Shown here one piece after another: positions 1 to 64,000 of a stretch of 64,000 nucleotides of DNA; within the stretch, counting starts at the first letter, position 1; every line of letters starts with the position of its first letter. Made by a program: the position numbers and the translations under genes. The notes beneath the pieces were generated by a model. That model was not told the origin of the DNA. It worked only from the letters and a program-made list of their open reading frames with translations, and did no database searches. Source of the DNA: Tautonia plasticadhaerens (lineage in GTDB: Bacteria > Planctomycetota > Planctomycetia > Isosphaerales > Isosphaeraceae). The stretch is from positions 372,001-436,000 of the forward strand of contig NZ_CP036426.1 of assembly GCF_007752535.1 (NCBI RefSeq), written 5' to 3'.

Positions 1-671
1 TCGGCGCCGCCGGGCTTCCGGTCGAATTCCGACGCGACGCGGACACCTTCCGATCGGGGATGGAGGACCTGCCCGGCTTCGCCGACGCCCTGGGACGGGC
101 CGGAGTCGCCCGGGTCGGCACCTGGCTGATGCCCCGGAGCGACGAGTTGACGTACCTGGAGAACTTCAAGCGGCACGCCGAGCGGTTGCGCGAGGTGGCT
201 TCGGTACTGGGAGATCGAGGTTTGCGGTTCGGGCTCGAATATGTCGGGCCGAAGACGATGTGGACGGCCGCCCGGTACCCGTTCGTGCACACGATGGCCG
301 AGACCCTGGAGCTGATCGGCGCCATCGACCGGGACAACGTGGGGCTGGTGCTCGATAGCTGGCACTGGTACACGGCGGGGGAATCGGCGGAGGACATCCG
401 GGCCCTGACGAACGCCCAGGTGATCGCCTGCGACCTGAACGACGCGCCGGCCGGGATCCCGGTCGACGAGCAGGTCGACAACAAACGTGAGCTGCCCGCC
501 AGCACCGGGGTGATTGACGTGAAGGCGTTCCTGGATTCGTTGGTGGCGATCGGCTACGACGGCCCCGTCCGCGCCGAGCCGTTCAACGCGCCCCTGAATG
601 CGATGGGGGACGAGGAGGCGATCGAGGCCGTCGCCGGGGCGATGAAGCGTGCGTTCGCGAAGATCGGCTGA
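1..671 (+). CDS. Sugar phosphate isomerase/epimerase-like TIM-barrel protein (5' end outside window)
   Basis: The reading frame is open from the window edge through the first internal ATG (60) with no stop and the same codon bias, so the gene starts upstream and only its C-terminal part, roughly 220 residues, is seen. The protein has the look of the xylose isomerase-like TIM barrel (AP endonuclease family 2) superfamily: a Glu in a strand reading FGLEYVG, a VLDSWHWY strand with Asp and His, a strand ending in CDLND, and a late RAEPFNAP strand, which are the usual metal-ligand positions of this fold. Such enzymes isomerise or epimerise sugars, sugar phosphates or inositol derivatives in the cytosol. 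The exact substrate cannot be told. It is convergent with the enolase-superfamily gene that ends the neighbouring sulfatase locus, so a shared catabolic role is possible but is only inferred. Confidence 0.85.
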   Translation, partial: GAAGLPVEFRRDADTFRSGMEDLPGFADALGRAGVARVGTWLMPRSDELTYLENFKRHAERLREVASVLGDRGLRFGLEYVGPKTMWTAARYPFVHTMAETLELIGAIDRDNVGLVLDSWHWYTAGESAEDIRALTNAQVIACDLNDAPAGIPVDEQVDNKRELPASTGVIDVKAFLDSLVAIGYDGPVRAEPFNAPLNAMGDEEAIEAVAGAMKRAFAKIG

Positions 672-790
672 GGTCGCCGAGGCGCGGCGCTGAACGTCCC
701 CCCTCTGGGCACCGCGTCGCCGGTCGGCCGGAGGATTCGGGCGAACGGCGAGGCAAGGCCGTTCGACCTTCTCCGGGTCCCTCACTCCCA

Positions 791-852
791 CCTTCTCCCC
801 GCAAGCGGGGAGAGGGAGCCAATATGTCCTTCGCCCCCACCGCGGGGGAGAA
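791..852. repeat. Pair of GC-rich hairpins between convergent genes
   Basis: Two adjacent inverted repeats lie between convergent genes. The first pairs 791-802 with 805-816 across an AA loop (core stem TCTCCCCGC/GCGGGGAGA, one G-T wobble further out). The second pairs CCCCC at 834-838 with GGGGG at 844-848, flanked by TTC/GAA. Similar hairpins recur at 16252-16448. They could act as a bidirectional terminator or be members of a dispersed REP-like family. There is no clear T-run. Confidence 0.55.
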
Positions 853-934
853 GGACGAGGAGCGCCGGGAGACGAAGGAACTCGGCGTCGCGAGGACACC
901 CCGCCTCCGGTGGTCGCACGAAAGGCGCGCCCGG

Positions 935-2050
935 TCAGCGGTCGACGCGGAATCGGTCCAACTGGCCTTCGTCCAGCTCGGCTCCGAGGCCGGGGGAGTC
1001 GGGGACGATGGCGGCCTCGGGTTCGAGGCGGAGGGGCGTGGTGAGCAGGTCGGCCTCGTGGTAGTTGGGACCGAGGATGTCGGCGGGGAAGCGGTCGCTG
1101 CGGATGTTGGGCACTGCGGCGGCCAGGTGGAGCATGGCGGCGCTGGCGATGCCCAGCTCCAGGTTGCTGCCCATGTGGCAGGGGATCCCGGCGGCGGCGG
1201 CCACGTGCGCGACCTCGATCGAGGCGAGCAGGCCGCCATTCTTACCGGGGTAGAGGCTGATGACGTCGGCCGCGTTCGCCTTGCAGACGCGCATGGCGTC
1301 GGCGGCCGTCCACACGCTCTCGTCCGCCATGATGGCGAGCCCGAGGGAGCGGAGATCTCGGGTGGCGTCGTCGAGGACGGGGTTGAGCGGCTGCTCGGCG
1401 ACGAGGAGGTCGAAGGCCTTGAGCCGTTCCAGGGCGTATCGGGCGGCGGGCACGTCCCAGCCGCAATTGGCGTCGACGGTGATGGGGATGTCGGGGCCGG
1501 CGGCCTCGCGGACGGCCCGGACCCGGGCGACGTCGCCGGCGGGGTCGAGGCCGACCTTGACCTTCAGGCAGGTGACGCCCCACCCGAGGAACCGCTCGGC
1601 GAGGGAGACGGCCTGGGGCGGGTCGAAGGCACCGATCATCATCTTGGTGCGGATCGAGTCCCGGAGCTTGCCGCCGAGGAGTTGGTGGACGGGCACGCCG
1701 GCGGCCTTACCTGCGAGGTCCCAGAGCGCCATCTCGACGGCGGACTTGGTGAAGGGGTTGGCCTTGAGGGCGCGGTCCATCGCGAACCGGCAGGAGTGGA
1801 CGCGGGTCGGGTCCATCCCGAGGATGGCGGGGCCGAGGATCTGCTCGACGGCGACGACGGCCGACCGGTTCGTCTCCCCGCTCCAGATCGGGGAGACGGT
1901 CGCCTCGCCCAGGCCGACGAGGCCGGAGTCGGTGTGGACGCGGACGATCGCGTAGTCGGAGGTGACGTGGTCGCCGTGGGCGGTCCGGGTGGTCAGACCG
2001 GCCTTCAAGGGGACGGAGACGGGGATGGCCTCGAGGCGGGTGATCTTCAT
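935..2050 (-). CDS. Enolase-superfamily enzyme, mandelate racemase/muconate lactonizing (MLE) subgroup
   Basis: The 371-residue protein has an N-terminal capping domain (about 1-125) and a C-terminal barrel. The MLE-subgroup catalytic pattern is complete: KxK at K163 and K165 (second barrel strand), metal ligands D193, E219 and D243, and the opposite-face lysine K270. The family abstracts a proton alpha to a carboxylate with Mg2+; members are cycloisomerases, dipeptide epimerases, o-succinylbenzoate synthases and racemases. This member cannot be assigned further by eye. The ATG at 2050 was chosen because the family alignment starts there (MKITRLEA); the frame runs further upstream only as a shadow of the next gene. 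It sits 11 nt after the dimethylformamidase-like gene, so it is probably the last gene of that operon. Confidence 0.9.
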   Translation of the reverse strand: MKITRLEAIPVSVPLKAGLTTRTAHGDHVTSDYAIVRVHTDSGLVGLGEATVSPIWSGETNRSAVVAVEQILGPAILGMDPTRVHSCRFAMDRALKANPFTKSAVEMALWDLAGKAAGVPVHQLLGGKLRDSIRTKMMIGAFDPPQAVSLAERFLGWGVTCLKVKVGLDPAGDVARVRAVREAAGPDIPITVDANCGWDVPAARYALERLKAFDLLVAEQPLNPVLDDATRDLRSLGLAIMADESVWTAADAMRVCKANAADVISLYPGKNGGLLASIEVAHVAAAAGIPCHMGSNLELGIASAAMLHLAAAVPNIRSDRFPADILGPNYHEADLLTTPLRLEPEAAIVPDSPGLGAELDEGQLDRFRVDR

Positions 2051-2061
2051 CGGGGGATCCT

Positions 2062-3663
2062 TCAGGGCGAGACCGGTCCGTCGTCGAGGAACCGGCGGAA
2101 GACGTTGGCGGTGATGGTGGAGACGTGCGCGTCGACGAGCAGGCAGGCCGGGTAGGTGATCGACGAGGCGGCGAAGACGGCTCCCCCGGAGGGCGTGGTA
2201 TAGAGGGAGAGGTGGGCGCCGCCGTCGTCGGGGTTTTCCCCCCGGGCGATCACCCGGACGTCTGGGGGAGAGTGGGGGGTGACCTTGTCGGTCTCGTGGC
2301 CCGATGCCCCCCCCTCGCACCTCATATGGAGGCTCCGGGTGCCGAAGCGGTCACCGTCCTTCAAGCCGGTGCCGGAGAAGGCCCAGTGGGAGGAGTCGGT
2401 CGCCCGGAACGGGGTGGAGGTCATGATGCCGGCGTAGGAGAAGGCGACGCCGAGGAGGGTGGCCTCGGAGACGCCGGCGGTCAGGTGGAACCGGCTGTCG
2501 AGGCCCTTCGGGTACACGTCCCGCTCCCGGCCATTGTGGACGATCATGGTGGACGGGTCGGGGAGCGTCACCTCGCAATTGACGCCGTTGCCGCCGAGGT
2601 AGGCGAGGCGCCCGCCGTGGTGGTCGACCCAGGCCTTCACGCGATCATACATCGCCTTCGTCCAGTACTCCGGGTGCGGGGCGAGGACGATGACGCGGTA
2701 GGCGTCGAGGTCGAGGGTGCCGTCGTGGAGCTGGTTCTCGGCGTAGACGTCGTGAGGGATGCCCTCGCGTTCGAGCCAGGCGAGGATCCGCCACTCGGCC
2801 GGGGCGAGGTGGCAGGCGGCCCGGCCCTCGATGGGGTCGGTGGGGAGTTCGCCGGGGTCGATGTGGGTGTTCGGGTCGGGCCGGTCGAAGGAGAGCAGGG
2901 CGTAGGAGTCGGCGTCGTAGGTGACGAAGTCGGGGTCGGTGTAGCGGGCCAGCTCCTGCCGGGAATTGACGGTGGGCTCGGGGGGGAGGGCGTCGGGGCT
3001 GATGTAGTTCGATCGGCCGCCGAAGGCGTTGTAGGCGTTCCAGGTCATGGTGGCGGTGAGGAAGGCGATCGGGGCCGATGGCCTCGACGGCGCGACGACC
3101 CAGGGGAAGGCGAAGTCCAGACCGGATCGTGTCTGCGCCCGGAAGTAGTAGAGCCCCGATCGGTCGGGGGCGGTGACGTACTGGCGGTGGACCTTGCTGG
3201 GGTAGCCGACGCTGTTCCAGCGGACGCCGCCCCGGGTGTAGTCGCCGTCCGGGGTGATCTGGGCCGTGGCCCTGGGGCCGTGCTCGTCGTGCCAGCCGAG
3301 GTTGCGGACGTGCTCCACGTCGAGCCCGTACCGGGACAGGTCTAGTCGATACGGCTCCGGGGAATGGACGCGGAACTCCGATTCCTCGCCCGATCGGGTC
3401 CACTTCGGCCAGGCGTAGCCGAGCAGGCGGTCGGAGAGCATCCGGAAGTGGTAGGGCCTCGAGGTCGGGCAGTCGAGGCGGACTCGCTTGGCCCCGTATC
3501 CGGGGGCGTTGACGGTGACGACGTAGGGCCCCGGCATCAGGGCGGCGTGGACCGAGCCGTCGGCCCGGGACCGGGCGGCGACCGATCCGGAGGGGCCGAG
3601 GAACTCGAACGAGACGTCGGGCAGCGCGACGTATCGCTCGTCGCTCACGAAACCGATCAGCAT
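2062..3663 (-). CDS. N,N-dimethylformamidase beta-subunit-like protein
   Basis: The protein is 533 residues from the ATG at 3663. The N-terminal ~100 residues look like an immunoglobulin-like or carboxypeptidase-regulatory-like fold (ADGSVHAALMPGPYVVTV). The remainder resembles the C-terminal domain of the N,N-dimethylformamidase large subunit, with the typical TMTWNAYNAFGGRSNY block and a flavodoxin/GATase-like strand (VIVLAPHPEYWT). The true enzyme hydrolyses dimethylformamide, but many distant planctomycete homologues exist and the substrate here is unknown. No signal peptide is evident. The gene begins 17 nt after the upstream sulfatase and ends 11 nt before the enolase-superfamily gene, which suggests one transcript. 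The open frame upstream of 3663 is a shadow of the sulfatase gene and was rejected as coding. Confidence 0.8.
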   Translation of the reverse strand: MLIGFVSDERYVALPDVSFEFLGPSGSVAARSRADGSVHAALMPGPYVVTVNAPGYGAKRVRLDCPTSRPYHFRMLSDRLLGYAWPKWTRSGEESEFRVHSPEPYRLDLSRYGLDVEHVRNLGWHDEHGPRATAQITPDGDYTRGGVRWNSVGYPSKVHRQYVTAPDRSGLYYFRAQTRSGLDFAFPWVVAPSRPSAPIAFLTATMTWNAYNAFGGRSNYISPDALPPEPTVNSRQELARYTDPDFVTYDADSYALLSFDRPDPNTHIDPGELPTDPIEGRAACHLAPAEWRILAWLEREGIPHDVYAENQLHDGTLDLDAYRVIVLAPHPEYWTKAMYDRVKAWVDHHGGRLAYLGGNGVNCEVTLPDPSTMIVHNGRERDVYPKGLDSRFHLTAGVSEATLLGVAFSYAGIMTSTPFRATDSSHWAFSGTGLKDGDRFGTRSLHMRCEGGASGHETDKVTPHSPPDVRVIARGENPDDGGAHLSLYTTPSGGAVFAASSITYPACLLVDAHVSTITANVFRRFLDDGPVSP

Positions 3664-3680
3664 GGGCAGGAGAACTCCGA

Positions 3681-5096
3681 TCAGCGGCGACCGAAGCCGG
3701 GGGGGAGCGGGTCGGTCATGGGGGCGATGTCCTGGGAGAACTTCTCGCCGGTGACGCGGTCGCAGTTGTCGGCGCGGCGGCGATAGGTCGGCGGATAGTC
3801 CCCTGTGGCGGCGGCCCAGTCGTCGAGGCGCCCGGCCAACTCGGAGACGATCTCGGCGTGTTCGGGGAGGATTGCGAGGTTGTCGGACTCGGAGGGGTCG
3901 GACTGGAGGTCGTACAACTCGATCGGGGGCCTGGGGACCTGGAAGAGCTGGGCTTGGGCGGGGGAGAGTGCGCCCTTGGCCTTGAGGGCGAGCAGGGCGT
4001 CCCATGAGGGGCAGCTACTCACGTCGGAGGGGCTTCCATGGGGCAGGTCGAGGTAGGCGTTGCGGATCAGCTTGTAGTGCTCGGTGCGGATGCTCCGCAT
4101 GTGCTCGTCGCAGTTGTGCCAGTTGCGTTCGCTGAAGACGGCGGCATGGCCGGGGTTCGAGGGGTCGTCGAGGACGGGGACCATGCTCCTCCCCTGCATG
4201 TCGGCGGGCGTCGGGAGGCCGGCGAGTTCGAGGAACGTGGGCGCGAGGTCGATGACCGAGGCGAGCCCCTCGTGCACGGTGCCGGGGTCGATCCGATCGG
4301 GCCAGGACATGACGAGCGGGGTGCCGATCCCGGAGTCGTAGAGGGTGCCCTTGGCCCGGGGGAAGGGCATGCCGTTGTCGGCGAAGAAGACGATCAGGGT
4401 GTCGTCGAGGCGGCCTCGGGCCTCGAGTTCCGCGACCATCCGTCCGATGTGGCCGTCCATCCGGGCGATCTCGTCGTAGTAGAGGGCGAGGTCGGACCGG
4501 GTCTCGGGGGTGTCGGCGAGGAAGGGGGGGACGACGGCATCGGCGTCGGTGTGGGGGTCGTCGATCGCCCCTTCGGTGTAGGGCCGGTGGGCGTCGCGGA
4601 ATCCGACCCACGTGAAGAACGGCCGGTCGCCGGCCTCGTCGAGGAACGAGGGGAAGGCGACGACCTGCGTGCCGTACCAGTCGAACTGCGCGTCGCCGGC
4701 GGGGCCGTAGTGGGTCTTGAGCATGTGGCCGGTGTGGTAGCCGACGGCCTTCAGCAGCGAGGGGAGGATCGCCTCGTGCTCGGGGAGGTTCATGTGCAGG
4801 TCCTCGGCGCCGGTCGCGTGCGGGTACTTGCCGGTGAGCACGCTGACCCGGGTCGGGCTGCACGAGGAGGTGGTGAGGAAGGCGTTGGCGAACCGGAGGC
4901 CGCCGGAGGCGAGGGCGTCGATGTTCGGCGTGCGGATGGTGGGGTGGCCGTAGCAGCCGAAGTCCTTCCAAGAGACGTCGTCGGCGAGGAGGACGAGGAT
5001 GCTGGGAGGGCGTCGCGGCCCGTCCTGCCGGGCGGGGGCGGGGCGAGGGGGCAGGGCGAGCAGGGCGACGGCGAGCGCGAGGGCGGATCGGATCAT
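3681..5096 (-). CDS. Exported formylglycine sulfatase (heparan N-sulfatase/SGSH-like)
   Basis: This 471-residue protein opens with a Sec-type signal peptide (about residues 1-22, ending PAPARQ). It has the type I sulfatase features: paired Asp metal ligands D39-D40 in LLADD and the formylglycine motif C79-S-P-T-R followed by a TGKYP turn. A late FFADNG strand supplies further metal ligands. The cysteine is converted to formylglycine, which attacks sulfate esters or sulfamates. The overall pattern (ADDVSWKDFGCYG, then the CSPTR block) resembles N-sulfoglucosamine sulfohydrolases, so a sulfamidase is the best guess, but the substrate is inferred. The start at 5096 has a GAGGAGG ribosome-binding site about 8 nt upstream. 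It is first in a likely operon with the dimethylformamidase-like and enolase-superfamily genes. Confidence 0.93.
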   Translation of the reverse strand: MIRSALALAVALLALPPRPAPARQDGPRRPPSILVLLADDVSWKDFGCYGHPTIRTPNIDALASGGLRFANAFLTTSSCSPTRVSVLTGKYPHATGAEDLHMNLPEHEAILPSLLKAVGYHTGHMLKTHYGPAGDAQFDWYGTQVVAFPSFLDEAGDRPFFTWVGFRDAHRPYTEGAIDDPHTDADAVVPPFLADTPETRSDLALYYDEIARMDGHIGRMVAELEARGRLDDTLIVFFADNGMPFPRAKGTLYDSGIGTPLVMSWPDRIDPGTVHEGLASVIDLAPTFLELAGLPTPADMQGRSMVPVLDDPSNPGHAAVFSERNWHNCDEHMRSIRTEHYKLIRNAYLDLPHGSPSDVSSCPSWDALLALKAKGALSPAQAQLFQVPRPPIELYDLQSDPSESDNLAILPEHAEIVSELAGRLDDWAAATGDYPPTYRRRADNCDRVTGEKFSQDIAPMTDPLPPGFGRR

Positions 5097-5159
5097 CGGA
5101 GGGCCTCCTCGGGGGCGAGCGTGCCCCCGAGGATGCCGTGGCGGCGGCCACGATGCAAC

Positions 5160-6581
5160 TCACAAGCGGCCCGGGGGGCGGACGCCGGAGCCCTGCCGGT
5201 CGGTGGCGGAGTCGCCCAGCTCGGCCCGGGCCCGGTCGGCGAGGTCCTTGAGGCGGGAGACGACCTCGGGGTGGTCGGCCTTCACGTCGGTCGACTCGCC
5301 GACGTCGGAGCGGAGATCGAACAGGGCCTCGCCGATCTCGCGCTGGACGTAGGGAGCGGGCCGGCCGCCGGTTCCACCTTCCCCCTCGAGGCTGCGGTAC
5401 GAGTGGGGGAAGTGGAGTTTCCAGCGGCCGGAGCGGACGGCCTGCAACTCCCGGCCCCAGTAGAAGTAGAGGGCGTCGTGGGGGGACTGGGCGTCGGGCT
5501 CGCCGAAGACGAGGGGAGAGATGTCGAGGCCGTCGATCGGGTGGTCGGGCGGGGTGGCGCCGGTGAGGGCGGCGATGGTGGGGAGCAGGTCGATGGTCAT
5601 GGCGGGCTCGGAGCAGGTCGAGCCGGCGGGGACGCGGCCGGGCCACCGCATCAGGGTGGGCTCGCGCTGGCCGCCGTCGAAGCTGGTGCCCTTGCCCTCC
5701 CGAAGCGGCCCAGCGGAGCCGGCGTGATCCCCGTAGGAGAGCCAGGGGCCGTTGTCGGAGGTGTAGACGACCAGGGTCTCCTCGTCGAGTCCGTTGCGGC
5801 GGAGGGCGTCGAGGATCTGGCCGACGGACCAGTCGATCTCCATGATCACGTCGCCGTACATCCCCCGCTCCGACTTGCCGGCGAACTTGTCGGAGACGAA
5901 CAGCGGGACGTGCGGCATGCTGTGGGGGACGTAGAGGAAGAACGGATCATCCGCGTGCGCGTCGATGAATTCGACGGCGCGCTCGGTGTACCAGGTGGTG
6001 AGGTTGCGCTGGTCGGGGTCGGTCTCGACGACGGTCTCGCCGTCGATCAGGGGGAGCGGCGGGTAGGCCGAGGGGTTGGTGGGGTGCTTCGGCCACATGT
6101 CGTTCGAGTAGGGGAGGCCGAAGTAGTCGTCGAACCCGTGGCGGGTGGGGAGGAACCTCGGGGCGTCGCCGAGGTGCCACTTGCCGTAGATCGCGGTGGC
6201 GTAGCCGAGTGGCTTGAGCAGCTCGGCGATCGTCATCTCCTGCTCATTGATCCCGATCTTCGAGCCCGGCCCGAGGGCGCCCTGGATGCCGACCCGGTTC
6301 GGGTAGCAGCCGGTCAGCAGCGCGACCCGGGAGGCCGAGCAGACGGCCTGGGCGGCGTAGAAGTCGGTGAACGTGCGGCCCTCGGCGGCCATGCGGTCGA
6401 GGTTCGGCGTCTCGAAGCCCTCGGCACCGAAGGCGCCGACGTCGGCGTAGCCCTGGTCGTCGGTGAAGATGATGACGACGTTCGGGGGGCGGTCCTGGCC
6501 GATCGCGATCGAGGGCCGGGGGGTCGAGGCCGCGAGGGCGAGCACGATCTTGAGTGCGAGGCTCGGGGAAATCCGGGGCAT
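5160..6581 (-). CDS. Exported formylglycine sulfatase (arylsulfatase A-like)
   Basis: The protein is 473 residues with a signal peptide of about 29 residues. Metal-binding D41-D42 (FTDDQGYAD) and the modification motif C81-S-A-S-R are present; alanine in the third position is an accepted variant of C-x-P/A-x-R. Also seen are the GKWHLG block (Lys and His active-site residues), SDNGPW and a typical C-terminal subdomain with the [10 protein letters not shown] strand. This set is typical of arylsulfatase A-type (S1 family) enzymes that desulfate aryl or carbohydrate sulfates outside the cytoplasm. It lies 63 nt before the next sulfatase on the same strand. The substrate is unknown. Confidence 0.94.
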
Positions 6582-6767
6582 GGCGGGGCTCCGGTCGGGG
6601 GGCGAAGGTGGATCCGGGCTGACGCATGGAAGATCAGCGATGGCCGATCGGGTCGGGGCCTGTGGCGTGCCCGCCGCTCGGGGTCGGGAGGTCCGGCATC
6701 TGCCATCTCCGCTCCGTGATCGGCCGCCCGGATCGGGGGGGGCGGGACGCCGCCACGGGGGACGGCC

Positions 6768-8255
6768 TCAGGGCATCCGCTCGGCCGGGTCGATGGGCTT
6801 GCCTTCCCAGATAACGGTCGTGCCGTCATAGGTGAGGACGCGGTGCTGACTGCCGGGCGCGGGGGGGCGATCGACCTCGGGGAGCCATCGGCGGTGGTCG
6901 GCGAGGACGGGTTCGTACCCCGGGTCGAGGGCGAGGTTGGTCCACTCCTCGGGGTCGACCTCCAGGTCGTAGAGTTCCTCGGAGCCGTCGGCGTAGCGGA
7001 TGAAGCGCCAGCGGTCGGTGCGGATGCCGTGGTTGCCCTGGTTGTGGGTGGTGATCGCCGGCCAGGGGCGATCGGACTGCGGGTCTTCGATCAGGGGGGC
7101 GAGGCTGTGGCCCTCCAGGGGGCGGCCGGGGCGGGGCGGCAGGCTGCAGAGGTCGATGAGGGTCGGGAAGACGTCGAGCAGCTCGACGGGGCGGTCGCAG
7201 GCCTGCCCGGCCGGGATGCCCCGGCCGGCGAAGACGAGCGGGACGCGGGTGGAAGGCTCCCAGAGGGTGTTCTTGCCGCTGATCTCCTTCTCGCCGAGGT
7301 GGTAGCCGTGGTCGGACCAGAGCACGACGACGGTGTCGTCCAGGCGGCCGGAGGACTCCAGGGCGTCGAGGATGCGGCCGACCTGCGCGTCGACGAAACT
7401 GGTGCTGGCCAGATACGACTGCACCAGCGACCGCCAGGTGCCGCCGGATTCCAGCCAGGAGAGGCGGGGCTCGGGCAAGTACCAGTGCAGGAACCAGGAG
7501 AACTCGGGGGTATCTTGCCGGTCGCCCCGGAAGACGCGGGGCATGATCAGGGAATCATCGGGATGCAGGTCGAACCATCGCTGCGAGGCGTAGCAGGGCA
7601 CGTGCGGCAGGAAGAACCCGGCGGCGAGGAAGAAGGGCTCGTCGTCGGGCAGGGAACGGAGCTGCTCGACGGCCCAGGTCGCCACCCGGTAGTCCCCCTT
7701 GTCCTCGTCCCGGTGGGGGAAGGTGCCCCAGTCCATCAGCGGGTTGTCGCCGCCGGGGGTGGGGCCGATGAGCTTCTCCTCGGGACGGACGCCCACGCCG
7801 GCGGCGGGGCCGTAGGAGTCGAACTCCCGGGGGCGGTCGGCCTCGGGGGGATAACCGCCGTGGTAGATCTTGCCGGTCGCCAGGGCGGCGTAGCCGTTCT
7901 CCCGGAAGTGCTGCGGCAGGGTGACGACCTCGTCGAACTCCTCGACCGTCCGGAACCACGGCGCGAGACCGTAGACGCCGGTGGTCGAGGGCCGCAGGCC
8001 GGTCAGGAGGCTGGTGCGGGACGGGTTGCAGAGCGGCGCCTGGCAATGGGCGTTGGTGAACAGCGTCCCCCGGGCGGCCAGGCGGTCGAGGTTCGGCGTC
8101 CTCGCCTGCGGGTGGCCGGAGAGGCAGCCGACCCAGTCGTTCAGGTCGTCGATGGCGAGGAACAGGACGTTCGGCCGCTCCGGTGGCGCCGGGGCCTTCG
8201 CCGGCGCCACCGGGAGCGGCAGGCACGAGGCGAGGGCGATCGCGAGCCGCGTCAT
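6768..8255 (-). CDS. Exported formylglycine sulfatase (iduronate-2-sulfatase-like)
   Basis: The start at 8255 was preferred over an in-frame start 30 nt upstream because a GGAGGAGA Shine-Dalgarno lies just before it and the signal peptide then begins directly (MTRLAIALASC); the product is 495 residues. It has D36-D37 (AIDDLNDW), the formylglycine motif C76-N-P-S-R followed by TSLLTG, the GKIYHGG block and WSDHGYHLGE. The DDLNDW and SDHGYHLGE patterns are characteristic of the iduronate-2-sulfatase-like group common in planctomycetes. The family removes 2-O-sulfate from uronic acids; the real substrate here is unproven. Confidence 0.93.
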   Translation of the reverse strand: MTRLAIALASCLPLPVAPAKAPAPPERPNVLFLAIDDLNDWVGCLSGHPQARTPNLDRLAARGTLFTNAHCQAPLCNPSRTSLLTGLRPSTTGVYGLAPWFRTVEEFDEVVTLPQHFRENGYAALATGKIYHGGYPPEADRPREFDSYGPAAGVGVRPEEKLIGPTPGGDNPLMDWGTFPHRDEDKGDYRVATWAVEQLRSLPDDEPFFLAAGFFLPHVPCYASQRWFDLHPDDSLIMPRVFRGDRQDTPEFSWFLHWYLPEPRLSWLESGGTWRSLVQSYLASTSFVDAQVGRILDALESSGRLDDTVVVLWSDHGYHLGEKEISGKNTLWEPSTRVPLVFAGRGIPAGQACDRPVELLDVFPTLIDLCSLPPRPGRPLEGHSLAPLIEDPQSDRPWPAITTHNQGNHGIRTDRWRFIRYADGSEELYDLEVDPEEWTNLALDPGYEPVLADHRRWLPEVDRPPAPGSQHRVLTYDGTTVIWEGKPIDPAERMP

Positions 8256-8330
8256 CGGGTCTCCTCCGGCGATTGCGAGTGTCAAGGCGACGAGGGCGGG
8301 CCGACGCGACTGCGGTCGCCGGGGGCGGGG

Positions 8331-8924
8331 TCAGCTCGACTCGGGCTTCGGCAGGCTCTTCAGGCCCAGGGCGAGCATGACCCAGGTCATGCCGGTGAAG
8401 AGCATCTCGATGCCGAGGAACAGGCCGATGACCCAGAAGGCCGAGGTCGGCAATTGCCGCCAGATCATCACGCCGAGCAGCAGCGAGATCCCCCCGCTGA
8501 GGGCCGTCCATCCCCAACCGTAGAACCGCTCGCTGGCGGCGACGATGATCCGGGACAGGCCGCCGATGACCAGGGAGAGGGCGATCACGATCGTCAGGAC
8601 TTCCAGCGCGGTGACCGGCCGGTCGACGATGAGGACGCCGAGGCCGACGTAGAGCACTCCCGCCAGCAGGGAGAGGAAGAACCCCCCCCAGCCCTTGGTC
8701 GAGAACGCCCCCACGAACTGGACGATGCCGCCGGCGATGAGCAGGACGCTGATCATCCAGACGGCCGCCAGCGAGCCGAGCAGCGGGGTGGCGATGAGGA
8801 ACACGCCCAGCACGATGGTCAGGATCCCCAGGACCAGGAACCAGATCCAGTTCTTCCGGATCCGGCCGAGTTCCTGGCGGGCGGCCTCGCCCAGGGGTGA
8901 CGAGGAGGTCGGAAATGCGGTCAT
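8331..8924 (-). CDS. HdeD family (DUF308) membrane protein
   Basis: The 197-residue protein has six closely packed hydrophobic segments between about residues 25 and 190, with repeated G-rich helices such as WFLVLGILTIVLGVFLI, the pattern of the HdeD/DUF308 family. In Escherichia coli HdeD contributes to acid resistance at high cell density; elsewhere the function is unknown. It sits between two sulfatase genes on the same strand (75 and 69 nt gaps). Sulfatases release sulfuric acid equivalents, so an acid-stress role beside them is tempting, but that is inference only. Confidence 0.88.
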   Translation of the reverse strand: MTAFPTSSSPLGEAARQELGRIRKNWIWFLVLGILTIVLGVFLIATPLLGSLAAVWMISVLLIAGGIVQFVGAFSTKGWGGFFLSLLAGVLYVGLGVLIVDRPVTALEVLTIVIALSLVIGGLSRIIVAASERFYGWGWTALSGGISLLLGVMIWRQLPTSAFWVIGLFLGIEMLFTGMTWVMLALGLKSLPKPESS

Positions 8925-8993
8925 GGGAGTCGCTCCCGTAAGGGGGTGTTGGGGCGGGGCGCGCTCCGTCGGGCGAGTCGGGCACCCTCCGTG

Positions 8994-10529
8994 TCACGGA
9001 CGCTCCCGGTCGGGAGGAACCCGACGCAGGAGGGGCTCGGGGAACTCGGCGGCGGGGGAGCCGTCGGCGTTGCGGAGGTTCTGCGAGCCGCCCCGGTCGG
9101 CATAGATGGGGACGGTCATGCCGCCGGTCCCCTCCAGCGTGTCGAAGAGCCGGCCCTTGAGGGTCCGGAGGACCTCCTGGTGCTCGGGGCTGAAGACCAG
9201 GTTCGTCGTCTCGGCGGGGTCGGCCCGGAGGTCGTACAGCTCGTCCAGATCCCAGAGCCCGTGGGGGCGGACGAATTTATACTGATCGGTCCGGAGGGCG
9301 AAGATCGTCGGCGTGTGGGGGAAGTTCCGCTCCCAGTAGTACTCGTAGAGCAGCGAGTCTCGCCATTCGACGTCCTCCCCGGCGGCGAGCCCGAGCGCGC
9401 TGCGGCCGTCGAAGTGGTCGGGGGCGGCGAGTCCGGCGGCCTGGAGGATGGTGGGGGCGACGTCGATGTTGGCGACGACCTGCTCGACCCTCGTGCCCGG
9501 CGAGAACAGGTCGGGACAATGCATGAGCATCGGGACGCGCATGGACCACTCGTAGGCGACCCGCTTGTCGATCAGGCCGTGCTCGCCGAAGCCGAAGCCG
9601 TTGTCCCCCATGTAGATCACCACCGTCTCGTCGAGCACCCCCATCGCGTCCAGCGTGTCGAGCACCCGGCCGATGCTCTCGTCGACGCCGAGCAGCGTCT
9701 CGCAGTAGTCCTCGTAGAACTCGGAGACGTCGAGCGTGCTGTGGTAGGGGAACTCGACCCCGTGCCAGCTGTTCCGCTGGTTTTGGACCCACATCGGGCG
9801 GTCCCGGAACCCCTCGAACTCGGGGTCCATCGTGTCGGGGGGGGTGAACTCGGCGTCGTCGTAGGCGCCCTTGTGGCGCCCGGCGGGCTCGAACTCGGCG
9901 TGGACGCCCTTGTGGGAGAGGTAGAGGAAGAAGGGCGTGTCCCCCGATCGGCCCTCGAGCCAGTCGACGGCGTAGTCGGTCAGCTCGTCGGTGATGTAGC
10001 CCCGCTGGGGGACCCGGACGCCGTCGACGTTCAGGCCGTCGGGGCCGGGGAGGTAGGAGCCCTGGCCCCGGAAGCTGACCCAGCGGTCGAAGCCGGGCCG
10101 GGGGTCGTCCGAGCCCCCTCCCATGTGCCACTTGCCGACGAAGGCGGTCTCATACCCGGCGGCCTGGAGGTACTGCGGGAAGAAGACGGTGCCGGGCGGG
10201 ACGGGGTTGTTGTTGTCGACCACCCGGTGGTTGTGGGCGTACAGGCCGGTGAGGATCGAGGCCCGGCTGGGGGAGCAGAGCGAGGTGGTGACGAAGGCGT
10301 TGGCCAGGTGCACGCCGCCCGCCGCCAGGCGGTCCATGTTCGGGGTCTCCAGGAACGGGTGGCCCATGAAGCCCATTGCGTCGAACCGATGATCGTCCGA
10401 AAGGATGAAGACGACGTTGCGCGGCGTTGCGTCGCCGAGCTTCGGCAACCCCAGGCCGGGCCCCTGGGCCGCCGCTGCGGTCGGGAGCAGGAGGCAGAGG
10501 AGCATCGGGGGTGCGAGTCGGGCCGTCAT
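8994..10529 (-). CDS. Exported formylglycine sulfatase (N-acetylglucosamine-6-sulfatase-like)
   Basis: From the ATG at 10529 the product is 511 residues with a Sec signal peptide (about 1-21, ending AAAAQG). It shows D45-D46 (SDDHRFD), the formylglycine motif C85-S-P-S-R followed by the TGLYAHNHRV segment, the GKWHMG block and MGDNGFGFGEHG. The TGLYAHNHRV segment and the FPQYL helix are typical of the glucosamine-6-sulfatase-like group. The long open frame extending upstream to 11696 is antisense to the formylglycine-generating enzyme and was rejected. It is the fourth sulfatase of the locus, 352 nt downstream of the FGE gene. Confidence 0.93.
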   Translation of the reverse strand: MTARLAPPMLLCLLLPTAAAAQGPGLGLPKLGDATPRNVVFILSDDHRFDAMGFMGHPFLETPNMDRLAAGGVHLANAFVTTSLCSPSRASILTGLYAHNHRVVDNNNPVPPGTVFFPQYLQAAGYETAFVGKWHMGGGSDDPRPGFDRWVSFRGQGSYLPGPDGLNVDGVRVPQRGYITDELTDYAVDWLEGRSGDTPFFLYLSHKGVHAEFEPAGRHKGAYDDAEFTPPDTMDPEFEGFRDRPMWVQNQRNSWHGVEFPYHSTLDVSEFYEDYCETLLGVDESIGRVLDTLDAMGVLDETVVIYMGDNGFGFGEHGLIDKRVAYEWSMRVPMLMHCPDLFSPGTRVEQVVANIDVAPTILQAAGLAAPDHFDGRSALGLAAGEDVEWRDSLLYEYYWERNFPHTPTIFALRTDQYKFVRPHGLWDLDELYDLRADPAETTNLVFSPEHQEVLRTLKGRLFDTLEGTGGMTVPIYADRGGSQNLRNADGSPAAEFPEPLLRRVPPDRERP

Positions 10530-10881
10530 GGCGGAGGATTCCCGTCGGGGAGTTCGGCTCGGGGCGGGAGCCGGGCCCTCGCCGCCCGCCTCCCGGCCGT
10601 CCGGGTGATCGGGGCCCATTATCGGGAGGGGGGGATGGAAAGGCCACCCTCCGGCGGGTGGCCTCGTCGGGGCGTGGGGCGTCGGCCGCCGATCGCGTCC
10701 CACGCCGGCCTGGGGCCGGTCGGGCCCTCGGGCCTCTCCCCCGCCGCGGAGGGGCCCGATGCGAACCAATCCGGCGAGTCCGATCGGCCTCGCCCCGCGG
10801 ACCCCCGACGCCGGCCGGGGTCCTCCCCTGCCCGGCCCGGCCGGCCGTCGTGCCCGGCCCCGGTCGGCCGGGCCGGCCGCC
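10530..10881. other. Intergenic region between FGE and sulfatase genes
   Basis: These 352 nt carry no convincing gene. They form the upstream region of the sulfatase starting at 10529 and the 3' flank of the FGE gene. The sequence is uniformly GC-rich, and I could not point to a clear promoter or hairpin in it. Confidence 0.6.
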
Positions 10882-12138
<1,257 letters not shown>

Positions 12139-12353
12139 GGTTGCCTCTCGGAAGGGAGATCAGTGGTCTCGGGTGGGAGATCCCCAATGGTACGAGACCC
12201 AGGACGGGGGACCAACACCCGATCGGCCGATCGTCGGGGTCGGACAATCGGGAGTAGCCTCGTATATTCCTTATTATTACGATAGTGTGAGTGGATTCGA
12301 CGCCGGACGGGACCGGCGGCCGAGGACCCCGACGACCGATCCGGGCTCGAGCG

Positions 12354-14600
12354 ATGCCGACCGAGCACGCCCTGGATGGCCTCGGCCGCCTGTTCCAGGC
12401 CAATCCGGCCTCGGTCCCGTTCCTGCTGGCCTCGGCCGTCTCGGCCTGGGCGGCCTGGCTCGTCTGGCGGAGGAGGGAGGAGCCGACGGCGCCCCCCCTG
12501 CTGGCCACCCTGCTCGCCGAGGTCTTCTGGGCCGGCTGCGAGGGGATCGAGGCGCTGCTGGTCGACCCGGCCGCCCAGGTCGTCCTCTACAGCCTCAAGA
12601 TCGCCTCGGTCGCCCTGGTGGCGCCCTCGATCCTGATCTTCGTGCTGGAGTACACCGGTACCGGCGCCGGTACGTCGCCCAGGTTCGTGGCGGGGGTCTA
12701 CTTCGTCCCGGCCGTCGTGATCGGCCTGCTGGCGACGAACCGCCACCATGGCATGATGTTCGAGCGGTTCGGCGAGACCGAGGTCCGGGGATTCGTCCTC
12801 ATGGATCCGGTTTACGGCGACGCCTTCTGGGGCCACATGGTCTACGCCTACGCCTTGCTGGCCCTCTCGGCCGGGCTGCTGGCCCACGCGTCGACCCGGC
12901 TGAGCGGCCTGCTGCGGGTCCAGGTGCTGATGGTGATGATCGGGGTGCTCACGCCGTTCTTGACCAACGTGGCGGACATGATGGGCCTGCTCCCCGAGCC
13001 CTACCGCCAGTATGACCTGACGGCGGCCGTCTTCGGGATGACGGGGATGCTCGGCCTCTTCGCCCTGAACCGCTTCCACCTGGTCGACGTGGCCCCGGTC
13101 CGCTTCGCCCGGATCGTCCAGGAGATGCTCGACGCGATCATCGTGCTCGACGCCGGGGGCCGGGTCGTCGGCGTAAACCGGGCGGCGCTCCGGCTGATTG
13201 GCAAGGACGAGGGGCGGGTGATCGGCCGGGGGGTCGAGGCCCTCCCCTCCTGGCTCGGGCTCTCCGGCCGGGGTGCCCCGGAGGAGGACGGGGCCGAGCT
13301 GGCCTTCGAGGTGACCTCGGGGGATGCCCCGGGCGCCACCTTCGATGTGCGGATTTCCCGGATGACCCGGGGGCGTTCCTGGAGCCAGCTGGTCGTCATC
13401 CGGGACATCTCGGAGAAGGCCCGGGCCGACGCCGAGCGTACCGCCCGGATCGCCGCCGAGCAGGCCAACCAGGCCAAGGACGCTTTCCTCGCCAAGCTGA
13501 GCCACGAGTTGAGGACCCCGCTCACCCCCGTCCTGGCCACCGTCTCGACCGAGCTGGACCACGGCCCGGTGCCCGAGGATCTCAGGGCGTCCCTGGAACT
13601 GATCCGTCGCAACGTCCTGCTGGAGGCCCGCCTGGTCGATGACCTGCTGGACCTCAGCCGGATCACCATGGGAAAGCTCCGCCTGAGCCTGTCGCCGGTC
13701 GACGTGCACTCGGTCCTCCGACGGGCCGTGGACCTCTGCAAGGATGGCATCCGAGACGCTGGGATGTTCGTCGTCGAGGAGTTGGACGCGTCTCGGCCCC
13801 ACGTCCTGGGGGACGCGACCCGGTTGCAGCAGGTCTTCTGGAACCTGATCAGCAACGCCTGCCGGGCCTCACCGCCGGGCTCTCGCCTGACCCTCCGGAC
13901 GTCCGACCGCGAGGGCGAACTCGTCGCGATCGAGTTCCGGGACGAGGGAACGGGGATCGCGTCGGACCACCTGGAGACGATCTTCGACTCCTTCGCCCAG
14001 GGGGATCCGAGCCAGGGCCGGGGGAGCCCTGGTCTCGGCCTCGGGCTGTCCATCGGCCGTTCGATCGTCGACGCCCACGGCGGGAGGCTCGTCGCCGAGA
14101 GCCCGGGGCCGGGCCGGGGGGCCACCTTTCGAGTCGAGCTTCGGAGCGTCCCCGAGCCCGCGGCCCCTGCCCTCCCCCTGACACCGACCGGCGACCCCTC
14201 CAATCGTCCCGGGCCTGGCGGCGACGGCCGGGGGGCATGCTCGGTCCTGCTGGTCGAGGACAACCGAGACTCGCTCCGGGCCCTCTCCCGGTCGCTCGGC
14301 CGGCTCGGCTACTCGGTCCGGACTGCCGACAGCTTTCGCTCGGCGCTCCGGGCCGCCGGCGAGGGCGGCTACGACGTGCTGGTCAGCGACCTGGAGCTGG
14401 GGGACGGCAGCGGGCTGGACCTGTTGCAGCAACTCGGGACCGACCGGTCCGCCCCGGCCATCGCCCTGACCGGCTACGGGACCGAGGAGGACCGGGCCCG
14501 CTGCCTCTCGGCCGGATTCGACCTGCACATGGTCAAGCCCGTCGTCGCGGCGCAACTCGACGAGGCGATCCGATCCGTGCTCCCGACCCGGGGCGAGTGA
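12354..14600 (+). CDS. Hybrid histidine kinase with N-terminal 7TM sensor, PAS and receiver domains
   Basis: From the ATG at 12354 the protein is 748 residues. An N-terminal block of about seven hydrophobic helices (18-240) matches the 7TM sensor region of histidine kinases. It is followed by a PAS-like domain (250-355), HisKA with phospho-acceptor H384 in LSHELRTPL, HATPase with N-box N497/N501, the D530-E-G-T-G-I box and a GLGLGLSI lid, then a receiver (629-745) with E635/D636, phospho-acceptor D679 and K728. This is a self-contained phosphorelay sensor with no recognisable output domain; the ligand is unknown. A GTG at 12291 is in frame, but the codons between it and 12354 lack the strong third-position GC of the gene. 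It diverges from the FGE gene across 215 nt that include a short AT-rich patch near 12268-12290. Confidence 0.92.
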   Translation: MPTEHALDGLGRLFQANPASVPFLLASAVSAWAAWLVWRRREEPTAPPLLATLLAEVFWAGCEGIEALLVDPAAQVVLYSLKIASVALVAPSILIFVLEYTGTGAGTSPRFVAGVYFVPAVVIGLLATNRHHGMMFERFGETEVRGFVLMDPVYGDAFWGHMVYAYALLALSAGLLAHASTRLSGLLRVQVLMVMIGVLTPFLTNVADMMGLLPEPYRQYDLTAAVFGMTGMLGLFALNRFHLVDVAPVRFARIVQEMLDAIIVLDAGGRVVGVNRAALRLIGKDEGRVIGRGVEALPSWLGLSGRGAPEEDGAELAFEVTSGDAPGATFDVRISRMTRGRSWSQLVVIRDISEKARADAERTARIAAEQANQAKDAFLAKLSHELRTPLTPVLATVSTELDHGPVPEDLRASLELIRRNVLLEARLVDDLLDLSRITMGKLRLSLSPVDVHSVLRRAVDLCKDGIRDAGMFVVEELDASRPHVLGDATRLQQVFWNLISNACRASPPGSRLTLRTSDREGELVAIEFRDEGTGIASDHLETIFDSFAQGDPSQGRGSPGLGLGLSIGRSIVDAHGGRLVAESPGPGRGATFRVELRSVPEPAAPALPLTPTGDPSNRPGPGGDGRGACSVLLVEDNRDSLRALSRSLGRLGYSVRTADSFRSALRAAGEGGYDVLVSDLELGDGSGLDLLQQLGTDRSAPAIALTGYGTEEDRARCLSAGFDLHMVKPVVAAQLDEAIRSVLPTRGE

Positions 14601-14813
14601 GGGCATCGATCGCCGGGAATCGCCCCGAGGGGCGAAGGCGTCCCCGTGCCCGTCCCCGTCGCAGTCCGTCCCGGTGGGCCCTTGGGCCCGGGTGCCGGAG
14701 CCGTTAGGCTCGGGGTCGCATCGCTCGGATCGCCGGGGCGGATCTCCATTCAATTCATGAGTGGGAGGAGACGTCACGGTCTGTCCCCTCGGAACCCGAC
14801 AGGAGCACGCCCC

Positions 14814-16178
14814 ATGATCGACGCGACGACTCCGCCGAACCGGGCCGATCGGCCCTCGCGACGGCGATTCATCCGGACCGTGGCCGGCTCGGCCGCCGGC
14901 CTGATCGCCGCCCCGGCGATTGTCCGGGGCCGGAACCTCAACGAGAAGCTCGACATCGCCGTCATCGCCGCCGGCGGCCGGGGCGGCCACAACCTCCAGC
15001 AGGTCTCCTCCGAAAACATCGTCGCGCTTTGCGACGTTTACGAGCCCGCCGTCGCCCGAGCCGCCCGGCTGCACCCGCACGCCAAGCGGTTCTCCGACTT
15101 CCGCAGGCTCTACGACGAGGCGGGCGGCTTCGACGCCGTCGTCGTCAGCACCCCCGAGCACACCCACGCCGCCGCCGCCCTGCCCGCGCTGGCGTTGGGC
15201 AAGCATGTCTATCTGGAGAAGCCCCTCTCCTACAACGTCCACGAGGCCCGCGTCCTCCGGGAGGCCGCGGCGAAGGCCGGCGTCGCCACGCAGATGGGCA
15301 CGCAGATCCACGCCAGCGAGAACTATCGCCGCGTGGTGGAGCTGATCCGGTCCGGCGTCATCGGCCCGGTGCGCGAGGCACATGTCTGGGTCTCCCGGGC
15401 CTGGGGCCGGCAGTCCCCCGAGGACGCGGAGAAGAATCGGGACATCGTCTCGGTGCTGGAGCGGCCGAGCGATTCGTCGCCGATCCCCGAGGGGCTGAAT
15501 TGGGATCTCTGGGTCGGCCCCGCGCCGGCTCGCCCCTTCCACGAGGTCTACTGGCCGGGGCCGAAGTGGTACCGATGGTGGGACTTCGGCAACGGCACCA
15601 TGAGCGACCTGGGCAGCCACTGGAACGACCTCCCCTTCTGGGCGCTGGACCTGAAGGCCCCGCTGACGATCGAGGCATTCGGCCCGCCCCCGCACCCCGA
15701 GATCGCGCCGGCGTCGATGAAGGCCGTTTATGAGTACGGCCCGCGCGGCGACCAGCCGCCGGTGACCCTCTCCTGGTACCAGGGCACGGCTAGGCCCGAC
15801 CTCTGGGACGAGGGCAAGATCCCGCAGTGGGAGAACGGCCACCTGTTCGTCGGCGAGAAGGGGATGCTGCTGTCCGACTACGGCAAGCACGTCCTGCTCC
15901 CCGAGGAGGAGTTCGAGGGGGTGACCGGCCCCGAGCCCTTCCTCACCCGCCCCAGCAGCCACCACGCCGAGTGGATCGACGCCTGCAAGACCGGGTCGCC
16001 GACCGGCTCGAACTTCGAATACGCCGGCTGGCTGACCGAGGCGAACCACCTGGGGAATGTCGCCTACCGGGTCGGCCGGAAGATCGAGTGGGATGCCGAG
16101 GGGATGCGCGTGACCAACGCCCCCGAGGCCGAACCGTTCATCCGCCGCGAGTACCGAGACGGCTGGTCGCTCGGCTGA
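14814..16178 (+). CDS. Tat-exported Gfo/Idh/MocA family oxidoreductase
   Basis: The 454-residue protein starts with a twin-arginine signal (SRRRFI at 15-20, then a hydrophobic stretch ending near APAIVRG at 33-39). A Rossmann NAD(P)-binding half follows with a [10 protein letters not shown] loop (about 50-59), the STPEHTH strand and the signature EKP at 135-137. The C-terminal half is the Gfo/Idh/MocA substrate domain. Members oxidise or reduce sugars and related alcohols with NAD(P); the Tat signal implies folding with cofactor before export. An AGGAG motif lies 9 nt before the ATG. The next gene, also Tat-exported, follows after a 339-nt gap. The substrate is unknown. Confidence 0.92.
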
Positions 16179-16251
16179 CGGGACGGCCGTCGCCGCTCCC
16201 GATCTCCCGATTCCACCCCCCACCGCCTCGGGCGAATGCGAGAGTCGCGGT

Positions 16252-16448
16252 CCCTCCCCCGCTCCCCGCGGGCGGGGGAGGGCCGGGGTGAGGGGGCGAC
16301 GATCGCCTCGCCTCGCCTCGCCTCGCCTCGCCTCGCCTCGCCCGTCATCCGATCCCCCCTCACCCGGCCCGCGCCCACGTTCTCCCCCGCAATCGGGGGG
16401 AAGGTCGGAAGTCGGTTTTCCCCTCCCCGCTCGCCGGGAGAGGGCATT
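16252..16448. repeat. Cluster of GC-rich hairpin repeats
   Basis: An 11-bp perfect stem pairs 16252-16262 with 16272-16282 (CCCTCCCCCGC/GCGGGGGAGGG). A second hairpin pairs CCCCCG at 16384-16389 with CGGGGG at 16394-16399, and a third imperfect copy lies near 16421-16448. They resemble the hairpins at 791-852. Together with the microsatellite at 16306 they fill most of this 339-nt gap, which holds no gene. Confidence 0.55.
16306..16340 (+). repeat. (CCTCG)7 microsatellite
   Basis: Seven perfect tandem copies of the pentanucleotide CCTCG are present, noncoding, between two Tat-exported protein genes. Such tracts can change length by slippage. Confidence 0.95.
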
Positions 16449-16517
16449 CCTCCCCCCCGATCCCCACCCCGGGCGCCGACGCCCGCTCACCCGCCGATCC
16501 CCGAGAAGGAATCCCCC

Positions 16518-17807
16518 ATGACCCCGCCCTCCCTTTCGCGTCGCACCTTCCTCGCTTCCACGGCCGCCATCGCGGCCGCCGGCCTCTCGACCGGGGCCGC
16601 GCCCCGGCCCCGACAGCGGAAACGGATCGCATTGATCGGCACGGAGTCGCGCACGCATTCCCATGCGCAGCACTTCATCGATCGCTTCCTCCGGGGGTAT
16701 GCCTGGGAAGGCGGCTGGCACGAACCCGCCGTCGACCTCGCCTCGCTCTACATCGACCAGTTCCCCGAGGGGGACCTCGCCCGGGGCCAGGCATCCCGGT
16801 ACGACGTGCCGATCTATCCGAGCATCGCCGAGGCCCTGACGATGGGCACGTCCGGGCTGGCCGTCGACGGCGTGGTCATCATCGGCGAGCACGGCCGCTA
16901 TCCCCGCAACGAACTGGGGCAGCACCTCTACCCGCGCTTCGAGTTCTTCAAGCAGGTGATCGAGGTCTTCGAGGAGAGCGGCCGCAGCGTGCCCGTGTTC
17001 AATGACAAGCACCTGTCGACCGAATGGGACCGCTGCGTCGAGATGGTCGAGGACTCCCGCCGCCTCGGCTTCCCGTTCCTGGCCGGCTCGTCACTGCCGG
17101 TGACCTGGCGGATGCCGGCGGTGGACCTGCCGTATGACGCAGACCTCGTGGAGAGCGTCTGCGTCGGCTACGGCGGGCCGGACAGCTACGATTTCCACGG
17201 CCTGGAGACGGCGCAGTGCATGTCGGAGCGCCGCCGGGGCGGCGAGGTGGGCATCGCCCGGGTCCAGGCCCTCCGGGGCGATGCCCTCTGGTCGATGCTG
17301 GAGGGCCGGGAGTCGACCGCCCGGCTGTTCCTGGCGGCCCTCTGCCGCAGCCACACCCTCCCGGTCGAGGACGGCTATCCCACCGACCCGCCCTCGATCG
17401 ACTGGGCCCGCCGGAACTTCGACGACCCCTTCGCCTACGACATCGAGCACCGGGACGGCTTCCGGACCACGCTGTTCATGATGCCCGTGATCCGGGATTT
17501 CACGTATGCCGGCCTGATCGGCGACGCCGACGCGGTCGTCTCCTGCCAGATGTACCTCCCCATGCCCGGCCGCGCCGCCTCGACGGCCGACTTCTTCAAC
17601 CCGCTCATCAACCACATCGAGCGGATGGTCGTCGAGGGTCATGCCCCCTACCCCGTCGAGCGGACGCTGCTCACCTCCGGGATGACGATGGCCGGCGTCA
17701 CCTCGCTTGCCCGGGACGGCGAGGTGGTGGAGACCCCCGAGATGGAGGTCCGCTACGCCGCCCCCCGCGATTCGCTCTTCGTGAACGCCCCGGGGGCGGA
17801 GTCCTGA
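16518..17807 (+). CDS. Tat-exported putative oxidoreductase-like protein of unknown function
   Basis: The 429-residue protein begins with a clear Tat signal (LSRRTFLAS at 6-14, then an alanine-rich core). The mature part opens with a Rossmann-like strand (KRIALIGTESRTH), which suggests a distant Gfo/Idh/MocA relative, but the glycine pattern is weak and the EKP motif of the family is absent. A GEHGRYP loop and a KHLSTEWD segment stand out. The ATG is preceded by GAGAAGGA. It follows a true Gfo/Idh/MocA gene on the same strand, so the two may act on the same exported pathway. I cannot name a reaction. Confidence 0.75.
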   Translation: MTPPSLSRRTFLASTAAIAAAGLSTGAAPRPRQRKRIALIGTESRTHSHAQHFIDRFLRGYAWEGGWHEPAVDLASLYIDQFPEGDLARGQASRYDVPIYPSIAEALTMGTSGLAVDGVVIIGEHGRYPRNELGQHLYPRFEFFKQVIEVFEESGRSVPVFNDKHLSTEWDRCVEMVEDSRRLGFPFLAGSSLPVTWRMPAVDLPYDADLVESVCVGYGGPDSYDFHGLETAQCMSERRRGGEVGIARVQALRGDALWSMLEGRESTARLFLAALCRSHTLPVEDGYPTDPPSIDWARRNFDDPFAYDIEHRDGFRTTLFMMPVIRDFTYAGLIGDADAVVSCQMYLPMPGRAASTADFFNPLINHIERMVVEGHAPYPVERTLLTSGMTMAGVTSLARDGEVVETPEMEVRYAAPRDSLFVNAPGAES

Positions 17808-18052
17808 TCGGGCCGGGGCCGCCGGCCCTCGGAAGGTAAACCGGGGGGCGGGCGGGATCGGGCGGGTCGTCCGGGCGGGGGTGCAGGGGGTTGCGTGTTC
17901 ATGCCTGGACGATTCGCCGAGCGTCCTGTCCCTCCCGTTCCTCCCACCCCCCCGAGGCGTGTTCCCCCGAGATTCGCCCGATTCCTCGCGAACCGGGCGA
18001 CGGCGGGCCGGGTCGGTAGGGGGCATGCTGCGAGCGGGCGAGAGGAGGTGCG

Positions 18053-18862
18053 ATGAGCCGCAATGCAAGGCGGCGACGCGAGCGCCTCGTGCTCCACGAC
18101 TGGGACGCACCAGGCGCCCTCGCGGGCGTCGCCATCGTCCCCGGCACGGCCGAGGATCGCGAGGCGATCGACCGGCTCGGGGAAGAAAATGACCGCCTGC
18201 GTGAGCGGGCCGAGGAACTGGGGAGGCGCTACCGGTTGGCCTGTCGCGACCGGGAGTCGATCCGGGCCGACCGCAATCGGGCCCACGCCCGATCGACCCG
18301 GCTGCAGGCCGAGCTGGACCGCCTTTCCGACGAGTACGAGGGGCTTCGTTCCCGCGTCGAGCGGGCTCGCGCGGATCCCTGGCATCCCGAGACGATCGGC
18401 ATGGAGGAGGTACGACGCATGAACCGTTTTGCAACCCTGTTGGGCTTCATCCGGAGGAACAAGGCCGCTTCGGTGGCCGTCCTGGCCGTCGGAGCTTTGG
18501 TCGCCCGAGACCCGATCGTCTCGGGTGCGGCGCGGTCGGTCGCCGAGACGGCGGCCTCGGCCGTGACTCGGGGCGGCCGGGACGGGCCGGCCGAGGACGG
18601 CTACGTCCAGTACGCCCGGATGGTCGCCGCCGCCGCCGAGTACGACGCGGCCCGCCGCGACTACAACGCGTCGAGCGACGCGCTCGCCGGCGACGAGTTG
18701 CTCGAGGCCCAGGACGGCCTGCGTGCCGCCCGGCTCCGCGACCGGGAGGCCCGGCTCGCCTTCCTGCCCGAGCTGTCCCGCCGGTGCGCCGACGCCGGGG
18801 TCCCGGTCCCCGAGGACGCCGCCGCGGCCCTGGCGGACCTGCAGGCCGACCTGGCCCGCTGA
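18053..18862 (+). CDS. Hypothetical coiled-coil protein with possible membrane segment
   Basis: The 269-residue product starts at an ATG with a strong AGGAGGTG site upstream. Residues about 36-108 are charged and heptad-like (RLGEENDRLRERAEEL), indicating a coiled coil. A short hydrophobic stretch at about 138-151 could be a membrane segment, followed by a helical, Ala/Arg-rich C-terminus. An internal ATG at 18419 (M123) has its own GGAGGAGG at 18403-18410, 8 nt upstream, so a 147-residue second product may be made from the same frame. No family was recognised. Confidence 0.65.
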   Translation: MSRNARRRRERLVLHDWDAPGALAGVAIVPGTAEDREAIDRLGEENDRLRERAEELGRRYRLACRDRESIRADRNRAHARSTRLQAELDRLSDEYEGLRSRVERARADPWHPETIGMEEVRRMNRFATLLGFIRRNKAASVAVLAVGALVARDPIVSGAARSVAETAASAVTRGGRDGPAEDGYVQYARMVAAAAEYDAARRDYNASSDALAGDELLEAQDGLRAARLRDREARLAFLPELSRRCADAGVPVPEDAAAALADLQADLAR

Positions 18863-19104
18863 GCCGATCGCCCGGTCGGCCCCGCCCCCCACTCCCTCGG
18901 GAAGGGCGCGGATCCGGCCCCGAGCCGTCGACCCCTCCCGAGCCGATCGGGAGGGGTCGCGTTCGCGCGCCCGACGCTGGCGGGTCGCCCCGGGGGGCCG
19001 GGTTCGGCTATGCTGTCGGGGAGACGCGGCGAGGCCCCGGGGGACGGATGGGGCCGCGGACGGGTCGGATCCGAGTCGATTGCGTGCGAGGCCGAGCCCG
19101 ACCG

Positions 19105-19524
19105 ATGACGCCCCGAGCCCTGCCGGCGATCTCCTGGACCGGCCTCATCTTCGTCCTCTGCCTGGCCCCCCAATCGTGGCTCGGCACCGTGGGGCAGGCC
19201 GGAGAGCCGTCGTGGCTGGACCAGCTCTTCGGCGTGATCCCGACCGACAAGGTGCTGCACTCGGGGATGTTCGCCGTCTTCGCCCTCCTCTGGCGGTGGT
19301 CGGGCGCGTCGAGGGCCCGGATCCTGGCCGGCGGCCTGGCCGTGGCGGTCCTCAGCGAACTCGGCCAGTCGATCCCCGGCCTCGATCGCTCGAGCGACCT
19401 GGCCGACCTGCTCGCCGACCTCGCCGGCCTGGGACTCGCCCTGGCGATCTGCCCCCCGAGACGGACGCCGGCCCGGGATCCGGTCCCCGACCCTGCCGAG
19501 TCCCCCGAACCGGGCCGGGTGTGA
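19105..19524 (+). CDS. VanZ-like family membrane protein
   Basis: From the ATG at 19105 the protein is 139 residues. It has the VanZ-like features: an N-terminal membrane helix, a DKVLHSGMFAVFALL helix with Asp and His, and a C-terminal SELGQSIPG...DLADLLADLAG segment with the conserved Asp in a membrane helix. VanZ confers low-level teicoplanin resistance in enterococci; most family members are of unknown function. It lies 13 nt before the NifU-like gene. A TATGCT element at 19009-19014 could be its -10. Confidence 0.85.
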   Translation: MTPRALPAISWTGLIFVLCLAPQSWLGTVGQAGEPSWLDQLFGVIPTDKVLHSGMFAVFALLWRWSGASRARILAGGLAVAVLSELGQSIPGLDRSSDLADLLADLAGLGLALAICPPRRTPARDPVPDPAESPEPGRV

Positions 19525-19537
19525 AACGGGAGGAACG

Positions 19538-20296
19538 ATGGCCGGCTCGCCGAAGGTCCTCGCCTCGATCTCGGAATCGATGTCGATCCGGGCCGAACCG
19601 ATCGACGCCCGGCGCTGCCGGTTCGTCGCCGACCGGCCGCTCGACCCCGGCCGGTGGGCCTACTTCTCCGACCGATCGCACACCCTCGGGTCTCCCCTGG
19701 CCGATCGGTTGCTGGCCGTTGACGGGGTGGCGGCCGTGCTGATCATGCACGACGCGGTCATCGTCACCCGGATCTCGGGCGGCGGCCCGCCGCTGATCGG
19801 GCCGGGGCTGGCCCGCCTGCGTCGACTTCTGGGGGACTCGAAGGCGGGGCTCGACTCCTGGCCCGCGCTGGGGAAGCGCGTCGGTGCCGAGATCCGGCGG
19901 CACGTCGCCGGGGGGGAACCGGCCGTCTCCCCGGCCGCCCACGCGGCGATGCCCTCCCCGACCGAGCTGGCCGATCGGATCCGGGCGGTCCTCGGCGAGC
20001 ACGTCAACCCGGTCCTCGCCGGGCACGGCGGTGGGGTGGAGCTGGTCGAGGTGCGGGACAACGTCGCCCACCTCCGCATGGGGGGCGGCTGCCAGGGCTG
20101 CGGCCTGGCGGACACCACGCTCCGGCTCGGCGTCGAGGCCGTCCTGCGCGACCACGTCCCCCATCTCGGCCTCATCTACGACCTGACCGACCACCGGGCC
20201 GGCACCGCCCCCTACCATCGTCCCGGGTCGGGCCGCCCCGGCCGGTCGCCGATGGCCGGCCGCCGACCGGCGGACCGGGAACCCGGGAGAGGATGA
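19538..20296 (+). CDS. NifU-like (Nfu) iron-sulfur scaffold protein
   Basis: The 252-residue protein has an Nfu N-terminal-type domain (about 15-105) and a NifU C-terminal domain (140-220) with the CxxC cluster ligands C185 and C188 in GGGCQGCG. Nfu proteins carry a transient Fe-S cluster between two subunits and pass it to target enzymes in the cytosol. The last ~25 residues are Arg/Pro-rich and look unlike the family; they lie just before the start of the next gene. The stop codon overlaps the next ATG as ATGA, so the two are probably translationally coupled. Confidence 0.88.
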   Translation: MAGSPKVLASISESMSIRAEPIDARRCRFVADRPLDPGRWAYFSDRSHTLGSPLADRLLAVDGVAAVLIMHDAVIVTRISGGGPPLIGPGLARLRRLLGDSKAGLDSWPALGKRVGAEIRRHVAGGEPAVSPAAHAAMPSPTELADRIRAVLGEHVNPVLAGHGGGVELVEVRDNVAHLRMGGGCQGCGLADTTLRLGVEAVLRDHVPHLGLIYDLTDHRAGTAPYHRPGSGRPGRSPMAGRRPADREPGRG

Positions 20297-21722
20297 TCAT
20301 GAATCCCGCCCTGATCGCCGCCTCCGCCTTGCTCCTCGCCGAGGCCCCCGCGCCCGCCCAGGGGCCGGATTCTCGCCAGGCGACCGGCGTGAAGGTGGGG
20401 GAGGTCACGCCCACCTCGGCCCTCGTCTGGATGCGGCTCACCGAGCGGGCCGCCCGCAACCCCGACGGCCCGGCCCGGGTCGGCCCCCCGGTCGAGCCCG
20501 TCCCGGCCGACGACGAGATCCCGCACCTCCTGCACGCCTGCCCCGGCGCCCCGGGGAGGGTCCGCGTCCGGTACGGCACCGATGCCGATCTGGACGACGC
20601 GAGGTCCACCCCCTGGGTCGAGGTCGACGCCTCGACCGACTTCTCCCACCAGTTCGCCCTCGACGGCCTGGAGCCGGACACCGCCTATCACTTCGCCGCC
20701 GAGACCGCCGGGCCCGGCGGCGTCCCCGAGCATGCCCCCCTGCCCGGCCGGTTCCGCACCGCCCCCCCGCCGGACGAGCCGAGCCGGGTCGTCTTCGCCA
20801 TGAACACCTGCCAGATGTACGCCGACGTCGGCCATCCCGACGGCTTCGCCATGTTCGAGGCGCTCGACCGCCTCTCCCCCGACTTCCTCGTCACTGCCGG
20901 TGACGTCGTCCATTACGATAACGAGGACCCCCGCGCCCGGACCGTCGAGCTCGCCCGGTACCACTGGCAGCGCATGTACGGCTTCCCCCGGCACTTCGAT
21001 CGGCTGGCGAGGCTCCCCGTCTACTTCACCAAGGACGACCACGACACCCTCCGCAACGATTGCTGGCCCTCCATGGACCCCGGCTTCATGGCCCCCCTGA
21101 CCTTCGAGGACGGCCTCCGAATCTTCCGCGAGCAGGTGCCGATGGGCGACGGCCCCACCTACCGAACCTTCCGGTGGGGCGAAGACTTGCAGATCTGGCT
21201 CGTCGAGGGCCGCGACTTCCGGTCGCCGAACACCATGCCCGACGGCCCCGACAAGACCATCTGGGGGGACGAGCAGGAGGACTGGCTCGAGCGGACGATG
21301 CTCGAGAGCGACGCGACCTGGAAGCTGTTGATCAGCCCCACCACGATCGTCGGCCCCGACCGCGAGAACAAGAATGACAACCACGCCAACGACGGCTTCG
21401 CCTACGAGGGGGGAGAGATTCGGGCCTGGCTGGCCGCCCGGTTCCCGGGCAACGCCTTCGTCCTCTGCGGCGACCGGCACTGGCAATACCACGCGGTCGA
21501 CCCCGACACCGGCGTCCGGGAATTCTCCGTCGGCGCCGCCAGCGACGAACACGCCGGGGCACCCCCGGCTTCGACCCGGAGTACCACCGCTTCCATCGCC
21601 TCGCCGGCGGCTTCCTCTCCGTCACGGTCGACCGCCCGGACGGGACGCCGACGATCACCTTCCGACTGCACGACGTCGACGGCGGCGTCCAGCATGACTA
21701 TGTCCAGGCCCGAGTCGATTGA
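20293..21722 (+). pseudogene. PhoD-like alkaline phosphatase D family protein, interrupted by a frameshift
   Basis: The first 422 residues form a PhoD-type phosphatase: signal peptide (about 1-23), fibronectin-like PhoD N-terminal domain (30-157), then metallophosphatase motifs NTCQ (171-174), AGD (202-204), KDDHD (247-251) and GDRH (393-396). After residue 422 the frame turns into Ser/Thr/Arg-rich nonsense. The missing family C-terminus (TPGFDPEYHRFHRLAGG onward) continues in the next frame to a TGA at 21720-21722. The break falls in the GGGG run at 21556-21559; one extra G would restore AGGTPG. This is either a recent one-base deletion or a sequencing error. The intact enzyme would hydrolyse phosphate mono- or diesters outside the cytoplasm. 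It overlaps the NifU-like gene by 4 nt. Confidence 0.82.
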
Positions 21723-21753
21723 GCCCACGAGTCGAATCAAGGAGTCTCCGCGA

Positions 21754-22962
21754 ATGCACTCCACCGATGCCGATCCCAGGAGGAGGATCCTCCCCCCTGC
21801 CTGGGCCCGATCCTCCTCAGCGCTGCTGGTGCCGCTGGCGGCGATCGCGATCGGGGCCGGGCCGGGGCCCGACCCCAAGCCCGATCGGCCGGCCGTCGTC
21901 CGGGTCGTCGCCGACTCGCAGGCGAAGCAGCCACAGGTCGCCGTCGGGCCCGACGGCGGGGTGTTCGTCGCCTTCGGCGTGGGAGACGAGATCCGCTGCG
22001 TCTCCTCCGACGACGGCGGACGCAGCTTCGGCGAGCCCGTTGCGGTCGGGTCGCCGGGCAAGCTGGCGCTGGGCATGAGGCGGGGGCCGAGGATCGTGGC
22101 GACGGCCGACGCCGTGGTGATCGCGGCCATCGGCGGGGTCGGTGGCGGGCCGTACGGGCAGCTCAAGGACGGCGACCTCCAGGCCTGGCGTTCCACCGAC
22201 GCCGGCACCTCCTGGTCCGGCCCGACCCGGATCAACGACGTCGAGGGTTCGGCCCGGGAGGGCCTGCATGCCCTGGCCGCCGGGCCCGACGGCCGGCTGT
22301 TCTGCGCCTGGGTCGACCTGAGGGAGGACCGGGCCGAGGTCCGGGGTGCCTTCTCCGAGGACGGCGGCGCCTCCTGGGGACCCGACGTGCTGGTCCACCG
22401 CTCCCCCGACGGCGGGCCGATCTGCCCGTGCTGCCACCCCTCGGCCGCCTTCGGCCCCGACGGGACGCTCCACGTCATGTGGCGGGACGCCGTCGGCGGC
22501 GCCCGGGACATGTACCTGGCCCAATCGACCGACGGCGGCAGGAGCTTCGAGCCGGCCGCCAAGCTCGGCGTCGGGACCTGGCCGATCGAGGCCTGCCCGA
22601 TGGACGGCGGCGCGATCGCCCCCGGCCCCGACGGCCGGGTCCTGACCGCCTGGATGCGGGACGGGCGCCTCTTCGCCGCCGAGCCGGGAGAGCCCGAACG
22701 CCCCCTCGGCCCCGGCGTGCAGGGCTGGGCCTGCTGGGGCCCCGAGGGCCCGTACCTCACCTGGCTCGACCGCCGTCCCGGCCGCCTGCTCGCCCGGCTC
22801 CCGGGCGCAGAGGAACCGATCGAGCTGTTCCGCTCGGCCAACGACCCGAGCGTGTCCAGCCCGATCGGCGCCGAGGGGCCGGTCGTCGCGGCCTGGGAAG
22901 CCGGCCCCGGCGGCTCGGGCATCTTCGCCGCTCGGCTGGATCCGCCCGGCGAGGAGGACTGA
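21754..22962 (+). CDS. Exo-alpha-sialidase-like (Asp-box/BNR repeat) secreted protein
   Basis: The frame is continuous with the PhoD gene only because of the upstream frameshift; the real start is the ATG at 21754 with AAGGAG at 21739-21744, giving 402 residues. A hydrophobic N-terminal segment (about 21-40) looks like a signal peptide or anchor. Four Asp-box repeats of the S-x-D-x-G-x-S/T-W/F type are visible (SSDDGGRSF, STDAGTSW, SEDGGASW, STDGGRSF), the mark of the sialidase/BNR beta-propeller fold. The arginine triad of true sialidases could not be assigned, so enzymatic activity is uncertain; many bacterial members only bind or hydrolyse other substrates. Confidence 0.85.
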   Translation: MHSTDADPRRRILPPAWARSSSALLVPLAAIAIGAGPGPDPKPDRPAVVRVVADSQAKQPQVAVGPDGGVFVAFGVGDEIRCVSSDDGGRSFGEPVAVGSPGKLALGMRRGPRIVATADAVVIAAIGGVGGGPYGQLKDGDLQAWRSTDAGTSWSGPTRINDVEGSAREGLHALAAGPDGRLFCAWVDLREDRAEVRGAFSEDGGASWGPDVLVHRSPDGGPICPCCHPSAAFGPDGTLHVMWRDAVGGARDMYLAQSTDGGRSFEPAAKLGVGTWPIEACPMDGGAIAPGPDGRVLTAWMRDGRLFAAEPGEPERPLGPGVQGWACWGPEGPYLTWLDRRPGRLLARLPGAEEPIELFRSANDPSVSSPIGAEGPVVAAWEAGPGGSGIFAARLDPPGEED

Positions 22963-23432
22963 GGCCGCGCTGCGTGGACGTCTTGCCTTCGGGTCGCCGG
23001 GGTCTCGTCCGCGAGATGCCAGCCTCCCAAGGGAGATTGATCCGGGCAATCCCGCATGATTCCACCCCGGGACCCGCCCGGCCTCGGATCGAGGTGGCGG
23101 TCCCCTGGGGCTGGCCGCGTCTCGCCGGCCCGATTCCCAGGGGATGCCTGGCCTCGGGTGGCGGTCTCCCGGGGATCTTGACCGTCGCCGATCGGGATGC
23201 TCTCCTGAAGGGGCTGCGTCGCGGTGAGGATCGGTCGCGAGTCCGAGGTCGACGGCCCGCTCCGGCTCGCCGAGCGCGGAGGCGGCGGAGCCCGCCGGGA
23301 CGCCGGCGGGGCCGACCCGAGCGGGACATCGCCGGGCGGCTGAATCCGAAGGGGGGCCCGGCGTCCCCTCGTCGGGGGGCGTCGATCGGGCGATGGGCGA
23401 TCCCGCCCGACGGCGTCCCGTCCGATCACCCC
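22963..23432. other. Noncoding gap upstream of the sigma-factor remnant
   Basis: No convincing gene is seen in these 470 nt. Frames are open on both strands only through GC bias. The place where regions 2 and 3 of a sigma-factor gene would be expected has no recognisable homology, so it may be eroded sequence of that gene. Confidence 0.5.
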
Positions 23433-23780
23433 ATGTCTTTCTTCGACGGCCGGTCGGCGATCGGCCGGGAGCGTCAGGCGGGTCGCACCCCGGGCGGGGA
23501 CGCGGGCCTCGGCCCGGGATACGATGGTAGGCCGCATGACCCCCGGCCGGTCGACGCCGGCGAGGTCCCCGGCCCGATTGTCCGCCGGGGGGACCTTGCC
23601 CGGCTCCCCGAGGACGACCGAGAGGTGCTGGTCATGCGCCACCTGGAGCTGCTGAGGTTCGGGAAGCTCGCCGTCGTGCCGGGCGTCACCAGGCCCGATG
23701 AGCAGGCCCGCCCCCCCCGGGCCGTCGATCGGGCCCGCGGGGCCTCGGCTCGGGCCGGCGCCGGGGGGCCGTCGCGATGA
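23433..23780 (+). pseudogene. Remnant of an ECF-type sigma factor (region 4)
   Basis: The frame ending at 23780 contains, from 23592, the peptide DLARLPEDDREVLVMRHLE, which is the start of sigma region 4 in planctomycete ECF factors. Beyond it the helix-turn-helix is eroded (FGKLAVVPGVTRPDEQAR, where a FAEIAAxLG-type helix is expected), and region 2 upstream is missing. The stop overlaps the kinase ATG as ATGA, exactly the arrangement of intact sigma-kinase pairs in Isosphaeraceae. A TACGAT element at 23520-23525 may be a surviving promoter -10. I judge it a decayed gene; a short functional peptide cannot be excluded. Confidence 0.6.
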
Positions 23781-26700
23781 CCCCGCACGACCCCTCGACC
23801 CAGGTCGACGACCGGGCCCTGGCCGGTCGCGTCGCCGAGCTGGCCGGCCGCATCGAGGCGGGAGAGCCGGTCGACCTGGACGCCCTGCGACGGGACGAAC
23901 CCGAGGTCGCCGACCGGGTGCTCGGGCTGCTGCCCGTGCTGGGCCTGCTGGCCCGGCTCGGCCTCCCCTCCGGGCCCGGCGGCCCGACCCCGATCGGCGC
24001 CCTGCCTCCGGACGAGTTCGGCGAGGGGATCGGCCGGCTCGGCGAGTTCGTCCTCCTCCGCCAGATCGCCCGGGGGGGGATGGGGGTGGTCTTCGAGGCC
24101 CGCCAGCTGGGCATCGGCCGCCGGGTGGCCCTCAAGATCCTGCCGGCGGTGTCCGCCCTGGATCCCCTGCAGCGTCGTCGGTTCCAGGTCGAGGCCCGGG
24201 CGGCCGGCGCCCTGAACCACGACCACATCGTGCCGGTCTACTTCGTCGGCTCCGAGGAGGGCGTGCATTATTATGCGATGCAGCTGGTCGACGGCCGGAG
24301 CTTGGCCCAGGTCCTCGCCGACCTCCGCCGGGGCGGGGACGCGGGCGAGGAGCCCGCACCGACCCGGGCCGACGGCGACATCGACCTCGCCCTCGAGGGC
24401 GCCCTCGACCTCGAGCTCGACCTCGACGGGCTGGGCCCTCCCGACATCGGGCCCGACCCGACGTCCCTCGGCCCCTCGCACGCCGCCTTCGTGGCCCGTC
24501 TCGGCCTCCAGGCGGCCGAGGCCCTGGCGCACGCCCACGAGCAGGGGGTGATCCACCGGGACGTCAAGCCGGGCAACCTGCTGCTCGACCACGACGGCCG
24601 GCTCTGGATCGCCGACTTCGGCCTGGCCCGACTCCAAGGGGACGCCGGCCTGACGGCCTCCGGCGTCCTCGTCGGCACCTTCCGCTACATGAGCCCCGAG
24701 CAGGCGGCCTCCACCCGGGGTGTGCCGGTCGACCACCGGACCGACATCTACAGCCTCGGCGCCACCCTGTACGAGCTGCTCACCCTCCGGCCCGCCTTCG
24801 ACGACGCCGACCGGCGCGTCGTCCTCCGCCGGATCATCGAGGACCGGCCGACGCCGATCCGGCAGCTCAACCCGACCGTGCCGGCCGACCTGGAGACCGT
24901 CGTCGCGAAGGCGATGGCCAAGGATCCGGACGACCGCTATGCCACGGCCGCCGAGCTGGCCGACGACCTGTCGCGGTTCCTCGACGGCCGGAACGTCCTG
25001 GCCCGTCGCCCCTCCCCGCTGGACCGGGCGGCACGCTGGGCCTACCGCCGTCGCCTCGCGGTGGCCTCGGCCCTGCTGATGCTGGGCCTGGTGACGGCCG
25101 CCCTGGGCGTGGCCGTCGTCCTGATCGCCCGGGCCCAGGCCCGCACCGCCGACGCCCTGGCCGATGCCAAGGCCAGCCGAGACGCCGCGATCGCCGAGCG
25201 GAACCGGGCCGACGACGCGGCCGGGCACGCCCGGTCGAGCGAGCGGTTCGCCCGGGAGCTGCTCTACGTCTCCAACCTGAAGCTCGCCGCCGAGGCCCTG
25301 CTCGACCGCGACCCGCTGCTGATGAAGGAGTACCTCGACCGCCACGTCCCCGAGGCCGGCGAGCCCGACCTGCGCGACTTCGCCTGGTGGTTCCTCAAGA
25401 CGCAGGGGGAGATGCCCTTCGACGAGCTGGCCGGCCCCGGCCCCCCGCTCTACTTCATCGCCTTCTCCCCCGACGGCCGGCTCATGGCCACCTGCGGGCA
25501 GGACGCCGTGATCCGGCTCTCTGAGCGGCCCGGCGACCGTCTCGTCTCCGAGATCGAGACCGGCCAGGGGGAGGTCAACGGCCTCGCCTTCAGCCCCGAC
25601 GGCCGCCGCCTCGCCTCCGCCGGCGACGACGGCACCGTCCGGCTCTGGGACCTGGAGACGAGCCGGGAGATCTGGCGGGCCCAGGCCATCGAGGACGGCC
25701 TGGCCTTCCAGGTCGCCTTCGCGAGGGGCGGCGAGGTGCTGGCCTCGTGCGGCCAGGAGTCGGTCATCCGCCTCTGGGACGCCGAAACGGGCGCCCCGGT
25801 CGGCGAGCTCCGGGGGCCGGAGGCCGACGGGCCGACCCTCGCGGTCGAGGCGATCGCCGTCACGCCCGACGGCCTCCACCTCGCCGCCGCAGGCCCCGGG
25901 GATGTGGCCCGGGTCTGGGACCTGGAGTCCCGGTCGGTGGCCCTGGAGCGGGGAGGCGCCGGCCGGCCGACCTGGGTCGCCTTCTCCCCCGACGGCGATC
26001 GGGTCGCCGTGGGCCGAAAGAAGGGCGTCCTCGAGGTCGTCGACCGGCGCTCGGGCGCGACGGTCCTCGTCGAGAAGCTCCGGGACGACGTCCAGGCGCT
26101 GGCGATGCTCCGGGGGGGCTCCGTCCTCGCCGCCTCCGACCGGGGCGGGATGATCCACCTGTTCCCGCTGCCGGCGCCCGACGGGCCGGGCCCCGGGGCG
26201 ATCCGCCCCCCGTGGCTGGCCCACGGCGACCGCCTCTACGCCCTGGCCGCCGACCCCGACGGCGACGCCCTGGTCTCCGCCGGCGCCGACGGCCGGGCCC
26301 GACGATGGCACCCCCTGGAGCCCGATCGGAGCCGCCGGTGGGCGATCGACCGGGGCGAGTGCGGCGGATTCGCCTTCTCCCCGGGGGGGCGGTCCCTCTG
26401 GGTCCTCCGGGGATCGGGGGTCGTCCCGATCGGGCTCGCGCCGGATGGGGAGGCGCGGCCGGTCGAGCTGGGCGATGCGTCCTTCCTCGGCCTCCACGCC
26501 GACCGGGGGTGTCGCCGCATCGCCGCCTGCGGGAGGCGAGCCGGGGGGGACGGGCCCCCGCTCGTCGTGGTCTGGGACCGCACGACCGGCTCCTTCCCCT
26601 TCCGCTGGGAACCCCGAGGGGGGATCGTGAGCATCCGCTCGGTCGCCATCTCGCCCGACGGCCGCCGCCTGGCGGCCTACGGCAGCCGGGACCGCGCCGT

Positions 26701-27295
26701 CCCGGTCGGCAGGCGAGTCTCGCTCTCCCTCTTCGACCTCGAGGCCGGGGGACCTCCCCTCGACCTGGGGCTGCCCGGGGCCGACTCGGCCGGCACGATG
26801 AGCATGGTCGACTTCGCGCCGGACGGCCGCCTGCTGGCCGCCTCCAGCGGGCACGACATCCTGCTCGTCGACCCGGTGGCCGGCCGGCCGCTCCGGCCGC
26901 TCTCCGGGCACTCGGGCACCGTCGGCGCCCTGGCCTTCAGCCCCGACGGCGCGTTGCTCGCCTCGGCGGGGGACGACCGCCGCCTGGTGCTCTGGGAACT
27001 GGCCTCGAACCGTCCGGTCTTCTCGACACTCGCCCTGGATTCGCAGGCGTTGGCCCTGGCCTTCAGCCCCGACGGCCGCCTGCTCGCCTCCGTCGGCCGG
27101 GACGGGCTGGTGCTGCTCTGGCACGTGCCGACCCGGCAACTGCTGATGGAAATCCCCGCGACGAACCCCCATGGCGGCAACCCCGGCGAGGCCTACGACG
27201 CGATCGCCTTCGGCCCCGACGGCCGCCGGCTGGCCGTGCGCGTCCCGGAGGACGTCCTGATCCTCGATTCCTCGACCGCCTCCTCGGCCCCTTGA
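23777..27295 (+). CDS. Serine/threonine protein kinase with C-terminal WD40 repeats
   Basis: The 1172-residue protein has a helical N-terminal region (1-85), a Hanks-type kinase domain (about 89-405), one membrane helix (428-451), a coiled linker (455-500) and a long WD40 region to the end. Kinase motifs are complete: [10 protein letters not shown] loop, K120 (VALK), HRDVKPGN with D262, D280-F-G, and SPEQA. An acidic insert of about 45 residues (185-230) sits in the hinge region. WD repeats show SFSPDGRxLAS-type and VRLWDLE-type strands, with the clearest copies near 585-650 and 1040-1130. The kinase faces the cytoplasm and the propeller probably the other side. The ATG overlaps the stop of the sigma remnant. 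Confidence 0.93.
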
Positions 27296-27391
27296 CACGG
27301 GGCCGCCGCCGGGGAACCCTACAGGCTCCCCGAGCCCCGATCGCGGGGCCGGCCCTCGCCCGGCATCCCCACGCGACCACCCCTCCCCGCC

Positions 27392-28822
27392 ATGCCGTCG
27401 ATCGACTCGAAGACCCTGGACGTCCTCTGGCAAGACCCCGACGCCCGCGAGACGGCCCTCCGCCGGGTCGTCGAGGGGCGCCTGGCCGAGGACCCGCCGC
27501 CGAGGTCCGACGACCACGTCGTCGCCACCTACTTCTTCGCCTTCCGGACCGAGTCGCTCGACGACGCCGTGCGGGAGATCGCCTACCACGCCACCAGCGG
27601 CATCAAGGACCCGCCCCCCGGCTCCCTGCTGGCCGAGTGCACCGCCACCGCCGCCGGGGTCGACCCGTTCGACTCGACCGGGCGGATCGGCCTGCTCCAC
27701 ATCGCCTTCCCCCTGAAGATGATGCTCCAGGGGGACGGCCACCTCACCTCGGTCGACCTGCTGCACACCACCGCCGCGGCCATCATCTTCGACGTCTACG
27801 AGAACCAGGACGCCCGGCTCGTCTCGCTCCAGATCCCCGATAAGGTCCTGGCCACCTTCCCCGGCCCGGCCCACGGGCCCTTCGGCCTCCGCAAGCTCAC
27901 CGGGTTCGACGACGGCCGCCCCGCCTTCGGCACCATCCTCAAGCCGACCGCCGGCGTCACCCCGGACGACGTCGACCGGATCGTCGGCGAGGTCGCCGGC
28001 TGCGACCTGCTCATGTTCATCAAGGAGGACGAGGACCTCTATCCCAACCTGCCCTATTCCCCCGTCGCCGACCGCATGACGCGGGCGATGGCGGCGATCG
28101 AGCGGATCAGGGACGAGCGGGGCGGGCTGGGGCTGGTCTACGCGCCCCACGTCACCGGGGCGCCGAACGAGATCCTGGAGACGGTGCTCGCCGTGCTGGA
28201 GGCCGGGGCCAACGGCGTCATGTTCAGCGAGACCTTCGCCGGGGGCGCCGTGCGGATGGTCCGGGAGGCGACCAGGCACCTGTCGCACCCGCCGGCCATC
28301 TACGGCCACAACGCCGGGATCGGCACCCGGACCCGGGCCATCTGGCGAGAGGTGATCGACCTGCTCGCCCGGCTCGACGGCATCGACTTCCGACAGACCG
28401 CACCGGTCAAGCCCGGGACCCCCTTCCTCCGCCCCTACGGGGCCGAGTGGCTCGCCTCCGAGGTCGCCCTCTCCCGTCCCCTGCCCGGCGGGCTGAACCC
28501 GACGATGATCGCCCGGGCCGGCGCCCTGGACCAGGGCAACGTCATCCTCAACCTCCAGGACGCCGAGGCGCGGGGCCTGACCGACCACATCCTCTTCCTG
28601 GCCGGCTCGGCGATCAACTCCATCAAGGACGACTCCGGCACGTACGAGCCCCGCCTCGGCGCCGAGGCGATGCGGGAGGCGCTGGAGGTCCACCGCTCCG
28701 GCTCCATGGCCGGCGTGCCGATGGAGAAGCACCTCGACGAGCTGGTCGCCCTGGCCGACCGCCGGAAGCTCGCCGCCCTGCGCCGGGCCCTATCCCAGCG
28801 CTACCCCGACCGCGCCGGCTGA
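27392..28822 (+). CDS. RuBisCO-like protein (form IV large-subunit family)
   Basis: The 476-residue protein has the RuBisCO N-terminal domain (about 40-165) and TIM barrel (175-450). The metal-site motif is intact: K211-E-D213-E214 corresponds to the carbamylated Lys, Asp and Glu of RuBisCO. K184 (in ILKP) matches the catalytic Lys175, H306 matches His294 and K340 may match loop-6 Lys334. The ligands that bind the substrate phosphates and transition state are changed: Lys177 becomes T186 and Arg295 becomes N307. This is the pattern of RuBisCO-like proteins that use an enolate but do not fix CO2, such as methionine-salvage enolases or isoapionate-pathway decarboxylases. Which reaction applies is not known. 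It follows the WD40 kinase by 96 nt and is convergent with the PepSY operon. Confidence 0.9.
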   Translation: MPSIDSKTLDVLWQDPDARETALRRVVEGRLAEDPPPRSDDHVVATYFFAFRTESLDDAVREIAYHATSGIKDPPPGSLLAECTATAAGVDPFDSTGRIGLLHIAFPLKMMLQGDGHLTSVDLLHTTAAAIIFDVYENQDARLVSLQIPDKVLATFPGPAHGPFGLRKLTGFDDGRPAFGTILKPTAGVTPDDVDRIVGEVAGCDLLMFIKEDEDLYPNLPYSPVADRMTRAMAAIERIRDERGGLGLVYAPHVTGAPNEILETVLAVLEAGANGVMFSETFAGGAVRMVREATRHLSHPPAIYGHNAGIGTRTRAIWREVIDLLARLDGIDFRQTAPVKPGTPFLRPYGAEWLASEVALSRPLPGGLNPTMIARAGALDQGNVILNLQDAEARGLTDHILFLAGSAINSIKDDSGTYEPRLGAEAMREALEVHRSGSMAGVPMEKHLDELVALADRRKLAALRRALSQRYPDRAG

Positions 28823-28848
28823 TCCCGGCCCGCCCGCCGTCGTCGCCG

Positions 28849-29988
28849 TCAGGCCGACTGGAGCGACCGGGCCGGCTCCCCGGGGGCCCCGGCCCGTCGG
28901 GCCGGCCGCTTCCGCCGCCGGTTCCACCAGAGGACCGCGCCGGTCGCCGCCAGCGGGATCGGGCCCAGGCAGGCGGCCAGGTAGAGCAGCCTCGTCGCCG
29001 GCCCGCCGAAGGTACCGAAGTGCAGCGGGAGGATCCATCGCAGGACGCGATCGCCCCGGGACATCGACCTGGGCCCCTCCTCGAACAGGATTTCCCCGGT
29101 GTATGGGTCGATCTCCAGCCGGGCCTCGTTGACCCGGACCTCGTGCTCTCCCGGAGGGTCGAGGAAGACGCGATAGGGCCGGTCGGGGCCGGCGGGCGGG
29201 TAGAACCGCCGGGGCTCGAAGCCCGGGTGCCGGGCCATCGCGACGGCCAGGGCCCGGTCGGGCGAGATCATCGACGCCCCGGCCGACGGCGGGCGGACGT
29301 TCAGGTCTGGCCTCGTCGTCGGGCCCGACCACGTCAGCAGGTAGATTATCGGCGCGACGACCGCCCAGAAGGCGATCGTCGCCCCGGTCAGACCCATCAG
29401 CAGCAGCGGCAGGACGAAGGCCAGGCCCGAGGCCCGGTGCAGGTCGAAGTTCGCCCGCTTCCACCCGACGTCCAGCTTCACCAGGAAATACGACGCCCGC
29501 CACCGGCCGACCGGCCACCAGAGCCTCAGGCCCGAGCCGCAGAGCAGCACCAGCGCCCCGGCCGACAGCCCGGTGACCCACCGTCCGGCCTCCCCGGCGA
29601 CCAGCTCGACGTGGATCCTCGTGAGCACGGCCACCGGGTCCCGACCGACCGGGGTCACCCGACGCACCCCGGCCGTCGAGGGGTCCAGGGCGACCCGGTA
29701 GCCCGGCGTCTCGGCGATCAACAAATGCCCCGGGACCGCCGGGTAGTGCAGCCGGCTGACGGATTCCCCCTCGGGCAGCGCGGCCTCGACCGCCGAGAGG
29801 AGCGCCGAGGGGGGCAGGAGCCCCCCTCCCGCCGCCGCCGCCGGGCCGTCCCCGGAGAGGATCCGCCGCGTCTGCTCCGGGAAGGCGAGCAGCGCCCCGG
29901 TCGTCGCCACGACGATCAGCGGCAGGCTCGCGGCCAGGGCGAGCCAGCGATGCAGGGCGCGGAACCGGGACTTCCAGGGCGTGCGCAT
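28849..29988 (-). CDS. PepSY-associated transmembrane protein (PiuB-like)
   Basis: From the ATG at 29988 the protein is 379 residues with about four membrane helices: one near the N-terminus (RALHRWLALAASLPLIVV), a pair in the middle around GLSAGALVLLCGSG and HRASGLAFVLPLLLMG, and one near the C-terminus. Two extracytoplasmic PepSY-like segments lie between them (VALDPSTAGVRRVTP and LEIDPYTGEIL). Such proteins are often iron-regulated and linked to siderophore or ferric-iron handling. It starts 8 nt after the lipoprotein gene and closes a three-gene operon. It is convergent with the RuBisCO-like gene, only 26 nt away. Confidence 0.88.
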   Translation of the reverse strand: MRTPWKSRFRALHRWLALAASLPLIVVATTGALLAFPEQTRRILSGDGPAAAAGGGLLPPSALLSAVEAALPEGESVSRLHYPAVPGHLLIAETPGYRVALDPSTAGVRRVTPVGRDPVAVLTRIHVELVAGEAGRWVTGLSAGALVLLCGSGLRLWWPVGRWRASYFLVKLDVGWKRANFDLHRASGLAFVLPLLLMGLTGATIAFWAVVAPIIYLLTWSGPTTRPDLNVRPPSAGASMISPDRALAVAMARHPGFEPRRFYPPAGPDRPYRVFLDPPGEHEVRVNEARLEIDPYTGEILFEEGPRSMSRGDRVLRWILPLHFGTFGGPATRLLYLAACLGPIPLAATGAVLWWNRRRKRPARRAGAPGEPARSLQSA

Positions 29989-29995
29989 CGGGGCC

Positions 29996-30475
29996 TCAGC
30001 GGAGGTCGAAGGTCGGCAGCACCGTGGCGGAGCCGTCCCCGTCGGCGACGATCTCGGCCTCCAGGCCGGACCGAGACGGGTCGGCGTACCGGCCACGGAG
30101 GAGGTCCGGCGCCGGCTCCCCCAAAGCGACCGCCTCGCGCTGCTCGGGGGTCTTCGGGACGAAGCCCGGGTCGGGCCGGGTGACCGAGACCCGGTAGCGG
30201 CCGGCGGGGGCGCCGTCCCCCGCCTCGTAGGTCGTCAGCGCGAACGCGCCGGAGGCGTCGGCCGTGCTGTGGGGGAATAGACCGGCGGCGGCGACCCCGG
30301 GGTCGGCCGGGTGGAGCATCACCCGGGCCCCCTCGGCCGGCTCCCCCCGGACGAGCACCGACCCTCCGGCCGGGAACACCGCCAGCCGGCCGGCCCCAGG
30401 TCCCTCCCCGCAGCCGGCGAGCAGCATCGCGGCGAGCAGCCCGATCCCGGCGCACCGGCTCCGATCAGAAGGCAT
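29996..30475 (-). CDS. Lipoprotein with carboxypeptidase-regulatory-like fold
   Basis: The 159-residue protein has a lipobox (LLAGC, modified C22) and a beta-rich body typical of the transthyretin/carboxypeptidase-regulatory-like proteins that accompany DUF1559 genes in planctomycetes ([43 protein letters not shown]). It is probably anchored on a membrane facing the periplasm. It overlaps the DUF1559 gene by 11 nt and precedes the PepSY gene by 8 nt. Its role is unknown. Confidence 0.88.
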
Positions 30476-31394
30476 CGACGACCTCGCCCCCCTTGGGGGA
30501 GCCGAAGGCTCGGAAGACGTCGGGGTTCATCGTCTCCTTCAGGAAACGGACCGAGCCGTCGGCGAAGCCGAAGTTCGCGCCGCCGGGGTGGAAGCCCATC
30601 GGCTGGAACTCGTTGGAGCAGTTCATTACGCAGGGGCCGGGGATCATCCGGCCGTCGGCGGTGAAGGTGTTCAGGGCCAGGCCGTTGTTGCCGGCCCAGG
30701 GGCCGTACCAGTTGAAGTCGGGAGGGGCCGACGGCTGGGCGATGCCCCGGAGGTAGTGCGTCGGCTTGCCCCCCATCTCGATGACCCAGAAGGTGTTGGA
30801 CAGCCCGTCCCGGATCTGCTCGAAGCTCGGGTCCGGCAGGCCGAAGACGCCGATCAGCGGCTGCCCGGCGGCGTTGCGGACGTTGCGGACGGCGTAGTAG
30901 TCCGTGGCCGCCGCCCGGCCGCCGGGGGTCTGCACGGCCCCCCAGATGTTGATCATCTCCAGCGACCGGTTCCCCTCCGGGACCGACGGGCAGACGTAGG
31001 CGGCCACCTGCGTGGTCACGGCGGTCTGATTGCCCGGGCCGTCGTAGCCGACGTCGTAATTGTACAGGCCCTCCAGGTTCACCTGCTCGACGTAGGGCAT
31101 GATCATCGTGTGCACGCCGTTGACCGTGTACTGGTCAGGGGCGTACTCGAAGACGATCCGGCCCGGGGGCACGGCCCTCAGGGCGCTCTCGTAGTTGTGC
31201 AGCGCCAGGCCGATCTGCTTCAGGTTGTTGGTGCACTGCATCCGCCGGGCGGCCTCGCGGGCACTCTGCACGGCGGGCAGGAGCAGCGCGATGAGCACGC
31301 CGATGATCGCGATGACCACGAGCAATTCGATCAGCGTGAAGCCGGGGCGCCGGTCGGGCATCGGTCGCGGAAACTTCGGGGAGGTCCTGGTCAT
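30465..31394 (-). CDS. DUF1559 protein with prepilin-type N-terminal methylation motif
   Basis: The 309-residue protein has a type IV pilin-like leader: [15 protein letters not shown] at 18-32 after a basic 17-residue peptide, cleaved after the Gly, followed by [11 protein letters not shown] and the DUF1559 domain with FADGSVRFL near the C-terminus. These H-X9-DG-type proteins are hugely expanded in planctomycetes and are thought to form pseudopilins or surface structures. It is the first gene of the operon with the lipoprotein and PepSY genes. A Fur-box-like site lies 62-76 nt upstream of the start. Confidence 0.94.
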
Positions 31395-31715
31395 GGCGGG
31401 GTCGTCCGGTGCGGGCGGGTCGGGGCGGAGATCGGGATCGAATCCTGCTCGCTATTGAGACTCAATTTCATCCGCGGCGAGTCTAGTCGCATCGGCCCGC
31501 CATTTCAAGGGGGCTGGATTCCACCCGCGGGGTGGGGCCGGCCGGCCTCGAACATCGGGGGCGGAGTGACTACACTGGGGGGCCCGAGGCCCGGCCCCCG
31601 GCCGGGCCTCCCTGATTGACGATCGAGGGATCGCACCACGCCCGGCCCGGGCGGGGTCCCCTCGGGCCGGAGGGCCCGGGGATGGCCCCCGGCGGGGGCG
31701 GGACAGGCCCAAGGG
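31395..31715. other. Divergent intergenic region between the DUF1559 operon and the cyclophilin gene
   Basis: The 321 nt hold promoters in both directions. The AT-richer part at 31451-31500 contains the Fur-box-like site for the minus-strand operon. TACACT at 31571-31576 is a candidate -10 for the plus-strand cyclophilin gene. No gene is seen. Confidence 0.5.
31456..31470 (-). promoter_or_regulatory. Fur-box-like 7-1-7 inverted repeat
   Basis: The site TGAGACT-C-AATTTCA matches the Fur 7-1-7 consensus (TGATAAT-N-ATTATCA) at 10 of 14 positions, by my count, and overlaps a perfect ATTGAG-A-CTCAAT repeat at 31454-31466. It lies upstream of the DUF1559/lipoprotein/PepSY operon. Control by Fur is an inference from the match and the PepSY gene. 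Confidence 0.4.
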
Positions 31716-32384
31716 ATGAACGACCCCACCATGAGCACCACACCCCGGTTGATCGCCACCATGATCTTCGCCATGTTCGCCTCCGGGACGGCCTTCGGCC
31801 AGGACGAGTCGAAGGACGCCAACGCCAACCCCCGGGTCGTCCTCGAGACGAACAAGGGCCCGATCACCGTCGAGCTCTACCAGGACAAGGCCCCCAAGAC
31901 GGTCGAGAACTACCTGCAGTACGTCGACTCCGGCCACTACGACAACACGGTCTTCCACCGGGTGATCGGCCCCAACCCCCAGCAGCCCCAGGGGTTCATG
32001 ATCCAGGGGGGCGGCTTCTCGGCCGGCCAGCCGATCCAGGAAAAGCCGACGAGGGACCAGATCCTCAACGAGGCCGACAACGGCCTGAAGAACGAGCGGG
32101 GGACCCTGGCGATGGCCCGGACCTCGGACCCGCACTCGGCCTCGGCCCAGTTCTTCATCAACCTCGGGGACAACGAGTTCCTCAATCACACCAACAAGAC
32201 CACCCGGGGCTGGGGCTACGCCGTCTTCGGCAAGGTGGTCGACGGCATGGAGGTGGTCGACCAGATCGCCCGGGTGCAGACGGGCCGGGCCCCGGCCAAG
32301 GTCACCGGCGGCCAGACGGCCCCCTTCGACGACGTGCCGGTCGAGCCGGTCGTCATCCAGTCGGCCCGGCGCGCCGGCCCCTGA
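31716..32384 (+). CDS. Exported cyclophilin-type peptidyl-prolyl isomerase
   Basis: The 222-residue protein has a signal peptide (cleavage near TAFGQ) and a compact cyclophilin domain: [27 protein letters not shown] with the catalytic-type Arg, [23 protein letters not shown] and [12 protein letters not shown]. It catalyses cis-trans isomerisation of prolyl bonds in exported proteins. A second ATG at 31731 begins closer to the signal peptide and may be the true start; the AAGGG site touches the first ATG and is about 15 nt before the second. It is monocistronic; the next 1.1 kb are noncoding repeats. Confidence 0.94.
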
Positions 32385-32489
32385 CCGGCCCCCTGGGCCG
32401 CCCGCCCCTCGGGCGACGATCGACGGGGGTGACGGCTTCGGCCGTCGCCCCCGCCCCGCCCTCCCGTCCCGGGGGCGTGACCCCCGGAC

Positions 32490-33115
32490 TCGGCCCGGTG
32501 CGCCCCCGGTGCGCCGGGTCGATTCGGCGATTGTTCTTTTGTGGGCCTGGTTTGCGGCAATCCGATTGGGTTCGCTCCGCGTCGAGCCCCCCGAGGCGTT
32601 GGGTTCGTTTTGGCGCGGTCGGTTGCGTCGGAGCCCGGGAAGCCGGGGGGAGCGCCGGGGTCGGACCGGGAGACGGCCCGGTGCGCCGGATGGCGGCGCC
32701 CGGTGCGCCGTCGGTGCGCCCCCGGTGCGCCGGACCGTCCTGGTGAATTGTCTTTGTCGTGGAACGATTTACGCCGATTCGATTGGGTTCGCTCCGTCGG
32801 CACGACCGGGGCGTTGGGTTCGTTTCGCGCGGGCATTCCCTCGGGGGACGGGGGACGGGATCGCCTCGGGGATCGCCGGGGGGCGTCCCGTCCCCGGCCC
32901 GGCACTCGGGACCGATGACGAGGGGGCGGTGACGCCCCGACGGCCCCGGCCTGGCGCGTCAGTGCGCCTGCGGTGCGCCCGAGGTGCGCCGGTCGGTGCG
33001 CCCGAGGTGGGAGGGGGTCGATCGGTCATTCCCCAGCCCGATTCAGGGGTTGCGCCGATCCGGTCGGGGCCGTCCCGGCGGACGCGCCCGGGGCGTTGGG
33101 TTCGTTCTTGCGCGG
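32490..33115. repeat. Composite intergenic repeat array, three units
   Basis: The 1.1-kb gap 32385-33484 has no gene but a structured repeat. Three units each consist of a cluster of GTGCGCC heptamers (at least ten in all, at about 32499-32518, 32677-32733 and 32961-33003) followed by a roughly 80-90-nt block. The blocks end in GGCGTTGGGTTCGTT at 32595, 32810 and 33092; the first two also share GATTGGGTTCGCTCCG. Unit spacing is irregular (215 and 282 nt). Reverse-strand frames through it give low-complexity peptides (NEPNAP-like) that I take as spurious. The function is unknown. Confidence 0.75.
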
Positions 33116-33369
33116 GGGTGTCGCGCCGGATCGGGGAGGCCCGGGGGCTGGGTCGGTTCGGATTGCCAAGGAGTCGAGTCGTCGGGGCCGGGCGGTCGAG
33201 GGCCGGGCCGGGCGCGTCGGGGAGGGAGGGCCCCTGACCATAAGATCGTGAGATCGTCGCTCGGCAGTCACACGAAATGGGACGGGGGAAGGCCGGGAGG
33301 GCGTGGGCTCCGCTCGAAGGGAAGCGGGACGGACCGGGATCGCCGCCTCCGGCGACGGCGGGGTTCGGC

Positions 33370-33397
33370 TTGACGGCCGGGGCGGCCCGATTACGAT
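33370..33397 (+). promoter_or_regulatory. Candidate sigma70-type promoter of the PEP-CTERM gene
   Basis: TTGACG (33370-33375) and TACGAT (33392-33397) are separated by 16 nt, 88 nt upstream of the start at 33485. The match is good for a genome this GC-rich. No experimental support. Confidence 0.45.
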
Positions 33398-33484
33398 GCC
33401 GCGACCCCGGGAGCAGGGTGCCGCGCATGCATCGCCGGATCTCGGCGAACGGTCGGCCCGATCCCGTCGGCCCGGAGTCGGCAA

Positions 33485-34438
33485 ATGCCCCGAACCGCCC
33501 CGATCGGCCATCGGTCCCCGGCCCTCGCCCTCGCCGGCGTGGTCGCCCTCTCCCTGGCGGCGAGCCCCGCCTCGGCCAGCGCGATCCGCTACGAGTTGCT
33601 CCCGGCCTCGGCCCGCCCGTACCACGACCGGTCCCTCAACGCCAGGGGCCAGTGGCTCGAGGTGGATGCTTACGCGGTCTGGGAGCCGGAGGCCCCGACC
33701 AGCCATGCGCGTTCCTACCTCATGAGCAGGGACCTGCTCATTGAGGGCCGAGATGAGGGCCGACGGGACCTCGGCGTCCTCTACGGCGGCAGCACCGTCG
33801 CCCTGGCCTTGAACGACCGGGGCGAGGTGGTCGGCCATGCCTCGGGCTCGGGGGACGGGATGGCGCAACGCGGCTTCCTGTGGCGCGACGGCGCGATGAT
33901 CGACCTCGCCCCGGGCCACCCCGAGCTGCACATGGCCGCCACGGCGATCAACAACCGGGGGCAGGTCGCCGGGCAGATCTCCGCCTTCGGGCCGGAGGGG
34001 CCGTACTCGGGGCAGATCTTCCTGTTCGACGACGAGCGGGGGTTCCGGCCGATCGAGAGCATCGGCATCGGCCACAGCTCGGCGAAGGCGATCAACGACG
34101 ACGGCGTCGTCGTCGGCCAGTCCGACTGGAAGGCCGTGGTCGTCCTGGATGAGACGGTCCTCGACCTGAACCTGCTGACCGGGGGGCTGGGCGAATGGTC
34201 GCTCACCGACGCATGGGACGTGACCGAGGACGGCTGGATCTACGCCTTCGGCGAGATCCGGAGGCCCATCGAGCAGGGCGGCGGCCTGATCGATTCCGGG
34301 CCCCACTGGCTCCGCCCGGTGGCCACCCCCGAGCCCGCCTCGGTCGTCGCCTGGCTCGGCCTGGCCGGGCTCGTCTCGGGCTGGAGGGCCCTCGGGCGTC
34401 GACGGGCCTCGTCGGGCGTCCGCGGCCGTCGGCCGTGA
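33485..34438 (+). CDS. PEP-CTERM sorted extracellular protein with HAF-like repeats
   Basis: The 317-residue protein has a signal peptide (about 1-33) and, at its C-terminus, a PEP-CTERM sorting signal: TPEPAS at 281-286, a hydrophobic helix (288-303) and a basic tail. The body contains repeats of the HAF type (ALNDRGEVVGH, AINNRGQVAGQ, AINDDGVVVGQ), which fold as beta strands. PEP-CTERM proteins are processed by exosortase and sent to the cell surface or exopolysaccharide matrix. No exosortase is in the window. The molecular role is unknown. Confidence 0.92.
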   Translation: MPRTAPIGHRSPALALAGVVALSLAASPASASAIRYELLPASARPYHDRSLNARGQWLEVDAYAVWEPEAPTSHARSYLMSRDLLIEGRDEGRRDLGVLYGGSTVALALNDRGEVVGHASGSGDGMAQRGFLWRDGAMIDLAPGHPELHMAATAINNRGQVAGQISAFGPEGPYSGQIFLFDDERGFRPIESIGIGHSSAKAINDDGVVVGQSDWKAVVVLDETVLDLNLLTGGLGEWSLTDAWDVTEDGWIYAFGEIRRPIEQGGGLIDSGPHWLRPVATPEPASVVAWLGLAGLVSGWRALGRRRASSGVRGRRP

Positions 34439-34458
34439 GCCGACCCGGACGCCGTCGG

Positions 34459-34488
34459 TTGTCGTCGCCGCCGGGGCGCTGCTACACT
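34459..34488 (+). promoter_or_regulatory. Candidate promoter of the Gfo/Idh/MocA gene at 34551
   Basis: TTGTCG (34459-34464) and TACACT (34483-34488) are 18 nt apart, 63 nt before the start codon. TACACT also occurs upstream of the starts at 31716 (31571) and 55175 (55112). Confidence 0.45.
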
Positions 34489-34550
34489 GGATTTCCTGGA
34501 GACGACCGCGCGCACGCCCCGACCCGACCCGAGCCGAAGGGGAGGCTCCC

Positions 34551-35705
34551 ATGCCCCCGATCCGGATGAACCGACGCCACTTCCTGGGATGCTCCGCCGC
34601 CGCCGGCTGGGCGATCTCGCAGGGGAGGGAGGTCGAGGGGGCGATGAACTTGCCCCCGGTGCGGCTCGGGCTGATCGGCCTGGGCAACCGGGGGACGGCG
34701 CTGCTGAGGGCGGCGCTGGACCTCCCCGAGGCGGAGATCGTCGCCGTCGCCGACGTCGAGGAGCGGCACCGACGCCGGGCCTGCGGGATCGCCGAGAAGG
34801 CCCGGGGGAGGCGGCCCGACGAGTACGCCGACCCGTCCGACCTGCTGGTGAGGGAGGACGTCGAGGCGGTGCTCGTCGCCCTGCCCAACGTGCATCACCT
34901 CTCCTGGAATTGCCTCGCCCTGGCCTCCGGCAAGCACCTGTATGCCGAGAAGCCCCTTTGCCTGACCCTGGAGGAGTGCGACCTGCTGATCGCCGAGGCC
35001 GATCGACGCCCCGATCAGGTCGTCCACGTCGGATTTCAGCGCCGGTCGAACCCCCGGTTCCGAGAAGGGGTCGAACTGATCCGGAGCGGCGAGCTCGGCT
35101 CGATCCTCGAGGCCCGATCCTCCTGGACCAGCAGCAACGGCCCGGTCGACGGCCACCTCGGCTGGCTGGGCAAGCGGGAGCAATCCGGCGACTGGATGAT
35201 GGAACAAGGGGTGCACGTCTGGGACTGGCTGCACTGGATCGCCGGGGGGCCCCCGGCCCGGGCCTGCGGCTACGGGCGGCGCGACGTCTTCGCCGACCTC
35301 CGGCCCGGCCGGGACGTGACCGACCACTACACCGTCACCCTGGAGTGGCCGGACGGCTTCCACGCCTCGTTCGTGCATAGCTGGGTGGATCCGGCGGACG
35401 ACTCCTTCACCGGGATCTCCCAGCGGGTGGTCGGCACCGCCGGGGGCTTCGACTTCGGCACCGGCACCGCCACCTTCCGGGACCGCTCCCTCCCCCGCCG
35501 GGCCCTGCACCCCGGCAACCTGCCCGACACCCGCTTCGCCCTCTCCTCCTTCCTGTTCGCCATCCGGTCCCCCGAGCCCATCGCCCCGCCGGTCACCCTG
35601 GCCGAGGCCCGGGACGCGACGCTGACCGCCCTGCTGGTGCGGAAGGCGGTCGACGAGCGTCGGGTGGTGGGCCTCGACGAGGTCGGATCCGGCCCGGCCG
35701 CCTGA
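34551..35705 (+). CDS. Tat-exported Gfo/Idh/MocA family oxidoreductase
   Basis: The 384-residue protein has a twin-arginine motif at its start (NRRHFLG, 7-13), then a Rossmann domain beginning RLGLIGLGNRG, and the family EKP motif at 133-135. The C-terminal substrate-binding half contains the HVWDWLHWIAGG segment with the conserved His. It is an NAD(P)-dependent sugar or polyol oxidoreductase by family; the substrate is unknown. It is shorter than the other two Gfo/Idh/MocA proteins of the window and not closely similar to them, so this is not a recent duplication. Confidence 0.92.
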   Translation: MPPIRMNRRHFLGCSAAAGWAISQGREVEGAMNLPPVRLGLIGLGNRGTALLRAALDLPEAEIVAVADVEERHRRRACGIAEKARGRRPDEYADPSDLLVREDVEAVLVALPNVHHLSWNCLALASGKHLYAEKPLCLTLEECDLLIAEADRRPDQVVHVGFQRRSNPRFREGVELIRSGELGSILEARSSWTSSNGPVDGHLGWLGKREQSGDWMMEQGVHVWDWLHWIAGGPPARACGYGRRDVFADLRPGRDVTDHYTVTLEWPDGFHASFVHSWVDPADDSFTGISQRVVGTAGGFDFGTGTATFRDRSLPRRALHPGNLPDTRFALSSFLFAIRSPEPIAPPVTLAEARDATLTALLVRKAVDERRVVGLDEVGSGPAA

Positions 35706-36184
35706 ACCCGGCCCCGACACCGATCGGGAGTCTCGCCGCGCTCACCCGGCCGATCGCGTCGCCGGGGAGGTTGGCCGTCGTCCCGGGGACTCGGAGACGA
35801 GGCCCCGGCCCCCCATCATGGCGACGCCCGCGACCCGGGCGGGTGATCCCGTCGATCGGCCGGCCCGGCACCGGGGGATGCCCCGCCCGATGGGCCCGAG
35901 GCCGGTCCCGGATCGGCCGACTCGGGCCCCGAACCCGCCCGGTTCCGCCCCCTCGCCCCTCGCCGTCCCGTTCGGGTAGGATGGGCCGTTGGCAGTATGT
36001 CGGGGTCCCGATCCGCCCGCCTGCCCGGCCCGCCGCCGCAAGGCGAGGGGTCCGCCCGCGATCGCGGGAATATCCGCATCGCAGGCCGACTCGCTCCCCG
36101 GCCTGGCCGGCGGCCCCTGGCCGGCCGGTCCCGGATCGGCCCCGCGACCGAACCCATTCCCGCCCTGACCGGAGCGAACTCCCG
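35706..36184. other. Long leader region between two oxidoreductase genes
   Basis: The 479 nt show no gene. TAGGAT at 35977-35982 resembles a -10 element and would leave a 5' untranslated region of about 200 nt for the gene at 36185. No riboswitch or clear hairpin could be identified. Confidence 0.45.
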
Positions 36185-37702
36185 ATGACCGACAAGAAGA
36201 CGCCGGTGAACCGCCGCAACTTCCTCCAGACCTCCGGCCTGGCCGCGGGCGCCGCCGCGACCGCGGGCGTCGCCTACCCGCACCCGGCGATCGGCAAGGT
36301 CCAGGGCGCCAACGAGCGCCTGAACTTCGCCATCATCGGGCCCGGCGGCCGCGCCCAGGGCCACATCAACCACCTGCTGGAGCTCGGCGACGAGGAGAAC
36401 GTCAAGATCGCCGCCGTCTGCGACGTCTGGGACGGCAACAAGGAGGTCGGCCGCGGCCTCTACCCCTCGGCCGAGAAGTGCGGCCTGAACGTCGACGACA
36501 AGAAGAACGTCACCAAGGACTATCGCACCCTGCTGGACCGCGACGACATCGACGCGGTGCTGGTCGCCACCCCCGACCACTGGCACGCCAAGCAGTGCAT
36601 CGACTTCATGGAGGCGGGCAAGGACGTCTACTGCGAGAAGCCGATGACCCACACGATCGACGAGGCTCGTCGTGTGGCCGAGACCGTGAAGAAGACCGGC
36701 CAGGTCTTCACCGTCGGCGTGCAGTCGACGGCGCATCCGCAGTGGCGGATGGCCAACGAGCGGATCACCAAGGGCCAGATCGGCAAGGTCATGCAGGCCC
36801 AGACCCAGTACTACCGCAACAGCGCCATGGGCCAGTGGCGGTACTACCCGCTCACCGAGGACATGAACCCCAAGACGGTCGACTGGAAGATGTTCCTCGG
36901 CACCGAGTTCGGCCTGGCCGAGGACCAGCCGTTCAACCGGGCCCGCTACGCCCAGTGGCGCTGCTACTGGGACTTCGGCGGCGGCATGTACACCGACCTG
37001 TTCGTCCACCAGCTGACCCACATGCTGCTGGCCCTGGGCCTGCGGTTCCCGCGCCGGGTGGTCGGCGGCGGCGGCCTGTACCTGGAGTATGACGGCCGTG
37101 ACGTGCCGGACGTCGCCACCGTGGTGGCCGACTACGACGAGGGGGCCCAGGTGATCGTCACGGCCACCATGGCCAATGACACGCCCATCGACGAGGTGAT
37201 CCGGGGCCACACCGGCACGATCAAGTTCACCTACGAGGGGTTCGACATCACCCCGCAGGTCCTCCGGGGCGCCCCCGCCCCGCCGAGCCGCGAGAGCGCC
37301 GGCCAGGACGGAGTGGAGCGCGTGAACGCCGGCTTCGACCCCCGGGGCGACGCCGACACCCGGGCCCTCTGGAAGCACTTCATCGGCTGCGTCCGGAGCC
37401 GCAACCAGGAGACCCTCTGCCCGGCCGACCTCGGCTACGCCGCCATCGCCACGGTGAACCTGGGCGTCGACAGCTACCGCCAGGGCAAGGCCTACTTCTT
37501 CGACAAGGAGAACGGCCAGGCCTCCGAGGCCGACGACTCCTGGGCCAAGAAGTGGGAGAAGGTCTCCCACAACCGCGGCCTGCCCCAGCACGTCATGGGC
37601 TGGGACGCCGACGTGAAGGAAGGCTCCGTCCTCTTCCCCCCCGACTACCAGAAGCTCGAAGGCGACTGGGTCGACGGCCAGGACCCCGCCAAGCGGGCCT
37701 GA
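36185..37702 (+). CDS. Tat-exported Gfo/Idh/MocA family oxidoreductase
   Basis: From the ATG at 36185 the protein is 505 residues, with Tat signal NRRNFLQTS (9-17), a Rossmann domain (FAIIGPGGRAQGH, 48-60) and the EKP motif at 151-153. The block WDFGGGMYTDLFVHQLTH holds the conserved Asp and His of the substrate domain. The C-terminal tail (SVLFPPDYQKLEGDW) is common in planctomycete members. Codon usage is strongly biased to C-ending codons and rather even (AAG, AAC, GAC), which suggests high expression. The physiological substrate is unknown. Confidence 0.93.
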   Translation: MTDKKTPVNRRNFLQTSGLAAGAAATAGVAYPHPAIGKVQGANERLNFAIIGPGGRAQGHINHLLELGDEENVKIAAVCDVWDGNKEVGRGLYPSAEKCGLNVDDKKNVTKDYRTLLDRDDIDAVLVATPDHWHAKQCIDFMEAGKDVYCEKPMTHTIDEARRVAETVKKTGQVFTVGVQSTAHPQWRMANERITKGQIGKVMQAQTQYYRNSAMGQWRYYPLTEDMNPKTVDWKMFLGTEFGLAEDQPFNRARYAQWRCYWDFGGGMYTDLFVHQLTHMLLALGLRFPRRVVGGGGLYLEYDGRDVPDVATVVADYDEGAQVIVTATMANDTPIDEVIRGHTGTIKFTYEGFDITPQVLRGAPAPPSRESAGQDGVERVNAGFDPRGDADTRALWKHFIGCVRSRNQETLCPADLGYAAIATVNLGVDSYRQGKAYFFDKENGQASEADDSWAKKWEKVSHNRGLPQHVMGWDADVKEGSVLFPPDYQKLEGDWVDGQDPAKRA

Positions 37703-37798
37703 TCTCGGTTCGCTAACCGCCAACTCCCGGATGGCTGGGGTCATCTCGACCCCAGCCACCCCGCCGGGCCATCCGATAACCGCCAGGGGAGCACTCCC

Positions 37799-38173
37799 AT
37801 GATCGGCGGGACTGACACAATCATCCCCACCGACGCCGGCCCGGCCAGAATGCGCCTCGCCCTCAAGGTCATCCTCGCCCACTGGCCCGACGCCGTCGCC
37901 GAGGACGCCAACACCGGCGAGCCGTTCTCCCTCCGTCCCGAGTTGCCTGCGTCTCTGCCCGATGAACTCTTCGTCTACCAGGACAGTCCCACCGCCTGTT
38001 CCTGGGAGCAGCTCGGCCCCGATCCTTCCCTCGCTAATACGATGCTCCACTTGATCCGCTCGGACGACAATTTCACCGTCGTCGACGACAATCCCGCCCC
38101 GGACATCCTTCTCTTGGCCCACAAGATTGATGCTTGCATCCGGCCCATCGTACACTACACTGGACGACGTTGA
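37799..38173 (+). CDS. Hypothetical protein, 124 residues
   Basis: The small acidic protein starts at an ATG with AGGGGAG about 9 nt upstream and follows the oxidoreductase gene by 96 nt. It has no signal peptide or membrane segment. An N-terminal helix (ARMRLALKVILAHWPDAVAEDA) and an acidic C-terminal part (LIRSDDNFTVVDDN) are visible. I do not recognise the family. Codon bias weakens toward the 3' end, next to the AT-rich island. Confidence 0.65.
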   Translation: MIGGTDTIIPTDAGPARMRLALKVILAHWPDAVAEDANTGEPFSLRPELPASLPDELFVYQDSPTACSWEQLGPDPSLANTMLHLIRSDDNFTVVDDNPAPDILLLAHKIDACIRPIVHYTGRR

Positions 38174-38242
38174 GCTCGCCAGGATCAAGCCGGCAAGCCG
38201 GGCTGGAGTCGGCACGACCAGCCTCCCCGCCTGCACCTAATA

Positions 38243-38926
38243 ATGTATGTCGATCTGCGGATTCAGCACCATATGATTATCTTGAATCGACAATATTGGA
38301 TTCCGGTAATAATCTCCGGCAATCAAGACAATTTCCTGTTAATAATGACGAGCAAAGGATTGTGCTTGCCAATCTGGAAAGACGACAGCTTAGCCTATCA
38401 AATTGAAAAGAAACTCAAGGGGGTCGCCTGTTTCAGATTGATTAATTCGGAAGATTTATTGATTAAATTAATGGACGATTCATCCTGTTGCATTTTGTTC
38501 ATCGATGGCGCAATAAGCGATTTTGAATTTCGATGGGGAATGATGTCATCGATACGCAAGGACACACTTGAAATTCCAAGCATATTCAACATTAGAGACA
38601 ATTTAGCCACATGGCCATTTATTCTAAGCATGCTAAAGAAGGATTTAAAGCGTGGTTTCAACGAAACGAAATTCGATGATTGGGAAGCTCAGTTAAACCA
38701 TCAGTGGGCCACGTACAAATTTAGAAGATACAGAGATATAAAACAATTCGCGATCAAACAGGAACAGTTAGCGACAAGCACAAAAGCATTGACAGAATCA
38801 CAGCACCAAAAAGCTTGGGATGGTTCCATGGCCTGTGCCGACTGCGGCTATAAATGGAAGTCGCGAAGGGAGACGCCACCCGCGCGGTGCCCGTCCTGTA
38901 ATTCCAAGAATGTTCATGCAGGGTAA
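38243..38926 (+). CDS. Unrecognised protein with C-terminal zinc ribbon (AT-rich gene)
   Basis: The 227-residue product uses AT-rich codons (ATT, AAA, TTA) unlike its neighbours. The C-terminus carries two Cys pairs, C198-x2-C201 and C216-x2-C219 (ACADCGYKW, ARCPSCNSKN), a zinc-ribbon-like arrangement often used for nucleic-acid or protein binding. The middle holds alternating hydrophobic strands (CCILFIDGAI) and a helical, basic region (LKKDLKRG). Other in-frame ATGs at 38273 and 38345 could be the start; no good ribosome-binding site decides it. The function is unknown, and a defence or mobile-element cargo role is possible but unsupported. Confidence 0.6.
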   Translation: MYVDLRIQHHMIILNRQYWIPVIISGNQDNFLLIMTSKGLCLPIWKDDSLAYQIEKKLKGVACFRLINSEDLLIKLMDDSSCCILFIDGAISDFEFRWGMMSSIRKDTLEIPSIFNIRDNLATWPFILSMLKKDLKRGFNETKFDDWEAQLNHQWATYKFRRYRDIKQFAIKQEQLATSTKALTESQHQKAWDGSMACADCGYKWKSRRETPPARCPSCNSKNVHAG

Positions 38927-39058
38927 TGCATTCCCGGGCGGCGAAGCAGCAAGAAATCGGAATAAATACCTCCCATATCGTTTGAACTGAGCTTTGCCGC
39001 GGCTTCTTGGCGCTCGGCGACCCGGACAACAAGGATGTCCGGGTCACCCGTAAGCCTG

Positions 39059-39580
39059 TCATTCGCCTTGGGCTAACTCCTCAAGCTTGCCAGTGTGTTC
39101 TCTAAGAAATTCAAGAGTATGGCCATTAGAACGATAAATCCGTTCTTGCTGATCTCCATCAGGTTCGGTGACGGAGCAAATGCTTGTGATCTGACCAGAA
39201 GATGCCTCGCGAATACGCTTATGTGCAGAGCCAACAGGACGCCGTAAAGACCTGCCAGATTCAAGGTTTAGCTCTCGAAGAAGGGTAGACTGATCGATCA
39301 CACCATCTGAGCGAACGAGTGCCAGAAGAAACTTGGCAGTCAGCGAACTCATATCATCGAAAAAGACACCGCCATCAACTTCCGGGCTATTGTTAGAAAC
39401 GGCAGACTCTTCAGATTCCAGATTGTCCGTCCTGGCGTCATGTTGCTCGCCATTCATTAATGGCGTGTTGAGGTCAGCCGGGGCAGGACGGTAATTGTCC
39501 CCAAATACTCCGAGTCTTACCAATTCAGCGTACTCGGTTGTGCTGCAACTAATCCTCTGATTATTGTGAATAACTTCCAC
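39059..39580 (-). CDS. Unrecognised protein, possible winged-helix region
   Basis: The 173-residue product lies in the AT-rich island on the minus strand, convergent with the zinc-ribbon gene. The N-terminal half is polar and probably disordered (residues 30-70). Residues about 76-130 (SSLTAKFLLALVRSDGVIDQSTLLREL, then RRPVGSAHKRIREA) could form a winged-helix or similar three-helix domain. No enzyme motif is seen. It could be a regulator, but that is a guess from shape only. Confidence 0.55.
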   Translation of the reverse strand: MEVIHNNQRISCSTTEYAELVRLGVFGDNYRPAPADLNTPLMNGEQHDARTDNLESEESAVSNNSPEVDGGVFFDDMSSLTAKFLLALVRSDGVIDQSTLLRELNLESGRSLRRPVGSAHKRIREASSGQITSICSVTEPDGDQQERIYRSNGHTLEFLREHTGKLEELAQGE

Positions 39581-39760
39581 CGCGGAGTCTCCCTGTTGAA
39601 TCAGAATTGGTTCGGCTGTACTAATTGTAGCGGTTGCAGGGCGAAGGGCAATGGCAAATCAGAAGAATTATCATGATTTTCCCGGCGGGCGGGTGGCACT
39701 GGTGGCCCCTCCACTCCGCCACAGCCACCTGTCGCCGCATAGGGCGACGGAGGAAATCCT

Positions 39761-39997
39761 ATGAAAACCATCGGTGTCGACCAGACGTCCCTCGACGATT
39801 GCGTCCGCGACGCCCAGCAGGAGCGGATCATCCTCACCCGGGACGGGGTCCCTGTCGCCCCGATCGTCGGGCTGGAAGGACTCGACGCGGAGCAGCTCGA
39901 ACTCGGGATCAGCGATGCGTTCTGGAAACTCATCGCCGAGCGCCGCGGCCAGCGGACGATGACTTGGGATGAACTCGAACGGGCGTTGCCGGGGTAA
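39761..39997 (+). CDS. Phd/YefM-like antitoxin, apparently orphan
   Basis: The 78-residue protein has the layout of prevent-host-death-type antitoxins: an N-terminal DNA-binding-like part (MKTIGVDQTSLDDCVRDAQQERIILTRDGVPVAPIVGL) with the typical ILTRDGxPVAxIV strand-turn-strand, then an acidic C-terminal toxin-neutralising tail ending WDELERALPG. A strong GGAGGAAA lies just before the ATG. No toxin gene (PIN, RelE, Doc) follows; the next gene is convergent, 56 nt away. It sits right beside the AT-rich island, so it may be a leftover of a toxin-antitoxin pair or act alone. Confidence 0.7.
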   Translation: MKTIGVDQTSLDDCVRDAQQERIILTRDGVPVAPIVGLEGLDAEQLELGISDAFWKLIAERRGQRTMTWDELERALPG

Positions 39998-40053
39998 TGT
40001 CCGGACGACGGTCGGGCCCGCGGGGATCGACGGGTCGCGTGGGCCTTGCCTGA

Positions 40054-41043
40054 TCAGAAGGTGTAGGTGAGGAGCCCCTTGACCGTCGGCTTGACCTTGC
40101 CGGCGTCCGGGCCGGTGGTGGCGCCTCCGAGGCCGACGCCGATCTCGAAGGAGAGCTGGCCGGACTTGGACTTGGAGACCTGCTGGACGGCCTTGCCGGC
40201 CTTCTTCAGCGGGTCGAGGTGGGGCTTGACCTCCTCGACGAGTCGGCCGGGGTCGGTGTGCCTGGTGAAGCGGTCGGCGGCGGAGGCGACGGCACCGAAG
40301 CTGTCGACGGCGCCGGTGAAGAGGGTGCCGAGCTGGCTGAGGTCGGGCATGCCGGGGCCGAGCCTGAAGCCGATCCGGGTGCTCCACTTCTCGGGGCCGA
40401 CCTCGCCGCCGAGCGAGACGCCCCGGTAGCCCAGGCCGAGCGTCAGCTTGCCGTCCCAGCCGGCGGTCACCTTCGAGGAGAAGTCGCCCTTCTTGAGCGT
40501 GCCCTCGGCGCCGCCGGGGGCGACGTTCCCCTTGAGCTTCAGGTCGTGCCGCGTCTTCAGGTCGGCGGTGAGCCCGCCGATGCCCAGCGTGACCTGGCCG
40601 TCGGAGCCCTTGACGACGGTGACCTCGGTGGGGATGTTCGCCAGCGCCTTGAAGTACTCGGCGAACTTGGAATCGCCCGAGGTCGGCGCGGCGGGGATCT
40701 TCGGCGGGGTGAGCAGGTTCGGCGTGGGGGGGGGCGGCAAGAACGAGGGGTCGAGCGGGGGAGGGAAGAGGTCCAGGGGCCTCGGCCAGGGCAGCGGCAT
40801 CAGCGGGAGGCCGTTGGCCAGGGCCCAGCGGTCGAAGAGCAGGCGCATCCTGATGTCGGAGAGCCGCTCGGAGCCGGGCACCTCCCGCCAGAGCAGCCAG
40901 GGGAGCTCGTCCCGGGCGAAGAGGCTGAGCCGGGGCGTCTCCCGGCCGAGCCAGCGCCAGGCCCGGGTCTCGTCGGCCGTCATCGAGCCGAGCAGCCACG
41001 GCGTGTCGAGCTTCAGATCCGCGTTCGATTCGGGGGGGGGCAT
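40054..41043 (-). CDS. Hypothetical protein with proline-rich linker and beta-rich C-terminus
   Basis: From the ATG at 41043 the product is 329 residues. An N-terminal Trp/Leu-rich region (AWRWLGRETPRLSLFARDELPWLLW) is followed by a proline-rich stretch (about 82-120) and then alternating strands with glycine turns (KVTAGWDGKLTLGLGYRGVSLGGEVG, SFEIGVGLGG, TVKGLLTYTF). The C-terminal aromatic Phe and amphipathic strands recall outer-membrane beta-barrels, but there is no signal peptide. The frame stays open far upstream (to 42672) only as antisense of the next gene. No family was recognised. Confidence 0.6.
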   Translation of the reverse strand: MPPPESNADLKLDTPWLLGSMTADETRAWRWLGRETPRLSLFARDELPWLLWREVPGSERLSDIRMRLLFDRWALANGLPLMPLPWPRPLDLFPPPLDPSFLPPPPTPNLLTPPKIPAAPTSGDSKFAEYFKALANIPTEVTVVKGSDGQVTLGIGGLTADLKTRHDLKLKGNVAPGGAEGTLKKGDFSSKVTAGWDGKLTLGLGYRGVSLGGEVGPEKWSTRIGFRLGPGMPDLSQLGTLFTGAVDSFGAVASAADRFTRHTDPGRLVEEVKPHLDPLKKAGKAVQQVSKSKSGQLSFEIGVGLGGATTGPDAGKVKPTVKGLLTYTF

Positions 41044-41348
41044 CGCGTGGCCTCCGTTCGGGGCCGGACGGCGGCCGGGCCGGAGATCCGCCCGAATCGA
41101 GGCCGCCCGGCCCGATCGAACGGCCGAGCCTCGATCGACTCGATGCAGGACCACCCCTCCCCGATCCCCGACCGGCGTACTGCCGGGTGAGTCAGACCGG
41201 ATCGCCTGGACCGGACGGGGCCCGGGGGGCTCTCCCCGGGGAGTCCGGATCTCCATGCGCTTCAAATCAACACTCGTATCCCGGGCGGCGTCGGCGACAC
41301 GCCCGCCCCGCCGCCTCGGCGGGCCCGATCGGCGGGCCCGGGGTCGCC
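41044..41348. other. Intergenic gap
   Basis: The 305 nt between two minus-strand genes hold no gene. I saw only a short GC-rich inverted repeat near 41225-41243 (CCCGGGG.../...CCCCGGGG-like). Confidence 0.4.
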
Positions 41349-42473
41349 TCAGCGGCCGGAGGAATAGCGGCGGACCTCGGGGGAGGTCAGGTAGATCGAC
41401 ACCACGGCGGTGACGGCGAGGATCGCCAGGCCGAGGTTGACCTGGTCCCAGTTGATCCGCTCGGTCAGCGGGATGATCCGGGGGACGGCGTGGTCCTCGA
41501 TCAGCAGGCCCTCGCCACCTCGGGGGCGGACGGCCGGGGGGGGCCCGGCCCCTTCCCCCTCGGGCACCTCGGCGACCGGCACGCTGGAGGCGAGGGCGAT
41601 GGGCAGGACGATCATGGCCACCACGTCGATCAGGCCTCCCATGAGCAGGGCGACCAGCAGCAGCCGGGCCGACCGGTTGCGGACCAGCCGGACCGCCGCG
41701 AAGACGCCGAAGGCGCTGACGGCCGACAGCAGCAGGAAGCCCCAGCGGTGCGGCAGCTCGGCGTTCATGAGGTAGAGCGCCAGCGAGGCGACCGCCAGCC
41801 CGGCGCCGACGATCCCGGAGGTCGCGCCGACGATCATCACCCCGAAGGGAGGGGTCGCGGACCGCAAGGGGGCCGCCTCGACTTCCAGGACGTCGAAGGT
41901 CGTGTCCCGGGCGCCGGTCTCCTGGTCGAGGCCGCATCGGGGGCAGATCGACATGCCGGCGGGGACCACGCCGCCGCAGGAGCAGCGTCGGGTGCCCTTG
42001 CGGGCCTCGGCGGCGGCGAGGCGACGGGGGCGCACCGGCTCGTCGTCGTCGATGAAGCCGGCGGCGTCGGCCTCGGCATACGAGGAGGGCCCCCCGGGGG
42101 CCACGGGGACGGCTCCAGAGGAGGGGCCGGGATCGCCCCCCTTCCTCGGCCGAGGGGCGGGGCGGTCGTCGTCGTCGTGCAGCAGGGGCAGGTCGAACTG
42201 GTCTCGGAGGTCGCCGGAGAGGGTCGGGATGTCCGGTTCCTCGTCCCGGGGTCGGCTCGGGACCGGGGGGCGGGCGAGCGGCAGCTCGTCCATCGAGGGG
42301 GAGGAGGAGGGCCTGGCCGTGTCCACCCCCGGCAACGACGACCGTGCCGCCGCCCCCGGGTCGCCGACCCGGAAGGAGGTGGTGCACCTGGGGCACTTGA
42401 GCTTCCGGCCCTCGGCCCCGGTCGGCACGTTGAGCACCGTCTCGCAGCGAGGGCAGCGCGTCTTGAGGGGCAT
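41349..42473 (-). CDS. MJ0042-type zinc-finger membrane protein
   Basis: From the ATG at 42473 the protein is 374 residues. It begins with an MJ0042-type zinc finger (C7-x2-C10, C27-x2-C30), followed by a long disordered acidic/proline-rich region, a second zinc ribbon (CSCGG...CPRCGLD) and four hydrophobic helices between about 215 and 360. This zinc-finger plus membrane layout is common in planctomycetes but of unknown function. An upstream in-frame ATG at 42584 would add 37 residues; the MPLKTRCP start fits the zinc-finger family better. A strong promoter with an embedded palindrome lies at 42681-42710. Confidence 0.82.
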   Translation of the reverse strand: MPLKTRCPRCETVLNVPTGAEGRKLKCPRCTTSFRVGDPGAAARSSLPGVDTARPSSSPSMDELPLARPPVPSRPRDEEPDIPTLSGDLRDQFDLPLLHDDDDRPAPRPRKGGDPGPSSGAVPVAPGGPSSYAEADAAGFIDDDEPVRPRRLAAAEARKGTRRCSCGGVVPAGMSICPRCGLDQETGARDTTFDVLEVEAAPLRSATPPFGVMIVGATSGIVGAGLAVASLALYLMNAELPHRWGFLLLSAVSAFGVFAAVRLVRNRSARLLLVALLMGGLIDVVAMIVLPIALASSVPVAEVPEGEGAGPPPAVRPRGGEGLLIEDHAVPRIIPLTERINWDQVNLGLAILAVTAVVSIYLTSPEVRRYSSGR

Positions 42474-42680
42474 GGGTTGCGATCCACTCTCGACTCGACG
42501 CTCCCAGGCGACGCCCCGGGGGTTCCCGTCCGCCCCGGGCCGCGATCGCGCCGCCGACCAGTCCGCCTGCTGGGTCTGCGCCATTGTACCGGCCTTCGCT
42601 TACCAGAGAAGAAGCTTCGCCGTCCGCCGACTCCCGCCGGCCCGTCCGGGCATCCCCGGACGCCGCCCACACGGCGGGCG

Positions 42681-42710
42681 TCTAAAGTGCATGATATCAT
42701 GCATTGTCAA
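42681..42710 (-). promoter_or_regulatory. Promoter with consensus -35 and embedded operator
   Basis: Read on the minus strand, a perfect TTGACA (42705-42710) and TTTAGA (42681-42686) are 18 nt apart. The whole spacer is AT-rich against a GC-rich background. It would drive the zinc-finger membrane protein gene, with a start codon about 97 or 208 nt after the -10. Confidence 0.6.
42688..42703. promoter_or_regulatory. 16-bp perfect palindrome, candidate operator
   Basis: TGCATGATATCATGCA is a perfect palindrome that fills 16 of the 18 spacer positions between the -35 and -10 elements. A dimeric regulator bound here would block RNA polymerase. Which protein binds is unknown; no regulator gene lies next to it. 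Confidence 0.65.
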
Positions 42711-42959
42711 GTGGAGCCCGGCCACCCTCTTCGGGGCCGGGCGGGATCCAGGGTGCCGAGGGGCACCTCGGGCCGCTTCACAGGGACTAGGACCCGGCCG
42801 AGGGCCGGATCGGGCCGCCCCGACGGTCAGACACGCGTCGGGGGGCCTGGCTATCTTACACCATGTCGGCCGGGCGCCGACTGCATTTTTTCGGAGGAAT
42901 GGGCCGGGGGACGATCGCCGGGCCGGGGGAGGATCCATCGGGCGCGACGGCCGGGGGGC

Positions 42960-43439
42960 TCAGGGGGGGGCGTGGCCGGCGGGCTCAAAGTCGCCGGACT
43001 CCACGGCCTTGCGGGTGGCTTCGTGCCGGAAGTCGAACATTTTTCCGAGCTTGTGGCGGATTACGTGGTCGCCGAAGAGGCGGCCGAGCAGGCCCATCGG
43101 CGGCTCGTAGTCGACCTCGTCCCGGAGGATGGTGCCCCCCCGGCCGTCGTCGAGGAAGTGGTGGACGTGGTACCAGCGGGCGAAGGGGCCGGACACCTGG
43201 CGGTCGGCGAAGCGGTGGGGGGGCTCGTACTCGGTGTGCTCGGCGACCCATCGCATGGGCATCGGGCCGACCCTGGAGACGAGCACCACCCGGGAGCCGG
43301 GCCGGATGGAGTCGGCCTGCTCCTCGACCCGGACTTCCTCCCAGGGGGGGATCAGCCGCTGCAGCGCCCCCTTGCTCTCGTGGAAGGCGAAGACCTCCTC
43401 GGGAGGGGCGGCGATCCGGCTCTCCTTGACGAATTTCAT
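42960..43439 (-). CDS. SRPBCC family protein (polyketide cyclase/dehydrase-like)
   Basis: The 159-residue protein has the START/Bet v1-like pattern: an N-terminal strand MKFVKESRIAAPPEEVFAFHESKGAL, strands around RVVLVSRVGPMPMRWVAEHTEYEPPHRF, and the long C-terminal helix DHVIRHKLGKMFDFRHEATRKAVE. Members bind hydrophobic ligands; bacterial ones of this type (COG4276-like) are uncharacterised. It is on the same strand as the DUF6498-like gene, 60 nt downstream of it, so co-transcription is possible. Confidence 0.88.
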   Translation of the reverse strand: MKFVKESRIAAPPEEVFAFHESKGALQRLIPPWEEVRVEEQADSIRPGSRVVLVSRVGPMPMRWVAEHTEYEPPHRFADRQVSGPFARWYHVHHFLDDGRGGTILRDEVDYEPPMGLLGRLFGDHVIRHKLGKMFDFRHEATRKAVESGDFEPAGHAPP

Positions 43440-43499
43440 CGGCGGTTGGCCCTCGAACGCGGGGATTCGGGGAGGGAAGGTCCGATTCGTCTCTTTGGT

Positions 43500-44246
43500 T
43501 TAGGCCGATCGGAGGCGGGCGGCAAACCGGGAGGTTCCCAGTTCCGCCGTCGCCTTCAGGAGGATCAGCAAGAGGAGCGCCGGGGTCGGCGAGCCGAGCA
43601 TCATCACCCCGAAGCCGCCCAGGAAGAGGGTGAGGTGCAGGACGATCATCCGGCCGTAGGCCCGGGCCATCAACCCCAACGCCGAGCTCGAGGCCCGGCC
43701 GTCATTCCGGGAGGCGTCCCGGAGGACCGAGGCGACCACGGCCGAGGCGATGAGCCCGGCGGCCAGGGCCACCTCGCCGGTCGGCAGCCGCGAGGGGGCC
43801 ATGGGGTCGAACCGGCTGATCGGCCCGCCGCCGACGAACAGGGTGAAGACGAAGACGCCGTGGACGACCCAGAAGATCCCGAAGTGCAGCAGGAAGAACC
43901 CGGCCACGCCGACCCGGGCGGCGATCGGGAATCGGCGATCGGGGGACGGGGCGGGATCGGGATCGGCCGACGCCTCGACGTCGGGCGCGATGGCGTCGGG
44001 GGGGGAGGGGCGGCCCGACCGCTCCCGCAAGCCGGGGATGATCCCGGGCAAGCCCGCCCCGATGGGCCCCCCGGGGGCGGGGAAGAGGACCAGCCGGGCG
44101 GCGGTCTCCAGCCCCTTCAGGCCGTTCTCGATCCAGTAGACGACCATCACCGGCGCCACCGACCAGCCGAAGAACAGCACGCCGACCAGCGGGACCAGGT
44201 TCTCGACGACGGTGGCCGCCGGGTGGGCCCGCGGGGCGTCGGTCAT
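43500..44246 (-). CDS. DUF6498-like integral membrane protein
   Basis: The 248-residue protein has an N-terminal hydrophobic pair (VENLVPLVGVLFFGWSVAPVMVVYWIENGLKG), a polar loop (60-105), then about four further helices, including FFLLHFGIFWVVHGVFVFTLF and GRMIVLHLTLFLGGFGVMM. The VVYWIENGLKGLETAARL and HFGIFWVVHGVF blocks are typical of DUF6498 proteins. The function is unknown. It diverges from the large membrane protein gene at 44489 across 242 nt. Confidence 0.8.
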   Translation of the reverse strand: MTDAPRAHPAATVVENLVPLVGVLFFGWSVAPVMVVYWIENGLKGLETAARLVLFPAPGGPIGAGLPGIIPGLRERSGRPSPPDAIAPDVEASADPDPAPSPDRRFPIAARVGVAGFFLLHFGIFWVVHGVFVFTLFVGGGPISRFDPMAPSRLPTGEVALAAGLIASAVVASVLRDASRNDGRASSSALGLMARAYGRMIVLHLTLFLGGFGVMMLGSPTPALLLLILLKATAELGTSRFAARLRSA

Positions 44247-44488
44247 GGCGATTCGGCTCCGGGGGCCGGGGGAGTCCGGGCGGGGGCGTCCGTCCCGGGG
44301 AGCCTATCGCTCCGGGGTCCCGGAGGCCAGCGGGTCGAGGATGGGCATGACGAGTAAGCACGCGTCGATGGCCTCGGGCCCCCGCCCCCTTGACCGGATC
44401 GAGCCGACCGAACTAGCATGAGTTGCATCTCGAGCGGCCCGGGATCTCGGTCCGCCTCCATCTTCCGAACTCATTTGCCCATCCCGAG

Positions 44489-47400
44489 ATGAAGACACCG
44501 AAGCCGTCCGACCGACCCGCGGCCACCCCGGAGCCGGGGGCCGGGGCCGATCCCGCCACCGAGCGCGAGGCCGAGGCCGAGGCCCCGGCCTCGAAGCCGG
44601 CCCCCGAGCCGATGACGCCGCAGCGCGTGCTGGAGTGGAATGCCTACTACGACCTGTTCGTGGCCGGCTTCGCCCTGCTGCTCTGCTTCGTCGCCTCGGC
44701 CACGATCATCGACACCCCGGCGATCTGGAGCCACCTGGGCGCCGGCCGCCTGATCGACGAGCGGGGGGGGCCGATCACCGTCGAGCCGTTCTCCTACGGC
44801 GTGCCCGAGGGGACGCGGTGGGTCGACCTCTCCTGGCTCTTCCAGTGGGGCTCGTATCACGTCTACCGGCTCGGCGGCAGCCTGGCCGAGGCGATCGAGC
44901 AGCCCGAGAAGGCCGACCAGTTCGCCGCCGGGGCCCTGGTGGCGCTGAACGCGGGGCTCCGGACGCTGGCGGCCCTGCTGCTGCTGCTGATCCGGCGCCG
45001 GGGGCCGGGCCTGTGGTGGGTGGCGGTCACCACGGCGCTGGCCCTGGGGATCGTCGTCACGCCGCTGGGGGGCGACCCCGTGCGGCTGGCCCTGGGGGGG
45101 CTGGTGGGCATGGGGGCGGTGGTCTCGCCGTCGACCTGGGGGCTGCTCCTGCTGGTCGTCGAACTCCTGCTGCTGCACTGGGCGTACGACCTCGGCCGCA
45201 GGGGGGCGAGCTTCGCCCTGGTGCCGCTGTTCGCGCTGTGGGTGAACGTGGACGGCTCGTTCGCCGTGGGCCTGCTGCTGCTGGCGGCCCGGGTCATCGG
45301 CTCGGGGATCCGGCCGGGGCGGGTCGACTCGGCCGGGGGGGGGGAGGCCCGGGCCCCCGGCCTGGCCTCGGGGCTGGTCGTCCTGGGCCTGGCGGCGGCG
45401 GCCTGCGTGGCGAACCCGTCGACGGTCCTCGCCTTCGGCGTCGGGTTCGGGTCGCTGCTGGAGGCCTTCGGCCCGGCCCCCGAGACGCTGCTGCAGGACC
45501 AGCTCACCCTGCTGCCCTTCGGCCCCCGGGGGGAGCAGAGCCGGGAGCTGTTCTTCGGCGACGAATACTCGAAGGTCCTCAGCGGCTACCTGCTGCTGGT
45601 GTTCCTGGGCCTGGGCTCGTTCCTGCTCAATCGCCGGCGGTTCGACCTGGGGAGGCTGCTGATGTTCCTGGTCGCCTCCGCCCTGGCGCTGCTGCTCTGG
45701 CGTATGCAGGACGTGATGGCGGTCGTCTTCGCCGCCTGCCTGGCGCTGAACGGGCAGGAGTGGTATCAGTCCACCTTCGGGACCGAGGGGAAGCTGGGGG
45801 CCGGGTGGCGGGTCTGGTCGGTGGGGGGGCGGCTGGCGACGCTGTCGCTGCTGGCCCTGGCCGTGCTGGCGGGCCTGACCGGCATCGGGAAGCGCTTCGG
45901 CGAGCCCCCCTTCGGCTTCGGCCTGGAGGCCGACCGCTTCGCCTTCGAGTCGGCCGACTACCTGAGGGACGCGCCGATCGAGGGGCGGGTGATGAACCTG
46001 CGGCTCGCCCTGGGAGACGCCCTGAACTGGCGGAGCTACCCGGTCCGGCAGTCGTTCGTCGACTCCCGGCTCCCGGAGAACGCCGCGTACCTGCTGGACG
46101 AGTACGACGCGGTGCGTCGCGCCCTGGTCGACGGCGAGACGGAGACCTGGCGGGAGATCCTCGACCGCTACGGGGTCAGCGTGCTGATGGTCGACGTGCC
46201 GGTCGGCGGCGACCTGAGGAGCCGGCTGACCGACGCGCTGGACAACAGCCCCGACTGGCTGCCGTTCTACGACGACGGCTCGGTCCTGCTCTACGGCCGG
46301 CTCGACCAATCGGAGGCGGTCAGCCAGGCCGACCGCGAGTACTTCCGGGGCGAGCGGCTGGATGCGAAGGCGATCGCCTTCGGCCGGGGCAACCCGCCGA
46401 GGCCGTTCGACCGGCCGCCGCAGCCGACCGACGTGCTCGACCGCTTCTCCAACACCCGGGCCCTGGCCCCGGTCCAGCCCCACGTGCTGGCCGCCCGACG
46501 CTGGCTCGACCGGGGCACCCAGGCCTCCGGCCCCGGCGGGGTGCCGGACATCGCCTCCTGCCTGCTGGCGATCCAGGAATCTCGGGACGCCCTGGCCGTC
46601 CGGCCGGACGACCCCGACGCCTTCTTCGTGCTGGGGATCGCCTACCGCTACCTCGGCTCCCAGGAGGCCGAACTGCTCGCCACCGCCGGGGACCAGGCCG
46701 TGCTGGCCGGGCAGCTGACGCCCCCGATCAACGTGAGGCGGCAGCAGCGGATCACGGCGCTGAATTCGTTCATCCAGACCGTCCCCCGCCCCCCAGCGAG
46801 CCCCGAGTCGAGGCTCGCCCTGCGGGGGGCGCACCTGGAACTGGCCGGGCTCTATGAGACGACCGGGTTCATCGACCTGACCCGGGACCAGCTCGCCGCC
46901 ACCCTGGCGCTGTTCGACACCTCCGAGGCCGCCACCGAGGAGGAATTGCAGGTCATGGAGAGCATCCGCCAGAGCGACGAGGCGCTGGCCGAGCAGGTGG
47001 AGCGCGTCCGGGTGCAGGTCGAGGAGCTGGAGCTGCAGGGCCAGGCCGACCCGGCCCAGCTGGGCATGCAGGCGATCTCCCTGGGCCTGGCCGAGACGGG
47101 CCTGGATTACCTGATCGAGGCCGAGCAGTCCGGCGTGGGCCTGGCGACGGTGCGCATGCAGCTGGTGGACCTGCTCTGCGACATCGGCCGTCCCGACCAG
47201 GCGATCCCGTACCTCAGCGGGGGCGACGAGCTGAGCCTCTCCAGCGGCCCCGGCACCGCCCAGTTCCGCCAGGGTCGGGTCTACTTCCTGATGGGAGACT
47301 ACCGGACCGCCTCGGAACTCTGGAGCACCCTCGCCCTGCCCCAGCTCCGGGCCTCCCGGGCCCAGGAGGCGATGCAGACCGCCTCCCTGATGCTCACCGG

Positions 47401-47845
47401 CCAGCCGATGCCCGCCGTGCAGGCGGCCCTGAACGTGCCGACGCAGCTCACCCAGCAGGCCGAGTGGGAGTACCTGCTCGGCATCACCCTGCTCGAAGGC
47501 GGCTTCCCCGCCGAGGCCGCCGAGCCGCTCCGCTCCTGCCTGGAGCTGGTCCCCGGCCTCCAGTCCCGCCCGATCGTGGCCTACTACCTCGAACAGCTCG
47601 GCGTCGAGGTGCCCCCCCTGCCTTCCGGGGGGGAGGAGGGAGCGGAGCAGCCGGCCGCCACGGCAGACGCCGTCGAGGAGCCCTCCGGGAGTGAGGCCCC
47701 GGCCCCGGCCGAGCCGCCCGCCGACCCGGCCCCCGCCGGGTCTGGGCCCCCTCCTCCGACCTCGGGGGAGGAACAGCCCGAGCCGGACACGACCGAGCCC
47801 GAGCCCGCCGCCGAGCCGGAACCTGTCGATCCCCCCGGGCTCTGA
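44489..47845 (+). CDS. Large membrane protein, glycosyltransferase-39-like N-terminus with TPR-like C-terminal half
   Basis: From the ATG at 44489 the protein is 1118 residues. After an acidic cytoplasmic leader, about ten membrane helices span 30-430. The first loop reads WSHLGAGRLIDERGGPITVEPFSYG...RWVDLSWLFQWGSYHVYRLGG, the pattern of uncharacterised membrane proteins related to dolichyl-phosphate-mannose mannosyltransferase-like enzymes; no clear catalytic Asp pair was identified. The second half (from about 640) is helical with TPR-like repeats (PDDPDAFFVLGIAYRYLG, PAELWSTLALPQL-like), and the end is a Pro/Glu/Ala-rich tail. A role in glycan or exported-protein handling is inference only. 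Confidence 0.8.
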   Translation: MKTPKPSDRPAATPEPGAGADPATEREAEAEAPASKPAPEPMTPQRVLEWNAYYDLFVAGFALLLCFVASATIIDTPAIWSHLGAGRLIDERGGPITVEPFSYGVPEGTRWVDLSWLFQWGSYHVYRLGGSLAEAIEQPEKADQFAAGALVALNAGLRTLAALLLLLIRRRGPGLWWVAVTTALALGIVVTPLGGDPVRLALGGLVGMGAVVSPSTWGLLLLVVELLLLHWAYDLGRRGASFALVPLFALWVNVDGSFAVGLLLLAARVIGSGIRPGRVDSAGGGEARAPGLASGLVVLGLAAAACVANPSTVLAFGVGFGSLLEAFGPAPETLLQDQLTLLPFGPRGEQSRELFFGDEYSKVLSGYLLLVFLGLGSFLLNRRRFDLGRLLMFLVASALALLLWRMQDVMAVVFAACLALNGQEWYQSTFGTEGKLGAGWRVWSVGGRLATLSLLALAVLAGLTGIGKRFGEPPFGFGLEADRFAFESADYLRDAPIEGRVMNLRLALGDALNWRSYPVRQSFVDSRLPENAAYLLDEYDAVRRALVDGETETWREILDRYGVSVLMVDVPVGGDLRSRLTDALDNSPDWLPFYDDGSVLLYGRLDQSEAVSQADREYFRGERLDAKAIAFGRGNPPRPFDRPPQPTDVLDRFSNTRALAPVQPHVLAARRWLDRGTQASGPGGVPDIASCLLAIQESRDALAVRPDDPDAFFVLGIAYRYLGSQEAELLATAGDQAVLAGQLTPPINVRRQQRITALNSFIQTVPRPPASPESRLALRGAHLELAGLYETTGFIDLTRDQLAATLALFDTSEAATEEELQVMESIRQSDEALAEQVERVRVQVEELELQGQADPAQLGMQAISLGLAETGLDYLIEAEQSGVGLATVRMQLVDLLCDIGRPDQAIPYLSGGDELSLSSGPGTAQFRQGRVYFLMGDYRTASELWSTLALPQLRASRAQEAMQTASLMLTGQPMPAVQAALNVPTQLTQQAEWEYLLGITLLEGGFPAEAAEPLRSCLELVPGLQSRPIVAYYLEQLGVEVPPLPSGGEEGAEQPAATADAVEEPSGSEAPAPAEPPADPAPAGSGPPPPTSGEEQPEPDTTEPEPAAEPEPVDPPGL

Positions 47846-47965
47846 TCCGGGCGCGCCCGGGTCGGCCCTCGTGGGGTCGGCCGTCCAGGCCGATCCCCCT
47901 GCTCGCCAGGAGGTCGGCCCGCCCGGCCGACCCCGCGACCGAGTCGTCGTGCCCGACGCCCGCGT

Positions 47966-48385
47966 TCAGGACTCGGACTCCTCCTCGGCCATCGCCGCCG
48001 CCTCGGCCTCCTGCCAGCGTTCGAACCGGAAGACGGCGCGGGTGCGGAAATGCTGGAAGTGGCGGGAGTGTTCGAGTTCGCCGGTCCGCTCGAACTCCCG
48101 GTAGCAGCGGGCCATCCGGAAGCACTCGACGAGGATCGACGGGCCGTACCCCTCCAGGTTGCACCCGTGGTGGACCTCGCCGTCGACGAGGTTCTCCCCC
48201 TCCATGGTGGCGATCAGCCGACCGGATCGGTCGAAGACGGAGACCTTCAGGACGCCCGAACCCTTGCCGACGCAGGAGAAGGTCATCCCCATCTCGTCGA
48301 CGTCGAACCGGGATTCGACGTTCGACCATCGCCTCGGCCAGGCGTCCCGGACCAGCTTGATTGCGTCGAGGGCGGTCCCCAGCAT
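47966..48385 (-). CDS. Hypothetical protein, 139 residues
   Basis: From the ATG at 48385 the product is 139 residues, without signal peptide or membrane helix. Its beta strands (GMTFSCVGKGSGVLKVSVFDRSGRLIATMEGENLVDGEVHHGCNL) are followed by a charged helical part rich in Phe, His and Arg (HFQHFRTRAVFRFERWQEAEAAAMAEE). No family was recognised. The frame upstream of the ATG overlaps the next gene and lacks the expected codon bias. Confidence 0.6.
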   Translation of the reverse strand: MLGTALDAIKLVRDAWPRRWSNVESRFDVDEMGMTFSCVGKGSGVLKVSVFDRSGRLIATMEGENLVDGEVHHGCNLEGYGPSILVECFRMARCYREFERTGELEHSRHFQHFRTRAVFRFERWQEAEAAAMAEEESES

Positions 48386-48485
48386 CGGCCTTCGCCTCCT
48401 TGCGCGCCGAGGGGGGACCGTGCGTCCCCCCGCTCCTACCGTTATCGGATCCCCGGCCCCACGGCGGCCAGCTTGAACCGGACGA

Positions 48486-49619
48486 TCAGCGTCCGGAGGC
48501 CGGGGTGATGCGGTAGAGGTGGACCCCATAGCCCTCGAACCGGTCCTGCCAGGAGCCGCCCGGGGCCTCGATCGTGCGATCCTCGCCGAGGACCTCGACC
48601 AGGGCGTCACCCAGGTCGGGGATGCGGTAGGTGGCCGTCGTCTCGCCGTCCCGCATGGCGACGGAGAGGACGTAGGTGACGCCGTCGAGCCGACGGACCG
48701 CCGAGTCGACCGGGACCCCCTCGTCCGAGGATTCGACCCGGGCCAGGTCGGGGCGGTCGGGGGAGCGGAGCACCGGGGCCAACTCCTGGATCCGCCGGTT
48801 GATCGAGGCGACCTCCCGGGCGATGGCGGGCTCGGCGAGCAGGCCGGCCTCGATGAACCGGGGCTCGAACTGGTGGCAGAAGTAGATGAGCCCGTCGGCG
48901 CCGTGGATCAGGGCCATCCAGGCCTCGGCCCGGACGTCGAGCGGGTCGGGGGTGTGGTCGGGGTTGCTGATCCGGGTCGTCTCGATGCAGCACCAGACGG
49001 GCTTCTCGTCCCGGGTCCAGGAGACGAGGCGGTCGACGCCCCGGGGGACGTACCAGAGGTTGCCGGCGACGGCCTCGCGGTCGTGGCAGGCGGGGTAGAT
49101 GTCGAAGGAGGCGATGTCGCACCCTTCGAGGTACTCCGGGTAGTCCTCCGGGTGGTTGGTGCGGACCCCCCGGCCGACCCAGCCGTCCCAGGCGACCCCC
49201 TGGCCGAGGTTCAGGAGGACGGGCCGCGTCGGGTCGGCTTGCTTCATGGCCCGGTAGTCCTCGACGATCGACGCGGGGGGGACCGGGGGGCCGTAGCCCT
49301 CGCCGTCGGGCAGGGACTGGGCGTTGTCCGGCTCGTCGTCGTGCATCCAGGCCGTGATCGTCGGGCGGTCCTTGAAGCGGAGCGAGCGTTCCGACTGGCC
49401 GACGATCGCCTTCATGCCGGCCTCGTCGAGTTTGTCCAGCTGCTCCTCGGTCGGCCCCCGATAGAGGGCGACATAGGTGTTGATGCCGATCTCCCGGTAG
49501 CGTCCCGCGTTGTCGGGGGACTGGAGCCAGACGGCGATCGGGAAGGGCTCCTCGGCCCGGGAAGCGGTCGTCGCCGACGGCAGGAGGAGGAGGGCGAGGG
49601 CGAGGGCTCGTCGGGTCAT
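48486..49619 (-). CDS. Secreted TIM-barrel protein, glycoside hydrolase-like
   Basis: The 377-residue protein has a signal peptide (about 1-22, TTASRAEE) and strands typical of a beta/alpha barrel: FPIAVWLQSPDNAGRYREIGINTYVALY, ITAWMHDDEPDNAQ, CDIASFDIYP, PVWCCIETT and GADGLIYFCHQFEP. Acidic residues at strand ends (DDEPDN, IETT) are in positions used by retaining glycosidases, but I cannot assign a GH family. Its start overlaps the stop of the YfhO-type gene by 4 nt (ATGA), so the two form a translationally coupled pair. Confidence 0.75.
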   Translation of the reverse strand: MTRRALALALLLLPSATTASRAEEPFPIAVWLQSPDNAGRYREIGINTYVALYRGPTEEQLDKLDEAGMKAIVGQSERSLRFKDRPTITAWMHDDEPDNAQSLPDGEGYGPPVPPASIVEDYRAMKQADPTRPVLLNLGQGVAWDGWVGRGVRTNHPEDYPEYLEGCDIASFDIYPACHDREAVAGNLWYVPRGVDRLVSWTRDEKPVWCCIETTRISNPDHTPDPLDVRAEAWMALIHGADGLIYFCHQFEPRFIEAGLLAEPAIAREVASINRRIQELAPVLRSPDRPDLARVESSDEGVPVDSAVRRLDGVTYVLSVAMRDGETTATYRIPDLGDALVEVLGEDRTIEAPGGSWQDRFEGYGVHLYRITPASGR

Positions 49620-52618
49620 GGTCGGTGGCTCGGGGGGGGAGGTGGGGAGCCCCGGCCGATCGTCGGGCGGGAGGCCGACCAGCCGAGCAGGCCCAGGGAG
49701 GCCACCAGGCCGATCGCCGAGCCGATGAGGCCGAGGCGGAAGGAATCGGGCTCGTACGTGTAGACGAGCTCGTGGGTCCCGGATCCGACGGCGGCGCCGC
49801 GCATCATGTGGTTGGTGCGGATGATCGGGGCGGGTTCGCCATCGATGGTCAGCCGCCAGCCGGGGTAGTAGGTGTCGGCCAGCACGACCACGCCCGGGCG
49901 GTCCAGCGAAGCCCGCAGCGCGACGCGGTGCGGCCGGTGATCCACCACCTCGACGCGCTCCGAGGCCGACGGCGGGCCGCCGGGGACGAATCCCCGGAGG
50001 ATGTCCGGGGCTTCGGGGTCGACCTCGGCCCAGGCGATCCGGGTGAGGTCATAGGCGTTCAGCTTCGGGTCCTCCCAGAACAGGTCGCCCGGGCCGGGGT
50101 AGAGCAGCTCGATCGTCCGGCCCACCCGGTCCTCCCGGTCCAGGCCCTCGATCGGCTCGACCGGCCGGACCTCGTGGACGACCCAGGCCCGGGGGAAGGC
50201 GTCCTCGTTGCGGAGGATCTGGAAGTCCTCCTCCAGGATGAGCCGCTGCCGCCCCTCGTCGCTCATCGAATCCAGGGCGTCGGGATCGGGGTAAATTGGC
50301 GTGGTGTCGGGCAGGAACGAGGCGTAGCCCCGAAACTCGTCCTCCCAGTCGGGATACCGGGGCACGACGAAGTATCGGGAATTCCAGAGGTCGAACCCGC
50401 GTCGGGGGAAGATGACGGCGTCCATGCCCGGCTCCGCGTAGGGGAGCACCCGGGCGGCCTCGGCCCTCAGCCGGCGCTGGAAGGGGGCGAAGAAGAACAT
50501 GATGTCATAGAGCTCGGCCGTCCCCTCGGTGTGCGTGTACTCGACGCCCGAGAGCAGCCCGTACTTCGGCTGGATCGTGGCCCGCTCCCACCGGATCAGC
50601 TCGTCGACGCGGTCGGGGTCGCGTTCGAGGCGCCAGGAGGGCGGGGTCCAGGTGGGCATCCGGTGGATCCGGTAGGGGCCGTCGGCGGGGTCCTCGGCCT
50701 CGGCCTCGGCGATCAGCTCCAGGGCCCTCGGCGTCTCGCCCTCGTCGAGCAGGCGCTGGGGGACGGTGAGGATGAACCGGCCGTTGGCGACGGCGAGGTC
50801 GGCCGTCAGCAGGACCAGCGCGGCACAGGAGGCCAGCCCCGGCCGCCTCGGCGTCAGGCGGGCGAGGACGATCATCGCGGCCATGATCGCGGCGGCGTGG
50901 AGCAGGGCCCGGGTGGTCTCGAACCGGGCGCCTTCGACGTGGATCGGGCCGAAGGTCCCCCCCTGCCGGGTCATCGGGCTGGACCGGACGAAGGCGTCGA
51001 ACCGCCCCGAGTTGGCCGCCAGCAGGGCGACGGAGACCAGGGTGATCGCCAGGATCGCCCCGGCCGTGACCGTCGCCGGGCGTGCCCGCCCGGCGGCGAG
51101 GCGGTCCCAGCCGAAGCCGGCCAGCCCGGCGATGCCGAGCGCGGCGAAGGTCATGAACTTGGCCGGGTAGCGGAACGAGCCGAAGCCCGGCAAGCCCGCC
51201 GAGAGCAGCCAGTAGAGGCCGCCGTCGCCGTCCCGGAGCTCCCCGTCGAGCCGGACCGGGCCGGTCATCGACGGGTCGTGCGGCCCGAGGGTCTCGGCCA
51301 GCTCGGGGACGAACCGGGCGTACCAGAGCGGGCTGGAGTACATCCCCAGCCCCGCCAGCACGCCGATCAGCGCCACCGCCGCCAGCAGCCCCCGGCCCGG
51401 CGGCCCCCCCCGGAGGCCGAAGCCGGCGATCGCCAGCACGATCACCGGGCCCCCCAGGTACAGCGAGGGCACCCAGACCTTCTGCGACCCGTACGGCGGC
51501 AGGGTGTAGAGCCAGGTCGACTCGACCCCGAAGCTCACACCGAAGACGTTCGGCCAGAGCAACTCCAGCAGGCGATACGGCTCGACGCTGAAGGCGTAGA
51601 TCTCGTGCGAGCCCTCCTGCGCCGCCCGGCTCGACAGGCCGTTGAACTCGACCGACGGCAGCAGCTGGGCCGCCGAGAGCAGACCGGCCACGACGGCCGA
51701 GCCGATCAGCGGGGCCAGCGTCCCCATCCGCGCCCGGCCCCGGGGCGAGTGCCGCCAGGCCACCGCCACCAGCACGGCGAGGACCGCCCAGGCGGCGAGC
51801 AAGGCCTTGGAGGCATACGGCGTCCAGGGGAAGACGGGCATCGGCCGGGTCTGGGTGGGCTCCGGTCGGAGGCCCGGCAGCCAGGCCCCGGCGGCGATCG
51901 TCAGGCCGACCCAGGCGGCCAGGCCGAGCACGATCACGGTGGTGACCAGCAGCGGTCGCCTCCTGCTCGGCGTCCCCACCCTCTCCCGATCGCCGGCGAT
52001 CGCCACGGCGTATCCGGCGGCGATCAGGCCGACGACATACGTGGCCTGGGGATCCCCGCCCAGGATCTGCATCGCCAGCACGGCGGCCAGCTCGACAATC
52101 GCCCGACGCCGCCTCAGCCGCACCAGCCGGTCGACGGCCAGCAGGCCCAGGGGCATCCAGGCCGCACCGACGAGGAAGATGATGTTGCAGTACTGGAACA
52201 GGACCGGCACGCCGAAGCCGTAGCCGAGCGCGGCGATCATCGCCCCGGCCCGGCTCACCCGCCAGTGCCGCATCAGGGCGAACATCGCCCCGACCGCCAG
52301 CAGGACGTGGGCCACGATGTAGAGGCGGGCCCCCCAGGCGTAGGGGACCCCGGCGTAGAGGAGCTTCCCGGGGTAGAGGGCCGCCGAGGTCGGCTGGCCC
52401 AGCAGTGGCATCCCGCCGTTCTCCCAGGGGTTCCAGAGCGGCACCCGGCCGGCGGCCCACTCGTCCTGGACGACCTTGTAGAGCGGGTAATAGAAGTGGC
52501 CGGCGTCCCGGAAGGCGAATTGCTCCCCCCGGAAGAGGGCCGTCCCGAAGCAGTGCAGGAACAGGGCCGCCAGGCATCCCAGCCCGAGCGCCGTCGCGAG
52601 CAATCGGCGAGACTTCAT
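49616..52618 (-). CDS. YfhO family membrane protein
   Basis: From the ATG at 52618 the protein is 1000 residues; an upstream ATG at 52633 is also possible. It has a dozen or so membrane helices and the YfhO/GtrB-like opening: FRDAGHFYYPLYKVVQDEW...PLWNPWENGGMPLLGQPTSAALYPGKLLY. A large extracytoplasmic region follows, and a last helix pair is at the C-terminus (GLIGSAIGLVASLGLLGW). In Firmicutes YfhO is needed for glycosylation of lipoteichoic acid, so a lipid-linked sugar transferase is plausible; in planctomycetes the substrate is unknown. It is coupled to the secreted TIM-barrel gene downstream. Confidence 0.9.
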   Translation of the reverse strand: MKSRRLLATALGLGCLAALFLHCFGTALFRGEQFAFRDAGHFYYPLYKVVQDEWAAGRVPLWNPWENGGMPLLGQPTSAALYPGKLLYAGVPYAWGARLYIVAHVLLAVGAMFALMRHWRVSRAGAMIAALGYGFGVPVLFQYCNIIFLVGAAWMPLGLLAVDRLVRLRRRRAIVELAAVLAMQILGGDPQATYVVGLIAAGYAVAIAGDRERVGTPSRRRPLLVTTVIVLGLAAWVGLTIAAGAWLPGLRPEPTQTRPMPVFPWTPYASKALLAAWAVLAVLVAVAWRHSPRGRARMGTLAPLIGSAVVAGLLSAAQLLPSVEFNGLSSRAAQEGSHEIYAFSVEPYRLLELLWPNVFGVSFGVESTWLYTLPPYGSQKVWVPSLYLGGPVIVLAIAGFGLRGGPPGRGLLAAVALIGVLAGLGMYSSPLWYARFVPELAETLGPHDPSMTGPVRLDGELRDGDGGLYWLLSAGLPGFGSFRYPAKFMTFAALGIAGLAGFGWDRLAAGRARPATVTAGAILAITLVSVALLAANSGRFDAFVRSSPMTRQGGTFGPIHVEGARFETTRALLHAAAIMAAMIVLARLTPRRPGLASCAALVLLTADLAVANGRFILTVPQRLLDEGETPRALELIAEAEAEDPADGPYRIHRMPTWTPPSWRLERDPDRVDELIRWERATIQPKYGLLSGVEYTHTEGTAELYDIMFFFAPFQRRLRAEAARVLPYAEPGMDAVIFPRRGFDLWNSRYFVVPRYPDWEDEFRGYASFLPDTTPIYPDPDALDSMSDEGRQRLILEEDFQILRNEDAFPRAWVVHEVRPVEPIEGLDREDRVGRTIELLYPGPGDLFWEDPKLNAYDLTRIAWAEVDPEAPDILRGFVPGGPPSASERVEVVDHRPHRVALRASLDRPGVVVLADTYYPGWRLTIDGEPAPIIRTNHMMRGAAVGSGTHELVYTYEPDSFRLGLIGSAIGLVASLGLLGWSASRPTIGRGSPPPPPSHRP

Positions 52619-52811
52619 GAATACCGCGAGCACCCCGCGGGCCGATCGCCTCGGGTTGGGTCCCCTCGCCTCCGGCGCGACGTGGTGCGGGGATCAAGGC
52701 GGCGACGACGGGCCAGCGGACCCCATTCTCGCCGGTTTTGCCGGGAGGGGCAAATTCCCTGGCCGGATTCCCGGGGCCGGGGCCGGAACGATCCCCCGGC
52801 CGGGCCGTTCG

Positions 52812-53003
52812 TCAGTCCCCGGGGGTGCGTTCTTCGACGGCCGGGAAGTGCTCGGGGTCGGTCCGGGGGTTGAGGTCCCGGTCGCCGATGCGGTCGTCCG
52901 AGGCCCGGGTCCTGCCTTCGGGCGTCGGAGGGAGGCCGGCACTTCGGCCGCATCCGAGGGCGGCCAGGGCGATCAAGGTCGAGGCGATCAGCAGTCGGGC
53001 CAT
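52812..53003 (-). CDS. Small lipoprotein, 63 residues
   Basis: The short gene starts at an ATG (53003) with GGGGGAAC upstream and encodes a typical lipoprotein signal (MARLLIASTLIALAALGC, modified C18) followed by 45 polar residues rich in Arg, Asp and Pro. It is divergent from the thioesterase gene. The mature part has no recognisable fold; role unknown. Confidence 0.7.
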   Translation of the reverse strand: MARLLIASTLIALAALGCGRSAGLPPTPEGRTRASDDRIGDRDLNPRTDPEHFPAVEERTPGD

Positions 53004-53211
53004 GGTGCGTTCCCCCGGGTCGTTGGAGCCGGTCGATTGGGTCGGTCGGGGACCGTCGAACTGGCGGCCCGACGGCGATCGGGCCTCAGGCCATCGGGCC
53101 TCAAGGGCTTGCAAACGGGAGGCCCGCCCGGTCCGTTTCCGGATCGGACCGCGCTCGTGGTATGCTGGGCCTCGGCCGAGGCCCGCCGAATGTCCCCCGC
53201 CGGAGCTGACG

Positions 53212-53622
53212 ATGAAGACGACCCCCCGGGCCGGGATGACCGGAGAGGAGCGGATCACCGTCGACGAGTCGAACCGGATCGTCTTCGCCGACGACCGGAT
53301 GCCCCCCGTGCTGGCCACCCCCTGGCTGGTCGCCTACCTGGAGTACGCCGCCCGGGGGGCGATCGCCCCCTGCCTGGAGGAGCACGAGCGCTCCGTCGGC
53401 ACGTTCATCGAGGTCGAGCACCTCGCCCCGGCGCCCGAGGGGGCGGAGGTCTCCTGCCGGGCCCGGGTGATCCTCGTCGACGGCCCGGTGGTGACCTTCC
53501 AGGTCGAGGCGAGGGACGCGGTCGAGGTCCTGGCCAAGGGGATCCACCGCCGGAGGGTGATCGACGTGGACCGCTTCGCCCGCCGGCTGGCCCGGAAGCG
53601 GGCGAGGCTCGCCGGCGGCTGA
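53212..53622 (+). CDS. FlK-like hotdog-fold thioesterase
   Basis: The 136-residue protein has a single hotdog domain. Residues T36, E44 and H70 have exactly the spacing (8 and 26) of the catalytic T42, E50 and H76 of fluoroacetyl-CoA thioesterase FlK, within LATPWLVAYLEYAARGAI and GTFIEVEHLAPAP. Most relatives act on small acyl-CoA thioesters or are uncharacterised; fluoroacetyl-CoA specificity should not be assumed, since the FlK lid residues cannot be judged here. A TATGCT element at 53161-53166 may be the -10. Confidence 0.85.
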   Translation: MKTTPRAGMTGEERITVDESNRIVFADDRMPPVLATPWLVAYLEYAARGAIAPCLEEHERSVGTFIEVEHLAPAPEGAEVSCRARVILVDGPVVTFQVEARDAVEVLAKGIHRRRVIDVDRFARRLARKRARLAGG

Positions 53623-53730
53623 ACCCGACGTGAGGGCTCGCCGCGGTCTGGCTCGCCGCATACAAGAATGGCGAGCGGGAGCCACGCCGCCCAGGCGCGC
53701 CCGTGACGACGAAGGCGAGTCCATCCCGTG

Positions 53731-54225
53731 ATGAGGCCCAACCGCATCGCCCCGGGGCCGGGGCAGGAGTCCGTCTGGGACTACCCCAGGCCCCCTCGGA
53801 TCGAGCCGTCCACCCGACGGATCCGCGTGGTCTTCAACGGCGAGGTCATCGCCGAGACGACCCGGGCCCTCCGGATCCTGGAGACGAGCCACCCGCCGGT
53901 CTTCGCCGTCCCCCCGGAGGACGTCCGGGCGGAATTCCTCCGGGGCTCTCGACGGACCACCGGCTGCGAGTGGAAGGGCCGGGCCCGTTATCACAGCATC
54001 GAAGTCGGCGGGCGTCGCGCCGAGGACGCCGCCTGGAGCTACCCGGAGCCGGTCCGGGCCTTCGAGCCGATCCGGGACTACCTCTGCTTCTACCCGGAGC
54101 GGGTCGGTGCCTGCTTCGTCGACGAGGAGGTGGTGACCCCCCAGGAGGGCGGCTTCTACGGCGGCTGGATCACCGGGGAGCTGGTCGGCCCGTTCAAGGG
54201 GGCGTCGGGCACCTGGGGCTGGTGA
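53731..54225 (+). CDS. DUF427 domain protein
   Basis: The 164-residue protein matches the DUF427 pattern: RIRVVFNGEVIAETTRALRILETSHPPVFAVPPEDV near the start, then CEWKGRARYHSIEVGG, AAWSYPEP and DYLCFYPERVGACFVDEE. The fold is a small beta structure of unknown function, widespread in bacteria and fungi. A GTG directly before the ATG (53728) could also be used. It follows the thioesterase by 108 nt on the same strand. Confidence 0.92.
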   Translation: MRPNRIAPGPGQESVWDYPRPPRIEPSTRRIRVVFNGEVIAETTRALRILETSHPPVFAVPPEDVRAEFLRGSRRTTGCEWKGRARYHSIEVGGRRAEDAAWSYPEPVRAFEPIRDYLCFYPERVGACFVDEEVVTPQEGGFYGGWITGELVGPFKGASGTWGW

Positions 54226-54378
54226 TCCGGGCCGCGTCGGGTCCGGGAGGCGCCGGTCGTCCGGCCCGGTGCGGCCGGGGCGGAGCGTCCCGGCCTCGAT
54301 CCCTGGCGGCGATCGGCCCGATGATTGCAGTGGGGACCGACCCGGACGATCCCGCTTCCCGAGCCGAGGGACGAGGCG

Positions 54379-54564
54379 ATGGACCACCCCCGACCCCCCC
54401 GACCGGACCCGCCCGGCCGTCCACGATCCGACGCCTCCCACTCGACCGGTTGCCGCCCCGCCTGCCCGGCCTGCGGCGGCTCACTGGTGGAGGTGAAGGC
54501 GAAGCTCGTGTGCTCCCGGTGCCGGACGATCATCGAGACCTGCTGCGAGGGCGGACCCGGCTGA
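54379..54564 (+). CDS. Small zinc-ribbon protein, 61 residues
   Basis: The ORF starting at the ATG at 54379 encodes a proline-rich N-terminus and a zinc ribbon with C29-x2-C32 and C45-x2-C48, ending in the conserved ETCCEGG segment (C55, C56). The pattern CPACGGSLVEVKAKLVCSRC plus ETCCEGG recurs as a small conserved planctomycete protein of unknown function. It lies between the DUF427 gene and another small gene on the same strand. An ATG at 54325 is in frame, but codon bias before 54379 is weak. Confidence 0.7.
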   Translation: MDHPRPPRPDPPGRPRSDASHSTGCRPACPACGGSLVEVKAKLVCSRCRTIIETCCEGGPG

Positions 54565-54693
54565 CCGGGACAAGCGACCGGCCCTCCAATCCCGGAGTCC
54601 TCGAGGTTTTCCGGGAATCTCGGGTGATGTGCGGCGAATAGGTCTCGATTGCGGATCTGCCGCCGACGCGAGGACTTGACCGAGGGCCCGAGC

Positions 54694-55062
54694 ATGCTCG
54701 CCATCCCGTTCTCCTGCACCGACTGGTCGTCGTTCCACGAGATCCGGGGCCTGATCCGGCTGGAGGACGAGGCCCTCGTCCTGGAATACCGGATCTCGCA
54801 CTGGGGATGCTTCCCCAAGGCGAAGGTGAGGGAGTCGCACGTCCCGAGGGAGCTGATCGTCGGGGCGGGCTTCAAGCGGGGGTGGTTGGGCAGCGTCCTG
54901 ACGATCCAGACCGGATCGCTGAGGGCCTGGGAGGACTTCCCTGGCGCCGTCGACGGCCGGGCCCGGCTCTCGATCGGCCGGGAGGACCGGGAGTTGGCCC
55001 GGGAGCTGGCGGCGCTGGTCTGCCCGGGCAAGACGGCCCATCCGGTCGACGAGTTCGCCTGA
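54694..55062 (+). CDS. Hypothetical protein, 122 residues
   Basis: From the ATG at 54694 the product is 122 residues, soluble, with several beta strands (EIRGLIRLEDEALVLEYRISHWG, RELIVGAGFKRGWLGSVLTIQT) and a C-terminal helix (REDRELARELAALV). The strand pattern is like a PH-domain-type barrel but too short to be sure. It precedes nadE by 112 nt. Confidence 0.65.
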   Translation: MLAIPFSCTDWSSFHEIRGLIRLEDEALVLEYRISHWGCFPKAKVRESHVPRELIVGAGFKRGWLGSVLTIQTGSLRAWEDFPGAVDGRARLSIGREDRELARELAALVCPGKTAHPVDEFA

Positions 55063-55174
55063 GCCGCCCGGATCCGATCGGTGCCGGCTGGGCCGGGGGG
55101 GCGGCTCGTCCTACACTTGGCAGGGACGGGCCAGGCGGCCCTCGATCGCTCGCCCAGCCAGGGAGGCATCCGCC

Positions 55175-57241
55175 GTGATCGGTCGGCATCAGGCACACGT
55201 CGCGGTCGCGTCGCTGAACCAGACGGTCGGCGACTGGGAGGGGAACGACCGCCGGATCCGGGAGGTCGTCGCGGCGGCCCGGGACGAGGGGGTCCGACTG
55301 CTCTGCCTGCCGGAGATGTGCATCCCCGGCTACAGCCTGGGAGACCGCCTCCAGCGCTCCGGGACGATGGAGCGTTCCTGGGGCCGCCTCGTCGCCCTCG
55401 CCGACGCGACCGGCGGGATCGCCGTCGCCGTCGGCCTGCCGGTGCTGTTCGAGGGGGTCATCTACAACGCGATGGCCATGCTGGCCGACGGCAAGCTCAT
55501 CGGCCTCGCCGCCAAGGAGAACCTGGCGACCGGCGACGTGGAGTACGAGAACCGCTACTTCAACCCCTGGCCCCACGGCCGGAGGGTCGAGCTGCGGGGC
55601 CCCGACGGCACCGTCGCCCCCCTGGGCACCCAGATGTTCGACCTGCCCGGCCTGGGGGTCGCCGCCTTCGAGATCTGCGAGGACGCCTGGCGGGGGATCC
55701 GCCCCGGCTCGTTGTACGCCCTGGCCGGGGCCGAGATCCTGCTGAACCCGTCGGCCTCCTGGTTCAGCATCGGCAAGCACCGGATGAGGCGTCGGCTGGT
55801 CCGCCAGATCAGCCTGGAGGACCACTGCGTCTACCTCTATGCCTCGCTGCTGGGGTGCGACGCGACCCGGTTGATCTACGACGGCAGCCTGTTCGTCGCC
55901 AACAACGGCCGGATCGAGGCGGAAGGGCGCCGGTTCGTCTTCGACCGGGAATGGGAGCTGGTGCACCGGGTCGTCGACCTCGGGGAGATCCGCCACGTCC
56001 GCATGGAAGAGGGCTCCTGGCGGGGACAGCTGGCCCGTAATTACGGCGGGGAGTTCGGCGAGGTGCCGCCGACGGTCCGCCTGGAGGGGGCCTTCGGCAC
56101 CGACCAGGCCGCCCCCCCTCCCCCGCCCTACTACCTCCCCCCCGAGCCGGAGCACCCGGACCCCTCGATCCGGTACCTGGAGGACTCGGTCTTCTCCGGC
56201 CGACCGATCGGCGAGTCGGACCTGAACCACCTGGAGTTGGAGCTGGCCCTGAGCCTGGCGATGCGGGACTACGTGGCCAAGACGGGCGTCCCCTCGTGCT
56301 GCCTGGCCCTCTCGGGAGGCCGGGACAGCGCGATGGTCGCCCTGCTCGTCAACCGGATGTACCGCTATAGCAACCCGGGGATGTCCGTCGAGGAGGTCCG
56401 GGACCTCGTCTCCCGGAAGTTCCTCTGCGCCTACCTCGCCACCGAGAACTCCGGGGAGGCCACCCGGGCCGCCGCCCGGGCCGTGGCCGGGGAGGTCGGC
56501 GCGAGGTACTTCGAGGGGGGGATCCAGGAGGCGCTCGACTCCTGCGAGGAGACGGTCTCCCGGCTCACCGGCGAGCCCCTCTCCTGGGACAACCCGAGGC
56601 ACGACCTGACCTTGCAGAACATCCAGGCCCGCCTGCGGGGCACCCTGATCTGGACCGTCGCCAACCTGCACGGGTCGCTGCTGCTGGTCACCAGCAACAA
56701 GAGCGAGGCGGCCGTCGGCTACACGACCATGGACGGCGACAGCTCCGGGGGCCTGGCGCCCATCGCCGACGTGCCCAAGAGCCTGGTGAAGCTGTATCTC
56801 TCCTGGGCGACCGGGTTCCACGGCCTCAAGGGCTTCGAGCTGATCAACGTCATGGAGGCCACCGCCGAGCTGCGGCCCCCCGGCCAGTCGCAGACCGACG
56901 AGGCCGACCTGATGCCCTTCCCCGTGCTCGACCAGCTCATGTACGCCTTCGTCCAGCTCGCGCTGGACCCGGTCGAGATCTTCCGCCGCCTCTGGCCGGC
57001 GCTGCGGGACCACTACGGCGGGGATGCCCGCGCCTTCGCCGCCCACGTCCGCAAGTTCGTCCGCCTGTTCTGCATCGCCCAGTGGAAGCGGGAGCGGTTC
57101 GCCATCAGCTTCCGGGTGACCGCCTTCGACCTCGACCCCAAGACCGGCTTCCGCTTCCCCCCCGTCCAGGCCCCGTTCACCGAGGAACTCGACGAGCTCG
57201 ACCGCTTCGTCGACCGCCTGGGTCCCGGGGCGGGCGTCTGA
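55175..57241 (+). CDS. nadE: Glutamine-dependent NAD+ synthase
   Basis: The 688-residue protein has an N-terminal nitrilase-type glutaminase domain with the Glu-Lys-Cys triad E47, K114 and C168 (LPEMC, AAKENL, EICED), and a C-terminal synthetase domain with the PP-loop SGGRDS at 379-384, TSNKSE and GDSSGGLAPIADVPK. It makes NAD+ from deamido-NAD+, ATP and glutamine (or ammonia) in the cytosol, the last step of NAD synthesis. The start is GTG with GGGAGG about 8 nt upstream; TACACT at 55112-55117 may be the -10. The length fits the glutamine-dependent form. Confidence 0.95.
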   Translation: MIGRHQAHVAVASLNQTVGDWEGNDRRIREVVAAARDEGVRLLCLPEMCIPGYSLGDRLQRSGTMERSWGRLVALADATGGIAVAVGLPVLFEGVIYNAMAMLADGKLIGLAAKENLATGDVEYENRYFNPWPHGRRVELRGPDGTVAPLGTQMFDLPGLGVAAFEICEDAWRGIRPGSLYALAGAEILLNPSASWFSIGKHRMRRRLVRQISLEDHCVYLYASLLGCDATRLIYDGSLFVANNGRIEAEGRRFVFDREWELVHRVVDLGEIRHVRMEEGSWRGQLARNYGGEFGEVPPTVRLEGAFGTDQAAPPPPPYYLPPEPEHPDPSIRYLEDSVFSGRPIGESDLNHLELELALSLAMRDYVAKTGVPSCCLALSGGRDSAMVALLVNRMYRYSNPGMSVEEVRDLVSRKFLCAYLATENSGEATRAAARAVAGEVGARYFEGGIQEALDSCEETVSRLTGEPLSWDNPRHDLTLQNIQARLRGTLIWTVANLHGSLLLVTSNKSEAAVGYTTMDGDSSGGLAPIADVPKSLVKLYLSWATGFHGLKGFELINVMEATAELRPPGQSQTDEADLMPFPVLDQLMYAFVQLALDPVEIFRRLWPALRDHYGGDARAFAAHVRKFVRLFCIAQWKRERFAISFRVTAFDLDPKTGFRFPPVQAPFTEELDELDRFVDRLGPGAGV

Positions 57242-57290
57242 CGCCCCCCCGGCGACCGGCCCGACACGAGGCGGATCGGCCATCGTTTCC

Positions 57291-57319
57291 TTGCGTCGGG
57301 CGAAACAATGCTATATAAA
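57291..57319 (+). promoter_or_regulatory. Candidate promoter of the large hybrid kinase gene
   Basis: TTGCGT (57291-57296) and TATAAA (57314-57319) are separated by 17 nt in a short AT-rich patch, 93 nt before the start at 57412. Confidence 0.4.
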
Positions 57320-57411
57320 GTGGAGTCGAGCGAATTCTGGCGTGATAGGCGTTGATTGCCTATTCGGGTCCCCGGCCCTGCTGGCCGGGGAGTCCGAGGA
57401 GCATCCTGGTG

Positions 57412-60400
57412 ATGCAAGCTGATTCGGGCGGATCGGAATCTGATCCGCGGGGGCCGGGGGAATGGTGTGGGCCCCGGGCGATCGTCGGCGTGGGGGTGCC
57501 GGCGGCGTCGGGGAGCGCTGCGCTGGGGACGCTGCTCGGGGTCCTGGGCCCTGGAGTAGGCCTGGCCTATTTGATCGTCCGGGCCGCGGAGGCCGGGGCC
57601 GACCCCGCGGATCCCGGCCCGGGGGGGGCCGCCGGGGGGATCCGGTCGGTCCGGGCGGTCGACGGGCAGCAGATCGAGCCGGGGGTGGCGTACGAGGCCC
57701 CGGCCGGCTGCCTGGTGGGGGTCGAGGGGGGGAGGCTCCGGGTGGGCCCGCCGGGGGGAGGGCGTCGGCCGATCGACCACCTGTTCCGGTCGCTGGCCCG
57801 AGACGGCTCGACGCCCCCGATCGGCATCCTGCTCCCGGCGGATGGGCCCGACGGGGCCGCCGGGCTGATGGAGATCCGGGCCGCCGGCGGCCTGGCGGTG
57901 GTGCTGGATCCGGGGGGGGTCTGCGCCCCGGCGGCCCCCGGGTGCTCCGAGACGGTGGGCGCGGCGGGCCTGGGGCTGACGATCGGCCGCATCCCGGGGG
58001 CGATCGCCGAGTTCTGTCGCAGGCGACCGGCGGTCGCCTGCCGGGTGTCGCCGGACGACCCGCCTCGGGCGTCGAGGCCGCCCTCGGCATCGGCCCGGGG
58101 GGGCGTCGGCCGGCCGTCGTGCCCCGCCCCGTCGCCGGCCGACCGGGCGAGGGAGGCGCTGGCGGAGGCCATGCTCCCGGCCTCGGTGGTCGTCGACGGC
58201 GACGACCGGGCGCTGTACCTGCACGGCGACCTCTCGCCGTACCTGGACCTGCCACGGGGGGAGCCGAGGCCCGACGTGCTGCGGATGCTCCGCCCGGCCC
58301 TGGCAGCCCGGGTCCGGGCGGCGGTCCATTCGAGCAGGAGCGAGGGCGGTCCGGTGGTCGTCGAGGCCCGGGCGGGCCGCGAGCCCGGCGAGGGCGACCG
58401 GATCCGGGTCGCCGTCCGGCCGTTGCCCGGGGACCGACTCGGCCCCGGCGCCCTGGCGATCGGCTTCGAGCAGATCCCGCCGGGACGGCCGATCCCGACC
58501 GACGGCGGGGACGAGGGCCGGGATGCCGGGGGGCTCCGGATGCTGGGGTCGGCTCACGAGGCCCTCGAGGACCTGTCCTCCGGGGCCGAGCTGGCGGCCG
58601 TCTTCCTCGACGACGGGCTCCGGGTGCATCGGGCCACGCCGGAGGCGGCCCGGCTGCTGCAACTCCCCCCCGGGCCGGGCGCCCCGTCGCTCGCCGAGGC
58701 GGGGGGCGAGCTGGTCGACCCGGGCCTGCTCGAGCAGGCCCGCATGGTGCTGAATGACCTCTCCCCCCGGGAGTCGGAGCTGAGGACCCGCGATGGCCGC
58801 TGGTACGTCCGGCGGGCCCGGCCCTCCGTGACGGCCGGCCGCCGGGTCGAGGGGGTGGTGATCACCTTTGAGGACGTGACCGACCTGAAGGCGGCCATCG
58901 ATCGGTCCCGGCTCCGGGAGCGGCAGCAGGCGGCCTTCGCCCGCCTGGGGTTCCAGGCGCTGTCGGTCCCCGACCTGGACGAACTGCTCCACCATGCCGT
59001 CCGGCAGGTCGCCGCGGTGCTCGACGCGGATCTCGCCGAGATCCTGGAGGTGCGGCCCGAGGGGGACCTGTTGCTGAGGGCCGGCGTGGGCTGGTCGCCG
59101 GGCCTGGCGGGCTCAGCCCGGGTGCCCGGCGGGGCCGACTCCCAGGCCGGATACACCCTGGGCGAGACCGAGCCGGTGATCGTCGAGGACCTGGCCCGGG
59201 ATCGCCGTTTCCGCGACCCCGGGCCGCCGGGGGGGCACAGCGTGGTCAGCGGGATCGGTTGCTCGATCCGCGTCGGGGGCCTGCCCTTCGGCGTCCTCTC
59301 GGCGCGCACGACCCGGCCCCGGGCCTTCACGGGGGACGACGCGAACTTCCTCAAGGCGGTGGCCAACCTGATCGCCGACGCCGTGGCCCGGTGCCGGGCC
59401 GAGCAGGACCTCCGGCGCGGCGAGGAGCAACTCCGCCTCGCCCTGACCGAGTCCCCGCTGCCGACGATCATGGCGGCCGAGGACGGGGAGATCCTGCTGG
59501 TCAACCACGCCTTCCGGAGGATCACGGGGTACGAGGCCGACGAGCTGCCCGACCTGGCCACCTGGACCGCCCTGGCCTACGGCGATCGCGCCGCCGAGGT
59601 CCGCTCGGGGATCGACGCCCTGTTCGACCGGGCCGGCTACGTCCACGACGGCGAGTTCGTCATCCGGTCCAGGGGGGGAGGGCGGCGGATCTGGGACTTC
59701 CACACCACCGTGCTGGGCCACCTGAGGGACGGCCGCCGGGCGTTCATCAGCATGGCCCTGGACGTGACCGACCGCAAGCGATCGGAGCGGGAGCTGGGCG
59801 AGCGCCAGGCCCAGCTCCGGATGGCGACCGACGCGGCCGGCATCGGCATCTGGTCGCTCGACTACGCCACCGGCCGCTACGACCTGGCCGGGCATGCCGG
59901 GGCGATCTACGGGGTCGAGCCGGGCCAGGACCTCACCCAGGGACAGCTCCACTCGTGGATCCACCCGGACGACCTGCCGGCGGTGAAGGCCGCGGTGGCG
60001 GCCCGGGACGACCCGCTCGGCGACGGTCGGTTCGAGGTCGAGCACCGCCTGACCCCGCCCGGCGCCGCCGAGCGCTGGGTCTCCGTCCGGGGCCAGGTCG
60101 CCTTCGAGGAACGGGACGGCCGACGGGCCCCGGTCCGGGCCGCGGGCACGGCGATCGACGTCACCTCCAGGAAGGCCGCCGAGCTGAAGGTCCGGGAGGT
60201 CCGCCGGCTGCTCCAGGCGTTCCTCGACGCCTCGCCGGACTTCATCTACGGCAAGGGGGTCGACGGGCGGTACGTCCTGGCCAACCAGGGGTACCTCGAC
60301 CTGCTGGGCGTGACCGCCGAGGAGCTGCTCGGCGCCGAGGACCCGGCCCGGTTCGAGACCGAGGAGGCCCGGCTGCTGCTGGCCGACGACCGCCGGGTCG

Positions 60401-62151
60401 CCCAGGACGGCCGGCCGATCCAGTCGGAGCAGTCGCTGGAGGTCTCCGGCCGCCGCCGGGATTTCCTGATCACCCGGTTCCCCATGCGTGAGGAGGACGG
60501 CCCCATCGAGGCGGTCTGCGGCATCGCCACCGACATCACCCGGCAGAAGCGGGCCGAGCGCTCGCTGGTGGAGGCCGACCGCCGCAAGACCCAGTACCTC
60601 GCCACGCTCGCCCACGAGCTGCGCAACCCCCTGGCCGCCGCCGCCGCGGCCGTCCCCCTGCTGGTCGACCCGGGGGACGAGCGGGAGCGGGCCGAGGCGG
60701 CCGAGATCCTCGACCGGCAGATCCGCCACCTCGTCCGGATGATCGAGGACCTGCTGGACGTCTCCCGGCTCTCCCGGGGGAAGGTCCGGCTCCGCCGGGA
60801 CCGGGTCCGGCTGGAAGAGGCCGCCCGGCGCGCCTGCCGGGACGCCGGCAACCTGATCGCGGCCCGTCGCCACGAACTGGTCGAGCGGATGCCAGCCGGG
60901 CCGGTCTGGGTCGAGGCCGACTCGACCCGACTGTCGCAGGTGTTCGTCAACTTGCTGAGCAACGCCGCCAGGTATACCGAGCCGGGGGGGCGGATCGAGC
61001 TGGAGGTGTCCCGACACGGGGACGAGGCCGTGGCCGTGGTCCGGGACGACGGCAAGGGGATCGAGCCGGGCCTCCTGGAATCGATCTTCGAGCCGTTCTC
61101 CCAGCTCGACGCCGGGCACGAGGAGCCCAACGGCGGCCTCGGCATCGGCCTGACCCTGGTACGGGAACTCGTCCGGTTGCACGGCGGCACCGTCCGGGCC
61201 GAGAGCGAAGGGCCGGGCCGGGGCAGCCGGTTCGTCGTCCGTCTGCCCGTCGCCCCTCCCCCGGGGGAGGGACCCGAGCCCTCCCCCGCCTCCGCCTCCG
61301 CCTCCGCCTCCGCCTCCGCCTCCGCCTCCGCCCCCGGGCCCGGGGCCCGCTCGGGCCGCCGGGTGCTGCTGGTCGACGACAACCGGGATCTCGCCCGGAT
61401 CCTGGCGATCCAGCTCGCCGCGGCCGGCCACCAGGTCCGGACGGCCGGCGACGGCGAGGAGGCGCTGGCCCTGGCCGCCGGCTCGCCGCCGGAGGTCGCC
61501 CTGCTGGACATCGGCCTGCCCGGCCGGGACGGCGTGGCCGTGGGACGGGCCCTCCGGGAACTGCCGGGGCTGGATCGGGTCCGCCTGGTCGCCATGTCCG
61601 GCTACGGACAGCCGAGCGACCTCGACCGCACCCGGGCCGCCGGTTTCGAGCGGCACCTGGTCAAGCCCGTCGACCTCGACGAGTTGATCCGGATCCTCGA
61701 CGCCGAGCCCGTGCCGCCGGCCCCGACCGCCTCGCCCCCCGAGCGGGGCGACCCGGGGGGCCTCGCCGACGGGGGGCCCGACCCCCCCCGCGTGCTGATC
61801 ATCGACGACCAGCGCCCCTTCACCTACCTGGCCCGCCGGGTCATCGCCCGCCAGGGCTTCGTGGTGGCGACGGCCGATTCGGCCCCCTCCGGGATCGACC
61901 TGGCCCGCCGGTTCCGCCCCTCGCTCGTGCTCTGCGACCTGATGCTCGGCCCCGACGGCGACGGCTTCGACGTCGCCCGGGCCCTCCGGTCCGACCCCGC
62001 CACCCGCCTGGCCACCTTGATCGCCGTCTCCGGCAGCACCTCGCCGGACCAGCAGGCCCAGGCCGAGAAGGCCGGCTTCGACCTCTTCCTGACCAAGCCG
62101 GTCGACCTGGGGGACCTCCCATCTCTCCTCTCCCGGGCCTACCGGGGTTGA
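57412..62151 (+). CDS. Large hybrid histidine kinase derived from a CheB-CheR sensor
   Basis: From the ATG at 57412 (GAGGAG 10 nt upstream) the protein is 1579 residues. Domains in order: degenerate CheB methylesterase (about 23-205), PAS of the type that follows CheR in CheB-CheR fusions (250-335), PAS_10-like domain (375-490), GAF (508-660), three PAS domains (670-790, 795-920, 930-1045), HisKA with H1068 (AHELRNPL), HATPase with N1180/N1184 and DDGKGI, a Ser-Ala repeat linker (about 1292-1307), receiver 1 (D1366, K1418) and receiver 2 (D1509, K1562). No membrane helix is seen, so it is probably cytosolic. CheB catalytic Ser and His are lost (P30 and A58 at those places); D147 remains. The CheR domain is absent. 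A TTG at 57352 is also in frame. The signal sensed is unknown. Confidence 0.92.
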   Translation: MQADSGGSESDPRGPGEWCGPRAIVGVGVPAASGSAALGTLLGVLGPGVGLAYLIVRAAEAGADPADPGPGGAAGGIRSVRAVDGQQIEPGVAYEAPAGCLVGVEGGRLRVGPPGGGRRPIDHLFRSLARDGSTPPIGILLPADGPDGAAGLMEIRAAGGLAVVLDPGGVCAPAAPGCSETVGAAGLGLTIGRIPGAIAEFCRRRPAVACRVSPDDPPRASRPPSASARGGVGRPSCPAPSPADRAREALAEAMLPASVVVDGDDRALYLHGDLSPYLDLPRGEPRPDVLRMLRPALAARVRAAVHSSRSEGGPVVVEARAGREPGEGDRIRVAVRPLPGDRLGPGALAIGFEQIPPGRPIPTDGGDEGRDAGGLRMLGSAHEALEDLSSGAELAAVFLDDGLRVHRATPEAARLLQLPPGPGAPSLAEAGGELVDPGLLEQARMVLNDLSPRESELRTRDGRWYVRRARPSVTAGRRVEGVVITFEDVTDLKAAIDRSRLRERQQAAFARLGFQALSVPDLDELLHHAVRQVAAVLDADLAEILEVRPEGDLLLRAGVGWSPGLAGSARVPGGADSQAGYTLGETEPVIVEDLARDRRFRDPGPPGGHSVVSGIGCSIRVGGLPFGVLSARTTRPRAFTGDDANFLKAVANLIADAVARCRAEQDLRRGEEQLRLALTESPLPTIMAAEDGEILLVNHAFRRITGYEADELPDLATWTALAYGDRAAEVRSGIDALFDRAGYVHDGEFVIRSRGGGRRIWDFHTTVLGHLRDGRRAFISMALDVTDRKRSERELGERQAQLRMATDAAGIGIWSLDYATGRYDLAGHAGAIYGVEPGQDLTQGQLHSWIHPDDLPAVKAAVAARDDPLGDGRFEVEHRLTPPGAAERWVSVRGQVAFEERDGRRAPVRAAGTAIDVTSRKAAELKVREVRRLLQAFLDASPDFIYGKGVDGRYVLANQGYLDLLGVTAEELLGAEDPARFETEEARLLLADDRRVAQDGRPIQSEQSLEVSGRRRDFLITRFPMREEDGPIEAVCGIATDITRQKRAERSLVEADRRKTQYLATLAHELRNPLAAAAAAVPLLVDPGDERERAEAAEILDRQIRHLVRMIEDLLDVSRLSRGKVRLRRDRVRLEEAARRACRDAGNLIAARRHELVERMPAGPVWVEADSTRLSQVFVNLLSNAARYTEPGGRIELEVSRHGDEAVAVVRDDGKGIEPGLLESIFEPFSQLDAGHEEPNGGLGIGLTLVRELVRLHGGTVRAESEGPGRGSRFVVRLPVAPPPGEGPEPSPASASASASASASASAPGPGARSGRRVLLVDDNRDLARILAIQLAAAGHQVRTAGDGEEALALAAGSPPEVALLDIGLPGRDGVAVGRALRELPGLDRVRLVAMSGYGQPSDLDRTRAAGFERHLVKPVDLDELIRILDAEPVPPAPTASPPERGDPGGLADGGPDPPRVLIIDDQRPFTYLARRVIARQGFVVATADSAPSGIDLARRFRPSLVLCDLMLGPDGDGFDVARALRSDPATRLATLIAVSGSTSPDQQAQAEKAGFDLFLTKPVDLGDLPSLLSRAYRG
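61288..61332 (+). repeat. In-frame (GCCTCC)7 microsatellite
   Basis: A hexanucleotide GCCTCC is repeated seven times plus a final GCC, encoding an alternating Ala-Ser linker between the ATPase domain and the first receiver of the large kinase. Gain or loss of units keeps the frame and would change linker length. Confidence 0.95.
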
Positions 62152-62460
62152 CCCGAGCCCTCGGGATTATGTTGGTCGTTCGCCCATGTGCTGAGACGAA
62201 CCCGAATGCGTGCCCTCCAGCCCTGTCCGGGCCCGATGCGTCGAGGGGAAACCGACCGGGCCCGGTCGAGTCCCGAATGGTCCGGGAGAAGGACGGCTGG
62301 ACGCCCGAACGACTCGTCGACGCCATCACGTGGCACGCCTCGGGGCGGCAACGTGCCGTGGCGGCCGATCGGGCACGGGCCGGACCACGCCGCCCCCCGG
62401 TCCGACCGCCTCGGCGCCGAGCCTCCGGCACCACGGCGGTGCGAACCCGTGCCCCGACGA
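62152..62460. other. Convergent intergenic gap
   Basis: The 309 nt between the large kinase and the secreted-protein gene hold no recognisable gene or strong hairpin. Confidence 0.4.
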
Positions 62461-63090
62461 TCAGGGCCGGATGAGCTCGCGATAGCCGTTCTTGACGTCG
62501 CCGAGCTCGCCGTAGCAGAACAGACCGGACGTGTCGATCGACATGCCATCGAGGACGATGCTCGCGTCCACCTCGGCCTGGCGGAACCGCCCGTGGAAAT
62601 CGGAGCGATACTTGTAAACGCCGTCGTCGAACGAGTAGCTGGACCTGGTGCGGATGACATTGCCGATCCCCGTCAGCACGGCGCTCACATCGGCGGTCGC
62701 CTCGCGGGCCGTGTCTTCGAGGTAGTTGTAGCAGAAGACGGTGAATCCCTCGGCGCCGAGTTCGGCCGAGCTCAGCCGGTCGATGGAGCACTCCGAGATG
62801 GGGCCGGAGCCGTAGCACTCCTCCTGAGTTTCGAAATCGTAGTAATAGAGGGAGACGTACCCGGACTCGCCTTCCTGCGCCGGTTCCCCTGGAAGCTTGA
62901 TCTTCCCGCGATCGCAGTAGGCATACAGGGAGAGGTAGCCGGTGTCGGTGAAGCCGTCGCAGAAGAGATAGTCCGTGTCGCCCTGGAAGCGGTAGCTGTA
63001 CGTCGTGGCCTGGGCATCGGCCGTCTCGGCCGGGACGACATTGATCAGGATCACGGCGAGTGCAGAAGCAGAGAGGTGACGCAGCGTCAT
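62461..63090 (-). CDS. Secreted cysteine-containing protein of unknown function
   Basis: From the ATG at 63090 (AGGAGA just upstream) the protein is 209 residues with a signal peptide (about 1-27, ETADAQ). The mature part is beta-rich, with many Tyr and Phe and cysteines spaced as possible disulfides (YLFCDGF, YAYCDRG, EECYGSGPISECS, FCYNY, FCYGE). Codon usage is slightly less GC-rich than that of the neighbours. No family was recognised. Confidence 0.75.
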   Translation of the reverse strand: MTLRHLSASALAVILINVVPAETADAQATTYSYRFQGDTDYLFCDGFTDTGYLSLYAYCDRGKIKLPGEPAQEGESGYVSLYYYDFETQEECYGSGPISECSIDRLSSAELGAEGFTVFCYNYLEDTAREATADVSAVLTGIGNVIRTRSSYSFDDGVYKYRSDFHGRFRQAEVDASIVLDGMSIDTSGLFCYGELGDVKNGYRELIRP

Positions 63091-63723
63091 TGGAGTCTCC
63101 TCTGGAGAAGCGGCGGGGCCGCTGGCCCCGCGGCAGGCAGAGAATCGCACAGACTCGTCCGTGATGGGAATTCCTGACGACGATCCCGGGCCGGATTGGC
63201 CCGTTGACCCACGACGGGGACGGACCACGATCGCCGCGATCGACGATCGCGTGACCTCGCGGATCTCCGCGCTCCGAAGCACCCGGAGACGGCTCCATCC
63301 GCCCCCCATCACTCACCGGGGTCCTAAGTACGCATCGACCCGCCCCGGTGCCTGACGAAGGGCTGTGACATCGTTTCGTCAGATCGTCAATTGCGAGACT
63401 ATGACAAGGCAGAGGTCCCATTTCAAGAGGATACTTATAATTTTATTTTGCTTATTATGGGGCGATCATTTTCCTTCTTATGCCTGACTCGGTGGCCATG
63501 GTCCGTACGACGGTGGGGCGTGCACAAAAGTATGTGGGTGTCAATCTTGGCGTTGCTTCCGGGGGGCCGTCGGCGACTCGGGCGAGGGAGCTCGAGACGA
63601 CCAGCTCCCCCGGCGATCCTGGCGGGTTTGGGGCCAATCGCCGCTTCTCGCAAAGGTGGGTCGATCGCGTTCTCGACTCCGATCCGGCCCTCGGGTCGGA
63701 TGAGATGAGGGCGCCTGGCCCGG
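63091..63723. other. Intergenic region with AT-rich patch
   Basis: No gene could be supported in these 633 nt. A distinct AT-rich patch lies at about 63421-63480 (ACTTATAATTTTATTTTGC...). It contains no terminal repeats, and frames through it are short. It may hold promoters for the secreted-protein gene (minus), but none is clear. Confidence 0.45.
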
Positions 63724-64000
63724 TCAGGCCGCGGCCTCTCCCATGCCCTCGGGAGGGTCCTCGCCGCTCTTGAGGGCCTCCCACTCCTCCAGGGAGTAGA
63801 GCACCTCCCGGGCTGCGCCGGACTTGTACTCGCCGACGATGCCGTCCTCGGCCATGAAGTCGATGAGCCGGGCGGCCCGGCCGTAGCCGATGCCCAGGGC
63901 CCGCTGCAACAGCGAGCAGCTGCCCCGCTGCTCGCGGACGATCACGTCGATGGCCGCCTCGTACAGCTCGTCGCGGTCCTTCAGGTCGGAGCCGTCCTTG
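63724..64000 (-). CDS. ftsK: DNA translocase FtsK, C-terminal gamma domain (5' part outside window)
   Basis: The frame runs from the stop at 63724 to the window edge. Its 91 visible residues are the FtsK/SpoIIIE gamma winged helix: DELYEAAIDV, SLLQRALGIGYGRAARLIDFM and EDGIVGEYKSGAAREVL. This domain reads KOPS sequences and activates XerD at dif during chromosome segregation. The motor and membrane parts lie beyond the window. Confidence 0.93.
   Translation of the reverse strand, partial: KDGSDLKDRDELYEAAIDVIVREQRGSCSLLQRALGIGYGRAARLIDFMAEDGIVGEYKSGAAREVLYSLEEWEALKSGEDPPEGMGEAAA

Follow-up and report, generated by a model that had tools for sequence, protein, structure and literature searches.

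What else the RuBisCO scaffold does is a long-open question, and few RuBisCO-like proteins (RLPs) have an assigned reaction. MtnW, a form IV RLP, is the 2,3-diketo-5-methylthiopentyl-1-phosphate enolase. OiaX is a 3-oxo-isoapionate-4-phosphate decarboxylase and, together with a wider group of RLPs associated with a four-carbon acid sugar kinase (PDB 3nwr included), is tied to sugar-acid catabolism; the decarboxylation of 3-oxo-isoapionate-4-phosphate by such RLPs (PMC6302742) sets the precedent for this reaction in the superfamily. In addition, the RLP of R. rubrum isomerises 5-methylthioribulose-1-phosphate (PMC6302742, PMC10672854), and for yet another RLP, encoded near a sugar epimerase gene, a function as an epimerase was proposed in 2020 (PMC7325909).

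Here we describe an RLP of Tautonia plasticadhaerens, encoded in a stretch of 64,000 nucleotides that was analysed as a whole (hereafter, the window). It shares with MtnW the fold, the metal-site residues, and the expected enolase-type chemistry, but it scores far under the MtnW cut-offs, belongs to a separate clade, has both phosphate-site regions altered, and its partners, where present, are sugar-acid genes. The OiaX group is likewise tied to sugar-acid catabolism; however, it keeps the HR motif and, within the loop-6 region, a Lys, both missing from the lineage described here, and its kinase is a four-carbon acid sugar kinase, whereas that of our lineage belongs to the PfkB family. With the R. 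rubrum-type RLP, compared only through the reaction described in those sources, the likeness would lie in enediolate chemistry on a ketose skeleton.

The RuBisCO-like protein and its active site

The gene is located on the forward strand at positions 27392–28822 of the window (ATG at 27392, stop at 28822) and encodes a protein of 476 aa (P0001). The GC content at its three codon positions (0.71/0.47/0.98) is the pattern of a real gene in this high-GC genome. The protein matched the catalytic domain of the RuBisCO large chain (PF00016) with 51 bits against a Pfam cut-off of 30.1, and 3nwr was its best PDB chain by sequence (E 3.1e-18). Its AlphaFold2 model (pLDDT 92.5, pTM 0.91) had as top fold match in the PDB another RLP, 4nas (Z 36.8, rmsd 2.5, 388 residues aligned); other MtnW-type RLPs were also among the best matches, and form III and form I RuBisCOs gave Z values of 32–35. 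The Pfam match above the cut-off and the predicted RuBisCO fold thus confirm its membership of the superfamily. The part alignable with RuBisCO structures is preceded by an N-terminal extension of 35 residues (27392–27496), modelled as two helices (residues 6–12 and 16–33), with the PDB alignments starting at model residues 34–42; several positions of this extension are invariant or nearly so among 50 orthologues.

Active-site residues were mapped from a 39-row alignment of the superfamily, and their conservation was taken from the 50 orthologues, of 74% mean identity; the reference numbers are those which we take to be of the spinach enzyme, guided by the form I row of Cupriavidus. An RLP with K184, K211, D213, E214, and H306 kept, and with the equivalents of Lys177 and Arg295 changed to Thr and Asn, had been reported here by the initial annotation, and both the ORF and the alignment bore this out. 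The residue K184 corresponds to Lys175 and is followed by T186 at the position of Lys177 (K184-P185-T186, 27941–27949); K211, D213, and E214 correspond to the metal ligands Lys201, Asp203, and Glu204 (K211-E212-D213-E214, 28022–28033, a KEDE motif as against KDDE); and H306 corresponds to His294, next to N307 in the place of Arg295 (28307–28312). Among the 50 orthologues, K184, K211, E212, D213, E214, H306, and N307 are all invariant, as are R334-Q335-T336, P348, and G350 (50/50); further invariants are R375 and D380-Q381-G382-N383.

Carboxylating RuBisCOs of forms I to III need Lys177, Arg295, His327, Lys334, Asn123, and Glu60. The Tautonia protein has the metal ligands, the Lys175 equivalent, and the His294 equivalent of such enzymes, but, in addition to T186 and N307, it shows Q335 at the position of His327, no counterpart of Lys334, a residue other than Asn at position 123, and H66 instead of Glu60. 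The two changes in the middle of this series fall in a rebuilt loop-6 region (residues 334–350, 28391–28441), where RQT replaces the surroundings of His327. Trp66 and Gly381 are replaced as well, by K72 and A378, and the Gly403-Gly404 phosphate motif is replaced by G405-S406 within A404-G405-S406-A407 (28601–28612).

This pattern is not a matter of chance, because K184, K211, E212, D213, E214, H306, and N307 are invariant across the 50 orthologues, and the active site looks like a conserved one that was re-fitted to another substrate rather than a decayed one. As read from the alignment, the protein keeps the general base of RuBisCO, its acidic metal ligands, and the lysine that is carbamylated there, and has lost the residues that bind the phosphates of RuBP and those needed for carboxylation. 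Enolate chemistry without CO2 fixation, as originally proposed, is consequently supported by the sequence, with more of the carboxylation and bisphosphate-binding residues lost than had been claimed. Furthermore, the changes in the two phosphate-binding regions suggest that the substrate may carry no phosphate.

Placement in the superfamily and distribution of the lineage

The protein reached the cut-off of no curated NCBIfam model for RuBisCO or RLPs, with scores of 30–79 bits against cut-offs of 409–700: 78.9 vs 497 for form III, 68.7 vs 700 for OiaX, 49.4 vs 409 and 30.1 vs 513.6 for MtnW, and 39.3 vs 489 for PRK13475. In a 48-row tree (LG+C20), built leaving out form II, the R. rubrum 5-methylthioribulose-1-phosphate isomerase RLP, and named form IV subclades such as GOS and AMC, the protein and its orthologues, hereafter clade N, formed a single lineage (support 100/100) whose stem is 1.6 changes per site long. 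Reference sequences behaved as expected, with the form I, MtnW, and OiaX rows each clustering together, and forms I and III, the OiaX-like RLPs, and MtnW each made a group of their own, with clade N outside all of them. The protein was excluded from the clade of forms I and III at 100/99 in this tree without form II rows, so the placement within forms I–III that the initial annotation had regarded as incompatible with its reading was not seen; it also lay outside the OiaX-like clade (100/100). The MtnW and OiaX clades that had been suggested as its possible home did not accommodate it either, as it scored far under their cut-offs and branched outside both groups; OiaC, mentioned along with them, is to our knowledge not a RuBisCO homologue.

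Topology tests rejected the grouping of clade N with form III alone (AU p 0.009) and, marginally, a sister relation with MtnW (p 0.04), and did not reject clade N as sister to forms I and III (AU p 0.42) or to the OiaX-like RLPs (p 0.11). One sequence, from locus L019, is connected to clade N through a long branch; the tree without it gave the same picture, with a backbone support of 38/3. Clade N is therefore separate from the labelled groups, and neither the tree nor these tests single out one of them as its sister. Judged by its sequence, the protein is a member of a deep-branching RuBisCO-like lineage without a name, which fits no named clade tested and is almost certainly separate and non-carboxylating. 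No description of this lineage was found in the open full-text literature searched, which does not by itself prove its absence in print.

A full-length orthologue was detected in 15 of the 45 genomes of the family (63–100% identity), with a fragment in one more. Among 372 Planctomycetota genomes, only two carry it, one of them being the genome of the window. A collection of species-level genomes yielded 52 clade N loci from about nine named phyla; the phyla are taken from the record labels, some of them doubtful, and many of the records are metagenome-assembled genomes. As an example, the sequence of locus L027, labelled Anaerolineae, groups with those of Isosphaeraceae. In the same family, a very divergent RuBisCO-family protein was found at 250–1596 (−) of locus L153 (G006:C323), which also attaches to clade N through a long branch; it adjoins an ORF with, judged by eye, an alpha/beta-hydrolase-like sequence.

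Gene neighbourhoods of the orthologues and of the Tautonia gene

Neighbouring families of the 52 clade N loci were kept only if their homology was recognisable; a first clustering had given many antisense or shadow ORFs. In 28 of these loci, across nine named phyla, the gene that follows on the same strand within 400 bp encodes one family of Gfo/Idh/MocA dehydrogenases (GFO). Other recurrent neighbours were a xylose-isomerase-like barrel (SPI, 25 loci), a relative of ribulose-phosphate-3-epimerase (RPE, 19), an alpha/beta hydrolase (ABH, 18), a divergent uronate isomerase (UXA, 18), a PfkB kinase (PFKB, 13), and a protein similar to mannitol-1-phosphate dehydrogenase (MTD, 5). At least one of GFO, UXA, RPE, PFKB, and MTD was present in 36 of the 52 loci and none of the five in the other 16, six of which have a short or missing flank on at least one side. 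The RLP orthologues are thus recurrently encoded with a catabolic gene set of sugar-acid type. The four-carbon acid sugar kinase that accompanies OiaX-like RLPs was found in none of the 52 loci nor in the window, and was found in L104, L132, L138, and L139.

In loci L047 and L065, the stop codon of UXA overlaps the start of the RLP gene (ATGA). The modelled fold of UXA (pLDDT 77) is that of uronate isomerases of the BH0493/UxaC family (Z 27–28, with 27.6 for 3hk5 and 26.7 for 1j5s; 32.0 for 4i6v) at around 16–21% identity, the first match outside the uronate-isomerase-like rows having a Z of 14.2. It carries an invariant HTH motif, has no Pfam match, and lies far under the cut-off of glucuronate isomerase (NF002794, 20.8 vs 387 bits). 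For GFO, a sequence search of the PDB gave no match at E 1e-20. Close orthologues of GFO are single-copy in 8 of the 45 family genomes, and those of UXA (72–73% identity) are present in 2 of them, so that the repeated adjacency with the RLP is not background. Strict co-occurrence of UXA and RLP was not found, as UXA is present in 4 of the 372 Planctomycetota genomes, none of them with the RLP.

The composition of the cassette varies even at one site. Next to polX, locus L025 carries the full cassette, L064 the RLP and RPE, and L028, L046, and L069 the RLP alone, a graded loss. Lone RLPs nest among cassette-bearing relatives in the tree (SH-aLRT 97), which, with these stages of loss, indicates that the modules can live apart. 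The mirror image of the RLP-only genomes was observed in the Isosphaeraceae genus g13, where GFO, with or without SPI, adjoins polX without the RLP (GFO-SPI in L140, 7965–11782, and L141, 8211–12008).

The Tautonia genome (G000) has no orthologue of GFO, UXA, RPE, or PFKB: the best matches to UXA, RPE, and PFKB show around 29–33% identity, and no GFO match appeared at E 1e-60. A search covering the window and two other stretches did not find SPI or ABH. In the window, the sole Gfo/Idh/MocA proteins are distant ones (14646–16178 and 34551–35705), and no RLP operon proper to Tautonia was found, with no close RPE, PFKB, GFO, or UXA in the genome. The pathway had initially been left open; this still describes the Tautonia locus, which lacks the partners searched for, but not those of its kin, which carry the recurrent sugar-acid cassette. 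Although alone, the RLP is under purifying selection in Tautonia (dN/dS of 0.03–0.20 among four genomes of the genus), and it is retained alone in many Isosphaeraceae. The gene for a WD40-repeat Ser/Thr kinase (Pfam) upstream of it (23777–27295, +), noted earlier as its context, turned out to be uninformative and was judged not to be part of the system, as conservation is lacking even in Tautonia sociabilis, whose locus (L024) aligns at the RLP stretch and at separate further blocks, not at the kinase.

A second RLP of Tautonia, of OiaX-like type and the only other RuBisCO-family gene of the genome, is located at G000:C1:3247804-3248616 (−) (L001, L104), adjoining a Gfo/Idh/MocA-like ORF and a four-carbon acid sugar kinase that is 48% identical to the R. 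etli enzyme. In addition, the GC content drops to 0.603 at positions 36001–40000 of the window, compared with 0.70–0.75 elsewhere in it, a possible insertion.

Candidate reaction and alternative readings

Our preferred reading, to which we assign a probability of around 0.5, is that the protein would be a Mg2+-dependent enolising decarboxylase of sugar-acid (uronate-type) catabolism that yields a pentulose. The substrate class is taken from the loci of the relatives, because these carry the recurrent sugar-acid cassette, and a role in sugar-acid catabolism is probable in the genomes with a cassette; that decarboxylation is the actual step is put forward more tentatively. From residues and neighbours we infer the Mg2+ binding, the substrate, the decarboxylation, and the order of steps. 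A uronate or aldonate would be converted into a keto acid by UXA, GFO, or MTD. The RLP, with Mg2+, would then perform enediolate chemistry on the keto sugar acid, perhaps one without phosphate, and, once UXA and/or the dehydrogenase have acted, would turn a keto-hexonate into a pentulose and CO2. Downstream, the PfkB kinase would produce pentulose-5-phosphate, which RPE would convert into xylulose-5-phosphate, an intermediate of the pentose phosphate pathway. The lone RLP of Tautonia presumably acts on this substrate or one like it, which other enzymes would supply. If the decarboxylase reading is true, soil and lake bacteria would have an added sugar-acid route, and the RuBisCO fold would work without its bisphosphate anchors.

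The most serious competitor is an isomerase or epimerase that would shift a carbonyl or invert a centre on a keto sugar acid or a ketose (phosphate) without release of CO2, which we consider possible, if clearly less probable. Enediolate chemistry at the retained metal site suits isomerisation equally well, so that on chemistry alone this role would be just as likely, and both the R. rubrum RLP and the epimerase function proposed for another RLP (PMC6302742, PMC10672854, PMC7325909) speak in its favour; what tips the balance is that the cassette already has proteins of epimerase or isomerase type in SPI, RPE, and UXA, and that no other obvious decarboxylase exists among the conserved partners, save a URO-D-family protein in 4 of the 52 loci. 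A divergent MtnW or OiaX, serving methionine salvage or apiose/tetronate degradation, would explain why the fold is nearest to MtnW structures such as 4nas and why both NCBIfam models gave weak matches; however, the size of the shortfall in those scores, the branching outside both clades, the lack of the four-carbon acid sugar kinase in clade N loci and window, and the existence in Tautonia of another RLP, OiaX-like and next to that kinase, make it very unlikely.

That the protein could be a carboxylating RuBisCO with unusual ligands is hardly credible: the complete metal site and the unrejected sister relation to forms I and III would allow it, but the six residues listed above are all changed, grouping with form III alone was rejected, and the only other RuBisCO-family gene of the genome is OiaX-like. 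A different question is whether the lone Tautonia protein has departed from its cassette-borne orthologues towards another role, such as detoxification or repair of keto acids, or regulation. The missing partners and its retention alone, under purifying selection, in many Isosphaeraceae would agree with such a change, but it is around 70% identical to the cassette orthologues and shares all their active-site invariants, which speaks for an unchanged chemistry, and we hold this departure to be unlikely.

Within the decarboxylase reading, a narrower version, which we regard as rather improbable, would have UXA supply an unphosphorylated keto-uronate, on which the RLP, having shed both phosphate anchors, would walk the carbonyl to the beta position, as in the R. 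rubrum RLP, and release CO2, as in OiaX. If true, hexuronate would become pentulose and CO2 in two redox-neutral steps, with the kinase and the epimerase leading to xylulose-5-phosphate and the dehydrogenase providing side entries, a new route of uronate catabolism on a RuBisCO scaffold. As another substrate, 2-carboxyarabinitol/hamamelonate was considered, which fits reverse-RuBisCO chemistry and RPE, though no better than a uronate, and was dropped because the uronate-isomerase relative recurs in the cassette; nothing on bacterial hamamelose catabolism was found in the open literature search. As clade N is conserved in about nine phyla, outside the labelled clades tested, with a recurrent set of partners, the question of the RuBisCO scaffold becomes testable here with a short list of substrates.

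Finally, some less frequent neighbours were observed. The URO-D-family protein, of MtaA/CmuA-like type, is located near the RLP in L045 (3091–4116), L067, L070, and L075, and L051 has a DeoC/LacD-family aldolase close to its RLP gene. In L152 (6469–10296), from a planctomycete that lacks the RLP, DeoR-like, PfkB-like, UXA, and aldolase-like ORFs follow one another in a row, as judged by eye from the ORF starts, and possibly make up a different route by which this substrate is used; in such a route, an aldol step may take the place of the RLP, whose own substrate could then be phosphorylated.

Follow-up and report, generated by a model that had tools for sequence, protein, structure and literature searches.

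What is a methylesterase fold without catalytic residues doing at the front of a hybrid histidine kinase, and from what kind of protein did this arrangement arise? The question is raised by a gene for a 1579-residue protein in the window analysed here, a stretch of 64,000 nucleotides of Tautonia plasticadhaerens DNA (contig NZ_CP036426.1), whose features are listed in Table 1. A first-pass annotation, made from the sequence alone, had described the protein as a CheB-CheR sensor stripped of its chemotaxis enzymes, and had suggested that the dead CheB fold is reused as a sensor or scaffold. Third-position GC in the reading frame is 95%, and an in-frame TTG lies 5' of the ATG, at 57352. Pfam searches confirmed the downstream layout as first described, namely a GAF domain, three PAS domains, a kinase and two receivers. 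The features of a hybrid histidine kinase (HisKA with its H-box, HATPase_c and receiver domains) are present, and the kinase is apparently intact. A linker of Ala-Ser dipeptide repeats (residues ~1290-1310, window ~61280-61340) connects the kinase to the first receiver.

Table 1. Features of the gene for the 1579-residue protein, in positions of the window
Feature	Position	Strand	Evidence
Whole gene, 1579 aa, ATG start	57412..62151	+	ORF list
Degenerate CheB methylesterase domain, residues 23-204	57478..58023	+	Pfam, PDB sequence search, Foldseek
Ala31 in catalytic Ser column (Ser164 of Salmonella CheB)	57502..57504	+	Alignments
Ala58 in catalytic His column (His190 of Salmonella CheB)	57583..57585	+	Alignments
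PADGPD, residues 142-147, replacing [ST]GMGxD; catalytic Asp is D147	57835..57852	+	
CheR-less junction; Pro/Arg/Ser-rich linker of ~43 residues (~330 in relatives)	58024..58152	+	
Post-CheR PAS-like domain, residues ~248-357	58153..58482	+	Profile
36-residue linker in place of a coiled coil bearing CheR-type sites (97-142 residues in relatives)	58474..58581	+	
PAS_10 domain, residues 389-490	58576..58881	+	Pfam
GAF domain	58972..59385	+	Pfam
Three PAS domains (limits of the second approximate)	59425..60552	+	Pfam
HisKA domain with HELRNP H-box	60586..60777	+	Pfam
HATPase_c domain	60919..61254	+	Pfam
Receiver domain 1; phosphoacceptor motifs DD, LLDIG, MSG, VKP	61363..61698	+	Pfam, sequence
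Receiver domain 2 (approximate); phosphoacceptor motifs DD, LCDLM, VSG, TKP	61789..62136	+	Pfam, sequence

The N-terminus of the protein is a genuine CheB methylesterase domain. Pfam CheB_methylest matched residues 32-174 with 50.8 bits (E 2e-13, cutoff 24), a PDB sequence search with the domain returned only CheB methylesterases at E<=0.01, and a Foldseek search with an AlphaFold model, whose CheB part had a pLDDT of mostly 72-89, returned only CheB structures at E<0.001. The usable model was built on an alignment that included intact CheB proteins, so the modelled fold is not independent evidence; a model of the domain from its single sequence reached a pLDDT of 35 and was uninformative. The CheB fold first recognized from the order of motifs was thus recovered by profile, PDB sequence and structure searches alike. 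This domain scores 55.6 bits, whereas the four other CheB domains of the same genome reach 180-204 bits. Compared with CheB methylesterases (PF01339; 1CHD, 1A2O, 6YMZ), the domain shares the fold, the core residues and the catalytic Asp, but lacks the catalytic Ser and His, the Met of the active-site loop and the N-terminal receiver.

Two alignments served to examine the active site, one of them profile-based with about 45 relatives, the other made separately with CheB proteins of other phyla. Both placed Ala31 in the column of the catalytic Ser and Ala58 in that of the catalytic His, in agreement with the earlier claim that the two residues had been replaced. By the offset of the PDB sequence match, D147 is the retained counterpart of the catalytic Asp286 in Salmonella numbering, and D144 stands in place of Met283. 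Residues 1-210 contain a single His, H123, which lies within the conserved PIDHLFRSLA helix, so that realignment cannot rescue a catalytic His, and recovery of the residue in this way was ruled out. Active relatives share 38 conserved columns, of which the protein retains 21; the lost ones cluster around the Ser loop, in the segment of the His and at the SG within the active-site loop, and an Ala/Gly/Pro-rich loop of low confidence stands in place of the segment after the catalytic His column. In the stretch from residue 94 to residue 160, leaving the active-site loop aside, 12 of 13 conserved columns are retained, although this division into core and active site was made post hoc, after the data had been seen. 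The domain is predicted to be catalytically dead. If the domain were still an active esterase, using a shifted serine and a different general base, it could draw on the retained Asp147 and on Ser33 and Ser35 near the catalytic loop; but the active-site segments offer no His for the part, and both the [ST]G and the Met of the active-site loop are replaced. We regard this reading as highly improbable.

In relatives, CheB is followed by CheR_N, CheR, a PAS-like domain that has no Pfam name, a coiled coil and PAS_10; PAS and kinase domains come next, in some cases with a receiver. Neither CheR_N nor CheR was found in the 1579-residue protein or in any ORF of the window. A profile of the post-CheR domain, run on 26 genomes of the family, detected 28 copies. 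CheR lies directly upstream of 27; the sole copy without it is that of the present protein. The proposed deletion of CheR is upheld by these results, and the two domains that normally follow it, the PAS-like domain (residues 251-354) and then PAS_10, are kept in order, as had also been noted. Set against CheB-CheR-PAS kinase hybrids (such as the 1427-residue protein of L050, from the same genome, and those of L044, L048 and L060), the protein shares the CheB N-terminus, the post-CheR PAS-like domain and PAS_10 and, downstream, PAS, HisKA and HATPase; it lacks CheR, the linker helix and the CheB Ser and His, and it adds a GAF domain and a second receiver, the hybrids having a receiver or none. 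Besides an intact hybrid, the same genome holds three chemoreceptor genes and two further CheR domains, so the cell is not without chemosensory systems.

A third loss, overlooked in the first-pass annotation, affects the segment that separates the PAS-like domain from PAS_10. Each of the 44 relatives that have both domains joins them by a helix of 97-142 residues, a coiled coil in which NEEL-type CheR sites recur. This coiled coil is absent from the 1579-residue protein, whose 36-residue linker contains no site. Sites were defined by [ASTG]xx[EQ][EQ]xx[ASTG], the core of the chemoreceptor methylation consensus [ASTG]-[ASTG]-X-X-[EQ]-[EQ]-X-X-[ASTG]-[ASTG] (PMC6829392). Every one of the 44 linker helices contains 4-9 matches to this core pattern (mean 6.5, against 0.56 in shuffles), at a density of 5.8 per 100 residues compared with 0.10 downstream in the same proteins, the pattern being looser than the full consensus and following in part from the heptad repeat. 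The full ten-position consensus was matched only 14 times in 49 CheR-bearing ORFs, and the methylation-site evidence is for this reason suggestive. Among the 1929 ORFs of the fetched loci, clusters of sites were found almost only in CheB-CheR hybrids and in apparent chemoreceptors, the latter in loci carrying stand-alone che genes, with one or two other ORFs besides. The site-rich linker helix of CheB-CheR-PAS kinases is the probable substrate of the fused CheR and CheB. With CheR, the CheB active site and the linker helix all lost, the 1579-residue protein is left without the writer, the active site of the eraser and the probable substrate.

To judge from its motifs, loss of the CheB active site recurs in the CheB-CheR-PAS kinase family. 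L044 (2379-6452) and L048 (3444-7271) encode CheB-CheR kinases without the CheB Ser and His motifs, the His column holding Pro. Both group, with strong support, with L060, which keeps its full triad; CheR appears undamaged in each of the three proteins, indicating that loss of CheB catalysis can precede loss of CheR. In L046 the catalytic His has become Arg. L113 (3948-7064; G003:C336) lacks CheR and the second half of CheB, its first 94 CheB positions being fused to a site-bearing helix, PAS_10, PAS, kinase and receiver. Its loss of CheR is independent of that in the 1579-residue protein; since L113 keeps the helix, the losses of CheR and helix are not always coupled, and the module is lost by different routes. 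Elsewhere, Asp286 is replaced by Asn or His, with Ser and His kept, in two supported clades (L049, L056, L094, L098, L100 and also L061; L047, L057 and L120), and in L053 (1642-4501) the frame of a hybrid CheB-CheR protein is apparently split by a frameshift within CheB, the remainder lying in another frame. L114 and L116 encode stand-alone CheB-like proteins of ~200 residues in which the catalytic Ser and His motifs look replaced, the two genes of L116 adjoining each other on the same strand.

Of all CheB domains in the set, that of the 1579-residue protein has diverged furthest, with a median identity of 28.9% as against 44.6% for relatives; next come the domains of L044 and L048, both of which have lost the Ser and His motifs. 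The two flanking domains show median identities of 23.6 and 33.0, compared with 26.1 and 39.8 in relatives, and the divergence is concentrated in the CheB domain while its neighbours change at about normal rates. In a tree, the protein sat on a branch nine times the median length at an unsupported position, and the placement was discarded. No close ortholog was found in 45 genomes of the family, 398 of the class and 392 of the phylum (overlapping sets) or in a contig scan, nor was one found in three congeners. The collection of homologues called for earlier showed CheB domains with replaced catalytic motifs recurring among relatives, but yielded no ortholog that would show its conservation. 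The gene, an insert specific to its lineage, is flanked by a conserved NAD synthetase gene and a downstream block that is likewise conserved; the content of this slot (57242-63700 of the window) differs in each congener, with Tad-like and ABC transporter genes in L108 and little in L109 and L110.

These results lead us to conclude that the 1579-residue protein is probably a hybrid kinase that has shed an in-cis methylation module and retains its dead CheB as a relic or a structural domain. There is good support for descent from a CheB-CheR-PAS kinase that lost CheR and the active site of its CheB, and to this extent the original interpretation stands; reuse of the fold as a sensor or scaffold is conjectural, since no ortholog was found and the fast divergence fits a relic as well as reuse. 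In that rival reading the domain would have gained a new positive role in the kinase, whether in sensing a ligand, in dimer contact or as a scaffold that binds partners. The retention of core positions where those of the catalytic loop were replaced hints that the fold is still needed. The open reading frame with its high third-position GC and the recurrence of dead CheB domains in the family, including the stand-alone ones of L114 and L116, agree with such a role. The domain nevertheless diverges faster than all other CheB domains compared, carries the Ala/Gly/Pro-rich replacement loop after the catalytic His column and has no ortholog in which conservation could be seen, and the contrast between core and active site was drawn with the data in hand; we therefore hold a new role to be distinctly unlikely.

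The opposite reading, that the N-terminal domain is a functionless relic decaying on its way to loss, draws on the same fast divergence, on a shifted composition, on the absence of this lineage-specific gene from the same locus in three congeners and on L113, where the whole of CheR and one half of CheB are already gone. Against it, a fold of 180 residues is still recognizable, its core glycines are retained and no frameshift interrupts it, and pure decay appears somewhat unlikely. Residue retention leans to structural constraint, while divergence rate and the lack of an ortholog lean to decay; the preferred reading, a kinase that has shed its methylation module, accommodates either fate of the fold.

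How such a kinase would work can be outlined by comparison. We infer that in the relatives a single chain holds the writer CheR, the eraser CheB and, between two PAS-type domains, a site-rich coiled coil, and that kinase output would be tuned by reversible methylation of this inter-PAS helix. A precedent exists in RsbK of Bacillus cereus, a hybrid kinase regulated through methylation of its signalling helix (PMC4574943); there the methyltransferase, RsbM, is a separate protein and RsbK carries CHASE3/HAMP/GAF domains, whereas the 1579-residue protein has no methylation module. In the lineage of the latter, CheR and helix were deleted and the CheB active site eroded, and with them in-cis adaptation based on methylation would be gone. 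The GAF and PAS domains that are left would perceive signals and control autophosphorylation of the HisKA His and phosphoryl transfer to the two receivers, like in conventional hybrid kinases. The layout of kinase core and receivers is indeed that of ordinary PAS/GAF hybrid histidine kinases (ArcB/TorS-like models), from which the protein differs in being fronted by a dead CheB and two post-CheR domains. The CheB fold would persist as a non-catalytic N-terminal domain, either a weakly constrained relic or a structural or contact domain.

In the literature covered, which included few subscription journals, no substrate of the fused methylation enzymes of CheB-CheR-PAS kinase hybrids and no catalytically dead CheB in CheB-CheR hybrids were described. 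A conserved helix rich in sites, gone in the 1579-residue protein along with its CheR and its CheB active site, suggests self-modification by the fused enzymes. We tentatively propose, as a possibility, that CheB-CheR-PAS kinases, which are common in this class of bacteria, methylate and demethylate their own inter-PAS helix, and that the 1579-residue protein represents a natural loss of writer, eraser and substrate in which the kinase was kept. If this is true, the protein would provide a built-in comparison for testing the mechanism of a self-adapting sensor.
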